The position numbers and the translations under genes were made by a program. 64,000 nucleotides of DNA from Tepidisphaera sp. (lineage in GTDB: Bacteria > Planctomycetota > Phycisphaerae > Phycisphaerales > UBA1924): positions 558,001-622,000 of the forward strand of contig WGNV01000004.1 of NCBI GenBank assembly GCA_016124375.1, written 5' to 3'. Positions 1-64,000 of the stretch are shown here, one piece after another. The notes beneath the pieces are model-generated. The model saw nothing but the letters and a program-made list of their open reading frames with translations. It was not told the DNA's origin and searched no databases. Each line of letters begins with the position of its first letter. Positions within the stretch are counted from its first letter, which is position 1.

Positions 1-699
1 CGGCGGCTGGGCGCCGGGCTTAGCGGCGGGCGGCTCGCTGGTGAGGCGCAGGACGTACGCGTCGATCTCGCGGTAGTCACCGGTGTTGAGGAGCGCAATG
101 CCGCGGGTGGGCTCGATGACTTCGATGCGGATTTCTTCGGCGGCGGCCAGGGCGCGGTCGAGCGTGCCGCTGGCGGAGCCGCCCCCGCGCAGGTTGTCGC
201 CCACGCGCACCAGCAGATCGACGTAGCCGTAGACGTGACCGAGCAGGGCCATGTCTTGCAGGAGTGCGATGCCGCCCGAGCGTTCCCAGACGCGGTCGAG
301 CACGCGGGTGATGGTGTCGCGGAGTTTTTCGTCGCGGGCGGTGCTGGTGATGCGGAGGGGCTTACCCAGCAGGAAGTCGATCATGCTCTGCACGCGCCAG
401 GCGATGTCGTTTTCGATGACCACTTCGCGGCGTGGACCGGCGCGGTCGTCGATCGAGCCGCAGTAGCGCTCGGGCAGGCCGGCTTCCTGGGCGAGGCGAT
501 AGGCGCGGCTGGTGCTGTCGCACGAGCCGTTGCGGCCCCAGGCGGCCCAGCGGGTGGTGCTGGAGCGGGGCGTCATCTCGTTGCGGTAGTAGGCCCAGAA
601 GCGCTCGAGGCGCGGGAGGGTGGTGGCGTCGTGATCGCTGAGCAGGCGGGCGAGCGAAGCGTTGTCGAGGCCGATGTCATGAAACGCGTCGAGTTGCAT
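1..699 (-). CDS. Phage portal-like protein, 3' end cut by window edge
   Basis: Open minus-strand frame without stop to the edge (absent from the ORF track): MQLDAFHDIGLDNASLARLLSDHDATTLPRLERFWAYYRNEM...VIENDIAWRVQSMIDFLLGKPLRITST...LLQDMALLGHVYGYVDLLVRV...; resembles SPP1 gp6-like portals. Confidence 0.6.
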   Translation of the reverse strand, partial: MQLDAFHDIGLDNASLARLLSDHDATTLPRLERFWAYYRNEMTPRSSTTRWAAWGRNGSCDSTSRAYRLAQEAGLPERYCGSIDDRAGPRREVVIENDIAWRVQSMIDFLLGKPLRITSTARDEKLRDTITRVLDRVWERSGGIALLQDMALLGHVYGYVDLLVRVGDNLRGGGSASGTLDRALAAAEEIRIEVIEPTRGIALLNTGDYREIDAYVLRLTSEPPAAKPGAQPP

Positions 700-1040
700 G
701 GCGAGGTCTCCGGGGGAGGCGAGGCTGGGCGATGCGAATGTGCATGGCCCACAACCAACCCCCCGGGGACGCGATTTGCGCGCGCAAAGGCGGGTGATGC
801 GCGAGGGAAATGGGCGAAAAAGCCCGCTGGGGCTTCAAAAAGGGCGAAGAAAAAATGCGCGGATTTTTCGGCGGAGGACCGCGTTTGCGCGCGCAAATCT
901 TGCGATCCGCGGCTACATCAGGCCTTGGCGCTTCGCGTCAGGACCCTCATTCGCCCAAGAGTCGCTTTGGCGACAAACAGACGACAACCAGTCTTGATGC
1001 ACTGAGCGACGTGACCCGCATACCAGCGATGTCGACCATG

Positions 1041-1709
1041 TCAGGGCCGTGCTTCAAGATGAAATCGGATCAGTTGGTCAATCGGTGTTTGTGTTCGACT
1101 GGTCCGCTCGAGCGGGCGGGACTCTAGCGACCACAAGAACGGATAGAACGCGAGACCAGCGTTCGCCGGAAGCGCCGCCACTTCCTCTCGCCATCCAGAC
1201 CAGCGAACGTTGGTGTAAAACTTATCGCGGCGTTCCTCGCTGAGCATCACTTGTACCCACGCAGTGTGTCCAACGCCGAGACCGGTCCACTCGAGTGTCT
1301 CTGGTGAAAAATATGCGACTTGGCCTAGTGGAGTGGATTGCAAGAAGCCACCATTAATTGCGAAAATGCCTCCCAAAATATCCACACCAACAACAACGCC
1401 AACTGGCGGCTGGTTCAAACGAGCAAATCCGAGAAGCGAAGTCGCTGATTCAAGACTGAGAGCACATTCTTGGTGACCGCATCCGAGTATTCGCACCCAG
1501 CCACTATCCAACAAAATGCCTCCTGCATGAAATGCCAGGGCGCCAAGCGTTGATCTTGAACTCACTTGCATCGCTTCGATGCAACGGCGGCCTTGTTCCC
1601 CCGCTCCTGGAAGCAAGCGGGCGTTCGAGCCGGCTTGTTGTATCGCCAAGGCAACTGCGGGCCATGCCGGATCGTCGTTGCGGAGCAATTCATCAGCCGT
1701 TCGTTTCAT
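1041..1709 (-). CDS. DUF2625 family protein
   Basis: DDPAWP...LGALAFHAGGILLDSGWVRILGCGH...DILGGIFAINGG...YFSPETLEWTGLGVGHTAWVQ...FYPFLW; start chosen at MKRTADELL. Confidence 0.78.
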   Translation of the reverse strand: MKRTADELLRNDDPAWPAVALAIQQAGSNARLLPGAGEQGRRCIEAMQVSSRSTLGALAFHAGGILLDSGWVRILGCGHQECALSLESATSLLGFARLNQPPVGVVVGVDILGGIFAINGGFLQSTPLGQVAYFSPETLEWTGLGVGHTAWVQVMLSEERRDKFYTNVRWSGWREEVAALPANAGLAFYPFLWSLESRPLERTSRTQTPIDQLIRFHLEARP

Positions 1710-1903
1710 ACGGGAGGTTACGACACGATTCAGGAGTGGTTCAATTGTGCTTGACCAACGAGGCTCTGTCGCCGTCTCGGGTGAGTTGACGCCGAAGACT
1801 TCGAGCGTACTCGTTCGCCCGCCCCGTGGCGGGGTTCGATATCTCGTTCCCAATCGTCTCCTGTCAATCCACGGCCCGCTCCGCCTCCCGTACACTGGCC
1901 CCC

Positions 1904-2614
1904 ATGGCTGATGCCGCGTCACAATCCGCGCCCCCGTGGCTGGCGAAACTCGCCGGGCGTTTCCTCGTGTTCGAGGGGCCGGACGGGTCGGGCAAGTCCA
2001 CGCAGATGAAGCGGTTGGTGGCGCTGCTGGCGGCGCACGGCGTGCCGGTGTGCGAGGTGCGCGAGCCGGGCGGCACCGACGTGGGCGAGCGGATCCGCCA
2101 GATTCTGCTCGACAAGAACCAGAGCGAGATGGCCCTGCGCTGCGAGATGCTGCTGTACATGGCGAGCCGGGCGCAACTGGTCGAGAAACGCATTGCGCCG
2201 GCGCTGGGGGCGGGGCACGTCGTCATCGCCGATCGGTTCGTGAGTTCGACGATCGCGTATCAGGGAGCCGCGGGGGGTTTGCCCCGTGAAGAGATCGACG
2301 CGGTGACGGGCGTCGCGTGCGGGGCGCTCAGGCCGGATTTGATTCTGATCTTTGACGTGGACGAAGAGACGGCGGCCAAGCGGGCGGGGATCATCGGGCC
2401 GACGGGCAAGGGCAAGCGGGCGGATGCTTCGAGCGGGTCGCTGTTTGCGGATCGGATGGAGGATCGCTCGCGGGAGTTTCGGCGCAAGGTGCGGGAGAGT
2501 TACTTGGCGCAGGCGAAGGAAGAGCCTTCGCGGCACGCGCTGATCAACGCGAGCAAGGGGCCGGAAGAGGTGTGGGCGTCGCTGGCGCGGGTGCTGGAGA
2601 AGTGGTTCGGCTGA
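1904..2614 (+). CDS. tmk: Thymidylate kinase
   Basis: FEGPDGSGKSTQ P-loop, REPGGTDVGERIR, DRFVSSTIAYQG. Confidence 0.96.
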   Translation: MADAASQSAPPWLAKLAGRFLVFEGPDGSGKSTQMKRLVALLAAHGVPVCEVREPGGTDVGERIRQILLDKNQSEMALRCEMLLYMASRAQLVEKRIAPALGAGHVVIADRFVSSTIAYQGAAGGLPREEIDAVTGVACGALRPDLILIFDVDEETAAKRAGIIGPTGKGKRADASSGSLFADRMEDRSREFRRKVRESYLAQAKEEPSRHALINASKGPEEVWASLARVLEKWFG

Positions 2615-2624
2615 AGCGCGAGGG

Positions 2625-2647
2625 CCGCGCCGCCAGGACCGGCGCGG
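2625..2647. terminator. GC-rich hairpin between convergent genes
   Basis: CCGCGCCG-loop-CGGCGCGG 8-bp stem between tmk and a convergent gene; no clear T tract. Confidence 0.4.
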
Positions 2648-2674
2648 GGCATCGCACGCTTTCTTCCTGAGGCC

Positions 2675-4648
2675 TTACTTGCGTTCGACCTGGTTGCTGG
2701 GTTCGCCCGAGCGCGACTGCTGGAACTTCTGGAGCATGGCGCGGGCTTCTTCCAGCCCGTCGGGCTTGGGGAAGATCTGGTCGAAGGAGCGCAGGCCCGA
2801 CCCGGGGTTGGCGTTGGCCGCGGCGTTGAGATCTTCGCGGAAGTGCGTGGCCAGGGTGTCGTAGCCGATGGCCTTGAGGTCGGGCGGGGCGCGGTCGTAG
2901 ACCTGCTCGGCGTCGTCGAGGCCCAGGTTCTGCAGGAAGAGCGAGAACTGGATGCCGGCCATGACGCGGAAGTCGCTGGGCATCTGCTCCATGCGTGCTT
3001 CCTTGCCCGAGACGACGGTCTTGCGCATCTGGGCTTCGAAGAACGCGCGGTGGGCCATCTTGGCGAAGTTGAACTGCTTGAGGAACAGGTCCTGGTCGCC
3101 CGCCAGCAGGCCCGTGACGTAGGCCCCCTGCAGGGCGCCGGTCACCTGCTGGACGGCGATCGCGGGGCGACCGAACTCGCCCGTGAGCTCCTTGGTGACG
3201 AACTCATCGATGGGAAGCTGCAGATCGGCCCGCTTCCATGGGTCGTTCATGGTCTGGTACTTGAAGTTGATGAGCTTGTCGCGCCATTCCTCGGCGGTCT
3301 TGACCTCGCCCCGGCTGAAGAAGAAGCAGATGGCGTCGCGGATGAAGTTCTCGTAGCCGCCGGCCAGGGGCATGGTGCCGCGCTTGTTGGGGTCGTCGGC
3401 CCAGCTGCGGGCGACCATGGCGTCGAGCATGTCGCCGTAGCTCTGGACAAAGTGGGCGTTGGGTGCGCCGAGCCAGAGGGCGTACTTACCGGGGATGGTG
3501 GAGGAGAGGAAGTCGAAGTAGAGGTCGCCGCTGCGGAAGAGATCCTGCACGGCCTGGGCGCTGACGCGGTCGGTGTTGATGAAGTCGAAGAGGCCCTTGT
3601 TGGCGCGGGTGGCGCGATCCAGCGAGTTTTCGACGCCCTCGTGGGACCAGTAGAAGGCGTGGGCGGCGTGGTGTCGCCAGTCGATGGGCCCGATCTCTTC
3701 GGTGTAGCGGACCATCTTGGCGGGGTCCATGTGGTAGCGGTGGATGAGGACCTGCTTGCGGATGAAGGCGAGCAGGGCGGGCCAGGCCTTGGCGAAGGCG
3801 GGGTCGTCGACGACGGCGCCGAAGGTGCGGGCCTCGACGCCCATCTGCTTCTCGTAGAAGCGCTTCTGCCCGCTCTCTTCGACGGCGCGCCAGATCTCGT
3901 AGCGACGGAGCAGACGCCAATCGGGCGACATGTTCAGCTTGGCCAGGGCGAGGGCGAGCTGGTCGGTGGTGGGCTCGCGCTCGTGGAGCTGCTCGGGGGT
4001 TTCGGCGGCGTCGCGGATGACGGCGATCCACCCGGCGAACTTCTTGATGGCCTTGGCGCGGTCGCGGTCTTCGGGCCCGCGCTTGGGGGGCGGGCCGACG
4101 GCGATGGTCCACTCCTGGGCGAGCATTTTCTTGTAGTAGAGGTTGGCGTCGTCGGTCTGGCCGCCGATCTTGTGGAGGAAGATCCAGCCAAGTTCCTTGT
4201 GGAGGAGGAGGTTGTTGGGGTTGGCGGGGATGCCCTGATCGCGAAGCAGGTCGATGCCGGCCTTGACCCAGTGCCAGCGCTCCTCGGGCGTCTGGGTGCT
4301 GACGGAGATGTTGTACGCCATGTTCCAGGCGTGAAAGACCCAGACGCTGGCGAAGCGGGGCTGGAGCTTGGTGATGGCCTCGGCGAGCTGGTTGGCCTCG
4401 TAGAACTTGCCGTCTTCCTTCATCTGGTTGGCGCGCATCCAGAGGAAGTTGACGAAGATGCCGCGGAACGCGCCCATGGCGATGCCCAGGGAGACCTCGC
4501 GGGATTGGCCGTCTTCGGCGCGATCGGTGTAGGTGAGCTTGTCGCGCCCGGCGATGGCGGTGAGGGCGACGGCAAGCCCGCCCGAGGTGAAGAGGCACAG
4601 GCACAGGAGTGCCGACGCCCCGATTCGAATCCATGTGTCGCGTTTCAT
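2675..4648 (-). CDS. Conserved-looking membrane/exported protein of ABC cluster, TPR-like helical content
   Basis: 657 aa, N-terminal TM segment, consistent coding frame, co-directional with ABC permease/ATPase. Confidence 0.82.
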   Translation of the reverse strand: MKRDTWIRIGASALLCLCLFTSGGLAVALTAIAGRDKLTYTDRAEDGQSREVSLGIAMGAFRGIFVNFLWMRANQMKEDGKFYEANQLAEAITKLQPRFASVWVFHAWNMAYNISVSTQTPEERWHWVKAGIDLLRDQGIPANPNNLLLHKELGWIFLHKIGGQTDDANLYYKKMLAQEWTIAVGPPPKRGPEDRDRAKAIKKFAGWIAVIRDAAETPEQLHEREPTTDQLALALAKLNMSPDWRLLRRYEIWRAVEESGQKRFYEKQMGVEARTFGAVVDDPAFAKAWPALLAFIRKQVLIHRYHMDPAKMVRYTEEIGPIDWRHHAAHAFYWSHEGVENSLDRATRANKGLFDFINTDRVSAQAVQDLFRSGDLYFDFLSSTIPGKYALWLGAPNAHFVQSYGDMLDAMVARSWADDPNKRGTMPLAGGYENFIRDAICFFFSRGEVKTAEEWRDKLINFKYQTMNDPWKRADLQLPIDEFVTKELTGEFGRPAIAVQQVTGALQGAYVTGLLAGDQDLFLKQFNFAKMAHRAFFEAQMRKTVVSGKEARMEQMPSDFRVMAGIQFSLFLQNLGLDDAEQVYDRAPPDLKAIGYDTLATHFREDLNAAANANPGSGLRSFDQIFPKPDGLEEARAMLQKFQQSRSGEPSNQVERK

Positions 4649-4751
4649 GCCGCCGCCTTTGAAGTGCGTCCCATCTTGCGTTCGCCAGCCGCGGCTGCGG
4701 GGTTCGCGCCCCGCCAGCCGCGTTGTGGATCCGATTGCGTCCGCCGCGTAT

Positions 4752-6947
4752 CTACTGCCCCGAATAGATCGCCAGTTCGCGTCGTTTCATGACTATGACG
4801 CCGATGACGTAGAGAACCATGGTGGCCAGGGCCACCGACGCCACGCCCATCGCCGCGTCGCCCCAGCCCAGCCGCAGACCTTCGACCAGGTGGGCGGTGG
4901 GCTTGAGATCCGAATAGACCTGGAAGACGCCCGAGACCGCCTCGGCGACCTTGGAAATGATGGTGCGGAAGATGAGGGGCTTTCCCTGCTGGTCTTCGGT
5001 GGAGTAGTTGTCGAGCGCGCTGCGGGTGAAGGACGCGCCCTCCGCCGAGAAGAAGATGGTGAGCGAGACCAGGCACGCCACCGGGAAACTGAGGAACGTG
5101 CCCGCCACCACCCCCACCATCGCCAGAAACGCCAGCTTGACCCACAGCACCCCGACCACCCGGAGGAAGTTGGTGCGGAAGGACCCCGCGGCATACGTGA
5201 TCTCCAGCCCGTCGGGCGGGAAGCTCAGGCTCTCGGGGTTGGCCGAGCCCCTGAACACGTCGCCATTGGTGACCTGCACCTCGACGTTGCCCTCGTCATC
5301 GACCACGCTGGGCAGCAGGGGAATGGTGAGGGTCTGGGCCAGGGGCACCTCGCGCACCTCCGCCAGCGCACCCTTGAACTGGAACGTGATGCGGTACAGC
5401 ACGTCGGGCATGTTGCCGCCCGAATTGATCTTGTACCTCAGCACCAGCGGGCGGCTGGTCTGCTTGGCGGCGGCCAGGCCGGAGAAGCGGTAGACCGAGC
5501 TTTCACCCGGGCCGATGACGCGCTGGGCCTGGGAGAGGGTCTTGCGCAGGTCGGAGGTGATGCGCGAGGTGATGACGCTCCGCCGGAAGTCGCGCTGGAC
5601 CTCTGTCTCGCCCGGAACCTGCGACTCTTCGAGGATGGAGTTGACCCGGGCACTGACGCTCTCGCGGAACTTGGCTTCGTCGATCTCCCAGGGCTCGATC
5701 TGCACCGTGTCGCGGGCCGAGAGCACCTGGGTCTCGAGGATGAGGCGGTCTTCGCTGATCAGGCGGCCCTCTTCGGCGACGTAGGGCTTGATCTCGTTGG
5801 AAGCGGTCTGGTTGCGGAGGTATTCGGTGAAGAGGTAGACACCGCTGCCGCAGACCGTCATGAGGACCGCCGCCAGCATGGCCACGCCCAGCCACTTGCC
5901 CAGCACGTACTGGGCGGCGGACACGGGCTTGGTCATGGTCTGCCAGATGGTCTTGTCGCGCTGATCGAACGCGACGCTGGCGACGGCGAACAGCAGCACC
6001 AGCAGCCCGATGAGCCAGAACGACCCGCCCATGCCGTATTGCAGGAAGCTCTGCACGCGGTAGCGCAGGAACTCCTTGGGGTCGAGCAGTTGGGGCAGGG
6101 CCGCCAGCCCGATGACCAGCAGCACCAGGAAGACCACGCTGAGCTTGAGGCGGACGGCCTCGGCCAGGGTGTTGCGGGCGATGGCCGCGACCGCCCCGGG
6201 CTGCATGGTCATGGAGAACTTGAGCAAGGGCACAAAGGCCGCGGCGAAGACGGCCATGCCCACCAGCACCGAGACGGGCCCGGCCACGCTCGCCGGGGCG
6301 TACTGGGCAGTGGTGATGCCCGCCGCCACGCCCAGCAGCAGCGACACCACGCCGAACAGCAGCATCCAGAGCGAGTACGAGGTGAGCAGCCGTGCGAGCT
6401 GCATGAGGGCGGCGAAGACGGCGGTGAGCAGCATCACCCCCACCGCGACCGCCACATAGCCCGCCGGCACGTGCAGCACCGGCCCCAGCCTGAGCGCACC
6501 GACCGCCACCACCGACAGCGCGAGGTAGAGGATGCCCAGGCCCAGCCAGATGACGGCCAGGGCCAGCGCTCCGCCCAGCGCGATGCCCACGCCCAGGGCC
6601 GTCGAATCCGCCCGGGCCGACACCACGTCATTCACGATCGCGAGCGTGGAGCGTTCATCTTCGCTCACGCCGAGCTCGCCCTGCTTGGCCTGGGCGTCTT
6701 CGCCGGCCGCGGCCTTGTCGGCGTTGTCGGCGCCGATCGCCTTGTTGCCCACCAGTGGCTTGGGCGAGGTTTCGGGCTGGGCCTGGGCCGCCTCGACAAC
6801 GCCGGGCTCCAGCAGCGGGGCCGGGGGCGTCCTCAGCAGCAGCCAACCGAAACCGATGACCATCGCCGCCAGCACGACCGCACTGGCCGCCCACTGGAAG
6901 CCCCGCGACTGCTGGGCACGATTCAGACGAGAAAGCAACTCAAACAC
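4752..6947 (-). CDS. ABC-2-type transporter permease with large extracytoplasmic domain
   Basis: 731 aa, multiple TM segments, DQRDKTIWQTMTKPVSAAQYVLGKWLGV; 3 bp from the ATPase stop. Confidence 0.88.
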   Translation of the reverse strand: MFELLSRLNRAQQSRGFQWAASAVVLAAMVIGFGWLLLRTPPAPLLEPGVVEAAQAQPETSPKPLVGNKAIGADNADKAAAGEDAQAKQGELGVSEDERSTLAIVNDVVSARADSTALGVGIALGGALALAVIWLGLGILYLALSVVAVGALRLGPVLHVPAGYVAVAVGVMLLTAVFAALMQLARLLTSYSLWMLLFGVVSLLLGVAAGITTAQYAPASVAGPVSVLVGMAVFAAAFVPLLKFSMTMQPGAVAAIARNTLAEAVRLKLSVVFLVLLVIGLAALPQLLDPKEFLRYRVQSFLQYGMGGSFWLIGLLVLLFAVASVAFDQRDKTIWQTMTKPVSAAQYVLGKWLGVAMLAAVLMTVCGSGVYLFTEYLRNQTASNEIKPYVAEEGRLISEDRLILETQVLSARDTVQIEPWEIDEAKFRESVSARVNSILEESQVPGETEVQRDFRRSVITSRITSDLRKTLSQAQRVIGPGESSVYRFSGLAAAKQTSRPLVLRYKINSGGNMPDVLYRITFQFKGALAEVREVPLAQTLTIPLLPSVVDDEGNVEVQVTNGDVFRGSANPESLSFPPDGLEITYAAGSFRTNFLRVVGVLWVKLAFLAMVGVVAGTFLSFPVACLVSLTIFFSAEGASFTRSALDNYSTEDQQGKPLIFRTIISKVAEAVSGVFQVYSDLKPTAHLVEGLRLGWGDAAMGVASVALATMVLYVIGVIVMKRRELAIYSGQ

Positions 6948-6950
6948 AGG

Positions 6951-8240
6951 TCAGCCCCGCTCCCGGGCATCGCCCGACTGCTCTCCCGCGCCGTCCTTGT
7001 CCGGCCCACCACCCAGCAACGAATCGATCACCGACGAATCAACGCCCTTGGGCGGCTCGTAGGCCTTGACTGGCGGCGGGGGCGGCGGCGCCGCCTCTTC
7101 GCCTCGGCCCATGAGCTTGTCCACGATCTCATTACGCTCTCCGCCCGCGCCTTGATCGCTGGCGGGTTCGATCTTCGTCCCCGTGTCGGCGGCCATCGGC
7201 GACGGGGCGGGCTCGGCCGGCGCGTCGCTGGCCTTGACGAGCGAATCGATGAGTGCTTCGCCCGCCTCGGGTTCGATGCTCTTGAGGAACGCCGGGGTCT
7301 GCCCCCCCGAAGTCGCGCCGGAGGTGCCAAGCTGCTCGGCCCGGGCCTTGTCGACGATGTCGAGGAAGAGCTCTTCGAGCGTCTGCCGCGGGCGCGACAC
7401 GCGCGACACGCCCCGCTCGCCCCCGCTGCGCTGGCGGATGAGCCGATCGACTTCGGCCAGCGTCGCCTCGTCGAGCGTGTCGGTCTCGATCGTGGTCTTG
7501 GAGTGGCTCTCGAGCAGGTCGGCGCACGTCCCCTCGGCCCGCTTCTGCCCGCCGTAGAGGATCACCAGGCGGTCCACGCAGTCTTCGACGTCGGCGAGCA
7601 GGTGGCTGGAGAGGAGCACGGTCTTGCCGCGGCGGCCCAGCTCGATGATCAGGTCCTTGATCTGGCGCGTGCCGATCGGGTCCAGGCCGGTGGTGGGCTC
7701 GTCGAGAATCAGGAAATCCGGGTCGTTGATAAGCGCCTGGGCGATGCCGATGCGTCGCTGCATGCCCTTGGAGTATTCCCGCACGGGGCGGAACTGGGCG
7801 CCGGTGAGGCCCACCATGTCCAGCAGTTCGTCGATGCGGCGTTCGCGGGTGCGATGGTCGAGCTCGAAGAGCTTGCCGTAGTACTCCAGCGTTTCGCGCC
7901 CGTTCAGAAAGCCGTAGAGGTACGACTCTTCGGGCAGGTAGCCGATGCGCTTCTTGATGGCGACGTCGGTGGGCGCTTTGCCGAAGACGGCGACGCGTCC
8001 GCTGGTGGGGCGCAGCAGCCCGAGGATCATCTTGATGGTGGTGCTCTTGCCCGAGCCGTTGGGACCAAGGAGCCCGAAGACCTCTCGCGGGTGGATCTCG
8101 AAGGAGAGGTTCGAGACCGCGCGGGCGCGGTCACGCATCCAGAAATCCTTGAACACGCGCGTCAGTTGCTGGCACACCACCACGCCCGTGCCGGTGGTCG
8201 CGCCCGCCTGAAGCCCCGTTGTCGCCTGCGTCATCAGCAT
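6951..8240 (-). CDS. ABC transporter ATP-binding protein with Pro-rich C-terminal extension
   Basis: Walker A GPNGSGKST, signature YSKGMQRR, Walker B LILDEP; C-terminal tail of about 120 aa. Confidence 0.95.
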   Translation of the reverse strand: MLMTQATTGLQAGATTGTGVVVCQQLTRVFKDFWMRDRARAVSNLSFEIHPREVFGLLGPNGSGKSTTIKMILGLLRPTSGRVAVFGKAPTDVAIKKRIGYLPEESYLYGFLNGRETLEYYGKLFELDHRTRERRIDELLDMVGLTGAQFRPVREYSKGMQRRIGIAQALINDPDFLILDEPTTGLDPIGTRQIKDLIIELGRRGKTVLLSSHLLADVEDCVDRLVILYGGQKRAEGTCADLLESHSKTTIETDTLDEATLAEVDRLIRQRSGGERGVSRVSRPRQTLEELFLDIVDKARAEQLGTSGATSGGQTPAFLKSIEPEAGEALIDSLVKASDAPAEPAPSPMAADTGTKIEPASDQGAGGERNEIVDKLMGRGEEAAPPPPPPVKAYEPPKGVDSSVIDSLLGGGPDKDGAGEQSGDARERG

Positions 8241-8274
8241 TGCTCCACCCCGGTCCGGGGTCCTGGGCCACCGA

Positions 8275-9804
8275 TCACTGGTGGACCTGCAACTCCGTCT
8301 CGGTGTTGTACTGCTCTTTCTTCAGGCCTTCGAGCCGCTTGCGCTCCGCGATGTCGCTCTCGACCTTCTTCTTGGCCTTGTCGATGGCCCGCTGGATGTC
8401 CGGGTCTGGCCCGGTGTCGATCTGCACCAGCTCCAGCCCGTTGGGCACGCGGATCTGCTGCACCGTCTCGCGCGACAGGAAGTCGTTCATTGCCGAGACC
8501 CACTCGCGGGTCACCATCAGTTTCGAGTTGGCGTTGAACTGGGCCAGCTTCGCGTTGAAGCGGTTGAGATCAGCCGCCGCACGGCTCACGGCACCGGCGC
8601 GGTACGAGTTGGCCTGGGCGAGGATGTCCGCCACTTCGCCCCCTGAGAGCTTGGAGACCTTCCCGCCCTGGAGGTCTTCGGGCGCCCCGGCCATCTCGAT
8701 CTTTCCGGGCTCCATCTCGACGACGTCCCCGCTCATGATCGCTTCGATGCGCCCGAGCAGGCGCTTGGCCTCCTGCTCAGCCGCGGCCTGGCCCGCGCTG
8801 TCCTTGGCCGCCTCGGCCGCTTCCTGGCGCTTCACCGCGGCCTCGTAGTGCTCGATCTCTCGGATGAGATATGGCGCGGCGTTTCCGGCAACCTCGAGCA
8901 GCTTCTGCTTGCCCTGCGCCTTGGCCGCGTCCACTTCCTTGCGGGCCTCGCTGGAGGCCGCCACCACGCGCTGGAAGTCGCTGCGCACCTTGACGGGCGC
9001 GATGGCATCGACCGGGTCGAGCTGCTCGAGCTTGATCCCGCTCTCGAAGGAATCCAGCGTGTCCTGGGCGATCTGGCGGGCCTTGGAGCGCACCGAGTTG
9101 ATCTGGTCCGACGACTGCGCCAGCAACTGCTCGATCGTGACCCCGGCGCACGCCTGCACGATGCCGGCCTTGACGGCGTTGCGCACCAGGTCCTCGGCCT
9201 GTTCGTCCAGCACATTTTGCGAGTACTTGGCCACATCCTCCACGCTGTAGCCCAAGCGCCAGCGGGTGTGCGCGATGTTTCCCTCGGCCGTCAGCACGCA
9301 GCCGCCCTGCCCGGGCTTCAGGCTTTCGGTGGGCGTGAGCTTGTCGATGCTCTGGTCGGGCGTGGCGTTGGCCACCCAGAAGTCCTTGTCGATCTGGATC
9401 GCCTTGTACGCCCGGTCGACGGTGCGCAGCTCGCCGAGCGGAAAGGGCAGGCTCCACGCAAAGCCGGGGGGCAGGTTCGAGGCCTGGATCTTGCCGAACA
9501 GCAGGCGGATGCCGCGCTCGTTTTCCTTGATCGACCGGAAGCCGCTGGCCAGGTACAGCCCCGCCAGGACCACCATCGCCAGGCGGAGCAGCCACATCAT
9601 CACCTTGAGGGCTTCGGCCAGGCTCTGGTTGGCGGGGTCGAGCATGGCCTGCTCGTCCTCCGCCGCCGTCGTGCCCACCTCGCGCAACTGCACGCTGCCG
9701 CTGCGCCGGGGCGCGGGCGCCTGCCCAGCCTCATCGCCCCCGCCCAGGCCGGGCACGGGCGGATCCGGATCCAGCAGCAACTTCCCGATGGGGTCGAGAC
9801 TCAC
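8275..9804 (-). CDS. SPFH/band 7 protein, HflK-like
   Basis: TM segment then ENERGIRLLFGKI...LPPGFAWSLPFPLGELRTVDR. Confidence 0.92.
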   Translation of the reverse strand: MSLDPIGKLLLDPDPPVPGLGGGDEAGQAPAPRRSGSVQLREVGTTAAEDEQAMLDPANQSLAEALKVMMWLLRLAMVVLAGLYLASGFRSIKENERGIRLLFGKIQASNLPPGFAWSLPFPLGELRTVDRAYKAIQIDKDFWVANATPDQSIDKLTPTESLKPGQGGCVLTAEGNIAHTRWRLGYSVEDVAKYSQNVLDEQAEDLVRNAVKAGIVQACAGVTIEQLLAQSSDQINSVRSKARQIAQDTLDSFESGIKLEQLDPVDAIAPVKVRSDFQRVVAASSEARKEVDAAKAQGKQKLLEVAGNAAPYLIREIEHYEAAVKRQEAAEAAKDSAGQAAAEQEAKRLLGRIEAIMSGDVVEMEPGKIEMAGAPEDLQGGKVSKLSGGEVADILAQANSYRAGAVSRAAADLNRFNAKLAQFNANSKLMVTREWVSAMNDFLSRETVQQIRVPNGLELVQIDTGPDPDIQRAIDKAKKKVESDIAERKRLEGLKKEQYNTETELQVHQ

Positions 9805-10826
9805 TTCCCACCCCCGTTCGCGGCGGCGGGCTTGCGCGCGACCGACTCGCCCAGGACTCCCCGGCGCATCACCTCGGGCACCTGCCCGGTCTTGAGATTG
9901 TCGAGTGCGCTGGGGAAGAGCATCGGCACGCCGGGCGTATCACCCGAGAGCACTAGCGTCGTCTGCTTGCCGAAGCCCCCGTCCTTGAGGAACTCCATGG
10001 TCTTCAGGAAGACCGCCAGGTCCCCGTTGGTGTTCATCTGCGCCACGTAGGGCACCGCCTCCAGATCGCCCCGCGACTGGATCTCCTGCGCCAGGGCCGT
10101 CGCGAACTGCTCGATCGTCTTGGCGTCGTTGTCGGCCTTGGAGCGGATGGCCTGGGCCTCGGCCTTGCCGCGGCTCTCGGTCTCCTTGGCGATCTTCTCG
10201 CGGTTGGCCTTCATGCGTTCGAAGACCGTCTTGGTCACCTCTTCGGGCAGCACGATGCGCATGATCCCCACCCGCACCACCTCGATCCCGGCGTCGGAGA
10301 GCGAGATCCCCGTCTTGTCGGCGCTGTTCCGCAGCGTGTCACGCATGCGAACCTCGATCTCGGGCAGCTTGGTCCCGCTGGGCGAGGTCGTGAACAGGTC
10401 GGTCATGTTGTACTGGGCGATGATGCCCGCCGCCGAACGCATCGCCGCTTCCAGCGAGCCCTCGGCCTTGCGGAAGTGCTCCTCGCTGCGTTCGCCCGCG
10501 TTGGAGAAGGTGCGGAAGAACTTGAGCGGATCGCTCACGCGCCAGTCGCAGAACGTCTCGACGACGACCTGCTTGGAGTCGGCGGTCTGCTGCTGCTCAA
10601 ACTTCACGCTGGTGCTGCGCACCCGCGTGTCGTACTTGGTCACGCTCTGGATCGGGTATGGCCACTTGAAGCGCAGGCCGGGCGTCAGGTGCACGTCCTT
10701 CTCGGTCGCCTGGCCAAAGGTCGTCAGCACCGCCGCCTCGGTGTAGCGCACCGTGTACGTCGCGGCAAACGCGAACAGGGCCAACAGAAACACGCCCGCC
10801 AGAATGATTCGGATAACCAGTTGCAC
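9801..10826 (-). CDS. SPFH/band 7 protein, HflC-like
   Basis: YTEAAVLTTFGQATEKDVHLTPGLRFKWPYPIQSVTKYDTRVR; GTG start with CAGGAG upstream; 4-bp overlap with next gene. Confidence 0.9.
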   Translation of the reverse strand: MQLVIRIILAGVFLLALFAFAATYTVRYTEAAVLTTFGQATEKDVHLTPGLRFKWPYPIQSVTKYDTRVRSTSVKFEQQQTADSKQVVVETFCDWRVSDPLKFFRTFSNAGERSEEHFRKAEGSLEAAMRSAAGIIAQYNMTDLFTTSPSGTKLPEIEVRMRDTLRNSADKTGISLSDAGIEVVRVGIMRIVLPEEVTKTVFERMKANREKIAKETESRGKAEAQAIRSKADNDAKTIEQFATALAQEIQSRGDLEAVPYVAQMNTNGDLAVFLKTMEFLKDGGFGKQTTLVLSGDTPGVPMLFPSALDNLKTGQVPEVMRRGVLGESVARKPAAANGGGK

Positions 10827-10882
10827 GCGGAAAACTCCTGTTGCTCGCCGGCCGGGCCCCGCCCGCGCCGTCACCTACTCGC

Positions 10883-12991
10883 CTACTTGCTGTTGTCCGA
10901 CTTGAAAATCTCGGTGCCGAAGTCCTTTGGCTTGATGTCCAGGTTCAGGCGGTTCTGCACCTCGTCCGAAAGGATCAGCACGCGGGTGTTCGCCAGCGCC
11001 GTCTTCATCGAGTCGAAGAACGTGTTCAGCCTGAAGAGCTCCGGAGCGGCCAGGTACAGAGCCTCCTTGCCCTTGTAACCCATCGCCTCGCCCCGCGCCG
11101 AGAGGTTGGCCTGCCAGCGGGCCCGGCGCGCGTCGGCCAGCTTCGCCGCCGTCGAGCCCCCCGCCTCCAGCAGCATCTCCTGCACCTTGAGCTGGTGCTC
11201 GACCAGCGCCTTGGACGCCGCGATCGCCTCGGGCGAACCCGGCTTGGCCGCCGACGCCGCCGCCTTCAACTGCTCATCGACCTTCACCTCGGCCGTGAGA
11301 CGCTCGGCCAGCGCCGCGTCGCCCACCACCTCGGTCAGTTTCTGAATGGCGTCCGACTCGGCCGACAGGATCCTCGCTTCGTATCGCTGCCCGGCCTGCA
11401 CGGGCGTCTCGAACGCCGCCGCCGTGTCCTTGGGCGGGTGCACCCCGGCGATGGCCAGCAGCACGATCTCCACCCCCGCGCCGCGGGGCTTGCCGTCCGG
11501 GCCCGGGTTCAACTGATCAAACGCCTTCTGCACCCGGTCGCGCAGCTGATCCGAAAGCTTGATCCGGTCGCCACCCAGCACCGTGTCCAGCGTCTGGTTC
11601 TGGAAGAACTGCGTCGTCTCCCGCCGCGCAATCGCCCGCAGCAGATCATCCCGCTCCTCGGGTGCGGCCAGTTCATCAAACAGCTTCACATCGCTCACGC
11701 GGTACTGCATCGGAATCTCGACCGACACCGCCGCCACGTCCACCACGTCCGCCCCTTGCACGTTCTCCCCGCCCGGGCCGATCCGCACGTACTGCCACAC
11801 TTCCTCGCCCACGTGGTCGTTGGTCCAGAGGATGGGCTCCTTGGTGATCGCCGGCTGCGTGCCAAGCTGCATCAGCCGCAGCCCAGTCACCGTCCGGTCC
11901 TTCAGCACCAGGTTCTGCTTGTCATCCTTCTCGAAGTACTCGGGCACGTACGACGTCTCGATCGGCCACATCCACTTCAGGTGCGGGCCCGGACCGACCG
12001 CCCGCCCCACGGGCTCACCGAACCGCAAGATAATCGCCCGCTGGTGGGGCTGAACCACCACCACGCACGTCAGCAGCCAGCCGATCGCCGCCGCCGCCAG
12101 CGCCAGCGGCGCCAGGCTGCGGCTCAGCAGCCGGTACGCCCACCCGCTCGTGACGTCAAAGCCCAACTGGTAGTTCACCGCGTCGCTGATCGACTGCGCG
12201 ATCCGGTCCGGTGCCGCCGCGAACCCCAGCAGGCGGCTCTCAAACGCCGCCCGGGGCATGTCCCCCGCCTTGCGCGGGCGATAGATCGCCAGCAGGAACT
12301 GCACCACCATCTCGGCGCCGACCACCACCAGGAACACCGCGCTGGTCCGGGGCAGATACCTCACCAGCACGTCCGGGCCGATGTAGTCAACCAGGTGCGC
12401 CACCGCGATCGCCAGCCACAGGATCGACGACCCGACCGTGAACGCCGCGCCCGCCTTCAGATTGCTCCACACAGGCTGCTTGGCCAGGCCCGCGGCGTAC
12501 CTCGCCACCACGAAGCCCAGCGCCGCGATGCCGATCCCCAGCCCCAGGCCCCAGCCCGGATACATGGGCGGCGCAATCGCCGCCGGCACCGGCCCCGCCT
12601 GCATGTACCGCAGCACGCCCCCGCCGATCAACGCCCCGGCGATCAACAGCGAAGCGATCGGAAACAGAAACCGATACAGGCCCGCCAGCCGCTTGGCCGC
12701 CGGGCGAAAATCCTCCTGGCTCGAAAAGACCGAGGTGCCCGCAGTGGGTCCCGCGGCCAGCGCCTCGATCTCCATCGCCTCGACGCGCTCGCGCCGGTGC
12801 TGGTCATAGATGATCGCCAGCACCAGCCACGCCGCGGCCCCCGCGGCCATGAAGATCGCCGCCGTCACCGCCGCCTGTTCACCGGACTTGACGCCGTAGA
12901 ACAGCGTGACCCCGGCCAGGCCCAACTGCAGAAACACGCCGCGGATGCTGACCGTCGCCGCACTCCGAAACGTCTGAAAGTCTGCTCTCAT
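10883..12991 (-). CDS. Multi-TM membrane protein fused to C-terminal SPFH/HflK-like domain
   Basis: Several N-terminal TM helices then VVVVQPHQRAIILRFGEPVGRAVGPGPHLKWMWPIE. Confidence 0.9.
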   Translation of the reverse strand: MRADFQTFRSAATVSIRGVFLQLGLAGVTLFYGVKSGEQAAVTAAIFMAAGAAAWLVLAIIYDQHRRERVEAMEIEALAAGPTAGTSVFSSQEDFRPAAKRLAGLYRFLFPIASLLIAGALIGGGVLRYMQAGPVPAAIAPPMYPGWGLGLGIGIAALGFVVARYAAGLAKQPVWSNLKAGAAFTVGSSILWLAIAVAHLVDYIGPDVLVRYLPRTSAVFLVVVGAEMVVQFLLAIYRPRKAGDMPRAAFESRLLGFAAAPDRIAQSISDAVNYQLGFDVTSGWAYRLLSRSLAPLALAAAAIGWLLTCVVVVQPHQRAIILRFGEPVGRAVGPGPHLKWMWPIETSYVPEYFEKDDKQNLVLKDRTVTGLRLMQLGTQPAITKEPILWTNDHVGEEVWQYVRIGPGGENVQGADVVDVAAVSVEIPMQYRVSDVKLFDELAAPEERDDLLRAIARRETTQFFQNQTLDTVLGGDRIKLSDQLRDRVQKAFDQLNPGPDGKPRGAGVEIVLLAIAGVHPPKDTAAAFETPVQAGQRYEARILSAESDAIQKLTEVVGDAALAERLTAEVKVDEQLKAAASAAKPGSPEAIAASKALVEHQLKVQEMLLEAGGSTAAKLADARRARWQANLSARGEAMGYKGKEALYLAAPELFRLNTFFDSMKTALANTRVLILSDEVQNRLNLDIKPKDFGTEIFKSDNSK

Positions 12992-13614
12992 GCTGGTTCC
13001 AGTCCTCAAGACAAAGAAGACACGCTCGCCAACCCGCGCTCGTTCACCACGCCGACCACGCCGGCGCATCCGCTGCGCCCGCCCAATCCTCCCTGCTCAC
13101 CGCTTCGCCGACGCGTGACAGACCCGCACGCGCTCTCCCCAAGGCGAACCCATCCAGACATGCAACGCCCGATCCGCTCCGTCACTCCCACCAACCCGGG
13201 CCTGCCTGACCGGAACGCGGGGTCGCTATTGTGCCCGCAACTCGTCCCGGTTTCCAGTTGCCTTCCGCCCCTTCGCCCGCATCCACACCAACACGACCCC
13301 AACAGCCGACGCCCAGCCCGCTCCTCCGTCACCCTGCGCCACCGGCCATTTGTGCGCTCGCTCCCCACCTTGCCCGACTCAGATTCTCCGCTTCGCACGC
13401 CGAACCCTTGCCCGCCGCCGGCGTACTCACCCGCATATACCCCTCGAACTCACCCGTTTCGCCTTCAAACCCCGGAAAAAAACCGGCCCTTCAATGACAC
13501 GACCAAGGCCTTCTCGGCCTCCTCGCCGTTGATGTACGACCGGACCGCCGCTATGTTCGTCGCTCTTTCACGATTCTCGATTTCGGCCCCCGCGGCTCGC
13601 GTCACCCCACCCTC

Positions 13615-14973
13615 ATGCTGACCCAACTCCTCACCATCGCCCGCAACACGTTCATCGAGAGCGTGCGTCAGCCCATCGTCTTCATCCTCATCCTCATCGC
13701 CGGGCTCATCCAGGTTCTCAACACCTGGAGCACCGCCTACTCCATGGACAACGATGTCATCGGGCCCCTCACCGGTGACAACAAACTCCTCTTCGATTTC
13801 AGCCTCGGCACCATCTTTGTGCTCGGCACCGTGCTCGCCGGCTTCGTCGCCACCGCCGTCATCAGCCGCGAAATCGAAAACAAAACCGTCCTCACCATCG
13901 TCAGCAAACCCGTGGGCCGCGTGACGCTCATCCTCGGGAAATTCCTGGGTGTCACGACGTGCGTGGTCATCTCGACCATCGCCATGCTTGTCTTCCTGCT
14001 CCTGGCGCTGCGTCACGGGGTCATGTCCACCGCCGCCGACGAGCTCGACGGACCCGTGCTCGTCTTTGGCCTGGGCGCCATCGCCCTGGCCATGGGTCTG
14101 GCAGCATGGTGCAACTACTTCTACGGCTGGAACTTCCCGCAGACCATGGTCGTCCTCATGGTCCCCTTCCTGGTGCTGGGCTACGTCGGTGTGCTGCTGC
14201 TCGACAAGAAGTGGGCCCTGCAGCCGATCACCCACGATCTGCAGCCGCAGATCCTGATCGCCTGCTCGTGCCTGCTCATGGCGGTGCTGGTGCTGTGCGC
14301 CGTCGCGACCGCCGCCTCCACGCGCCTGGGGCAGGTGATGACCATCGTGGTGTGCGTGGGCGTCTTCCTGCTGGCCCTGCTCTCCAACTACCTCTTTGGC
14401 CGCTTCGTCTTCAGCAACACACTGATCGGCACCGTGACCAGCGTCACCTCGCCCGACCCCGCCAAGGCCGCCTTCGACGAGCCGGGCGACACCCTGGTGA
14501 TCGATCTCGAGCGCCCGCCCGATGAATCGCTGCGGGCGGGTGATCCCTTCTACTACAGCCCCAGCCCCAATGGCTTTCCGATGATCCCCCGCGCCACCTA
14601 CCCTGGGATCAAGGGCAAGCTGGACGACGCCACGGCGCTGCTCGGCCCTCAGGCCCCCTCCAGCATCGTCATCACGTCCATCGACGGCAAGACGCTGACC
14701 GTCCGCAACGTGGGCGCCACGCCCGTGCCGATCTACCGCGCCCCTGAACAGGGCGACTACGTCTTCCACGCCCAGACGCACATCCACCCCGTGCCGCTGG
14801 TGCTGTGGGGCGCGCTTCCCAATCTCCAGTTCTTCTGGATGCTCGACGCCATCACGCAGATCCGCGCCATCCCGCCCCTCTACGTTGGGCTGGTCGGGGT
14901 CTATTCGCTCGCCCAGATCGGCGCGTTCCTCAGCCTGGGCGTCATCCTGTTCCAGGGCCGCGACGTCGGGTAG
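13615..14973 (+). CDS. ABC-2-type transporter permease
   Basis: IARNTFIESVRQPIVFILILIAGLIQVL...VISREIENKTVLTIVSKPVGRVTLILGKFLG. Confidence 0.88.
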   Translation: MLTQLLTIARNTFIESVRQPIVFILILIAGLIQVLNTWSTAYSMDNDVIGPLTGDNKLLFDFSLGTIFVLGTVLAGFVATAVISREIENKTVLTIVSKPVGRVTLILGKFLGVTTCVVISTIAMLVFLLLALRHGVMSTAADELDGPVLVFGLGAIALAMGLAAWCNYFYGWNFPQTMVVLMVPFLVLGYVGVLLLDKKWALQPITHDLQPQILIACSCLLMAVLVLCAVATAASTRLGQVMTIVVCVGVFLLALLSNYLFGRFVFSNTLIGTVTSVTSPDPAKAAFDEPGDTLVIDLERPPDESLRAGDPFYYSPSPNGFPMIPRATYPGIKGKLDDATALLGPQAPSSIVITSIDGKTLTVRNVGATPVPIYRAPEQGDYVFHAQTHIHPVPLVLWGALPNLQFFWMLDAITQIRAIPPLYVGLVGVYSLAQIGAFLSLGVILFQGRDVG

Positions 14974-15084
14974 GCCCCTTCCCGATTCCTGGCGGGCGTA
15001 TACACTTTCGGTTCAAGCCGTTTCCCGAGGGTTGGCCCCCCTCTTCAGGGCCAACCGACCAGCGTGCGAGTTCAGGAGCCACTC

Positions 15085-15360
15085 ATGCCCCGCGGATCTC
15101 TCAGCTCATCCAAGAGTGCACCGAAAAAAGAAGGCATTTCGCCCGACAAGATCAAGCTCGCCATCGCGGCCGTTGTTCTGCTCGCCGGCCTCGGGCTCAT
15201 CCTTTACAACCTGGGCCTCATCGGCCCCAACCCCGCGACGCGGCCTCTGCCTCCCCAGCCCGTGGACATCCAGCTCTCTCCCGAAGAGCAGAAGCAGGTC
15301 GATCAGGCCAAGCAGAAGCAGGAAGAGTACATGAAGACCCACCCGCCCGCGGGTTCGTGA
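15085..15360 (+). CDS. Small single-TM protein
   Basis: IKLAIAAVVLLAGLGLILYNLGLIG TM segment; downstream of ABC permease. Confidence 0.65.
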   Translation: MPRGSLSSSKSAPKKEGISPDKIKLAIAAVVLLAGLGLILYNLGLIGPNPATRPLPPQPVDIQLSPEEQKQVDQAKQKQEEYMKTHPPAGS

Positions 15361-15412
15361 TTTTCCGCGCTTCGCGCCGCGTGCCTCGACACTCCATCAA
15401 AAACAAAAAACA

Positions 15413-15435
15413 CCCCGAAGCCGGCGGCTCCGGGG
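15413..15435. terminator. Probable bidirectional terminator
   Basis: CCCCGAAGCCGGCGGCTCCGGGG hairpin flanked by an A-rich tract. Confidence 0.55.
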
Positions 15436-15637
15436 CGTTGTGTGTCGCGCCCTACATCACGGCGCGTCGTGGGCACGCATGGCTCCACGGGCCGTGAGGA
15501 GAAGCGCCCGTATCGCCGCACCACGAATGTCCCGCGCGGGATCTTCTCCCTCGCGGTTCGATCACCACCTCCGGACGGCTGTCACCGACCTCGCCCACCC
15601 TGGCCACCCGGGGCTTCAACGCGTTTGCGAATCCAAC

Positions 15638-16492
15638 TCAGCCCCTCGCCCGTCTCCCACGCCCCGCCAGCATCGCCCCAGCCGCCAACACCGCCCCGAC
15701 GGACGGCGAAGGCACCGGAATCACGCTATCTAGATACCCCTCCAACGTCCGCAAGGTTGCAAAAGTTGCAATTTGTGCTGTCGCCAAGGGCGTATTAATC
15801 CCCACATGAATATGCCCGCCCGCGAAACACTGGGCCGGGTCGTTCGGTGAGCTATGCAGGTTCTGATACCACGCCCCGTGGTAACTCGTGAACTCCGACA
15901 CAAACGTGCCCCCAAAGTTATTACTGGTGTCGATGAACGCATTGAACCCCGGAATCGCCGCCTGCACCGCCGTCCGGATGTCGCTCATTGGCAGCGACGA
16001 ATACCGGATCATGCCGTCCGGCTCGCTGGCGATCGGCAGATCCGGCGTCGGCTGCGTCGGCGCGAGGTAATCGGGCGACCACTGGTTCAGGGGCAGCTTG
16101 CGGGCCCGCGACTCCAGTTCCCAGTTGCTCCCGGGGTCACCCCGACTGAACGTAATAATCGCGCAGGGCTTCAACTCCCCCGTGATCCGCCAGAAATCCG
16201 CCGACGCCGCCTGGTAATCGACCTGAAAATCGCCGGTGCCCCGCGGATTCTGGTTCACCCCGCCCGGGAACTCGGGGAAATACGAGTAGATGTTGTACCC
16301 GCGCCCCTCCCAGTTGAGGCCCTGCCATCCCCCCGGGTTCTGGCTTGAGTTCTGCGAGAACGGGCGCAGCATCTCGTTGGTCGGGGGCCAGTAGCCCGTG
16401 ATCATGATGTTGCGGGTGAACTCGCCGCGCGCCACGCCCGACGCCGCCAAAGCCGCCGCCGTCGCCATCATCGCCGCACTTTTCCACGCCAT
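15638..16492 (-). CDS. Secreted pyroglutamyl-peptidase-I-like (C15 fold?) protein with PEP-CTERM-like tail
   Basis: Signal peptide; IMITGYWPP, GTFVSEFTSYHGAWYQNL, AGGHIHVG; C-term VPSPSVGAVLAAGAMLAGRGRRARG. Confidence 0.7.
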   Translation of the reverse strand: MAWKSAAMMATAAALAASGVARGEFTRNIMITGYWPPTNEMLRPFSQNSSQNPGGWQGLNWEGRGYNIYSYFPEFPGGVNQNPRGTGDFQVDYQAASADFWRITGELKPCAIITFSRGDPGSNWELESRARKLPLNQWSPDYLAPTQPTPDLPIASEPDGMIRYSSLPMSDIRTAVQAAIPGFNAFIDTSNNFGGTFVSEFTSYHGAWYQNLHSSPNDPAQCFAGGHIHVGINTPLATAQIATFATLRTLEGYLDSVIPVPSPSVGAVLAAGAMLAGRGRRARG

Positions 16493-16612
16493 GGGGCCTC
16501 CAGTCTTGAATAAGACCTGCCCCTCTCCCCCACGTCCCCCACAACGTACCTCAGATTTGCCGAAATACCACAATTCTGTTCGGAATATTTGTGGTTCGTC
16601 GCCTGCCGGCGT

Positions 16613-17437
16613 CTACAGCTTCGGCGGGCGCTTGGGTTCGTAGGGCATCGGGAACACGCCCCGCACCGGGCGGCTCCTATCACCCCAGCGCAGCTCGTAC
16701 CCGTGCCGCGCCGGCACCGCCGATCCGGCCGCCAGATTCACCAGCCGCACCGAATCATCGTGCGGGTGATTCGGGTCGTAGATCCAGAAGTGGGCGAACT
16801 CCGGGCCCGCCTCCCACCGATACGCCAGCACCTGATGATTCTGCCAGGGCAGGCCCTCGGGTGCATCGCTCGACGCATTCCCCTTCGCCCGCACCAGCGA
16901 CAGGCCCAGCGGCACCAGCTCACCCTTCATGAGTCGATCCGGCACGCCCTTCAGTTCTTCCCGCGACATCGCCTCGCACGAGCCCTCGCCAGCGTCCGGC
17001 AGGGTCATCCACTGCAGAAACTTGGCGGCCATCACCACGTTCTCGCCCAAGGAGTCCGTCTGACGCTGGTAGAGGTACTCGTACAGGGGCGTGCCCTGCT
17101 TTGGAGGCTTGGTGTCGGCGGGGGGCTTGATGTTGGCGTGGTAGTAGTCGGCCGCGGCCAGGCTCATGCCCCCGCACAGCCCAAAGGTGCTCGGCAGTTC
17201 GCCCTTGAGGCCCGCCCGCAGCGCCCGCGCCAGCAACCCCTGCCCCTCGCGGATCGACCGGGGCAGGGGCACGCCTTCGAATGAGTTCACAAACGCGAAC
17301 CCGTGCGACGAGGGTCGAAAGCCGGATTCCGGCTCAGCGCACGCCCGCGGGGCGGCGGCCGCCCACGCCGCCAGCCCGGCGGCCAGGCCGACCCCCCGGG
17401 CCAAAAACCCTCTACGATCGATCGGTTCCGGAATCAT
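16613..17437 (-). CDS. Tat-exported protein with papain-like Cys/His/Asp motifs
   Basis: RRGFLARG Tat-like signal; GLCGGMSLAAADYY, NHQVLAYRWE, IYDPNHPHDD. Confidence 0.72.
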   Translation of the reverse strand: MIPEPIDRRGFLARGVGLAAGLAAWAAAAPRACAEPESGFRPSSHGFAFVNSFEGVPLPRSIREGQGLLARALRAGLKGELPSTFGLCGGMSLAAADYYHANIKPPADTKPPKQGTPLYEYLYQRQTDSLGENVVMAAKFLQWMTLPDAGEGSCEAMSREELKGVPDRLMKGELVPLGLSLVRAKGNASSDAPEGLPWQNHQVLAYRWEAGPEFAHFWIYDPNHPHDDSVRLVNLAAGSAVPARHGYELRWGDRSRPVRGVFPMPYEPKRPPKL

Positions 17438-17586
17438 GTCTTCGGTCTCCGGATTGATGCACCCCGCCCAAGCCCAAACCGATACAACCGGGGCGGCGGC
17501 TGCCGCAAAGCACCTCAGATCTGCCCGCCCCTGAAACCAATCTCGCGATCGCCGATCAAAGATACCGACCGGGCCCGCGTGCGACC

Positions 17587-18654
17587 ATGGCACTTTCACC
17601 CATCCCAATCTGCTTTCGGTGCGGGATCGACGTCTCGACGTCGCGCCGGTTTAAAGACGCCGCGGGAAAGTTCTACTGCGAGGCGTGCGCCCAGGCGCTG
17701 CAGCGACGCCGGGCCAAGATCGCCCAAGTCGCATCCCGAAGCACCGCTGCCCCTGCCAGCGAGGGCGAGTACACCCTGGAGCCGGTCGAAGAAGCCGTCA
17801 CGCGGGCTCCCTGCCCCAAGTGTGCCTCCAGTTTTCAGCCCGGGCGGGCGGATTGCCCGGTCTGCGGCTACGACCCGGCCAGCGTGCCCCTGAACCCCGA
17901 GAAGGCCCGCGAGGTGCTGGGCGACTTTGACGCGCACCCGGACGACACGGCGGAATCGCGGGAGGAACGCCGCAAACGCAAGCAGCAGCGGGAAGAAGCC
18001 GAGGCCCGCCGGAACGTCCCCCACTGCAAGAAGTGCGACTACGAACTCTCGGGCCTGCCGACCGACAAGCGGGGCGGGATGAAGTGTCCGGAGTGCGGCA
18101 CGCTGAACCGGTTCTACACGCGCCTGCAGCACGACGAGATGGTGTCGCGCGAGATGGAGAAAGCCGCGTTCAGAAAGCCGCTGATCTTTCTCACCATCGG
18201 GGGCGGCACGTACGGTGCCTATCTGCTGTATGAGGCGGCGATGGCGGCCCAGGCGAGCATCTCGCCGGGAGCCGCGGCTCTTGGGCTCACGACCTCCGGG
18301 CCGGACTACACCAAGGCCATCGCGATCGTGGCGGCGGGCCTGGGGCTCTTCGTGGGCGCCACGGTCATCGGGCTCATCGCGCTGCTGGTCGTCGCACGGT
18401 TCCTGATGGGCGGGGTCGATTCACACCTGAAGCACACCACGTTGTTCGTGGCGTCGGCGATGAGTTGTGCGCTGGCGTTCTTCGCGATCGGGGACGCAGT
18501 GACGCACGGGCTGATCTTTCTGCTGCCGCTGGGGATCACGACCTTCATGTACGCCGCCTTGCTGGCGGACTTCGTGGACCTTGAGCTGCGGGACGCCCGG
18601 ATCGTGAGCTTTGTGACCTGGGTGATCATCTTCGTGCTGGCGTTGTTCATCTGA
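17587..18654 (+). CDS. Zinc-ribbon membrane protein
   Basis: Repeated CxxC pairs (CPKCASSFQPGRADCPVCGYD; CKKCDYELSGL...CPECGTLNRF) and several TM helices. Confidence 0.8.
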   Translation: MALSPIPICFRCGIDVSTSRRFKDAAGKFYCEACAQALQRRRAKIAQVASRSTAAPASEGEYTLEPVEEAVTRAPCPKCASSFQPGRADCPVCGYDPASVPLNPEKAREVLGDFDAHPDDTAESREERRKRKQQREEAEARRNVPHCKKCDYELSGLPTDKRGGMKCPECGTLNRFYTRLQHDEMVSREMEKAAFRKPLIFLTIGGGTYGAYLLYEAAMAAQASISPGAAALGLTTSGPDYTKAIAIVAAGLGLFVGATVIGLIALLVVARFLMGGVDSHLKHTTLFVASAMSCALAFFAIGDAVTHGLIFLLPLGITTFMYAALLADFVDLELRDARIVSFVTWVIIFVLALFI

Positions 18655-18750
18655 GGGCGCATCGCGGGACGCAAAATCGGCGATTTGGTGCATGACGCCG
18701 GCGCAAAGGCGTGGTACGCTGTTTGTCCGGAACGATTCTCTGGAGCATTC

Positions 18751-19503
18751 ATGGCCGAGACCACACCAACCCCCGCCGCCGGCGGCAAGTCGTGCAGCAG
18801 TTGCGGCGTCAATCTCGACGCCAAGCCGAACTACAAGATCGGCTCGGGCAAGTACTTATGCCCCGATTGCATGGAAAAGGCCAAGGCGGCAAAGTTCGCC
18901 ATGAACGCCAAGAACGCGCCCGCGGCCAGGGCCAGCGGGGCACAAGCCCCCAGCGAGGACAACAGCTTTCTGCTCGGCATGGGCTCCAAGACCGCCATCG
19001 CCGAGACCGGCACCAAGCCCTGCCCCGAATGCGGGCGGGCGCTCACGGCGGACGCCGTCATCTGCACCGGCTGCGGGTTCAATACGGATTCGGGTAAGCG
19101 CACCCGCGTGCGGATCTTGAAGCCCGAGAAGGCCAAGGACGACGGGCCGGCCAAGCCAAAGGCGCCGCTGACGCAGAACCCGCACGCGCAGGGGCTCGCG
19201 GTGATCGCGGTCTTCGGCTTCATGGGCGTGGCGACGATCCAGAGCCCGGCGTGGACGCCGGTGTTCTTTATTTGCTGGGCGGTTTTGAACTTCGTGATGT
19301 TCGTGGTGAGCGCTTATAAGTCGGCGCAGGTGTACGAGACGCCGCTGGCGTACCTCATCGCGTTTGTGCCGGTCTGGCGCGACTACGTGATGCTGTTCAA
19401 GCAGGAGAGCGTGTTCCTGCGCTGGTGCTGGGCCGCGATGTACATCAACTACATCTTCGGCGGGATCGTGGTAGCGGGGATGCAGGCCAAGAACGGGGCC
19501 TGA
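18751..19503 (+). CDS. Zinc-ribbon membrane protein
   Basis: CSSCGVNLDAKPNYKIGSGKYLCPDC, CPECGRALTADAVICTGCGFN; C-terminal TM helices. Confidence 0.8.
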   Translation: MAETTPTPAAGGKSCSSCGVNLDAKPNYKIGSGKYLCPDCMEKAKAAKFAMNAKNAPAARASGAQAPSEDNSFLLGMGSKTAIAETGTKPCPECGRALTADAVICTGCGFNTDSGKRTRVRILKPEKAKDDGPAKPKAPLTQNPHAQGLAVIAVFGFMGVATIQSPAWTPVFFICWAVLNFVMFVVSAYKSAQVYETPLAYLIAFVPVWRDYVMLFKQESVFLRWCWAAMYINYIFGGIVVAGMQAKNGA

Positions 19504-19527
19504 CCGTGTTCGACGATCCGACGAAGG

Positions 19528-19875
19528 CTAACGGGTCTTGGCGCTGGGGGGCTGCATGAACCCCATGCGGATCAGGAACATCTCCGCCTCTTCGACCTCA
19601 AAGCGCGTGAACTCGGTCATGCTCTTGGGCTGATCGGCCGAACCCAGTAGTTTCGTGGGGGCGATTGAGCGCCCGCCGTGCATCGTCGACCATTCCTGGC
19701 AGGCTTCGTACACGGCCGTGGCAACCTCGATCAGCCGATCGGGGTTGATGCGATCAGGGCCAGTAGTTTCATTGTCGTCCGGATAATCTCGTTCGTTCGG
19801 CACGTTCCACCTCGCAGTGCGGCCTGGGTTGACGGTCTGTTCGCACCAGGCGTAGATCGGTTCGACTGCATCCAT
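19528..19875 (-). CDS. Hypothetical protein
   Basis: 115-aa ORF, no recognised motif. Confidence 0.5.
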   Translation of the reverse strand: MDAVEPIYAWCEQTVNPGRTARWNVPNERDYPDDNETTGPDRINPDRLIEVATAVYEACQEWSTMHGGRSIAPTKLLGSADQPKSMTEFTRFEVEEAEMFLIRMGFMQPPSAKTR

Positions 19876-20115
19876 AGTGTCAGATGCGGCGGTGAAGCAG
19901 GTGTTCCAATCGCGCTTAAGTTCCGTTCATTCTGAGGCTTGCAGCTCCTCCCCCACACAGGTGGACCAAATAGCCCGCAGAAATGTGGAAATGGGGTCTC
20001 TTTCTCATTCCATTTCTTTGGGATTTCGATGAATGGACCGTCAGTCAACACGGCTCCTTGGGGGCGTTGCACGTCTGCAATAACCGAGTCTGGGCGCCGA
20101 ATTTCGACGTTGGAA

Positions 20116-22032
20116 ATGCGAACACCCCTCGAACGAGTACTGACGTGTCCGAACCTGCCGACGCTTCCGGGCGTGGCGATGCAGGTCTTGGAGCTGACAC
20201 GCGATCCGAACGTGTCGATCCAGAAGATTGCCGACCTGGTGCAGAACGATCCGGCGCTCACGACCAAGGTGCTGCGGACGGTGAACTCGAGTTACTACGG
20301 GCTAGCGACGCCTTGTCCGAGCATCAGCCGTGCGATGAGCCTGTTGGGCCTCAACACCGTGAAGTCGATCGTGCTGGGCTTCAGCCTGGTGGAGACGACC
20401 AAGGCCGTCGGGCTGGATGCACGGTTTGACCTTGAGAGCTACTGGCGGCGCTCCGTCTACGGGGCGGCGTCGGCGCGGGCGATTGCGCTCACGATGCGGG
20501 CGCTCGACCCCGAAGAGGCGTTCGTGGGCTCGCTGCTGCAGGACATCGGGATGCTGGCCGCGTTCGCCGCCCTGAAGCAGGAATACACCGATGTGCTGGC
20601 CGAAGGGCCGGCCGACCACGACCAGGTGCTCGAGCACGAGCAGCTCAAGCTGGGCTTTGACCACGCCCGGGTGGGCAGGCAACTGGCGGAAAAGTGGCGC
20701 TTGCCCGAGCAGATCCAGGAGTGCATCGCCCACCACCACAAGGCGGACCGATCGGTCGCTCATCATCGGACGCTGGTGCAGGTGGTGTCGCTGGGAGGCA
20801 TGGCGGCCAGTGCGCTCAACCCCAGGCGCGACCCCCAGAAGCTCGGGCAGTTCGTGGTGGTCGCTCGCAAATGGTTCGGCATCGAAGCGGCCCGCGCCCG
20901 AGAGCTGCTGGAGCAGACTGCCAAAGGTGCGGCCGACCTGACCAAGACCCTGGACCTCAAGACGGGCGACAAGCCCGACCTGGCGTCGATCCTGGGCATG
21001 GCCAACGAGCAGATGGCCGAGGCTCAGGAGGAGATGCAGCGCGAGGCGGTCGAGCTGAAGCAGAAGAACGACGAGCTCGCCAAGAAGACCATCACCGACG
21101 GGCTCACCGGGGCGTTCAACCGGGCGCATTTTGATGCGACGCTCCGGGCCCAGGCGGCCAAGTGCAAGGGGGCGAACCAGCCGATCTCGGTGGTGTTCCT
21201 CGACGCCGACAAGTTCAAGAGCGTGAACGACACCCACGGGCACCAGGCGGGCGACGCGGTACTTATGGAACTCACCAAGCGCTTGCGCGAGGTGGCGGAC
21301 CGGGTGGGCACCCTGTGCCGCTATGGGGGCGAAGAGTTTGTCCTGGTGCTACCTCAGGTGGGGCTGGACCGGGCCGCCCGGGTCGGCGAGATCCTGCGGC
21401 AGACGGTGTGCAAGACGACCTTTGACCTCTCGGCGTACGACATCGCGGGGCTGTCGCTGCCCGTGACAATCAGCGTGGGCGTGGCATCGTGCGAGCCGGG
21501 CACCGCGACGGCGGACTGGACGCCAGAACAACTCACGCAGGCGGCGGACGAGTGCGTGTACGCGGCCAAGCAGGCGGGGCGCAACCGCGTGCGGCAATAC
21601 GGCATGGCGACGACCAACGCCAAGGGCGCGATGTGGAACGTGGTGGTGGTCGACGACGACAAGTTCGTGTGCCGCCTGCTGCAGAAGAACTTTTCAACCA
21701 GGCCCGAGTTCCGCTGCACGTTCTTCGACAACGCCGAGGAGGCCATGGCCGCCCTGACCAGCACGACGCCCTCGCAGCGTCCGCATCTGCTGCTTACCGA
21801 CCTCAACCTGCCCGGCATGAGCGGGATCGAACTCACCAAATCGCTGCGCGGGCGGGCGGAGTGTGCCTCCCTGCGCATCGTCGTCATGAGCGGCGACAGT
21901 GAGCCTTCGACGCTCGAAAAGATGCGGTTCGCCGGGGCGGACATGTGCATGGACAAGCTCGAACTCAGCGGCAACTTCGCGGCGATGGCCCAGACGCTCG
22001 GGTCGCTCCTCTCGCGCACGCGGGCGGCCTGA
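20116..22032 (+). CDS. HDOD - GGDEF - response-regulator receiver protein
   Basis: LPTLPGVAMQVLELTRDPNVSIQKIADLVQNDPALTTKVLRTVNSSYYGL; RYGGEEFVLVLP; C-terminal VVVVDDDKFVCRLL...LLLTDLNLPGMSGIEL. Confidence 0.92.
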   Translation: MRTPLERVLTCPNLPTLPGVAMQVLELTRDPNVSIQKIADLVQNDPALTTKVLRTVNSSYYGLATPCPSISRAMSLLGLNTVKSIVLGFSLVETTKAVGLDARFDLESYWRRSVYGAASARAIALTMRALDPEEAFVGSLLQDIGMLAAFAALKQEYTDVLAEGPADHDQVLEHEQLKLGFDHARVGRQLAEKWRLPEQIQECIAHHHKADRSVAHHRTLVQVVSLGGMAASALNPRRDPQKLGQFVVVARKWFGIEAARARELLEQTAKGAADLTKTLDLKTGDKPDLASILGMANEQMAEAQEEMQREAVELKQKNDELAKKTITDGLTGAFNRAHFDATLRAQAAKCKGANQPISVVFLDADKFKSVNDTHGHQAGDAVLMELTKRLREVADRVGTLCRYGGEEFVLVLPQVGLDRAARVGEILRQTVCKTTFDLSAYDIAGLSLPVTISVGVASCEPGTATADWTPEQLTQAADECVYAAKQAGRNRVRQYGMATTNAKGAMWNVVVVDDDKFVCRLLQKNFSTRPEFRCTFFDNAEEAMAALTSTTPSQRPHLLLTDLNLPGMSGIELTKSLRGRAECASLRIVVMSGDSEPSTLEKMRFAGADMCMDKLELSGNFAAMAQTLGSLLSRTRAA

Positions 22033-22085
22033 AGCTCGCGCCGGGCCGGCGACCCGGCGACCTCACGGACTCGCGCATGAAACAC

Positions 22086-22104
22086 CCCTCTCGAGGAGAG
22101 GGGC
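22086..22104. terminator. Intergenic hairpin between convergent genes
   Basis: CCCCTCTC-GAG-GAGAGGGG, perfect 8-bp stem. Confidence 0.5.
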
Positions 22105-22137
22105 TGCGGCACGCTGCGTGATGATCGAGCCGGGGCG

Positions 22138-23859
22138 CTACGGGCACTGGCCGCCGGCGATGACGTTGATGAGCGCGTCCACGTCGCCCTGATCGCGGGC
22201 GCCGTCGTGATTGAAGTCGGCGTTGATGTTGGCGGGGTTTGAGCCACCCGCGATGATGTCGATGAGCGTGTCGATGTCGCCCTGGTCGGCGACGCCGTCG
22301 GCGTTGACATCGGCGTCGCACAGGCGCTGGGGCGTGAGCGTGATGATGCGATCAGCCGCGAACGGGCCGGTGAAGATCTCGGTGCGGCTTTCAAGCGTGC
22401 CGGCGCGGGGCCAGACGACCTGGATGGAATCGGCGCTGGTGGCGGCGCCGAGGCCAAAGTGCAGGCGAGGATCTTCGGTGGCGGAGTAGCTGGTGCCGAT
22501 GGCGACCTCGCGCGTCTGCGTGACGCCCCCGGAGGTGAGCAGCACGCGGGCGCCTACGGCATCGCGGCTGACAAGCCCCGCGCCCGTGAGCTTCACGCTC
22601 AGCCAGTGGTTGTTGCTGCTCGAACGGTTGTGGTAGACACTGACGAAGTTGTTGGGGTTGACGGTGATGACGTCCTCGCGCCCGTCGTTGTCGAAATCGA
22701 CGTGGGCGCTGAACTGGCTGGCGAGCGAGGTGGTGTTGAGGGCGGGTCGGACGTCGGTCCAGCTGGCGCCGTTGTTTTCGTTGCGGAGGATCCAGTCGAC
22801 ATTGGCGCTGCCGAAGCTGCCCGCCTGGTAGTTGTCGAGGTCGCCATCATTGTCGGCGTCGATGTAGCAGGTGCCCCAGCCGAAGAAGGTGGAATAGGGC
22901 AGCACGCGGGTGAGGGGCGCCGCGGAGGGGTTGCCCCCGGTGTTGCGGTAGTAGGTGCCGCTGACGGCGTCGGTGATGGCGATGTCGAGCCAGCCGTCGT
23001 TGTTGACGTCGCCGAAGGCGATGCCCATGGGCGCGGGGCCCACGTAGGTGAAGCCCGAGGCGGTGGTGGCGTCGATGAAGCGGCGCGAGCCGTCGGGCGC
23101 GGCGACGTTCTTGAGCATGAGCGGGCGTCCGGCGTTGAGAAGCACCAGCCAGTCTTCGTAGCCGTCGTGGTCGTAATCGGTCCAGCCGTTGGCGTAGACG
23201 GTGCCGGTGAAGCTGTCGACGGGGAAGAGATCGCGCCGGATGGTGAAGGTGCCGTCGCCGTTGTTGCGGTACAGGGTTTCGGTCTTGCCGGGAGAGCCCG
23301 TGGCGCAGACGAAGAGATCGACGAAGCCGTCGTGGTCGTAGTCGACGGCGGAGGCGCTGGTGGCGTTGAAGCCCGAGCTGCGCACGCCCGAGGCGACGCT
23401 GACATTGGTGAAGGTGCCGTCGCCGTTGTTGTGGTAGAGCAGGCCGTTGGTGTTGTCGAGGTAGTTCTGGCCGAGGGTGAAGATGTCGGCAAAGCCGTCG
23501 TTGTCGTAGTCGAAGATGATGACGCCCCCGAAGGAGCGGGCGATGCCGTCGGCGTCGGAGGTGAAGCCGGCGGCGGCGGAGACATCAACAAACGTTCGCC
23601 CGCCGGGCACGGTGGTGCTGGGCACGTTGTGGAAAAGGCGCTTGGGCTGGCCCGGGTTGTCGTTGATGAAGAGGTCGTAGTAGCCGTCGTTGTCGTAGTC
23701 GATGACGCCGAGCGAGCCCCGGAAGCGGCCCAGGGTGATCTGGCTGAGAGCCGCGGCGTCGACGAAGGAGACGCCCCCGAGCTCGACCTGGGCGGCGGCC
23801 GGGGCGGCGGCGAAAGCGAGCGTCGTGAGCAAAAGCAAACCACCACGATGTGAGCGCAT
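22138..23859 (-). CDS. FG-GAP/VCBS repeat + ASPIC/UnbV-like + C-terminal dockerin-like protein
   Basis: Many YDNDGF/YDHDGY loops; NNHWLSVKLTGAGLVSRDAVGARVLLTSGG; C-term CDADVNADGVADQGDIDTLIDIIAGGSNPANINADFNHDGARDQGDVDALINVIAGGQCP. Confidence 0.92.
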   Translation of the reverse strand: MRSHRGGLLLLTTLAFAAAPAAAQVELGGVSFVDAAALSQITLGRFRGSLGVIDYDNDGYYDLFINDNPGQPKRLFHNVPSTTVPGGRTFVDVSAAAGFTSDADGIARSFGGVIIFDYDNDGFADIFTLGQNYLDNTNGLLYHNNGDGTFTNVSVASGVRSSGFNATSASAVDYDHDGFVDLFVCATGSPGKTETLYRNNGDGTFTIRRDLFPVDSFTGTVYANGWTDYDHDGYEDWLVLLNAGRPLMLKNVAAPDGSRRFIDATTASGFTYVGPAPMGIAFGDVNNDGWLDIAITDAVSGTYYRNTGGNPSAAPLTRVLPYSTFFGWGTCYIDADNDGDLDNYQAGSFGSANVDWILRNENNGASWTDVRPALNTTSLASQFSAHVDFDNDGREDVITVNPNNFVSVYHNRSSSNNHWLSVKLTGAGLVSRDAVGARVLLTSGGVTQTREVAIGTSYSATEDPRLHFGLGAATSADSIQVVWPRAGTLESRTEIFTGPFAADRIITLTPQRLCDADVNADGVADQGDIDTLIDIIAGGSNPANINADFNHDGARDQGDVDALINVIAGGQCP

Positions 23860-23989
23860 CGGCAAGTCTCCTTTTGTTCGCGGTGACAACCGCGAACGGT
23901 ATGGGTTTGACGGTGATGCCGCGATCCTGCGGCGATGAGTGTTTTTGGCCCGCCGGGCCTGAAAATGAGATGTCGCGGGCCGGCGTTGG

Positions 23990-25396
23990 TTACGCGGGGA
24001 TCGCAGCGCGGGCCGCAGCCGCGGCGGGGACAAACTCACGCTCGTACGCGAGGGCGATGACGTGGTAGTCCAGGGATTCGAGCGCGCGGCGCTGCTGGCG
24101 CTGGCCCAGGGCCTCGCGGGCGACAGGGTTGGCGGCGAGGCGCTCGACCTCTCGCCAGTACGCGTCGCACGAGGTGATGGAGGTGTGGTCGCTGAGGGCG
24201 GCCCCGATGTGCTGGGCGTGCCGCAGGCCGAAGTCGCCCGCGACCACAGGCGTCGCGCAGCCCATCGCCTCGATGATGGTGTTGCCGCCACCTTCGGGGT
24301 ATTCGTTTAGGTAGATGTCGGCGGCTTTCACGACGCCCCGGATGTCGGCACGCGGCCCGGCGGCGACGGCGCGCGGGCCGAGCAGGCGAAGGACGTCGGT
24401 GAAGTCGCCCGGGCCGACGCCGACCCACCACACATCCGGGCGGCTGGCGAGGAAGGCGGCCAGGTCGGAAGCGAAACTGCCCGCCAGCATGCGCTGGGGC
24501 AAGCGGTTGCCGGCGCTCACCAGCAGCAGCGCGTCCGCCGGCACGCCGAGCGGCCCGCGCGGCTCGGGGATGGCGGCCAGGCCCGCGCGGGCGTCGCCTC
24601 CGGATGTTTCAACGCTGCTGGACGCGATGTTCCGGGGGGCGAGGTGAGGCTGGTCCTGCGCCTGGCGCCGCGGGCTGTTGTAGACGATGTGGTCGATGCC
24701 GCGAACGGGGAGCGGAACACCGATGTTCATGTTGATCTGGCGCGGGGCGACACGCGCGAACGCGCACGCGGCCTGCACCGGGCACGCGGGGCTGCCGACG
24801 AAGACCGCGATCTGCGGGCGAAGCGAGCGAGCCGCGGCGATCGCCTCTCGTGCACCGGCGAGCAGGTCGCCGGTGGGCTCGAGGAGCGTGAGCGAGCCCG
24901 AAGGCAGCGACGCGATGACCTTGGCACCGACCCGCGCGGAGGGCGCGTCGGGGTACTTGAGAAAGCCCAGGGCCGGGCGGCGCTGGGTGAACTCTTCGAC
25001 GCACAGGATGTGAGGGTCGAAGCGGGCGGGGTGGTGAAGCTGGCACAGCCGCGCGATGTTGGCGCTGGCGGCCTGGCCATCGACCAGCGACGAAACGATG
25101 TAGAGCAGGCGCAACGGCTGAGAGGGGGCGATGGCAGCGCCCGCGAGGGCCGCGTGGGGCGTGATGCCGGCCATGGAGAAGAGCTCTGCGTAGAGATCGC
25201 AGAGCAGGGCCGCGCGAGAAGCGTCGGAGAGAAAAGTCTGCTGGTGGTGCTGGATGTCGGCGACGGCCGCGGCCGCGACGCACTCAAGGGCGAGGCCAAG
25301 GCGTCCCGCCTGCGCATGGGCGATGGCGGGCTTGAGGCAGCCGCCGATGTGGGGCGGAAACTGGACGGGCGCCGGTCGGGCGGGGGCAGTGGTCAC
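23990..25396 (-). CDS. Glycosyltransferase, GT-B/O-GlcNAc-transferase-like
   Basis: DIYLNEYPEGGGNTIIEAMGCATPVVAGDFG; GTG start inferred. Confidence 0.7.
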   Translation of the reverse strand: MTTAPARPAPVQFPPHIGGCLKPAIAHAQAGRLGLALECVAAAAVADIQHHQQTFLSDASRAALLCDLYAELFSMAGITPHAALAGAAIAPSQPLRLLYIVSSLVDGQAASANIARLCQLHHPARFDPHILCVEEFTQRRPALGFLKYPDAPSARVGAKVIASLPSGSLTLLEPTGDLLAGAREAIAAARSLRPQIAVFVGSPACPVQAACAFARVAPRQINMNIGVPLPVRGIDHIVYNSPRRQAQDQPHLAPRNIASSSVETSGGDARAGLAAIPEPRGPLGVPADALLLVSAGNRLPQRMLAGSFASDLAAFLASRPDVWWVGVGPGDFTDVLRLLGPRAVAAGPRADIRGVVKAADIYLNEYPEGGGNTIIEAMGCATPVVAGDFGLRHAQHIGAALSDHTSITSCDAYWREVERLAANPVAREALGQRQQRRALESLDYHVIALAYEREFVPAAAAARAAIPA

Positions 25397-25575
25397 GGAG
25401 AGTACATCGGTCCGAGAAGAGCGGGGGCTGAAGGCGGTCGCGGGGAGCAAGGTGGCTGGGGGAGGGGCACGCCGCCGCCCGGTTACCCCGAATAGATGAT
25501 GCGGGCGAACCGGGGAAAGGCGCGAAGGGCGGGGGCCAGTCCTGCGCGTGGGCCGGGTTGGCCGAAGAAGAATGC

Positions 25576-25938
25576 ATGGCGCATGAGCCTCATCCGCTGG
25601 AGCCCGATGTCCCCGCACGCAATCGGCGCCGCGCTGGGCGGGTGAATTGCGAGGGGCTGCACTGCTCGTGGGGGCGAGTGATCGATTTGTCGGCGACGGG
25701 CGCCAAGGTGTTCATGCATCTTCGCCGGCCGGGCGTCGGGCAACTGATGACGATCCAGATGCCCACGCCCATCGGCACCGTCACGCTGATGGCCCGCACC
25801 GCGTGGGTGCGAAGCGCGGGCTTCCTGGCCTGGGAGGCGGGGTGCGATTTTGCACCAATGTGCGAAGAGGTCCGCGCGGCCCTGCTGAGCGCGATGCACA
25901 CGGCCATGGCGACCGAGACGCTGCGCAAGGCGGCGTGA
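25576..25938 (+). CDS. PilZ domain protein
   Basis: RNRRRAGRVNCEGLHCSWGRVIDLSATGAKVFM; start uncertain (25558 also possible). Confidence 0.75.
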   Translation: MAHEPHPLEPDVPARNRRRAGRVNCEGLHCSWGRVIDLSATGAKVFMHLRRPGVGQLMTIQMPTPIGTVTLMARTAWVRSAGFLAWEAGCDFAPMCEEVRAALLSAMHTAMATETLRKAA

Positions 25939-25960
25939 ACAAACGCTCAGTTCGCAAACA

Positions 25961-27652
25961 CTATTGGTGTTCGAGATTCAGGACTAGTACGTCGAACGGC
26001 TGAATCGCGTCAGCTGGCTGATACCCAGAGAATCCGCCTTGATCGTCGGCTGCTAACGGATTCGTGGGATCACCGAAGAGGATTTCCTTACTGACGAATC
26101 TGCCCCGCAGAGGCGAGGCAGGAAGTGATAGCGCAGGGTTACGAACTGTTTTGCCCGTCAAGTTGACGACCACAAGCATCGCCTCGAGCTCGCCTGAACC
26201 GCTGGTGTGCGTGCGAAGAAACGAGTAAAGGCCTGGGTCGGATCCTTTGACGAGGGACATCGACCCTCGGCGCAGGGCGGGATGCTGCATACGCAGCCGA
26301 ATGAGTTTTTGATACGTTTTCAGCAAAGAGCTCTGGCATTGCTCTTCGCTTCGGACGTTGTGCGTCGAATGGTTTTCATCGACAGCCTCCCAAGGGGCGT
26401 GCGCGGAGAATCCGGCGTATTCATCGTCGGTCCATTGCATAGGCCTGCGCAAGTTTTCATCCGGCTTGGCCCCTTCCATACCGATTTCTTCGCCGTAGTA
26501 GATGAAGGGCACGCCGGGTCCGGTGAGCAAGAGGGATGCAGCGAGCCGCAGTTTCCGACGATCGCCTGCCAATTCGGTCATTACGCGGTTCTGGTCATGA
26601 TTAGTAAGGAAGGTGCCGTATTGGTTGAGCGGATATGCGCCCGCAACCTCGGCATACGCCTTCTGCAGGGGTCTGGCCCGGCCCTTGTTGATCGCCTCGA
26701 GCGTGGCGCCGGCCATCTGGAACTCGAAGACCATGTCCAGTTCATCGCCCACGTACTTCGACGCGTTCGCGGAAGAATCCCACACCTCCCCCACCGTCAT
26801 GCACTGCGGGTTAGCAGCCTTGATGAACTTGCGATAGTCCTTGATCCACGCGTGCGTCTCAGGGGTGTTCTCCTGCTTGCCGTCCACTTCAATGAGGTGG
26901 CGGATGGCGTCGAGCCGGAAGCCGTCGACGCCGACATCCTTGAGCCAGAAGGCGCTGAGGTCGTGCAGCGCCTGGGTGACGGCGGGGTTGGTGCAGTTAA
27001 AATCGGGCATGCCCGCGGAAAAGAGCCCGTAGTAATACTCGTCGCCAAGTTTGTGCCAGGGTGAGCCGCCGTACGCGCCGCCCTGCTTGGCGGGGGGTTC
27101 CTTCGCCCAGACGAACCAATCGCGGGTGGGGCTGCCGGGCTTTGATGCCTCGACGAACCACGGGTGCTTGCTGGAGCAGTGATTGAGCGTGAGGTCGAGA
27201 ATGACGCGGATGCCGCGCTTGTGGCACTCGCTCACGAGTCGCTTGAAGGAGTCGATCGAGCCGTAGTCGGGGTTGGTGGCGCGATAATCGGTGACGTCGT
27301 AGCCGTGATAGCTGGGCGAAGGAAAGATCGGCATGAGCCAGAGGCCCGTGACGCCCAGGCTGGAGCCGTCGTTCTTGCCGTTATTGAGGTAATCGAGCTT
27401 CTCGGTGATGCCGTCAAAGTCGCCGATGCCGTCGTTGGCGTTGGGGCCGGAGGCGGAGTCTTTGAAGGATCGCACGAAGATCTCATAGAAGACGGCGTCG
27501 TTCCACCAGACGTCGCTCGGGCCTTCTCGCGGGGTGGGAGAAGTGATCGGCGCGGGGTCGGGAAACTTCGCGGGCTGGGGCTTGGGCTGGGCGAAAAGCA
27601 TGTGGGGGCAGAGGGCGGCCGCGAGCAACGCCAGACGGGCAGGGGCGTTCAT
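25961..27652 (-). CDS. Secreted GH13 alpha-amylase family protein
   Basis: VILDLTLNH, DGFRLDAIRH, GEVW, FLTNHDQNR catalytic regions; signal peptide. Confidence 0.95.
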   Translation of the reverse strand: MNAPARLALLAAALCPHMLFAQPKPQPAKFPDPAPITSPTPREGPSDVWWNDAVFYEIFVRSFKDSASGPNANDGIGDFDGITEKLDYLNNGKNDGSSLGVTGLWLMPIFPSPSYHGYDVTDYRATNPDYGSIDSFKRLVSECHKRGIRVILDLTLNHCSSKHPWFVEASKPGSPTRDWFVWAKEPPAKQGGAYGGSPWHKLGDEYYYGLFSAGMPDFNCTNPAVTQALHDLSAFWLKDVGVDGFRLDAIRHLIEVDGKQENTPETHAWIKDYRKFIKAANPQCMTVGEVWDSSANASKYVGDELDMVFEFQMAGATLEAINKGRARPLQKAYAEVAGAYPLNQYGTFLTNHDQNRVMTELAGDRRKLRLAASLLLTGPGVPFIYYGEEIGMEGAKPDENLRRPMQWTDDEYAGFSAHAPWEAVDENHSTHNVRSEEQCQSSLLKTYQKLIRLRMQHPALRRGSMSLVKGSDPGLYSFLRTHTSGSGELEAMLVVVNLTGKTVRNPALSLPASPLRGRFVSKEILFGDPTNPLAADDQGGFSGYQPADAIQPFDVLVLNLEHQ

Positions 27653-27740
27653 GAGAGAATACTCCGGACAACGGCGCGAAAGCCGTGTCGATGGTTCTCG
27701 AATCAAGAGCAGCGTAGCGTATTTGGAGGGTTGAAGCCGC

Positions 27741-28751
27741 ATGCACGAGCCATCACGCACGACACAACCTTCCAATGTTGGCGCGGCCGGCGTGGGGGCT
27801 CCGGACCCCTCCAAGAGCGTGCACAAGGTGAGGCCCCAAAGCCTCGCGCGGTACGCCCAGCGTGTCTGGCCCCGCGTGGCGGCCGCGCTGGTGCTGGTGT
27901 TCACGCTGCGATGGTCAGGCCTGGTTGAGAGCCTGGTGTTCTACGTACCGTCGCGGAACAACGACCCAACACCCCCCGGCGCCGAGGAGGTCTGGATCAC
28001 CACGCCCGACGGCGTGAAGCTGCACGGGTGGTTCGTGCGGGCGGCCGACGCCGCGCCTGGGGAAAAACGCCCGGCGGTGCTGCACTGCCACGGCAACGCC
28101 GGAAACATCGCGGATCATTTAGGCTTTTCGCAGTTTCTCACCCAGCGCGGCATGCATGTGCTCATCTTCGACTACCGGGGCTACGGCGAGTCTGACGAAG
28201 ATCACTACCTCACGCGCGCCAAGCTGCGGGTCGATTCGCTCGCGGCCTTCGACTACCTCGCCTCGCGCCCTGACGTAGACGCAACCAACATCGGCGTCTA
28301 TGGCGTGAGCCTGGGTGGCGGGTTCGCCCTGCGCGTCGCGGCCGAGCGTCCAAACGCCAAGTGCGTCTGCACGCTCGCAGGCTTCTCGAGCTGGCCCGGC
28401 GTCGCCAGCGACCATGTGCCCGTCCTCGGCCGGTGGCTCATCGCGGGTTCGCTCGAGCCGCGCGAGGCGGCCGAGAAGCTGGGCGACCGGGCCTACCTGG
28501 TCGTTCACGGCACGCGCGACGGCATCGTGCCGCCCCGGCACGCGGGAGTGCTGGAGGCCGCGGCCAAAGCCGCCGGCACGCCCGTGGCGAAGATCATGAT
28601 CGACGGGGCGGCCCACAACGACATCATCGAGTTCGAAGCGACGCGAAGGGCCATCGGTGATTTCTTCGCGTCGCGCCTCGGCGCCGGCTCGGGCGCACTC
28701 GCCCCGGCGCTCACCACACCATCGCCCGTGGCGGCTCACCCCAGCCGGTAG
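27741..28751 (+). CDS. Alpha/beta hydrolase
   Basis: HCHGNAGNIADH, DYRGYGESD, GVSLGG nucleophile elbow, VVHGTRDGIVPPRH. Confidence 0.93.
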   Translation: MHEPSRTTQPSNVGAAGVGAPDPSKSVHKVRPQSLARYAQRVWPRVAAALVLVFTLRWSGLVESLVFYVPSRNNDPTPPGAEEVWITTPDGVKLHGWFVRAADAAPGEKRPAVLHCHGNAGNIADHLGFSQFLTQRGMHVLIFDYRGYGESDEDHYLTRAKLRVDSLAAFDYLASRPDVDATNIGVYGVSLGGGFALRVAAERPNAKCVCTLAGFSSWPGVASDHVPVLGRWLIAGSLEPREAAEKLGDRAYLVVHGTRDGIVPPRHAGVLEAAAKAAGTPVAKIMIDGAAHNDIIEFEATRRAIGDFFASRLGAGSGALAPALTTPSPVAAHPSR

Positions 28752-28760
28752 CGCCGGGCC

Positions 28761-29099
28761 TCAATCCGCCCCGACAAAGTCGAGCGTCGCGGAAAATTGC
28801 GTGAGCACGCGGCAGCCGCCCTTGGTGGCGTGCGGCCCGTGCGGCGTCTGCTTCTTGCCGACGAAATACGTCCCGGGACCGTGAGATCGGCCGTCTTCGA
28901 TGAAATCCCCCTCGAGCACGAACACGGTCTCGTCGGCGTGGGTGTGCGAGTGGCGCGGAATCACCGACCCGGGGGCCATCTGCGTGATGACCGTCATCGC
29001 GCCGGTCGCGGGGTCGTTCCACAGCACGCGAATGGAGACGCCCGGAAGTTCCAGCGGCTGTGCGGGCACGGCTTCGGCGTTCACGTGGTGTTGATACAT
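28761..29099 (-). CDS. Cupin domain protein
   Basis: GSVIPRHSHTHADETVFVLEGDFIEDGRSHGPGTYFVG. Confidence 0.87.
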   Translation of the reverse strand: MYQHHVNAEAVPAQPLELPGVSIRVLWNDPATGAMTVITQMAPGSVIPRHSHTHADETVFVLEGDFIEDGRSHGPGTYFVGKKQTPHGPHATKGGCRVLTQFSATLDFVGAD

Positions 29100-29238
29100 G
29101 GCGTGACGGTAGCGCTCCGCACAGCCGCGAACGCCCCTGTGACGTGCCGAGCCGCCGCTATGCTTCGCCCAATACTGCGTCTATGAATCGCGGCCGCTCC
29201 GTCGACGCAACACTCGGTCACGAATGAAGGAATGATCC

Positions 29239-29739
29239 ATGTCTCAACCCGATGTGCTGACCTTTCCGCTCGAAACGCTGATCGCCTCCGACCACTGGGG
29301 CACGCGACTCATCATCGACGCCTCGCACGGCCTCTCCCGCGAGCAGTTCACCCGCGAGTTCCCGATGGGCCCGGGCTCGGTGCAGAAGACGCTCGCGCAC
29401 ATCGTGGGCGCGATGCTGCGAACGGTGGACGTGCTGGGAGGCCTCCCCCCGCGCGAGCCGCTTGACGCCACGCAGTACACCACGCCCGACGCGCTGGTGC
29501 CGCTGCTGGATCATGCAACGGCCCAGCTTCGCGCCCAGAGCAAGGCGCGCCCGCTGAGCGACATGGTGACGCGCGAGTTCGGGGGCAAGGCGTACAAGTT
29601 CACGCGCAACGGCATCATCGTGCACATCTGCACCCACGGGGCCTATCACCGCGCCCAGTGCGTGAACATGCTGCGCCAACTGGGCGTCAGCCCCCTGCCC
29701 GACCCCAGCGCCATCAAGTGGATGATGAGCATGCAATAA
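29239..29739 (+). CDS. DinB family protein
   Basis: Four-helix pattern with HIVGAM and [12 protein letters not shown] metal-site motifs. Confidence 0.85.
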
Positions 29740-29776
29740 CGCTCGCGAGTTTTCCGGGCAGCAAAGGGAAGACGCC

Positions 29777-30733
29777 ATGCACAGTCGACTCGACGGAGCA
29801 CGGGTGGTCATCGCGGGCGGCAGCGGCTATCTCGGTCTCGCGCTCGCTCGCTCCCTCGCCGAGCGCGGGGCCAAGGTGGTCATGCTGTCTCGCACGCCCC
29901 CGAAGGCCGCCGGGCCCTGGCGGCATGCCGCGTGGGACGCCCGCACGCTCGGGGCGTGGAGCCAGGAACTGGACGGCGCCCAGGCGATCGTGAACCTCGT
30001 CGGGCGCACCGTGAACTGCATCAAGACGCCCGACCACTGCGATGAGATTCTTCGCTCGCGCGTGGAGGCGACCCTGGTGCTGGGCGAGGCGTGCAGGCGC
30101 GTCGCCCAGCCGCCCCACGCATGGGTTCAGATGTCCACCGCTCACATCTATGGCGACCCGCCCGAGATTCGCTGCGATGAGGGCTCGCCCACGGGCTTCG
30201 GGCTGGCCCCGACCGTCGGCCGCGCGTGGGAAGAGGCGTTCGCAAAGGCGAGCCTGCCCACGCAGCGGGGCGTCGTGCTGCGCACAAGCTTCGTGATCGG
30301 CCCGCCCCACGCAGGCGGGGCCGGGGCGCTGGGGACGCTGTCGATGCTCGCACGCATGGGCATGGGCGGCAAAGTGGGCTCGGGGCGGCAGGGAATGTCC
30401 TGGCTGCACATCGATGATCTGTGCGAGATCGTCGTGCAAGGCATGCTGCGCGACACGATGAACGGCGTGTACATCGCGTCAGCGCCTGAGCCGCTGGAAC
30501 AGCGCGAGTTCATGCGGGTGCTCAGAAAGCACGCGGGCGGGCTGGGCGCACTGGGCATCGGGTTGCCCGCGTTTTCATGGATGGTGCGCCTGGGTGCGCC
30601 GCTGGTGCTGAAGACCGACCCGGAGTTGGCGCTGTACGGACGCTTCGTCGTGCCTCAGAGGTTGCTCAAGGATGGTTTCGCCTTTCGGTATCCCCATCTT
30701 GACGCGGCGCTCGCGCACATCTTTCGGGGATAG
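29777..30733 (+). CDS. TIGR01777-like NAD(P)-dependent epimerase
   Basis: [30 protein letters not shown]. Confidence 0.92.
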
Positions 30734-30822
30734 CCGCGGCCCAATCCGCGACCTGAGGGCCGCGGCGCCGCACCCACGGGCGACATCCGTGATCCCACCA
30801 GCATCGGCCCGGCGGCCCCAAG

Positions 30823-31446
30823 TCACCCACCCCGGCTGCCGCTGCCGAACCCATACGCCGCTCGCACCGCGAGAAACGCCCACAGGGCGTCGAACACGCC
30901 GAAGCTGTGCAGGAATGCTTTCTGCTCGATCGACCACTTTGCGCTCGCCACCTGCCTGTCAAGCTCCGCCTGCGCCGTGTGCACCTTCGCCTCATGCTCC
31001 GCCGCGGGCACACTGTCCCACTCCGTGTCCACCTCCGCGACGATCTCCGGCGGGTAGTCGTCGCGGCTCTCCGCCGAATCGATGTCCTTGCCCGTCGGCC
31101 AGTTGAGCTTCTCTCCCTTGTCCAGGTGCGCATGCGCGTGATCGTTGTACATGACTTCCTTGACCATTTCAAAGGTCACCTGCGGCACCACTGCGTGCTT
31201 CGCGACCAGGAAATGCACCACCCCCAGCTTGCCGAGCAGAATCGCCCCGATCGCCACCACCACCGCCACGCCCCCGGTCGAGGAGCTCGTGTCGTTGCCC
31301 GCGCCGATCTTCATCCCCGCGCCGGCAAGCACGCCCACCAGCACCGCGATCAAACCGACTTCGTAGTTGGCGTAATAGCCGATCGCGGCCCAGATGCCTG
31401 CACCGATCAACCCGCCGAGCAACGCCCCCGCAAGCCCTCTTAACAT
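30823..31446 (-). CDS. Membrane protein of unknown function
   Basis: Gly-rich N-terminal TM segments. Confidence 0.75.
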   Translation of the reverse strand: MLRGLAGALLGGLIGAGIWAAIGYYANYEVGLIAVLVGVLAGAGMKIGAGNDTSSSTGGVAVVVAIGAILLGKLGVVHFLVAKHAVVPQVTFEMVKEVMYNDHAHAHLDKGEKLNWPTGKDIDSAESRDDYPPEIVAEVDTEWDSVPAAEHEAKVHTAQAELDRQVASAKWSIEQKAFLHSFGVFDALWAFLAVRAAYGFGSGSRGG

Positions 31447-31628
31447 GCAATCCTCCGTATCACGCGAGACTAACTATCAATCTCACCCGAGTCAAGGCAG
31501 CTTGCTTGCCACACGTAAAACTACCGGCACTCGCGTCTCACGCCGTCCACGCACGCTTGATATGCTCCGCCCGACATAACCGCACTCCAAACACGCCCGA
31601 CACTCAGCCCCCTCCCGAGAACGCACCG

Positions 31629-32441
31629 ATGAAACCCAGCCACACGCGATTCATGGTCTTCCTCGCCGCCCTCATGCCCGCGTGCACGCTGCTCGCCCAG
31701 CCCGCGCCCGCTCAGAGCCCCGCGCCCGCCTCCCCCGCTTCCGGCCCGGCCGCTCCGCCCGCTCCCTCACAGCCTTCTCCCACGCTCGCCCGCGTGCCTG
31801 GGTCCTACTGGTCAATCATGCTGCCGCCCGGCTGGGAAGAAGGTTCACCCGAGGAGCTCGATCTCGTCAACGAGGCCGCCAACGACCTCGCCAAGCAGTC
31901 CGGCGTCGAGCAGCACATCGGCTTCAAGATGCTCATCCTGCCCGAACATCGCGACGGAAGGTACCTCCTGGTGCAGGAAGGAACCACGCTGCCGCCCGGA
32001 CTGAGTTTCGAATCAATTTCCAAGTCCTTCGACAAGGCGTTCGATGCCGGGGCCAAGCGAGTCAAGAAAGACGCCGGCATCTCCGTCGGTGCATCCAAGT
32101 CCGAGCCCGACGCGGTTCACCAGCGGATCCTCACCCGATCTCATGTCGCCCTCGGCGGGCCAGACACGCTCGGGCACTTCACCCTCACATCGTTCGCGAG
32201 AGAGGGTGTCCTCAGCGTGCACGCCTACGCCCCGGCCAAGACCTACGCACAGGCCGAGCCCAGCATGCTCGAAGTCGCCAACTCCATCGCCATCGACGCC
32301 GGTCACGAATACGCCTTCGGCACCCGCTCCGCCTCCGGCTTCGACTGGTCGCAGATGGTCTCGAAGGGCCTCATCGGGGGCCTCATCGGTCTGGTCTTCG
32401 GCCTGGGCGCCTGGCTCAAACGCCGCATGTCCAACTCCTGA
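31629..32441 (+). CDS. Exported/membrane-anchored protein of unknown function
   Basis: Signal peptide, Ala/Pro-rich linker, C-terminal Gly-rich TM. Confidence 0.75.
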   Translation: MKPSHTRFMVFLAALMPACTLLAQPAPAQSPAPASPASGPAAPPAPSQPSPTLARVPGSYWSIMLPPGWEEGSPEELDLVNEAANDLAKQSGVEQHIGFKMLILPEHRDGRYLLVQEGTTLPPGLSFESISKSFDKAFDAGAKRVKKDAGISVGASKSEPDAVHQRILTRSHVALGGPDTLGHFTLTSFAREGVLSVHAYAPAKTYAQAEPSMLEVANSIAIDAGHEYAFGTRSASGFDWSQMVSKGLIGGLIGLVFGLGAWLKRRMSNS

Positions 32442-32456
32442 CCCGCCCGCGCCTTT

Positions 32457-33296
32457 TCACGCCGAGCCCTGCAGCAGCCTCAGCGATCGCGGCGTCTGCA
32501 ACTCCGACGAACCGAATCGCTTCTCGCTCGCCAATCGCCCAAAAAACTTCGCCCGCTCGCGGCTCAGCCGTTGCTTGTGCGCCTGGCCCGGCCCCAGCTC
32601 GTGCCTCGCACGCTCCGCGTAGTGCTCCGAAAGTTCCCGCAGCAGCCCGTGCATCTGCTCTTCCGCCCGGTGATTGATCTCCAGCGCTGCATGCCGCACG
32701 CGCTCCACCTGCGTCGCCGAATACACCCCGCGCCCGGTCGGCGAGCCCGGCCCGTTCAGCCTCACCTGCTCCGCCGCATTCGCCGCAATCCCCCGGTCGC
32801 GATCCAGATCAATGATCCGCCTCGCCAGCTCCCGCGCCCGCGACTGGTGCGCCTCATGCTCGGGCGCGTGATCCACGCTGCGCCTCGCGTGCTTCAGCCG
32901 CCGCAGCATCACCGCCGGCCTCAATCCCTGCGGCACAAAGTCATACCCCGCTAGCGACGTCCCATTGCAAAACAAACACCGCCGCAGGCCCAGCCCCGCG
33001 CACGGGCGACACACCGACGCCTCGCCCACGTGCCCATGCCCCTCGCAATCCTCGCACGCCGTCCGCCCGCCCTTGCAATACGGACACACCTCATCCGCAA
33101 ACCCTTCCACAAGCTCCGCCACGTGCTTGATGCCCAGGCCAGATTTGAGCCCGGCAAACAGCCCGCCCTCGCGAGGCCAGGCCCCGCCCGCGCTGGCATG
33201 CCGCAGCAACTGCATCGCCTGCTTCAAATCCCCCTCATCCAGCGCATCACGCACCCGCTCCAGCACAGGCTTGCGGCGGTCGGAGTCATAGTTCAT
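32457..33296 (-). CDS. Protein with DnaJ-type CxxCxGxG-like zinc-binding repeats
   Basis: CPYCKGGRTACEDCEGHGHVGEASVCRPCAGLGLRRCLFCNG. Confidence 0.8.
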   Translation of the reverse strand: MNYDSDRRKPVLERVRDALDEGDLKQAMQLLRHASAGGAWPREGGLFAGLKSGLGIKHVAELVEGFADEVCPYCKGGRTACEDCEGHGHVGEASVCRPCAGLGLRRCLFCNGTSLAGYDFVPQGLRPAVMLRRLKHARRSVDHAPEHEAHQSRARELARRIIDLDRDRGIAANAAEQVRLNGPGSPTGRGVYSATQVERVRHAALEINHRAEEQMHGLLRELSEHYAERARHELGPGQAHKQRLSRERAKFFGRLASEKRFGSSELQTPRSLRLLQGSA

Positions 33297-33382
33297 GCGG
33301 ACCCTCCAAAGCCGAGTGTATTGAACCTCGACGTCCGGGGCGGGCCACTTCGCGGCAATTCCGCAACCGGTCCGACTCGCGC

Positions 33383-34666
33383 GTGGTAAGTTCATGGAGA
33401 CAGAGACGCTCGAACGTCTACGGAGCACCAACTGTGTTCACGCTGTGCCGGCAACTCCTTGCGATACTTGCGTCGATCGCCGCGCTCGCGGCGCCTCTGC
33501 TCGCAGTTCGCGCCGCCAGCGCCCAGCCGGTCACGCTCGCCTGCCTCTGGGACGAAGACACGCTCGCGTACGAGACCAAGAAGTTTCCCGGCCTGGCCGA
33601 CGTCATCACGGGCCGATTCGAACGCAACCCCGACGAGTACTACCGCCTGCGGCTCTCGCGCGTGACGGCGCAGATCGACAAGACCCCGAGCGAACTCTCG
33701 CTGTACGACGATGCCGCAGTCGCCTGCGACCGCCTGCACAATGATGCGGACGCGATCACATGGATGGATCGCAAGCGGGCGGCTATGAGCGCCCTTCCCG
33801 CCGCGGCACAGGACACGCCGGAAACCCGCGAACACTGGTATCGCTACCACGCCAACCTCGGCACGTTTTATGTGCACCAGTGGCTGCGCTCCGGCGCGAA
33901 CCACGCCGACATCGACGCCCTGCGCCGATCAGACGCAGAACTCGTCGAAGCCCTCACGCTGAACCCAGACGCCCACTTCGGCCGCGAGCGGTACCAACTC
34001 GGCGCCGTGCGCTGGCTCATCGCCCTCGCCACCGACCCGGACCACACCGACGCCACTCTCTACGACTTCATCGCCGACGGCCACGCGGGCGACCTCTGGC
34101 CGGGGCGCCCGCCACGCGATGGTCCAAGCCCGAAACTTGACCCCGCCGACGCAGTCCGCGGCTTTTCCGGCCTCATCGTCCTCGGCGACGCGTGGCAAAG
34201 CGTCGACGTCTACTGGGCACTGCGCCAAGCCCTCGTCGCCGACGGCGATCAGCCCACCGCCTACCTCGCGGAACTTCGCGCCAACGAACTGCTGGCCGCC
34301 GGCCGGAAGTCGCTGGCGCCGACATTCCTGATCAGCCACACCGTCGGACGCGGTGCGGCACTCGAAGTCTCCGACGCGAACAAGCTCATCGCGCGAGACT
34401 ACTTCGCCCGCGCCCGCGTCGCCGCCGACCAGTGGTGCGTCAACCGACTCACATACATGGCGCTCCCTCTCGCAAGCGGCGACCACCCGGACACCAACCC
34501 CAACTTCTGGCAAGACTGGACCGACAACCCGCCTGCACCGCCCGTGCCGGATTACAGCGAGAAAGCCTTGAGCCGGGCCATGCTCGGCGCAGGCGTGGGG
34601 TTGCTCGTGATTCTCTCGGGCATCGCGGTGGTGGTGTGGATCGTGGTCAGAAATCTCCGACGCTAA
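33383..34666 (+). CDS. Exported protein of unknown function, C-terminal TM
   Basis: Signal peptide and C-terminal TM helix; start may be GTG at 33434. Confidence 0.75.
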   Translation: MVSSWRQRRSNVYGAPTVFTLCRQLLAILASIAALAAPLLAVRAASAQPVTLACLWDEDTLAYETKKFPGLADVITGRFERNPDEYYRLRLSRVTAQIDKTPSELSLYDDAAVACDRLHNDADAITWMDRKRAAMSALPAAAQDTPETREHWYRYHANLGTFYVHQWLRSGANHADIDALRRSDAELVEALTLNPDAHFGRERYQLGAVRWLIALATDPDHTDATLYDFIADGHAGDLWPGRPPRDGPSPKLDPADAVRGFSGLIVLGDAWQSVDVYWALRQALVADGDQPTAYLAELRANELLAAGRKSLAPTFLISHTVGRGAALEVSDANKLIARDYFARARVAADQWCVNRLTYMALPLASGDHPDTNPNFWQDWTDNPPAPPVPDYSEKALSRAMLGAGVGLLVILSGIAVVVWIVVRNLRR

Positions 34667-34815
34667 CCCCGCGCCCACTCCAGCCCGCCCGGCAGTTCGC
34701 GACTTGCGATCTCCGAGTGTTCCGAACACCGCCACGACACGGCCGGGCACTGTGAGAAGGTGCTGCCAATCCCGCATCGTCGCCTGAGCACTTTTGCGAT
34801 GCGCTAACCTTCCCC

Positions 34816-35355
34816 ATGTCCTCCCCCCGCCCCACCATCGACGCCTTCGCCGCCGAGTTCGCCCGCTATCGCGGCCTCGCCGAGCGTGCCGCGGCTCAAC
34901 TTTCGTGGGCGGACCTCCGCGCGCCCCTCGACCCCCACACCAACTCCATCGCCATCATCATGAAGCACCTGGCCGGCAACCTGCACTCGCGCTGGACCGA
35001 CCCCTTCACCACCGACGGCGAAAAGCCCTGGCGCAGCCGCGACGCCGAGTTCATCGACGACTTCGCGGATCGCGACGCACTCCTCGCCCACTGGCACCGC
35101 GGCTGGGCCACGCTAGACAGCGCCCTCAGCACCATGACCGACGCCGACCTCCCCCGCACGCTCCATATCCGGGGCGAGCCGCACACCCTCACCCGCGCCC
35201 TCGCCCGCAGCGCCGCCCACGCCGCCTACCACGCAGGCCAGATCGTGCAAGCCGCACGAGTCCTCGCCAGCCGCCAGGGCACGGAGTGGCAAACACTCAC
35301 CGTGCCGCGGGGCGGGTCGAACGAGCACAACGCGAAGATGGGATACAAGATCTAA
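34816..35355 (+). CDS. DinB/DUF1572-like protein
   Basis: SIAIIMKHLAGNLHSRW...AHAAYHAGQIVQAARVL. Confidence 0.87.
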   Translation: MSSPRPTIDAFAAEFARYRGLAERAAAQLSWADLRAPLDPHTNSIAIIMKHLAGNLHSRWTDPFTTDGEKPWRSRDAEFIDDFADRDALLAHWHRGWATLDSALSTMTDADLPRTLHIRGEPHTLTRALARSAAHAAYHAGQIVQAARVLASRQGTEWQTLTVPRGGSNEHNAKMGYKI

Positions 35356-35383
35356 CATCGCCGCCTTGCTTCACCACCTCGTG

Positions 35384-35404
35384 GCACGGGCGTCCCGCCC
35401 GTGT
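35384..35404. repeat. Intergenic palindromic element
   Basis: CACGGGCG-TCC-CGCCCGTG within GGCACGGGCGTCCCGCCCGTGTCC. Confidence 0.6.
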
Positions 35405-35465
35405 CCTACTCCTCCTTCAGTCGTCGTTGGAGTCTTGTCGTGGATGACATTGTGAGCGCCCACCC

Positions 35466-36527
35466 ATGCCCGCCCCAGCCAAACCCGGCACGCACAACCT
35501 CAACTCCATCTGGTGCATCCCGGCCGCGGCGTCTCCCGGTCTCCTCGTCCTTGCCCGTTACGCCAAGGCCCGCGACATCTGGACGCACCTCGCACTTTGG
35601 ACGCCCGGCAAACCCCTCCAGCACGGCGCTTGGGCCCGCCTTCGCCTCATCACCAGCGCCTGCCGCGTCTGCCCCGACGCACAGTTCCTCTGCTACGCCG
35701 CCACTCGACCAAACGCCCCACGCGACGCCGCGAAGCCCCGGCCCTTCGCCGGCTCCGGCAGCGGCGGCCTCGCCGTCTCACGTGTCCCCTGGCTCAGCGC
35801 CCTGACCGACGTCGTTGGACGCACGTTCATGTCCAACAGCGGCGGCCCGTCCAAGCACGCGCTCACCGCCGCGGAACAACAAAACCTCTGGGACATGTTC
35901 CACGTCTGCCTCGACTTTCCAGACCCCACCTACTTGGGCGAGCCCGATGCCTGGCTCGCGGCTCAACAGCCCGGGTGGACCCACCTCTCGCCGCAAGAGG
36001 TACAACACCTCACGCGCTGGCCCGTGCAGCGTGCCGGCAAACGCGACGCGTACGGCCGCTCAACGCCGGTCGTTCTTTCACTTCCCAACGGCCTCCAGAA
36101 GTGTTGGATCGGCCAACTCGCCTGCCAGTCAGGTCGCCTGCTTGTACGAATTCCGACTCGAAACACTCGATTCCTCGAAGGCATCGGCCACGTGCGCTAC
36201 TGCTGGCAGCAGCAAGGTCAAAAGCCCGTGCCGATGCCCGACGCGAAGTGGGCTTGGATCGACGCGCAAGGTCAGTTGCTGGTCGCCACGAAGTCGGGCC
36301 ACCTTGAAACCTACCGACCCGCGCGCCGCTCCGACAAGTGCGCTCCGGGCCTCTCCGGCTGGCGGCTGCATGCCAGTCTCGACATTTCAACATTGACGCC
36401 TTCACCCGGCCCGTCCCCATCATGGGCGCGGCAGAGTCTCGCGGCCCGAACCGACCGTTCCGCTTCGCAGAGAAAACGTCAGAAGCCCACGAAGCCGCCG
36501 CCGATGGACGACGAACAAGCGAGCTGA
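35466..36527 (+). CDS. Hypothetical protein
   Basis: 353-aa ORF directly upstream of the riboswitch; no recognised domain. Confidence 0.6.
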   Translation: MPAPAKPGTHNLNSIWCIPAAASPGLLVLARYAKARDIWTHLALWTPGKPLQHGAWARLRLITSACRVCPDAQFLCYAATRPNAPRDAAKPRPFAGSGSGGLAVSRVPWLSALTDVVGRTFMSNSGGPSKHALTAAEQQNLWDMFHVCLDFPDPTYLGEPDAWLAAQQPGWTHLSPQEVQHLTRWPVQRAGKRDAYGRSTPVVLSLPNGLQKCWIGQLACQSGRLLVRIPTRNTRFLEGIGHVRYCWQQQGQKPVPMPDAKWAWIDAQGQLLVATKSGHLETYRPARRSDKCAPGLSGWRLHASLDISTLTPSPGPSPSWARQSLAARTDRSASQRKRQKPTKPPPMDDEQAS

Positions 36528-36569
36528 ATTCACGCCGACGCCCGCCCGCGCACCCACCCCGCCTAAACT

Positions 36570-36662
36570 CCCCAAACGCTCGGGGCGCGGCCCGGGACTG
36601 TCCCGTTCGCCGCTGAGACGCACCCGTTGAACCTGATCCGGCTCGCACCGGCGGAGGGAAGG
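36570..36662 (+). promoter_or_regulatory. TPP (THI-box) riboswitch
   Basis: CTGAGACGCACCCGTTGAACCTGATCCGGCTCGCACCGGCGGAGGGAA matches the THI-box core; immediately upstream of thiC. Confidence 0.88.
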
Positions 36663-36667
36663 CGACC

Positions 36668-38758
<2,091 letters not shown>

Positions 38759-38784
38759 ACTCAAAGCACGACATCTCGTCGCAC

Positions 38785-39198
38785 ATGACCCTCTCACTCC
38801 ACCACATCGCCATCATCTGCTCAAACTACCCTCGCTCCAAGCACTTCTACACCCACGTCCTCGGCTTCACCCAACTCGCCGAGCACTACCGGCCGCAGCG
38901 CAACTCCTACAAACTCGATCTCGTCATTGGCGACCCCAAAGAGCCTGACTACCACAGCGCCCCCCGGCTCGAACTCTTCTCCTTTGCAAACCCCCCGCCC
39001 CGCCCCACCAACCCCGAGGCCCGCGGCCTGCGCCATCTCGCCCTGCTCGTGCCAGACCTCGACGCCGAACTCGCCCGCCTCGCGACACACGGCATCACCG
39101 CCGAGCCCATCCGCACCGACGAGTACACCGGGCAGCGGTTCACGTTTATTCGTGATCCGGACGAGTTGCCGATCGAGCTGTACGAAACGGCTCGCTAG
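38785..39198 (+). CDS. Glyoxalase/VOC family protein
   Basis: LHHIAIICSNYPRSKHFYTHVLGF...HLALLVPDLDAELARL...FIRDPDELPIELYE. Confidence 0.92.
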   Translation: MTLSLHHIAIICSNYPRSKHFYTHVLGFTQLAEHYRPQRNSYKLDLVIGDPKEPDYHSAPRLELFSFANPPPRPTNPEARGLRHLALLVPDLDAELARLATHGITAEPIRTDEYTGQRFTFIRDPDELPIELYETAR

Positions 39199-40502
39199 TT
39201 TGACCCAGGCGCGAGCGGCTCTGTGAACGTGACGTCTGGCGTGCCCCGTGGCCGCACCGCCGCGATGAGCACGCTGAGCGCCATGACCCCGCCGACGCCC
39301 GCCAGCGCCTCCGTATACAACATGCCGTGCTCGCCCCACTTGGTTTGCGCCCACGCCAGAACGAGCCCCATGTACGTGATCGGTGCATTTGAGAGGCTTG
39401 CGAAGGCGTTGTACTTGGTCGCCGCCGCGCCTTTGCCGATCGCGTCGAGCACGAACCCCGTGAACGCCGTGTAACTCAGGCCAAGCACAAACACGTACAC
39501 CAATGAGTATGCGATGTAGTTGGTCCGCGTGAATGGTGACAGCGACATCGCCGTCGCCACCAGCGACATCAGCAACGCCACGATGATGTACACGGTCCTC
39601 GAGTTGATGCGGGTGCAGATCGCTCCCGCCACCAGACAGCCCGCGGCCGACAGCACCCCGTTCAGCGCTCCGTTCACCAGGGCCACGGTGTTTTCGTCGG
39701 CCCCCCACTTGGCCGCCACCTCGGCCTGGCTCAGCACGTTGGTCGCGGTGCCCGTATTGATCGGCAGCACGCACAGCGCGGCGCACACGACGCCGCCCCG
39801 AGAGCGAATCACGCCCCAAAGTTCTTGCACCACGTCGACCATCGCCCGGGGCAGGCCGACCTGTCGAGCCTCCGCCTTCGCCTCCGGAATCCATCGAAGC
39901 GCCAGCGACCCCGCGAGAAAAATCGCACCCAGCATGGCCCCGGCCATCCAGGGCGCCGAAAAGTGGGTCGCCATCCACAACCCCGCGCCGCCTCCGAGTC
40001 CCGAGCCGCCCAGGTTCCCCGCCTGAAACCACCCGCCGACCCGCCCGCGCTCCGCCGGGGGCGTGGCGTGCGCCATCAGTCCTTCGATGCTCATGCACAC
40101 CAGCGTCGAGGCCAAGTTGGCAACGAAGATCGTCGCTTCGAGCAGCCTCATGTTCTGCTTGCCGAGCGGAATCGCGCTCATGGCCGTGATGCCGAGCGTG
40201 CACAGCACCACCGCCAGCATGTACCATCGCTTGCGGGTGAGCGTCGTGTCCACGATCGGCGCCCACAGAAACTTCCAGATGTGCGGCAACATCCCTGCCG
40301 CCACGAGCAGCGCCCCGTCCTCCACCGAAAGTCCGAACCGGGTGCACAAGAACGCCATCGCCACCGACACATACCCGCTCATCGCCCCGAACGGGATGAT
40401 GAGCAGGGTGTACGCGATCGGGTGAGGCAATCTGACCGACGGCAGGGGGCTCAATGCGTGTGGCGCAGACACATCGCGACTCCTCGGAGCAGCACTCGCC
40501 AT
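39195..40502 (-). CDS. Major facilitator superfamily transporter, AmpG-like
   Basis: About 12 TM segments; start uncertain (see finding on frameshifts). Confidence 0.9.
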   Translation of the reverse strand: MASAAPRSRDVSAPHALSPLPSVRLPHPIAYTLLIIPFGAMSGYVSVAMAFLCTRFGLSVEDGALLVAAGMLPHIWKFLWAPIVDTTLTRKRWYMLAVVLCTLGITAMSAIPLGKQNMRLLEATIFVANLASTLVCMSIEGLMAHATPPAERGRVGGWFQAGNLGGSGLGGGAGLWMATHFSAPWMAGAMLGAIFLAGSLALRWIPEAKAEARQVGLPRAMVDVVQELWGVIRSRGGVVCAALCVLPINTGTATNVLSQAEVAAKWGADENTVALVNGALNGVLSAAGCLVAGAICTRINSRTVYIIVALLMSLVATAMSLSPFTRTNYIAYSLVYVFVLGLSYTAFTGFVLDAIGKGAAATKYNAFASLSNAPITYMGLVLAWAQTKWGEHGMLYTEALAGVGGVMALSVLIAAVRPRGTPDVTFTEPLAPGSN

Positions 40503-40575
40503 GCTGGGCGGGTTGCTGCTCGGGCTTCAGCGTATCGAGGCCCGGCAATCGGAGCGCTCGCGCCGCGGCGATGTT

Positions 40576-40938
40576 CATATTCCGCCTCCTTTGTTTTTGG
40601 GCCCACACTCTCCCATCACGTCCACCTGGATCTCCTGGATCAGCCGCTGTGGCCGGCGCGGGCGCAACTGGTGCATGTTGGAGTGGGCCAAGGTTGGAGG
40701 CAGATCGGGGAATGGGTTGTGGGCGGAGGCGAGGTGGTGGAAGAGGGCCGCGGCTTTGCTGGTGGCCTTCCGTGGGGGCGAGCGTGGATTCGTGGAGATG
40801 TTGTTCTTGCGAGACGTGGTTGATGAGGATGGCGTAGCGGACGCGCGCGACGTCTCGCAAATGGAAGTCGGCAGAGCCGGTCTGGCTCACGATGGGGCGG
40901 GTGGTTTCGGGGGCTGGAGTGAAGTGGTGCGCGAGCAT
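40576..40938 (-). pseudogene. Probable frameshifted ORF upstream of MFS gene
   Basis: GC3-rich coding signal in one frame (MLAHHFTPAPETTRPIVSQTGSADFHLRDVARVRYAILINHVSQEQHLHESTLA) then another (KAAALFHHLASAHNPFPDLPPTLAHSNMHQLRPRRPQRLIQEIQVDVMGECGPKNKGGGI*). Confidence 0.4.
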
Positions 40939-41053
40939 GGGGCCAAGTTAGATGCGCGGCGGGGAAATTGGAAGAGGGAAAGCGGGTATCACGCGAAATG
41001 CGCGCGCAAGGGCGGTAGATGCGAGCAAATTGTTGATGGAATGGGGATGCAAA

Positions 41054-41080
41054 GCGGCCCCGGCGAGATGCCGGGGCCGC
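41054..41080 (-). terminator. Strong GC hairpin, candidate terminator of the S8 protease gene
   Basis: GCGGCCCCGGC-GAGAT-GCCGGGGCCGC, perfect 11-bp stem, short T run on minus strand. Confidence 0.5.
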
Positions 41081-41144
41081 GGGGGATGGAGTGGGGTTGG
41101 GGGTGGGTTGGTGGGGAGAAGCGCGTTGTTGTTTGGTGGTCGCG

Positions 41145-41171
41145 GAGACCCTCGCTTGCGCTTCGGGCTCG
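41145..41171 (+). repeat. 27-bp dispersed repeat copy (intergenic)
   Basis: GAGACCCTCGCTTGCGCTTCGGGCTCG, matches 37031..37057. Confidence 0.7.
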
Positions 41172-41200
41172 TATCGGAAAGCTGCTGCGCTTCGCCGTCG

Positions 41201-43081
41201 CTAGTGCTGAATCGCGGCGATGGTCTTCTTCGGGTCGATCACGTACCGCCCGGGCTGGCCCGGCAGCGGGTCGGCGTTGGACTTGATGGCGTCGATGACC
41301 TGCTGGGGCGTGAGGGTGGGCTTGAGGGCGATGATCTTGGCGGCGAGGTTGGTCACCTGCGGGGCGGCCATGGAGGTGCCGGAGAGATTGACCTTGCGCC
41401 CGCCGGGAATCATGCTCTCGACGCGATAGCCGTTGGCGTAGAGCTCGACGTTTTTGCCGGTGGTGGAGAAGGTCGTCATCTTGTCGTGATCATCGACGGC
41501 GCCGACGGTGAGGAGGTTGGGCAGGCGCAGGCCGGCGGGGATGTACTCGGCGAAGTCGACATCGTTGTCTTCGTTGCCTGAGCCGGCGACGAAGAGGATG
41601 TCGGGGGCGCTCTTGATGGCCTCTTCGAGGCCTTGGCGCATCTCGGCGAAGATCTTGCGGCTCAGTTCCGCGCGCTCCTCGGCAGTCTTGCCCACGCCCT
41701 TGGCCTCGAGCATGCCTTCGAAGGCGGAGCGGCCGACGCGCCAGCTCATGTTGACGACGCGCACGTTGGCCTTCTTGAGGTACGCCACCGCCTGGCGCAT
41801 CGAGTCGCCCCAGGCCTTGCCTTCTTCGATGGTGGGCGCGTGGTCGGGGATGGCCTTGTAGGGCCAGTTTTCGGTGATGTGGAGGAGGCGGGCGAAGGGG
41901 TTGCCGGCGCTGGCGATGCCGGCGACGTGGGTGCCGTGGACGTAGCCACCGATGAGGCTCATGTCGTCGGTGAAGTCTTTGAGGGCGTCGCCCGTGAGAG
42001 ACTTCATGTAGTTCTGGAAGGCTTCGACGCCGGGGTTGGTGACGCCGGTCTGCATGTCTTGGGAGGCGACGAGGAAGTCGATGCGTTGCTGCTTGTCGCC
42101 CTTGAGGCCGGCGAGGGAGGCGAGGGGGCCGGTGGTGGGCGTGTGGTCTTCGCCAAAGGCGATGCCGTGGATGTCGTCGACGAAGCCGTTGTGGTCGTCG
42201 TCCTTGCCGTCCGCTTTTTCGGCGGGGTTGGTCCAGAGTTGGTTGGGGTAGAGGGAGGTATCGACGCCGCTGTCCCAGATGCCGACGACGACGGGCGTGG
42301 CCTTGGTGTCGGCGGGGAGGGAGACGAGGCGCGGGGTCCAGAGGTCGGCGGCGGCCTGGGCGTTGGCGTGCTCGTCGAGGATGTCGCCGTAAACCTCGGC
42401 CATGAGGGGGAGGAGGCGCAGGCCGTAATCGAGGGTGGCGCGGGTGGAGACGATGGAAGAGGCGATTTCGGCGGGGATTTCGCCCTTGTTGGCGTCGATG
42501 ATGGGGTCGAGCTGGTTGGAGACGGAGGCCTCGACGAGTTGGCGGGTGACCATTTTGGATTGGGCGCGGATGGCGACCATGCGGTCTTTGATGGGCTCGA
42601 AGGGGAGGGCCTGAAGGTTTCTCTTGAGTTCGGCCTTGAAGGCGGCGGCGAAGGGCTCGCTGGATTCGTCTTTGCTGACTTTGAGAGCCGCGATGCGGGC
42701 CTGGAGGGCCTGGCCCCGCATGAGCTTTTCCTGGTCTTTGGTTTCGAGGTCTTTGGCCTTGAGGGTGTATTCGAGGGCGGTGGAGAGGTCGCCCTTGACG
42801 GTGTAGGCGGCGGCGATGAAGTCGTAGTAGCCCCGCAGGGTGGAGGGATCTTTGATGTCGTACTTCTGGAGGTCGTCGAGCGTGTCGGCGAGGACATGAT
42901 CGAGGAGGGGGCGAAACTTGGCGTCGTCGGTGATGAGTTCGAGGGCCTTGCCTTCGACCTTGTAGCGGTGGCGGGGCAGATCGTCGGCGGTTTTGACCTC
43001 GATCTTGGGCGTGGGCTGAGCCCACGCGACTGAGCCACCTGCGAGAACTGCCAATGCCAGGACTACTGAGAACCGCCTCAT
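41201..43081 (-). CDS. Secreted S8 family (subtilisin-like) serine protease
   Basis: VVVGIWDSGVD (Asp), GGYVHGTHVAGI (His), NLSGTSMAAPQV (Ser). Confidence 0.95.
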   Translation of the reverse strand: MRRFSVVLALAVLAGGSVAWAQPTPKIEVKTADDLPRHRYKVEGKALELITDDAKFRPLLDHVLADTLDDLQKYDIKDPSTLRGYYDFIAAAYTVKGDLSTALEYTLKAKDLETKDQEKLMRGQALQARIAALKVSKDESSEPFAAAFKAELKRNLQALPFEPIKDRMVAIRAQSKMVTRQLVEASVSNQLDPIIDANKGEIPAEIASSIVSTRATLDYGLRLLPLMAEVYGDILDEHANAQAAADLWTPRLVSLPADTKATPVVVGIWDSGVDTSLYPNQLWTNPAEKADGKDDDHNGFVDDIHGIAFGEDHTPTTGPLASLAGLKGDKQQRIDFLVASQDMQTGVTNPGVEAFQNYMKSLTGDALKDFTDDMSLIGGYVHGTHVAGIASAGNPFARLLHITENWPYKAIPDHAPTIEEGKAWGDSMRQAVAYLKKANVRVVNMSWRVGRSAFEGMLEAKGVGKTAEERAELSRKIFAEMRQGLEEAIKSAPDILFVAGSGNEDNDVDFAEYIPAGLRLPNLLTVGAVDDHDKMTTFSTTGKNVELYANGYRVESMIPGGRKVNLSGTSMAAPQVTNLAAKIIALKPTLTPQQVIDAIKSNADPLPGQPGRYVIDPKKTIAAIQH

Positions 43082-43420
43082 ACCGACCTCCCGCGAAACA
43101 CCCCTGAAGGGAAAGCGATGGGCGGAGCGCGAGGGACCGCGCCGGGCGTTGTTCAGCCCGGGAGCCCGATGAGCGTGCGCTTGGCCCACCACTCGCCACG
43201 GCCCGAAACCGCGTTCCGGGAGCCTTGGACGTGAGGTCATTGGAAAAGAGGGCGGCAGATTTCAAACATTCGCACAAATTCCTGGCGGGGTGGTGATGTT
43301 CGGTTGGCGGCTTGATTGAACGCGAGACGCGGTCGTGCGTGGGTGTTGGAGGACGCCGGCTGGGCTTGGCGAACCGGTCGCGAAAAACTGAACGCGGCGG
43401 GCACCGAATAATGTTGTGAA

Positions 43421-44047
43421 ATGAGTGCCGAGACTTCTGCCGCGAGCGATGGGATTCCGGCTGACCTTCGGGAGTTCTTGGAGCGGGAGATCGACCCGGG
43501 CGAGAAGGTGCTGTGGTGCGGGCGGCCGGACGCGTCGCGGGTGTTCAGGCAGACGCTGGCGCCGGCGGGGTTCCTTGCAAGCTTTGGGTTGGGCATTGGA
43601 ACGTGGTCGATTTTGCTGTGCGTCTCGACGTGGAGGATGCTTCACAACCTGCCGCCGGGGCCTTTGATGATGAATCGTCAATCGGTGACCAGCGGGGATC
43701 TTTGGCTGGGCGTGATTGTCAGCGGCATATTTCTCTTGCTCGGAGGCGTCCTCCTGATCCTGCCGTTTCGAGAGGCGGCACGGGCGCGTCGCACGGTGTA
43801 TGCCGTGACGCCGACGCGGGTGATGGAGGTGTTCGCACGCAAGAGTGGTTTGGCGAAGGTGCAGGCTGTTGAGCCCGGGCACCCGCTCCATATTCAGCGG
43901 AACGACTATGCCGCGGATCGGGGCGACGTGCTTCTTTACCCCCGGGCCAACAACCATGCTTTGCTGAAACTGACGGGCGTGGAGAAGCCCCGCGAGGTGG
44001 AGCGGCTGATCCGGGCGACGTTCGACCCGCCCGTGCCGAGGCCCTGA
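43421..44047 (+). CDS. PH-like membrane protein
   Basis: LEREIDPGEKVLWCGRPD, two TM helices, RRTVYAVTPTRVMEV. Confidence 0.75.
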   Translation: MSAETSAASDGIPADLREFLEREIDPGEKVLWCGRPDASRVFRQTLAPAGFLASFGLGIGTWSILLCVSTWRMLHNLPPGPLMMNRQSVTSGDLWLGVIVSGIFLLLGGVLLILPFREAARARRTVYAVTPTRVMEVFARKSGLAKVQAVEPGHPLHIQRNDYAADRGDVLLYPRANNHALLKLTGVEKPREVERLIRATFDPPVPRP

Positions 44048-44128
44048 TGGTGTCAAGCCCGGCCCCGGACTGACCGACCATGAATACGCTTGGCGGCTTC
44101 GTGGCCCGTTTCACCTTTGGAGCAGTTC

Positions 44129-45100
44129 ATGCCGTACGACCTTGCCAACAAGCGGATCATTTTGACGGGCGGCGCCGGGTTTCTGGGGCGGCATGTCGTG
44201 CAGCGGCTGCACGCCCGGGGCGTGCCCGATTCGAACATCTTTATCCCCCGGCGGCGGGACTTTGATCTGACCGACATGGCCGAAGTGCAGCGCCTGTATC
44301 GCGTGGCCTTCAAGAACGCCAAGGCCGACGTGGTGATTCACCTGGCGGCCGAGGTTGGTGGCATCGGGGCGAATCGCGATAACCCGGGGCGGTACTTCTA
44401 CGCGAACATGGCGATGGCGCTGCACCTGATCGAGCAGGCGCGGCTCGACGGCATCATCGAGCGGGGCGGGAAGTTCGTTCAGACCGGGACGATTTGCGCG
44501 TACCCGAAGTTCACGCCCGTGCCGTTCAAGGAAGATGACTTGTGGAACGGTTACCCGGAAGAGACCAACGCGCCGTACGGCGTGGCGAAGAAAGCCGCGT
44601 GGCAGATGCTGGACGCGTACAAGCTGCAGTACAGGCTGCACAGCGCGTACATCTTGCCCGTGAACCTGTATGGGCCTTGGGATAATTTTGATCTGCATTC
44701 GAGCCATGTGATTCCGGCGCTGATTCGCAAGTGCATCGAGGCGCAGCAGCGGGGCGACAAGGAGATCGTGTGCTGGGGGACGGGGCAGGCGAGTCGCGAG
44801 TTCCTCTATGTGGATGACGCGGCGGAGGGGATCGTGCGGGCGACCGAAGTGATGGACGATCCGACGCCGCTCAACCTGGGCGCGGGGTTCGAGATCACGA
44901 TCAAGAACCTGGTTGAGTTGATCGTGAAACTGACGGGTTTCAAGGGCGGGATCGTGTGGGACACGACCAAGCCCGATGGGCAGCCTCGGCGGCAGTTGAG
45001 CGTGGACAAGGCGGGGAAGATGCTGGGGTGGAAGGCGCAGGTGTCGTTTGAGGATGGGCTGAAGCGGACGATCGAGTGGTATCGGGCTCACGCGAAGTGA
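44129..45100 (+). CDS. NAD-dependent epimerase, GDP-L-fucose synthase-like
   Basis: [46 protein letters not shown]. Confidence 0.94.
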
Positions 45101-45142
45101 GTATGGGGCCGGGCGCGCGGAGAGCGCGTGGGCGGGCGCGAC

Positions 45143-45168
45143 CCGGACCTTCGAGGACTCAGGTCCGG
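45143..45168. terminator. Intergenic hairpin
   Basis: CCGGACCT-10 nt-AGGTCCGG, perfect 8-bp stem between convergent genes. Confidence 0.45.
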
Positions 45169-45200
45169 CGTCAACGGATGGGGATGGGGTAGGTGAATCG

Positions 45201-45566
45201 CTAGCCTCGGATGTCGTCCAGCGGGAAGGCGGGGCGGGCGAGGGGTCGCATGACGAGCGCAAGGAGCGCCCGCTCGGAGTCATCGCCCGCGATGCGGTTG
45301 GTTTTGATGATGGCGCAGGCGGTGCAGCGGTGGATGATGGCCCACTCGCCGTCCGGGGCACGAACCTCGATGCCGATGGGTTCCATCGGGGCGCGGCAGG
45401 GGCTGGCGCGGTCGCCCGGCTGCTCGTCGACGTGGCGGCTGTAGAGGCACGCCGGGCAGTGGTTGCGGTGCTTGGTGCCCCAGGCTTCGCCCGGCACTTG
45501 GAGTTTGCAGCGGATGCAGGTGAAGCCGGCCGCCTCGTGGCGGCGGGCGCGATCGTGATGTGACAT
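45201..45566 (-). CDS. RNHCP domain protein
   Basis: FTCIRCKLQVPGEAWGTKHRNHCPACLYSRHVDEQPGDRASPC. Confidence 0.92.
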   Translation of the reverse strand: MSHHDRARRHEAAGFTCIRCKLQVPGEAWGTKHRNHCPACLYSRHVDEQPGDRASPCRAPMEPIGIEVRAPDGEWAIIHRCTACAIIKTNRIAGDDSERALLALVMRPLARPAFPLDDIRG

Positions 45567-45750
45567 GGGTGACTGGTTCCGACTGGGCCTCAAAGGGCCT
45601 CGATCCCGAATCTTCGAAGAGATTCGCCCGCCAGCTCAGCTCGCCCTTTGCGCGCAGGCAATCGCGCAAACGCAACTTGATGGGATGCGTGCGAGCCACA
45701 CTGCGGCTTTCAGGCAGTCGCTGTCGTCACGGGGCCAGTATATCCCCGCG

Positions 45751-46659
45751 ATGTCCCAGAACCCGACTGGTTCCGCTGAATGGTCCCACGCGGATATCCG
45801 ATTCCCGCTTGAAGTGCCTGGCATCAGCGCCATTTCGTCCAATAACTTCGGTATCGCGGCGTATCACAAGGCCTCGAAAGAGGTGTACAGCGCGCTGGAG
45901 CGGCTGTCGACCGGGAAGAAGATCAACCGAGCCGCGGACGATCCGTCGGGCTTTATCGCCGTCACCCAGCTCAAGGTGCGCAGCAAGGAACTCCACACCA
46001 AGATCGACGTCATCGATCAGCAGATCGCCGGGCAGGGGGCGTTGGATGGGGGCGTCGCCACGCTCAACGAGCAGGTGCTGTCGCTGCAGAGCCTGGTGCT
46101 TCAGTCGGCCAACACCGGCGCGATCACCAAGGACGAGGTCAACGCCAACCAGATCCAGGTCAACGCGATTCTCGATTCGATCGATTACCTCTCCAATACC
46201 ACCTTTTTCAAGGGAAATCAGATCCTGAGCGGCGAGAACACCAACACCCTGGGCTCGTGGAACATCACGATCACGGACAAGGACGGCAACCAGACCACCA
46301 AGTCGGTCTCGCTGAAGGATCTGCGGGAGGGCGGGCTGCTCTCGCTGTCGGGCGATCACCTCGACGCCGCCCAGGATGTCGTGAAGGCGGCGGTGTCGGC
46401 GCTGACGACGCAGCGGGCGGGCATCGGCAACAACATCCGAACGCTGCAGAGCAACCAGCGGCTGGCCCTGTCGGAGCTCGAGTCCACTGAGCAGGCGCGG
46501 TCGGACCTCGAGGACACGGATTTCGCGGCGGAGGCCTCGAACCTGATCCATGGCCAGACGCAGCAGCAGGCGGCGATCTTCGTGGCGCATTACTTCGATC
46601 AGCAGCGGGCCGAGCAGACGCTGGCGTTGCTGAAGCCGCTGGCAAACTCGGCGGCCTAG
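45751..46659 (+). CDS. Flagellin
   Basis: ALERLSTGKKINRAADDPSGFIAVTQLKV N-domain; C-domain EQARSDLEDTDFAAEASNLIHGQTQQQAAIFVAHYF. Confidence 0.93.
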   Translation: MSQNPTGSAEWSHADIRFPLEVPGISAISSNNFGIAAYHKASKEVYSALERLSTGKKINRAADDPSGFIAVTQLKVRSKELHTKIDVIDQQIAGQGALDGGVATLNEQVLSLQSLVLQSANTGAITKDEVNANQIQVNAILDSIDYLSNTTFFKGNQILSGENTNTLGSWNITITDKDGNQTTKSVSLKDLREGGLLSLSGDHLDAAQDVVKAAVSALTTQRAGIGNNIRTLQSNQRLALSELESTEQARSDLEDTDFAAEASNLIHGQTQQQAAIFVAHYFDQQRAEQTLALLKPLANSAA

Positions 46660-46662
46660 CCG

Positions 46663-48126
46663 ATGCCGCGGGGCTGGCGTGCCGATAATCCCCCCGTGAC
46701 GAGCGATGGTCCGAACAAACCCCTGCACGTGGTGCTGCTGAACCAGCCGTTCTTCCCGGACGTGGTGTCGACCGCGCAGATCGCCAAGGACCTGGCGGAC
46801 GCGTTGGTGCGGCGCGGGCACAAGGTGACGGCAGTGGCGAGCCGCTCGGTGTATGGGCAGGCGGGTGCGGCGCTGCCCCGGCGCGAGGAGGTGCCGGTGA
46901 GGCACGCCGATGGCGGGCTGGCGGGGCACATCAGCGTGCGGCGGGTGGGGCTGAGCGTGTTCGGGAAGAAGGGCATCGCGGCGCGGCTGGCGGACTTCTT
47001 GTTCTTTTATCTGCTGGCGACGCTGCGGGTGCTGACGCTGCCCAGGCCGGACATCGTGGTAGGGTTCACGACGCCGCCGTTTATTGCGTGCGTGGGCGTA
47101 CTGGCGCGCTGGCTGCGGGGCTCGAAGTCGGTGTATTGGGTGATGGACCTGTACCCGGATGTGGCGATCGAGTGCGGGGTGATGAAGCCCGGCTCGCTGA
47201 CGGCGCGATTTTTCGAGCGGCTGAGCCGTTGGCTGCTGAAGAAGAGCAGTGCAGTGGTCGTGCTGGGGCGTTGCATGCGTGAACGGGTGCTGGCGAAGGG
47301 GATTGCGCCCGACAAGGTTGCGTGGATTCCGGTGTGGGCGGACCTTTCGGGCATTTCGCCGGTGGCGCACGAGGCGAACCCGTACCGGGCGAAGTTCGCG
47401 CCGGGGGGCGAGTTTGTGGTGATGTACTCGGGCAATCTGGGCATCGGGCATGACGCGCAGACCATGATCGACGCGATGAAGCTGCTGAAGGATGACGCGA
47501 CGATCCGGTTTGTGTTTGTGGGAGGCGGGAAGCGTCGGCGTGAGGTGGAGGAGGCGGCGGCCCGGGAGAAGCTGACGAACTTTGCGTGGTTTGAATACCA
47601 GCCACGCGAGGCGCTGGGGCAGAGCCTGTCGGCGGCGGATGTTCACTTGATTTCCCTGCGGCGCGGGCTGGAGGGGATCATGGTGCCGAGCAAGCTGTTC
47701 GGGGTGATGGCGGCAGGGCGTGCGTCGATTTACATCGGCGAGCCGTCGAGCGAGATCTGGCGGGTGTTGGGCGAAGCGGGCGCGGGGGTGATGACGAAAG
47801 AGGGCGATGGGCCGGCGCTGGCGCGGACGATCGTGGAACTGCGCGATGAGCTGGCGCGGCGCCGGGCGATGGGGGAGGCGGCCCGGCTGGGGATCGAAGG
47901 GAAGTTTGACGCCGCGACGAGCTGCCGGGCGTGGATCACGCTGCTGGAGCGATTGGGGCGGGGCGCACCGATTGAGCCCGACGGACTGGGCCGGATTACC
48001 CCCGCGGGGGCGAACCCAGGGGAAAAGGGCAGTTCCGACCGGCGTCAAGCTTCCAGCCAAACTCAGGTCTCGTCCGGCAATACCCCGGGTCACGGAGAGA
48101 ATACCCTCGCTCGCACCCGCGCATGA
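46663..48126 (+). CDS. Glycosyltransferase family 4, WcaI-like
   Basis: VVLLNQPFFPDVVSTAQIAKDLADAL; FVVMYSGNLGIGHDAQTMIDAM. Confidence 0.92.
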   Translation: MPRGWRADNPPVTSDGPNKPLHVVLLNQPFFPDVVSTAQIAKDLADALVRRGHKVTAVASRSVYGQAGAALPRREEVPVRHADGGLAGHISVRRVGLSVFGKKGIAARLADFLFFYLLATLRVLTLPRPDIVVGFTTPPFIACVGVLARWLRGSKSVYWVMDLYPDVAIECGVMKPGSLTARFFERLSRWLLKKSSAVVVLGRCMRERVLAKGIAPDKVAWIPVWADLSGISPVAHEANPYRAKFAPGGEFVVMYSGNLGIGHDAQTMIDAMKLLKDDATIRFVFVGGGKRRREVEEAAAREKLTNFAWFEYQPREALGQSLSAADVHLISLRRGLEGIMVPSKLFGVMAAGRASIYIGEPSSEIWRVLGEAGAGVMTKEGDGPALARTIVELRDELARRRAMGEAARLGIEGKFDAATSCRAWITLLERLGRGAPIEPDGLGRITPAGANPGEKGSSDRRQASSQTQVSSGNTPGHGENTLARTRA

Positions 48127-49085
48127 CCAGCAACACCGCTCAACCCGAGTTTCCGATCCGCGGCTCCGTGCCGGTCTCGGTGGTCATCCTCACCCTCAAC
48201 GAGGAACTGAATATCGCGGATTGCCTTCGAAGCTGCGCCTGGTGCGATGACGTCCACGTGGTCGACAGCGGCTCCAACGACCGCACGATCGAGATCGCCC
48301 GCGAGATGGGCGCGAACACCTATTACCATCCGTTCGAATCGTTCGGGGCACAGCGGAACTGGGCGATTGATCACACCAACGCCAAGCACGACTGGATCTT
48401 CCACCTTGACGCTGACGAACGATTCACGCCCGCGCTGGTAGCTGAAATGGCCCGCGTCGTCGGTTCAAATCCGCGCGAAGCGGGCTACTCCATCGCGTCC
48501 AAACTCATGTTTATGGGACGCTGGCTGAAGCGCACCGCGGGTTACCCCACCTACCAGATGCGCTTCTTCCACAAGACCCGGATGCGGTTCACGGATTGGG
48601 GTCACGGTCAAAGAGAGCTGACAGACGGACTGGTGGGAACCCTTGAAGAACCTTATCTGCACTACGCCCTCTCGAAGGGGCTGGTGGATTTTCTGGATCG
48701 GCACAACACCTACAGCACGAAGGAGGCATTGCAGGCGCTGGAAGCCCAGCGCCAGCCGGTGAATCTCTCGGATCTCACGACCAGCGATCCGGTCATCCGG
48801 CGGCGGGCGCTCAAGAACCTGTCGTATCGCCTGCCATTCCGGGCGACCCTCCGCTATTGGGTCACGCTTTGGATTCTCGGGGCGGTTTGCGAGGGTGAGC
48901 CCGGACGCACGTACGCCGCGCTCATGCATGTATATGAGCGAATGATCACACTGAAGATTCGGGTGCTGCGATCGAACATGCGTCGGCAAGCGAAGGGGTC
49001 GAAGGACCTGTTTGAGGTCGCGCCGCCAGCGTTGCCCGGCGGCAAGTCATCGGGCGTGCATTCGACAAATACGACCACCCCTTAG
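48123..49085 (+). CDS. Glycosyltransferase family 2
   Basis: VSVVILTLNEELNIADCLRSCAWCDDVHVVDSGSNDRT; DADERFTP; ATGA overlap with upstream GT. Confidence 0.93.
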   Translation: MTSNTAQPEFPIRGSVPVSVVILTLNEELNIADCLRSCAWCDDVHVVDSGSNDRTIEIAREMGANTYYHPFESFGAQRNWAIDHTNAKHDWIFHLDADERFTPALVAEMARVVGSNPREAGYSIASKLMFMGRWLKRTAGYPTYQMRFFHKTRMRFTDWGHGQRELTDGLVGTLEEPYLHYALSKGLVDFLDRHNTYSTKEALQALEAQRQPVNLSDLTTSDPVIRRRALKNLSYRLPFRATLRYWVTLWILGAVCEGEPGRTYAALMHVYERMITLKIRVLRSNMRRQAKGSKDLFEVAPPALPGGKSSGVHSTNTTTP

Positions 49086-49124
49086 TCTGCACCGAACGCG
49101 GGTTCTGCTACGCTGGTCTCGTTC

Positions 49125-50474
49125 ATGGACGCGTCCAAGCCGCCAATCGATGTTCCGGGGCGCGATTCCCAGCTGCGGATCGCGTTTATCGTAAACAACC
49201 TCACGCCCTATCGCATCCAGTCGTTCATGCGAGTGCGGCACGAGTTGCCGAGCCTCCGCTTCGCGACCTACGTCACGTGGAACATGAAGCGGAACTTGTG
49301 GGTGTACGACGCGCAGACGCTTCCCAATCTCGGCGTGGTTTCGTTTCCCAACGCCGTTGCCGAGTCGCAGATCGGGACGCCCGACTACTACGTGGGAGAC
49401 TGGCGAACGGGCGGGGAGATCATCAAGCATCTGAAGGCCGACCGGCCGGACGCGGTGATCATTTCGGGATACGGCTATCCCTCGATGGCGCGGGTGATTC
49501 GCTGGTGCACCAGGGAGAAGCTCCCCTGGCTGATGTGGGGCGACAGCAATGTCCACTCCGACACGGTGCGGGGCTTCCGGCGCTTTGTCAAGAATCGCGT
49601 GGTCGGGTGGGTGGTGCGTCACTGCAGCGGCCTGCTCGCCTGCGGCGACAACGGCGTGCGCTACTTCCAGAACTACGGGGCCAAGCGCGAGAACATCCAC
49701 TACTTCCCCGTCGAACCGGATTACGACCTGATCGACCACCCGGTGCCAGACGTCGAGCAGGAGATCGCTTCCAAGTTCAACTTCACGCCGCAGCGGAGGC
49801 GGCTCCTGGTGTGCTCGCGGCTGGTGCCGGTGAAGGCGGTGGACCAGGCGATCGATGCGTTCGCCTCGGTCGCGTACAAGATTCCGGATCTGGACCTGGT
49901 GATCGTGGGCGATGGGCCGCTGCGCGAGTCACTCAAGGCTCGCGTGCCGAGCACGCTCGCCTCGCGGGTGATCTTCGCAGGCTTCTTTGACAAGCAGGAG
50001 AAGGTGAACGCGTTCTATCACCAGTGCGACGTGCTGCTGCACCCGGCGGTGTGGGAGCCTTGGGGCGTGGTGCTGCTCGAGGCGGCGGCGGCGGGGCTGG
50101 CGATCATCACCACCACGGTGGTCGGCGCGCAGCCCGAGGTGGCGATCGATGGCCGCAACGCGCGGATCGTTCGCCCGAACGACCGCAACGCGCTGGCGCA
50201 AGCGATCGTGGACATCACCCAGCCGGGGCGGCTGGATGCGTTCAAGGCCGCGTCCAAGGCGGTGAGCGCGGAGTTCCGCGTGCGGTGCGACCTGGTGCGG
50301 GGGCTGGCGACGGCGCTTCGTCGCGCGGGCGTGGCCATTCCGCCGGGTGAGCCCCTGCCTACGCCCTGGTCAGGGGCGCCCACGCAAAGCCCGGCGGGAT
50401 CATCTCCGGCCGCTGCTGCAGCCAGCCCACCAGCCATTCAAACGCCTCCACAATCCGCTGGCTCGGGCGGCTGA
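49125..50474 (+). CDS. Glycosyltransferase family 4
   Basis: LLVCSRLVPVKAVDQAIDAFA; HPAVWEPWGVVLLEAAAAGLAIITTTVVGAQ. Confidence 0.92.
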   Translation: MDASKPPIDVPGRDSQLRIAFIVNNLTPYRIQSFMRVRHELPSLRFATYVTWNMKRNLWVYDAQTLPNLGVVSFPNAVAESQIGTPDYYVGDWRTGGEIIKHLKADRPDAVIISGYGYPSMARVIRWCTREKLPWLMWGDSNVHSDTVRGFRRFVKNRVVGWVVRHCSGLLACGDNGVRYFQNYGAKRENIHYFPVEPDYDLIDHPVPDVEQEIASKFNFTPQRRRLLVCSRLVPVKAVDQAIDAFASVAYKIPDLDLVIVGDGPLRESLKARVPSTLASRVIFAGFFDKQEKVNAFYHQCDVLLHPAVWEPWGVVLLEAAAAGLAIITTTVVGAQPEVAIDGRNARIVRPNDRNALAQAIVDITQPGRLDAFKAASKAVSAEFRVRCDLVRGLATALRRAGVAIPPGEPLPTPWSGAPTQSPAGSSPAAAAASPPAIQTPPQSAGSGG

Positions 50475-51360
50475 AGTACCGGTTTCCGTCCACCACGGCC
50501 ACCTTTCCAAGTTTCACGGCGGGCAGGTCACTCCACCACGCGTGGCGCGAGAGTGACCTGGCCATCTCCAACCCTTGGGCGAGGGGCACGCCGCAGGGCG
50601 CGATGACGATGGCCCCGGGACGGGCCGCGGCGAGAATCTCGGGAGGAAGGACGACGGATTTGCCGGCGCGGCGTTCGCCCTGCTGCGGGCCGGCGGCGGC
50701 ACCGGCGTCGGGCGCCGGCTGAGTGGGGTTGAAGGGATGTCGCGCGCCGGCACGCTCGATCAGCTGCACGTTCCAATGCCCGGCGCAGAACATCGGCTCG
50801 GTCCATTCGAGAAAGGCGACGACCGGGCCGTCATCGAAGGGATTGACGCACTCGCCGGCGGCGAACAGGCGTTCGCGGAGCGCAACCACCTCAGCGCGGG
50901 CCCGGGCCTGGCGCCCGATTGTCTCGCCGATCCGCAGCACATCGTCGAGAATGTCTTCGACGGTGTGGGGGTTGAGATCCAGGACCTCGGGCAGGCCCGG
51001 CAGCGAGGCGGCGAGGCGCTGCACCGTCTGAAGGTCGATCGAGCAGACCTCGCAGAGGCTCTGGGTGATGATGATGTCAGGCCGAAGGGCGGAGAGCCGG
51101 GCTTCGTCGAGCGAGTACAGCGAGCCGTGCTCGGGCAGGCGCTGGCGGACTTCGCGATCGATGGCCGCGGGCTCGGTGGCGCGGATCCGGGCGGCGGTGA
51201 GGACCGGGGCGTGGGCGGCGGCCGGTTCATCGCACTCGTGGCTGCGGCCGACCAGGGCATCGGCGGCCCCGAGAAGGCAGAGGATGTCGGTGGCGCTGGG
51301 CAACAGGCTGACAACGCGGGGCAGCGCGGGCTCTTGGGTGGCGGGGGCCGGATCGGTCAT
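50359..51360 (-). CDS. BtuF-like periplasmic substrate-binding protein
   Basis: PRVVSLLPSATDILCLLGAADALVGRSHECD...RPDIIITQSLCEVC. Confidence 0.88.
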   Translation of the reverse strand: MTDPAPATQEPALPRVVSLLPSATDILCLLGAADALVGRSHECDEPAAAHAPVLTAARIRATEPAAIDREVRQRLPEHGSLYSLDEARLSALRPDIIITQSLCEVCSIDLQTVQRLAASLPGLPEVLDLNPHTVEDILDDVLRIGETIGRQARARAEVVALRERLFAAGECVNPFDDGPVVAFLEWTEPMFCAGHWNVQLIERAGARHPFNPTQPAPDAGAAAGPQQGERRAGKSVVLPPEILAAARPGAIVIAPCGVPLAQGLEMARSLSRHAWWSDLPAVKLGKVAVVDGNRYFSRPSQRIVEAFEWLVGWLQQRPEMIPPGFAWAPLTRA

Positions 51361-51635
51361 GCGTGGTCCTGGGACGGGAGTTTGAGCCGCCTGGGAATGC
51401 GGGGGCAGCGGGGCCTGAAGGCGATAAAAACAACAGGCGCCAGAGCGCCCCGCGGTAACGGGAGAATAACGGTATCGTGGGCTGTGGGCTTGGGAGGAAG
51501 GTTACCGACGCGGCCCGGGCGGGCGGCCAACGATGGCGATGGCCCTGGGAGTCGAGGTCTGGCTCGGCGCATGTGGTTCGGAAGTTCGGTCGGAAGGATG
51601 CGGCGGCAAGGTTGTTCGGCAAGGAGGACTTTCGC

Positions 51636-54407
51636 GTGGCAGGATCACATCGCACACCTTCAACGCCGCCCGCCTTTTCTCGCCCATGTCGGGGTGCTGT
51701 CGCGCTGCTGCTGGCCGGGCTCCTTACGCCCGCGGCGATGGCGCAGCTTCCACCCGGCAAGCCGACGATCGGGCGTCCGGGGAACATGCCCGGGCAACCC
51801 GGCTTCAACGCTGGGCAGCCCGCACAGCCAGCCCAGCCAGCGCAGCTGAACCCCGCCGCGCCCGCCGAAAACGGGCCACAGGGCCCGCTGCCGAGCATTG
51901 ATTCGGGCGACCCCGAGACGGTGTCGCTGGCGGCGTTCACCGAGCCGGTGCAGCTCAAGACGCTGATCGACCTTGTCGGGCAGACGCTGCACATCAACAT
52001 CACCACAGTGGGCGACGTGCCGGGCTCGGTGGTGTTCAACGCGCCGGTGCCGATCAAGAAGTCCGAGTTCATTTTTCTGCTGAACTCGCTGCTGGAGCAG
52101 CAGGGGTACTCGATCACCAAGAACCGGTACGACTGGTACATCGTGCAGAGCAACAGCACGATCACCAGCACCATGGGCAGCAACCTTGCGACGACGCAGG
52201 TGATCGCCACGCCCAACCTGCGCCCGAGCTCGGTCAAGCCATCGATCGACGCACTGACCGCCGGCAGCGCCCAGGGGGGCAACAACGGCAAGTACTCGTA
52301 TGTGGATGATCTTGGCGTGATCATCGCGACCGACTCGCCCGCGCGGCTGCAGGCGGTGCGCGACCTCGTCGATCAACTGGTGGCGATCAACGATCAGACA
52401 TCGTTTCAGCGGCTGGAGCTGAAGCACATCTCCGCGTCGGTCGCGCGCGACCGGGCCCTGCAGCTTGCGGGGGTGTACGCCTCGGGTTCCGGGGGCGCTC
52501 AAAACCAGGGGCAGAACCCCAACGCGCCCGGCCAGCCGGCGCAGGTGCGCAGCTCGACGAGCCTGAGCAGCCTGAACGACCGCTTGTGGGTTGATCCGCA
52601 GGGCAACGCGCTGATCTTCAGCGGCACGGCCACCGAGATCAATCTCGTCAAGCGCGTGCTCGACGTGATCGACGTGCCCAACACCCTGGAGCCAAAGGGG
52701 TATGACGTGGGGTCGTCGGCCGCGCAGATCGCGAACATCGCGCGCGAGCGCGGGCTGGGGGAAGTGATCTCGATCGGCGAAGACGTGCAGGACCCCAACA
52801 ACGCCAACAGCACGCAGCGATTCCAGAACAACAACTTCTTCAATCGCAACCAGAACGGCGTGAATGGTTCGGGCGGCCCGATCGCCGGCGGGCCGGTGAT
52901 GGTGGTGGACGAGCACCGGGGCAAGATCGTGTACTACGGCACGCCCACGCAGCAGAGCGAGCTCAAGGCACTCATCGGCGAACTGGACACGCAGGCGGAC
53001 ATCATCACGACGCAGGTGTTCAAGCTGAAGAACAGCGATTCGGACGACGTGGCGGACATCATCAACGGGTTGATCAGCAACCAGACGCCGATCGCGACCG
53101 GGGATCTGCTGGGCAGCAACCAGGGTTCGAGCCGCGCCCAGCGTCAGAGCCGCCTGCCGAACAACAACGGCATCAACAACCCCAACATCCAGAGCCGGCC
53201 CAGCGGAACGAACTTTGACATCGGCGACAGCTTCAACCCCGACCCGACGACGGCGTTTGTGATCTCGAACAAGGCGAACAACCAGGTGATCGTGAAGGCG
53301 CGGGCGAAGGACCAGCCGCAGTTCGCGCGGATCATCGAGCAGCTCGACCTGCGGCGCCCGCAGGTGTACGTGGAGGCGCGGATCATCGCGGTGACGGCGA
53401 GCGACTCCCTGAGACTGGCGTTCGAGGAGCAGCTCATCAACGCCAGCGGCACGGGGGGGCTGCTGAACACCAACTTCGGGCTATCGAGCTTCGCCACGGG
53501 GGGCTCGCTGGCCGCGGCCAAGGCTGTCGCGACCGGGCTCCCGGGCTTCACGGGCGCAGTGATCAAGAACGATCAGGTGCCGATCGTGCTCAACACGCTG
53601 GCGACCGAGACCGACTCCAAGGTCATTTCGCACCCGCAGTTGCTGGTGGATGACAACGAAGAGGCGAATGTCGAGAGCAAGGACACGAGGCCGACGAGCT
53701 CGCTCAGCCGCGGCACAGGAGGTTCGGGGGACGTCGTGACTTCCGGACCCGACGCGGAGGCGGGGACGACCCTGACCGTCACGCCCCAGATATCCGAGGC
53801 GGGGTACCTGCGGCTGAAGTATGAGATCAAGCTGTCGAGCTTCACGGGCAACAGCACGACGGTGTCGGGCACGGTGCTCAACCCTCCCAAGCAGGTGAAC
53901 ACGCTGAAGAGCGACAGCGTGACCGTGCCCAGCGACTGCACCGTCGTCGTGGGCGGGCTGGTGGTGGACAGCAAGACCAAGACGATCAACGGGATTCCAT
54001 TTCTGAAGGACATTCCGGGGATCGGGCTGCTGTTCCAGGATCGCAACACGGGCGATACCAAGACGGTGTTGTACATCTTCATCACGCCCAAGATTCTGCG
54101 CGAGCCGAGCTTTTCGGATCTGAAGCTGCTGACCGACGGCCCGCAGAACGCCACCGGGCTCTCGCCCGACATTCCGGCGCTCGAACCCTCGATCATCCCG
54201 ATCGCCAAGGCGGGCATCAGTCCTGTGCCTGGCGGGAACGCTCCGGGAACGCCCCCGGCGCCGATTCCCAACACCGGGCGTGATGATGCGCCGCAGGTCG
54301 CGCCAGCCCAGGACGCGGCGCCGAGTCAGCCATCGCCCGCCCAGCCAGCGCCACCGGCCCAGCCCATGCCCGAACCAGTGCCGGTGCAGCCCATCAAGCC
54401 CCGCTGA
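51636..54407 (+). CDS. gspD: Type II secretion system secretin (GspD-like)
   Basis: Repeated N-domains; DCTVVVGGLVVDSKTKTINGIPFLKDIPGIGLLFQ...LYIFITPKIL; AAGGAGG SD before GTG. Confidence 0.9.
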   Translation: MAGSHRTPSTPPAFSRPCRGAVALLLAGLLTPAAMAQLPPGKPTIGRPGNMPGQPGFNAGQPAQPAQPAQLNPAAPAENGPQGPLPSIDSGDPETVSLAAFTEPVQLKTLIDLVGQTLHINITTVGDVPGSVVFNAPVPIKKSEFIFLLNSLLEQQGYSITKNRYDWYIVQSNSTITSTMGSNLATTQVIATPNLRPSSVKPSIDALTAGSAQGGNNGKYSYVDDLGVIIATDSPARLQAVRDLVDQLVAINDQTSFQRLELKHISASVARDRALQLAGVYASGSGGAQNQGQNPNAPGQPAQVRSSTSLSSLNDRLWVDPQGNALIFSGTATEINLVKRVLDVIDVPNTLEPKGYDVGSSAAQIANIARERGLGEVISIGEDVQDPNNANSTQRFQNNNFFNRNQNGVNGSGGPIAGGPVMVVDEHRGKIVYYGTPTQQSELKALIGELDTQADIITTQVFKLKNSDSDDVADIINGLISNQTPIATGDLLGSNQGSSRAQRQSRLPNNNGINNPNIQSRPSGTNFDIGDSFNPDPTTAFVISNKANNQVIVKARAKDQPQFARIIEQLDLRRPQVYVEARIIAVTASDSLRLAFEEQLINASGTGGLLNTNFGLSSFATGGSLAAAKAVATGLPGFTGAVIKNDQVPIVLNTLATETDSKVISHPQLLVDDNEEANVESKDTRPTSSLSRGTGGSGDVVTSGPDAEAGTTLTVTPQISEAGYLRLKYEIKLSSFTGNSTTVSGTVLNPPKQVNTLKSDSVTVPSDCTVVVGGLVVDSKTKTINGIPFLKDIPGIGLLFQDRNTGDTKTVLYIFITPKILREPSFSDLKLLTDGPQNATGLSPDIPALEPSIIPIAKAGISPVPGGNAPGTPPAPIPNTGRDDAPQVAPAQDAAPSQPSPAQPAPPAQPMPEPVPVQPIKPR

Positions 54408-54437
54408 GAACGAAGACCAGTCCCAAGCTGCTCACAC

Positions 54438-56141
54438 ATGGCCCTATTCAAAGACAAAAACGGAACGCTCGCCAAGCGGGTGGAGGTGGAGGCCAAGCCC
54501 AGCCCCGGCGCGATGGCTCGCCTGGCGGAGCTCTTTAGCCCGCTGCCGCTGACGCCCGCGCAGATCCAGCAGTTCAGCCGCGTCGAAGGGTCGGACGAAG
54601 AGCCGTGGGACGTGATGCTGCAGATGCTGGCGATGGACGAGCATCAGGCGCTGGAGATGCTGGCCAAGCGAACGGGGTTGCGCTTCGTCGCCGATCCGCG
54701 CCAGCACGAGTCGTCGCAGCGGTTTTACGAGTTGGTGCCCGCGGAGGTGGCTCGCGCCCGGCTATGCGCCGGGCTGGAGAGCGACGGTCAGGTGATGACG
54801 ATCGCCACGGCACAGCCGATGCAGCCCGCCGTCTTCCAGATGCTGGAGGACATGCTGCAGATGCCGGTGCGGCTGGTCTTTTCACCCCGCGCCGGCGTCG
54901 CGAACCTGCTGAACCGGGGCTACGAGAAAAGCCAGGACCTGGTCACCGAGATCATCGAGGAGATGCCGCTGGATGAGCGGGCGATCGCGGCGGCCGCGGG
55001 CAGCGCCGGGCAATCCACCGACCTGCTCGCCCTGGCCCGCCAGACGCCGGTCATCCGCCTGGTGAACATGATCCTGTTCGAAGCGTTGCGCCGGCGGGCC
55101 AGCGATATCCACGTGCACCCGCAGGAAAACAAGCTGGTCATTCGGTTCCGCATCGACGGCATGCTGGTGGATGCGTTCTCGCCGCCCTTGAGTTTGGCGC
55201 CGGCGATCAGCTCGCGCATGAAGGTGATGACGGAGCTGGACATCGCCAACCGGCACAGCCCGCAGGACGGGCACACGAGTGTGCGGGTGGGCAGCCGCAA
55301 GGTTGATATCCGGTTTTCATGCATCCCGACGGTGTATGGCGAGCGGCTGGTGCTGCGATTGCTGGATCAGACGGCCACGCAGTTGTCGCTGGATGAGATC
55401 GGCATGACCAAGCCGATGCAGGCGCAGTTGCTCGACCTGATCGAGCGGCCGACGGGCATCGTGCTGGTGACCGGCCCTACGGGCAGCGGCAAGACGACGA
55501 CGCTGTACGCGGCCTTGAGCCGGATCGATCGGGCGAGCCGCAACGTGATGACGATCGAAGACCCCGTGGAGTATCACCTGGAGGGCATCAGCCAGATGCA
55601 GGTGAACGCCAAGCGAGGCGTGACGTTTGCCGCCGGGCTGCGGGCGCTGCTGCGGCAAGACCCCGACGTGATCCTCGTCGGCGAAATCCGCGATGGCGAG
55701 ACGGCGCAGCTGGCGATTCAGGCGTCGCTCACCGGGCACCTGGTGCTCGCAACGCTGCACACGAATGATGCGCCCGGCGCGATCCCGCGATTGGTGGACA
55801 TCGGCATTGAGCCGTATCTGGTAACCAGTTCGCTGCTCGCGACGCTGGCCCAGCGCCTGCTGCGGCGGACGTGTCAGACGTGCAAGGGCAACGGCCAAAG
55901 CCCGGCGGGCGCGGGGGCGTGCGAGGTGTGCTTCGGGGTCGGATACAAGGGCCGCCTGGCGGTGTATGAGATCATGGCGATGAACGACGAGCTGCGCACG
56001 CTGACGGGCAGCCGTGCGGACGCGGTGACGCTGTACGAGGCGGCCATCCGGGCAGGGTTCAGCCCGATGCGCAACGACGCGATGGACAAGGTGAAGCGCG
56101 GATTGACGGACGAGGCCGAGGTGTACCGCGTGCTGCACTGA
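54438..56141 (+). CDS. gspE: Type II secretion/type IV pilus assembly ATPase (GspE/PilB-like)
   Basis: VTGPTGSGKTTTLYAAL, MTIEDPVEYHLEG, ILVGEIRDGETAQLAIQASLTGHLVLATLHTNDA, zinc motif CQTCKG...CEVC. Confidence 0.95.
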   Translation: MALFKDKNGTLAKRVEVEAKPSPGAMARLAELFSPLPLTPAQIQQFSRVEGSDEEPWDVMLQMLAMDEHQALEMLAKRTGLRFVADPRQHESSQRFYELVPAEVARARLCAGLESDGQVMTIATAQPMQPAVFQMLEDMLQMPVRLVFSPRAGVANLLNRGYEKSQDLVTEIIEEMPLDERAIAAAAGSAGQSTDLLALARQTPVIRLVNMILFEALRRRASDIHVHPQENKLVIRFRIDGMLVDAFSPPLSLAPAISSRMKVMTELDIANRHSPQDGHTSVRVGSRKVDIRFSCIPTVYGERLVLRLLDQTATQLSLDEIGMTKPMQAQLLDLIERPTGIVLVTGPTGSGKTTTLYAALSRIDRASRNVMTIEDPVEYHLEGISQMQVNAKRGVTFAAGLRALLRQDPDVILVGEIRDGETAQLAIQASLTGHLVLATLHTNDAPGAIPRLVDIGIEPYLVTSSLLATLAQRLLRRTCQTCKGNGQSPAGAGACEVCFGVGYKGRLAVYEIMAMNDELRTLTGSRADAVTLYEAAIRAGFSPMRNDAMDKVKRGLTDEAEVYRVLH

Positions 56142-56153
56142 GGCGGGCGATGT

Positions 56154-56174
56154 GGTCGGCTCGGAGAGCCGACC
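56154..56174. repeat. Palindromic hairpin after gspE
   Basis: GGTCGGCTC-GGA-GAGCCGACC; core related to the element inside metH. Confidence 0.6.
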
Positions 56175-56214
56175 TGCCTAAGCGGACGTACCAAAGCATG
56201 CCAATCATCCCGCC

Positions 56215-56691
56215 ATGCCCACGCATGTACAAGTGATTCTCCAGGCGGTTTCGTCGTTCGCCATTTGCTGCGGCCTCGTGTTCGCCGCGTTGCAGTTGCT
56301 GCACTGGCGGCGGGCGTACCAGGTGGCCAACTTCACCAAGCTCGTCGAACTGCAGATGTCGCTGCGGAAGATGCGGGTGGATGACCCGTCGATCGCGCGG
56401 GTGCACATGCATGACGTGGAAGACCTCGAAACCGACGAGGAGATCCGGCACTACTTCATCAACCTGATGCAGTTGTCGGTGTTTGAGATCGCGTGGTACA
56501 GCTTCCGGCAGGGGCAACTGACCGAAGACTACTTCCGAAGCTGGGAGAAGCGGATGCGGGCGCTGCTGGCCGAGCCGAGCTTCCGGCGGATGATGCACAA
56601 GCCGAGCATGAAGATATTGCACGACGAGTTTGACGCGTACATGCACCGGGTGATGCAGCAGGTGGAGGCGCGAGAGCCGGAGAAGAAGTAA
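56215..56691 (+). CDS. Membrane-anchored protein of unknown function
   Basis: N-terminal TM then helical 130-aa domain. Confidence 0.75.
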   Translation: MPTHVQVILQAVSSFAICCGLVFAALQLLHWRRAYQVANFTKLVELQMSLRKMRVDDPSIARVHMHDVEDLETDEEIRHYFINLMQLSVFEIAWYSFRQGQLTEDYFRSWEKRMRALLAEPSFRRMMHKPSMKILHDEFDAYMHRVMQQVEAREPEKK

Positions 56692-56737
56692 GAGCCCGGC
56701 AGAGACCGGCGGTCCACCCCGGAGAGCGACCCGAACA

Positions 56738-60325
<3,588 letters not shown>

Positions 60326-60454
60326 TCAGTTGTCCCCGCCCGCCCCGGCCTGGGTTGGGCATGCGGCTTCATCCGTTTAGCCGGATGAATGGGAGGAGAA
60401 TAGGGCTGGGCGAGCGCATGGGCAAGCCGAGATAGGTTATCGGAGCAAGTTTGT

Positions 60455-60539
60455 CGGCATTCGGCATTCGTGATTCGGCATTCGATATGGCGCGGCGGGA
60501 TGTTCGTTGCCTTGAACGAATGCCGAATGCCGAATGCCG
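60455..60539. repeat. Intergenic copy of the heptamer inverted-repeat element
   Basis: CGGCATTCGGCATTCGTGATTCGGCATTCG ... CGAATGCCGAATGCCGAATGCCG. Confidence 0.88.
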
Positions 60540-60549
60540 AACAACGCGG

Positions 60550-60582
60550 CCAACAAAAAACCCGCGACAAACGCCGCGGGTT
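60550..60582 (-). terminator. Rho-independent terminator of rpmE
   Basis: Minus strand: AACCCGCG-GCGTTTGT-CGCGGGTT followed by TTTTGTTG. Confidence 0.85.
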
Positions 60583-60603
60583 GAAAGTTCGCTTTCGCTC
60601 CCC

Positions 60604-60831
60604 TTACTTCTTCTTCGCCTTCTCAAAGTAGTTCCCGGCGTACTTGCGCTGGAACTTCTCGACGCGGCCGGCCGAGTCGACGAACGTCTGCTTGCCCGTG
60701 AAGAACGGGTGAGAGCCCGACCACACTTCCACGTGCATTTCGGGCACGGTGGCCCCCACTTCCATCACGACTTGGCCGTTGTGATAGACCTTGCAGTTGG
60801 GGTAATACTTGGGGTGGATCGTCTGCTTCAT
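60604..60831 (-). CDS. rpmE: 50S ribosomal protein L31
   Basis: MKQTIHPKYYPNCKV...EVWSGSHPFFTGKQTFVDSAGRVEKFQRKY. Confidence 0.97.
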   Translation of the reverse strand: MKQTIHPKYYPNCKVYHNGQVVMEVGATVPEMHVEVWSGSHPFFTGKQTFVDSAGRVEKFQRKYAGNYFEKAKKK

Positions 60832-60986
60832 CGCCGGGCTCCGACAGGAAGTGGTCGCGGCGGGATACCGTTCCGCCGGGCCAAGATGGTAGCCCCTCCA
60901 CGCCTGAACTCAAGCCCTGAAAGCCGCCCGGACCGAATCCCACCTAGCCATCGCCCGCAGAACGCCTCACCACCCGAAGGACCCTC

Positions 60987-62288
60987 ATGAGCCCATTTGC
61001 CCGTCGTGTCGCCCCGTTCCTCGCTCTTCTCGGGGTGGCCGCCTGCCCGGTGCTGGCACAGGAGGGCGCCAAGACCGCAGCCCCGGCTGCGACCCAGAGC
61101 GCAGCGTCCGAGAATACCAGCGAAAACAAGTACCTGCGCGTGAGTGAGAGCGACGACGGCTCGCACCTGAAGCTGGAAATCGCCGTGCGCACGCTGACCA
61201 AGCCCGGCGCGCCCGACGTGCAGCTCGTCGGCGTCACGCACATCGGCGACAAGGCCTACTACGACTCCCTGCAGAAGTTCCTGGACGAACAGTCCCTCGT
61301 GCTCTTTGAGGGCGTGAAGCCTTCGGGCGCCGGCGCGAGCTCCGCCGGAGACGATGAGGCCAAGGCCAAGGTGACGCGGCAGCGCCAGCGATTGCTCGCG
61401 GTGCTGGTGTCGCGATATCGCAACGAAAACCACGAACTGCCCACCATGTGGGGCGAAATACTCGCCCCGCTGCATGGCAGCCTGGCGCGGCTGGGGCAGG
61501 CGGCCACCAGCGATGGCTGGGGCAACCCGCAGGAGCTCAAAGTCGAAGGCGACAAGTTCGACATCGTGAGCACCGGCGCCGATGGCGAGGAAGGCGGCGA
61601 GGGGGCCAACGCCGACATCGCGTTCTCGTCGCAGAAGCCGCTGACGCAGGACGAGCTGGCCGGCGCGGGCGAAGGCATCCAGACCAAGCTCGCCCACGCG
61701 CTCGGGCTCAAGTTTCAGCTTGAAGCCATCGACTACAGCCACGCCAACTGGCGCAACAGCGACATGTCGATCGACGAAGTGCAGAAGAAGCTCGAAGAAA
61801 GCGGCGCCTCGGGCGACGCGCTCTTCAAGATGCTCGACGGGTCGTCGTTCGCGTCCAAGCTCGTGGCGTTTGCGCTCGGGTTTGTCGAGAAGAACGCCGA
61901 GCTCTCGATGATGGTGAAGGTGATGATGATCGAGGTGCTGAGCCAGGCCGACGATCTGGCCGCCCTGGCGGGCAAGCAGGCCAAGGGCATGGACGTGATG
62001 ATGAAAGTCATCGTGCAGGACCGCAACCAGGAGGTGCTCAAGGACCTGGCGGCCGCCAGCAAAGAGCAGCCTACCCCCAAGTCCATCGCGCTCTTCTACG
62101 GCGCCGGCCACCTGCCCGACCTTGAGCAGCACCTGGCCGACCAGGGGTACACGTTTGCATCGACCAAGTGGTTCACGGCCATCGACGCCGACCTCAACAG
62201 CGTGCCGGGGATGAAGGCCCAGGCCAAGCAGATTCGGCAGATGATCCAGAAGCAGATCGAGATGCAGAAGAAGGCGGCGAGCAAGTAA
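60987..62288 (+). CDS. Exported TraB/TIKI-like protein with GspG-like inserted segment
   Basis: VQLVGVTHIGDKAYYDSLQKFLDEQSLVLFEGV; DGWGNPQELKVEGDKFDIVSTGADGEEGGEGANADI; IALFYGAGHLPDLEQHLADQGY. Confidence 0.78.
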   Translation: MSPFARRVAPFLALLGVAACPVLAQEGAKTAAPAATQSAASENTSENKYLRVSESDDGSHLKLEIAVRTLTKPGAPDVQLVGVTHIGDKAYYDSLQKFLDEQSLVLFEGVKPSGAGASSAGDDEAKAKVTRQRQRLLAVLVSRYRNENHELPTMWGEILAPLHGSLARLGQAATSDGWGNPQELKVEGDKFDIVSTGADGEEGGEGANADIAFSSQKPLTQDELAGAGEGIQTKLAHALGLKFQLEAIDYSHANWRNSDMSIDEVQKKLEESGASGDALFKMLDGSSFASKLVAFALGFVEKNAELSMMVKVMMIEVLSQADDLAALAGKQAKGMDVMMKVIVQDRNQEVLKDLAAASKEQPTPKSIALFYGAGHLPDLEQHLADQGYTFASTKWFTAIDADLNSVPGMKAQAKQIRQMIQKQIEMQKKAASK

Positions 62289-62327
62289 AGCCGCGAACGC
62301 TACATCCGGGCGCATACCGTCCCGCCC

Positions 62328-64000
62328 GTGCTGCTCACTGCCCAATCCATCTCCAAAATCCGCGGCGTTCGCACGCTCTTCCAGGGCGTGTCCTTCAGCG
62401 TCAACGAGGGCGATCGCGTCGGACTCATCGGCCCCAACGGCGCGGGCAAGAGCACGCTGCTCAAACTTCTCGCCAAGGTCGGGGGTGAGGCGGGGGACAA
62501 CGCGCCGGATGCGGGCACCGTCACGTGGGCCAAGGGCCTGCGGGCCGTGTACGTGCCCCAGCAGGATGATTTTGACGACGACGGCGGCGAATCGCCGGTG
62601 GCCCGCGAGGTGGTGGTTCGAGCCGCCGAGCGTGGCGGGCACGCCGCTGGCGTGCACGATCGGCACGAGGCCGAGATTCTCGCCGAGATGATTCTCTCGC
62701 GGATCGGGTTCGATGAGATGCACGCGAGCGCGTCGCCCCTGTCGCTGTCGGGCGGCTGGCGCAAACGCCTGTCGGTCGCGCGGGCCCTCGCGTCCTGCGG
62801 CGGCGAGCCCGATGTGCTGCTGCTGGACGAACCGACGAACCACCTTGATCTTGAAGGCATCCAGTGGCTCGAAGAGCTGCTGCTCAAGCCCCAGGCGGGC
62901 GGGCGTCGGTTCGCGTCGGTGTTCGTCACGCACGATCGGGCGTTCTTGGAGAACGTCGCAACGCGCGTGGTGGAGCTGAGCCCCGCGTACCCGATGGGCA
63001 CGCTGAGCGCCGAGGGAAACTACACCGAGTTCCTGCGTCGCAAGAGCGAGTTTCTCTCGGGGCAGGCCAAAGCCGAGCAGGCGCTCTCGAACCAGGTTCG
63101 CAAAGATCTGGATTGGCTGAGCCGCAAGCCCGAGGCGAGGCGTACCAAGAGCAAAAGCAAGATCTTCGCGAGTTACGATCGGCAGGAGATGCTGTCGGAA
63201 CTGAAGACGCGCAACGCCGCGGCCGGGGCGGAGGGGGCCAAGGTCGATTTCTCCGCGACCGGGCGCAAGACCAACAAGTTGCTCGTGTCGCTGGCAATTT
63301 CAAAGTCGCTGGGCGGGCGGGCGCTGTTCAAGGACGTCGATGTCGAGCTTGGCCCCGGCGCGTGCCTGGGTCTGCTGGGGCCCAACGGCAGCGGCAAGAC
63401 GACGCTGATTCGCGTGCTGACGGGCGAACTGGCGCCGGACGCCGGGTCGATCAAGCGGTGCGAACCGCCCCCCCGGGTGGTGACGTTCAGCCAGCATCGC
63501 GAGGACTTCGACCCCGCGACGCTGCTGCGCGAGGCGCTGTGCCCGGTGAGCGACCAGGTGAGGTTTCAAGGTCAGTCCATGCACATCACCTCGTGGTCGC
63601 GCCGGTTTTTGTTTCGCGATGAGCAACTGGCCCAGCCCGTGGGGTCGCTCAGTGGCGGCGAACTGGCCCGGGTGCACATTGCCAGGTTGATGTTGGAGCC
63701 CGCCGACGTGCTGGTGCTCGACGAACCGACGAATGACCTGGACATCCCGACGCTGCAGATGTTCGAAGAGGCGCTGGAGGATTTTCCCGGGGCGCTGGTG
63801 CTGGTGACGCACGATCGGGCGATGCTGTCGCGACTCGCTACTGAGGTGTTGTTGCTGGACGGCAAGGGCGGGGCGAAGGTGTTTGCGCACTTGGATCAGG
63901 CGTTGGCGGCGCAGCGCGCGGCGGAAGCAGCCGCGAGTGAGCCCGCGAGCGCGCCTGTGCGGCCCGCAGCGCCCCCACCGCCGCCGGCGCCTCAGAAGAA
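62328..64000 (+). CDS. ABC-F family ATPase, 3' end cut by window edge
   Basis: Two ABC domains (GPNGAGKST...LSGGWRKR; GPNGSGKTT...LSGGELAR), LLLDEPTNHLDL and LVLDEPTNDLDI; absent from ORF track because no stop. Confidence 0.95.
   Translation, partial: MLLTAQSISKIRGVRTLFQGVSFSVNEGDRVGLIGPNGAGKSTLLKLLAKVGGEAGDNAPDAGTVTWAKGLRAVYVPQQDDFDDDGGESPVAREVVVRAAERGGHAAGVHDRHEAEILAEMILSRIGFDEMHASASPLSLSGGWRKRLSVARALASCGGEPDVLLLDEPTNHLDLEGIQWLEELLLKPQAGGRRFASVFVTHDRAFLENVATRVVELSPAYPMGTLSAEGNYTEFLRRKSEFLSGQAKAEQALSNQVRKDLDWLSRKPEARRTKSKSKIFASYDRQEMLSELKTRNAAAGAEGAKVDFSATGRKTNKLLVSLAISKSLGGRALFKDVDVELGPGACLGLLGPNGSGKTTLIRVLTGELAPDAGSIKRCEPPPRVVTFSQHREDFDPATLLREALCPVSDQVRFQGQSMHITSWSRRFLFRDEQLAQPVGSLSGGELARVHIARLMLEPADVLVLDEPTNDLDIPTLQMFEEALEDFPGALVLVTHDRAMLSRLATEVLLLDGKGGAKVFAHLDQALAAQRAAEAAASEPASAPVRPAAPPPPPAPQK

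Follow-up and report, generated by a model that had tools for sequence, protein, structure and literature searches.

The window (the whole stretch of DNA analysed, 64,000 nucleotides) derives from a Planctomycetota/Phycisphaerales-like assembly of 3.1 Mb that is 76% complete. At 60987..62288 (+) it carries a gene with an ATG start whose 433-residue product, assigned from sequence and structural models, combines a TraB/PrgY/GumN (TIKI) fold with a GspG pseudopilin head nested inside it. The nearest named relative, 52% identical, belongs to a Phycisphaerae MAG. From the N terminus we infer that the protein is exported: residues 1-24 (60987..61058, +) resemble a signal peptide cut between VLA and Q, with a lipobox-like VAAC at residues 17-20 as an alternative, and the relatives that share the nested architecture also begin with hydrophobic stretches, mostly with an AXA-like site (judged by eye).

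Further upstream, and given here as context only, are genes for a gspD-like secretin (51477..54407, +; Pfam Secretin, TIGR02517) and a gspE-like ATPase (54438..56141, +; Pfam T2SSE, TIGR02533). They lie 4.8-9.5 kb from the nested gene, in line with the 5-9 kb given in the original prediction, with metH in between on the opposite strand. A small protein matching DUF6082 (E 7e-7) is encoded at 56215-56691 (+), between gspE and metH.

The host domain

The two halves of the TraB/TIKI fold were delimited by alignment and AlphaFold2 (AF2) modelling. The N-terminal half spans residues 48-111 (61128..61319, +; AF2 strands 60-71, 77-83 and 104-107), and the C-terminal half spans residues 231-402 (61677..62192, +). 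The window protein alone does not score against PF01963 (TraB_PrgY_gumN); it is placed in the family because its close relatives do, and of 17 that were aligned, 14 give a match, the best at 1e-7. The nested relative L020 exceeds both curated Pfam cut-offs (T2SSG, 35.1 bits at 121-210; TraB, 31.6 bits), and the plain relative L009, which has no insert, exceeds that of PF01963. These profile matches, together with the family motifs, agree with the original prediction of two TraB/PrgY/TIKI halves flanking a middle segment.

The motifs are conserved in nested and plain proteins alike. His85 of GVTH (61239..61241, +), at the position of the first catalytic histidine, does not vary among the 35 nested or the 54 plain proteins, and Glu108 of LFE (61308..61310, +), at the catalytic glutamate position, is invariant in all 89 relatives, the insertion point following within a few residues. 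The family's conserved RN motif, Arg346-Asn347 (62022..62027, +), is present in all 35 nested and in 53-54 of the 54 plain proteins; the second catalytic histidine position, His375 of GAGH (62109..62111, +), is kept in 35/35 and 53/54 (one gap). Gln244 and Asp259 are likewise invariant in both sets, as are His85, Glu108 and Asn347, and, gaps aside, Arg346 and His375. The roles given to these residues follow by analogy the His/Glu catalytic scheme of TIKI enzymes (PMC6254334), to which they were matched by motif rather than by superposition. Since His85, Glu108, Asp259, Arg346, Asn347 and His375 are conserved whether or not the insert is present, enzyme function has apparently been kept, and the TraB part is probably an active His/Glu hydrolase, be it a protease, peptidase or esterase.

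The pseudopilin head

The interrupting segment, residues 112-230 (61320..61676, +), is absent from plain relatives, giving a bimodal distribution of lengths: from Glu108 to the next host helix there are 113-146 residues in the 35 nested proteins versus 13-45 in 54 plain relatives, with no overlap. Within it, residues 122-213 (61350..61625, +) correspond to a GspG head, comprising the second half of helix alpha-1, short helices, three strands and a Ca2+ loop. Pfam T2SSG (PF08334) matches residues 123-212 with an E-value of 5.2e-8 and 33.4 bits (cut-off 21), and in a phmmer search of the PDB, residues 174-212 match GspGs with E-values of 4e-5 to 3e-4 (best 3gn9, E 4.4e-5). AlphaFold2 modelled the window protein, aligned with 16 relatives, at pLDDT 81 and pTM 0.72, and the insert alone at pLDDT 90 and pTM 0.81, suggesting that it folds independently. 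In Foldseek searches, GspG crystal structures came first both for the whole model (probability 1.00, best E 5e-3) and for the insert alone (E 1.9e-4, TM about 0.7 to 3gn9/3fu1); for the host half, the search against the PDB yielded no confident match (7w5z_E, probability 0.57). Moreover, Thr130, Pro152, Asp176 and Trp178 are invariant in 35/35 nested proteins, which excludes a chance resemblance.

Alignments and models together show the predicted TraB fold to be interrupted, right after the strand ending in Glu108, by a homologue of the GspG head of about 110 residues. The nesting proposed in the original prediction is thus borne out by profiles, by AlphaFold and Foldseek, by relatives with an empty site and by the trees described below; modelled whole or in its middle segment, the protein shows a GspG head with its own fold rather than one continuous non-pilin fold. 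The prediction had also held that the pilin N-terminal helix is absent, which is correct for its hydrophobic first half and incorrect for the second half, retained as a long helix at residues 123-148. In pilins, the hydrophobic first half of alpha-1 provides both the anchor and the means of polymerization. As this half is gone, the insert should be unable to polymerize as a pilin. It shares the head fold, the D-x-W-G motif and the Ca2+ loop with T2SS GspG proteins (PF08334, TIGR01710; EpsG 3fu1 and 4lw9, Vibrio vulnificus 3gn9), but differs from them in lacking the prepilin leader as well as the hydrophobic helix half, in being nested within another domain, and in scoring 25.7 bits against the 88.85-bit cut-off of the GspG equivalog TIGR01710.

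Evolutionary history and distribution

With the insert columns removed, a tree of the host domain places all 35 nested proteins in one clade together with a single plain protein, L009 (99/95). L009, encoded at 3451-4425 (+) of its contig from an Opitutae MAG, is a lipoprotein-like member that possibly lost the insert cleanly. Because strict monophyly of the nested proteins is not rejected (p-AU 0.28), it can be read either as a loss or as a misplaced sister; in the former case, the domain would be dispensable there. The insert tree, which has only 96 columns, separates the 35 inserts as a single group from 38 GspGs and two detached T2SSG domains (SH-aLRT 99). The agreement of the host-domain and insert trees makes an essentially single capture, in a Planctomycetota lineage, the simplest reading of these sequence comparisons.

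Among 301 sampled genomes of the order Phycisphaerales, about 147, or roughly half, encode the nested form, a figure reached from 162 matched genomes by setting aside about 15 weak ones (E near 1e-11), which were taken as ordinary GspG. It is also present in three other Planctomycetota families (f57, f63 and f85), and many genera have retained the domain despite diverging strongly. In the order's nested genomes, the nested gene is the sole family copy found, so the nested form replaces the plain one rather than supplementing it.

The record L005 (CAMBUI010000056.1) is labelled Candidatus Kuenenia stuttgartiensis, but in its nested protein and in the order of its genes (dxs, ExbB-like, ispG) it belongs with Phycisphaeraceae-like loci, and the bin is probably mislabelled or contaminated.

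Proposed role of the insert

We propose that the pseudopilin head serves as an accessory domain, a substrate recruiter or lid, at the active-site rim of an exported, active TIKI hydrolase, and give this proposal about an even chance of being right. The TraB part would hydrolyse its substrate, doing the same job as the uninterrupted protein does in relatives. As the segment follows the Glu108-bearing strand, the insert would leave the sheet beside Glu108 and be placed on the edge of the active-site cleft, a position deduced from topology. From there, it could recruit the substrate or act as a lid, restricting or presenting what reaches the active site, and the Ca2+ loop, where kept, would stabilize the domain. 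Many different domains are found appended to TIKI proteases, and in RRSP one of them is required to recruit the substrate (PMC6254334). Such TIKI enzymes, RRSP included, resemble the nested protein in their His/Glu TIKI core and in having an extra domain near the active one; the extra lobe of RRSP, however, is N-terminal and unrelated to pilins.

Alternatively, the GspG head could be a docking module that binds the T2SS pseudopilus or other GspG-binding parts, stationing a periplasmic hydrolase for exoprotein processing or quality control. We keep this as a rival, though an unlikely one, because GspG heads without a membrane helix can self-interact, as Naegleria GspG1 does with a Kd of 216 nM (PMC8134430). 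Genes matching the GspG profile also occur in every genome with the nested gene (33/33; 23 over the strict cut-off), but this co-occurrence is uninformative, since 118 of 121 Phycisphaerales genomes have GspG, nested gene or not, and it is equally present in those without the nested gene. Further against docking, the inserts form their own clade instead of tracking the GspG of each genome, and the source genome, with the completeness stated above, has no strong GspG outside the nested gene. Nor is linkage to T2SS genes conserved: gspD and gspE were sought in 24 other neighbourhoods of the nested gene and found in none. The neighbours conserved in other loci are ispG (convergent, ten loci) and elsewhere dxs and a MotA/ExbB-like gene, and being housekeeping genes they give no functional clue. 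The original suggestion of a T2SS-associated module therefore fails to gain from the linkage and co-occurrence data, and a T2SS association of the nested protein is unsupported, though not disproved.

Two observations concern pseudopilins in these genomes more generally. The source genome, which shows no strong GspG elsewhere even though gspD and gspE are in the window, has a pair of neighbouring pseudopilin-like genes that lack the Ca2+ loop (L063; C16:83294-84026), and some Phycisphaerales (G060, G066 and G131) have 69-90 matches to the GspG (prepilin-type) profile per genome.

Another alternative takes the insert as a calcium switch, which would bind Ca2+ through the GspG loop and open or close the active site with the periplasmic Ca2+ level. 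The loop, STGADGEEGGEGANADI, lies at residues 195-211 (61569..61619, +) and was located by alignment to GspG structures; both coordinating aspartates, Asp199 and Asp210, and the GG loop are present in the window protein, and the loop is intact in 28 of the 35 inserts. In GspG itself, T2SS function depends strictly on the coordinating aspartates, according to Korotkov 2009 as cited in PMC10574481. The switch is kept as a rival since the loop is mostly kept, and we judge it quite improbable. The ion in GspG is structural rather than a sensor, and family f63 (three proteins), L023, L099 and L037 have a disrupted or altered loop, whereas true GspGs from f63, G386, G119 (L168) and G298 keep it. In L100, a single Gly is changed to Ala, with both aspartates kept. 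With the loop lost in several lineages, a role in Ca2+ binding cannot be universal for the domain; the calcium-binding module of the original prediction is plausible for the window protein, whose loop is intact, and does not extend to all nested proteins. Because the four invariant residues of the head persist where the loop has been lost, the fold of the insert is under constraint, and Ca2+ binding so only in most lineages.

Loop decay in some lineages also fits a third alternative, a near-neutral captured domain that is tolerated in place and at most stabilizing, with no role of its own. The inserts diverge faster, with a mean pairwise identity of 0.31 against 0.36 for the host part, and L009, without an insert, sits inside the nested clade. 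The invariance of the four head residues and the retention of the domain across so many diverged genera stand against it, leaving this reading a slim chance. An assembly artefact or frameshifted join of two genes is already refuted by the recurrence of the architecture in the order and in three further families, and with the frame uninterrupted its probability is practically nil. The preferred reading remains that of a recruiting or lid domain at the rim of a working TIKI hydrolase.

Relation to known systems and significance

The nested protein shares with the TraB/PrgY/GumN family (PF01963; TIKI superfamily) both predicted fold halves, the GxxH, RN and GAxH motifs and the catalytic glutamate, but differs in the roughly 110 residues that break the fold after that glutamate; other members of the family are not known to carry a pseudopilin head. 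Both component families are known, and the open-licence papers searched do not describe them nested in this way; searches there for TraB with GspG in Planctomycetes and for T2SSG domains yielded nothing.

GspG heads without a pilin helix also occur in other non-pilin proteins. Long open reading frames matching residues 172-212 were considered as further fusions and rejected, being mostly ordinary GspGs behind GC-rich read-through frames; only L055 (955-2202, +) and L057 (576-3179, +) are real detached domains. These are unrelated Planctomycetota proteins that end in a T2SSG head with the Ca2+ loop intact, which in one case follows a zinc ribbon and membrane segments and in the other a long exported protein. 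Unlike the nested inserts, their heads are terminal, have other partner domains and group with GspG. Planctomycetota may make repeated use of detached GspG heads.

A bolder version of the finding would make the protein a periplasmic TIKI-type hydrolase with a pseudopilin-head plug-in that either docks onto the T2SS pseudopilus or works as a Ca2+-dependent active-site gate. We regard it as improbable; if true, proteolysis would be directly coupled to secretion in Planctomycetota. Pilin heads are mostly familiar as filament components, and here one was transferred whole to the interior of an enzyme fold and retained across a bacterial order. The family offers a natural experiment, in which matched proteins with and without the insert, and with and without the Ca2+ loop, can be compared, and it bears on what a pseudopilin head may do outside the pilus and on how TIKI-fold enzymes may gain substrate specificity.
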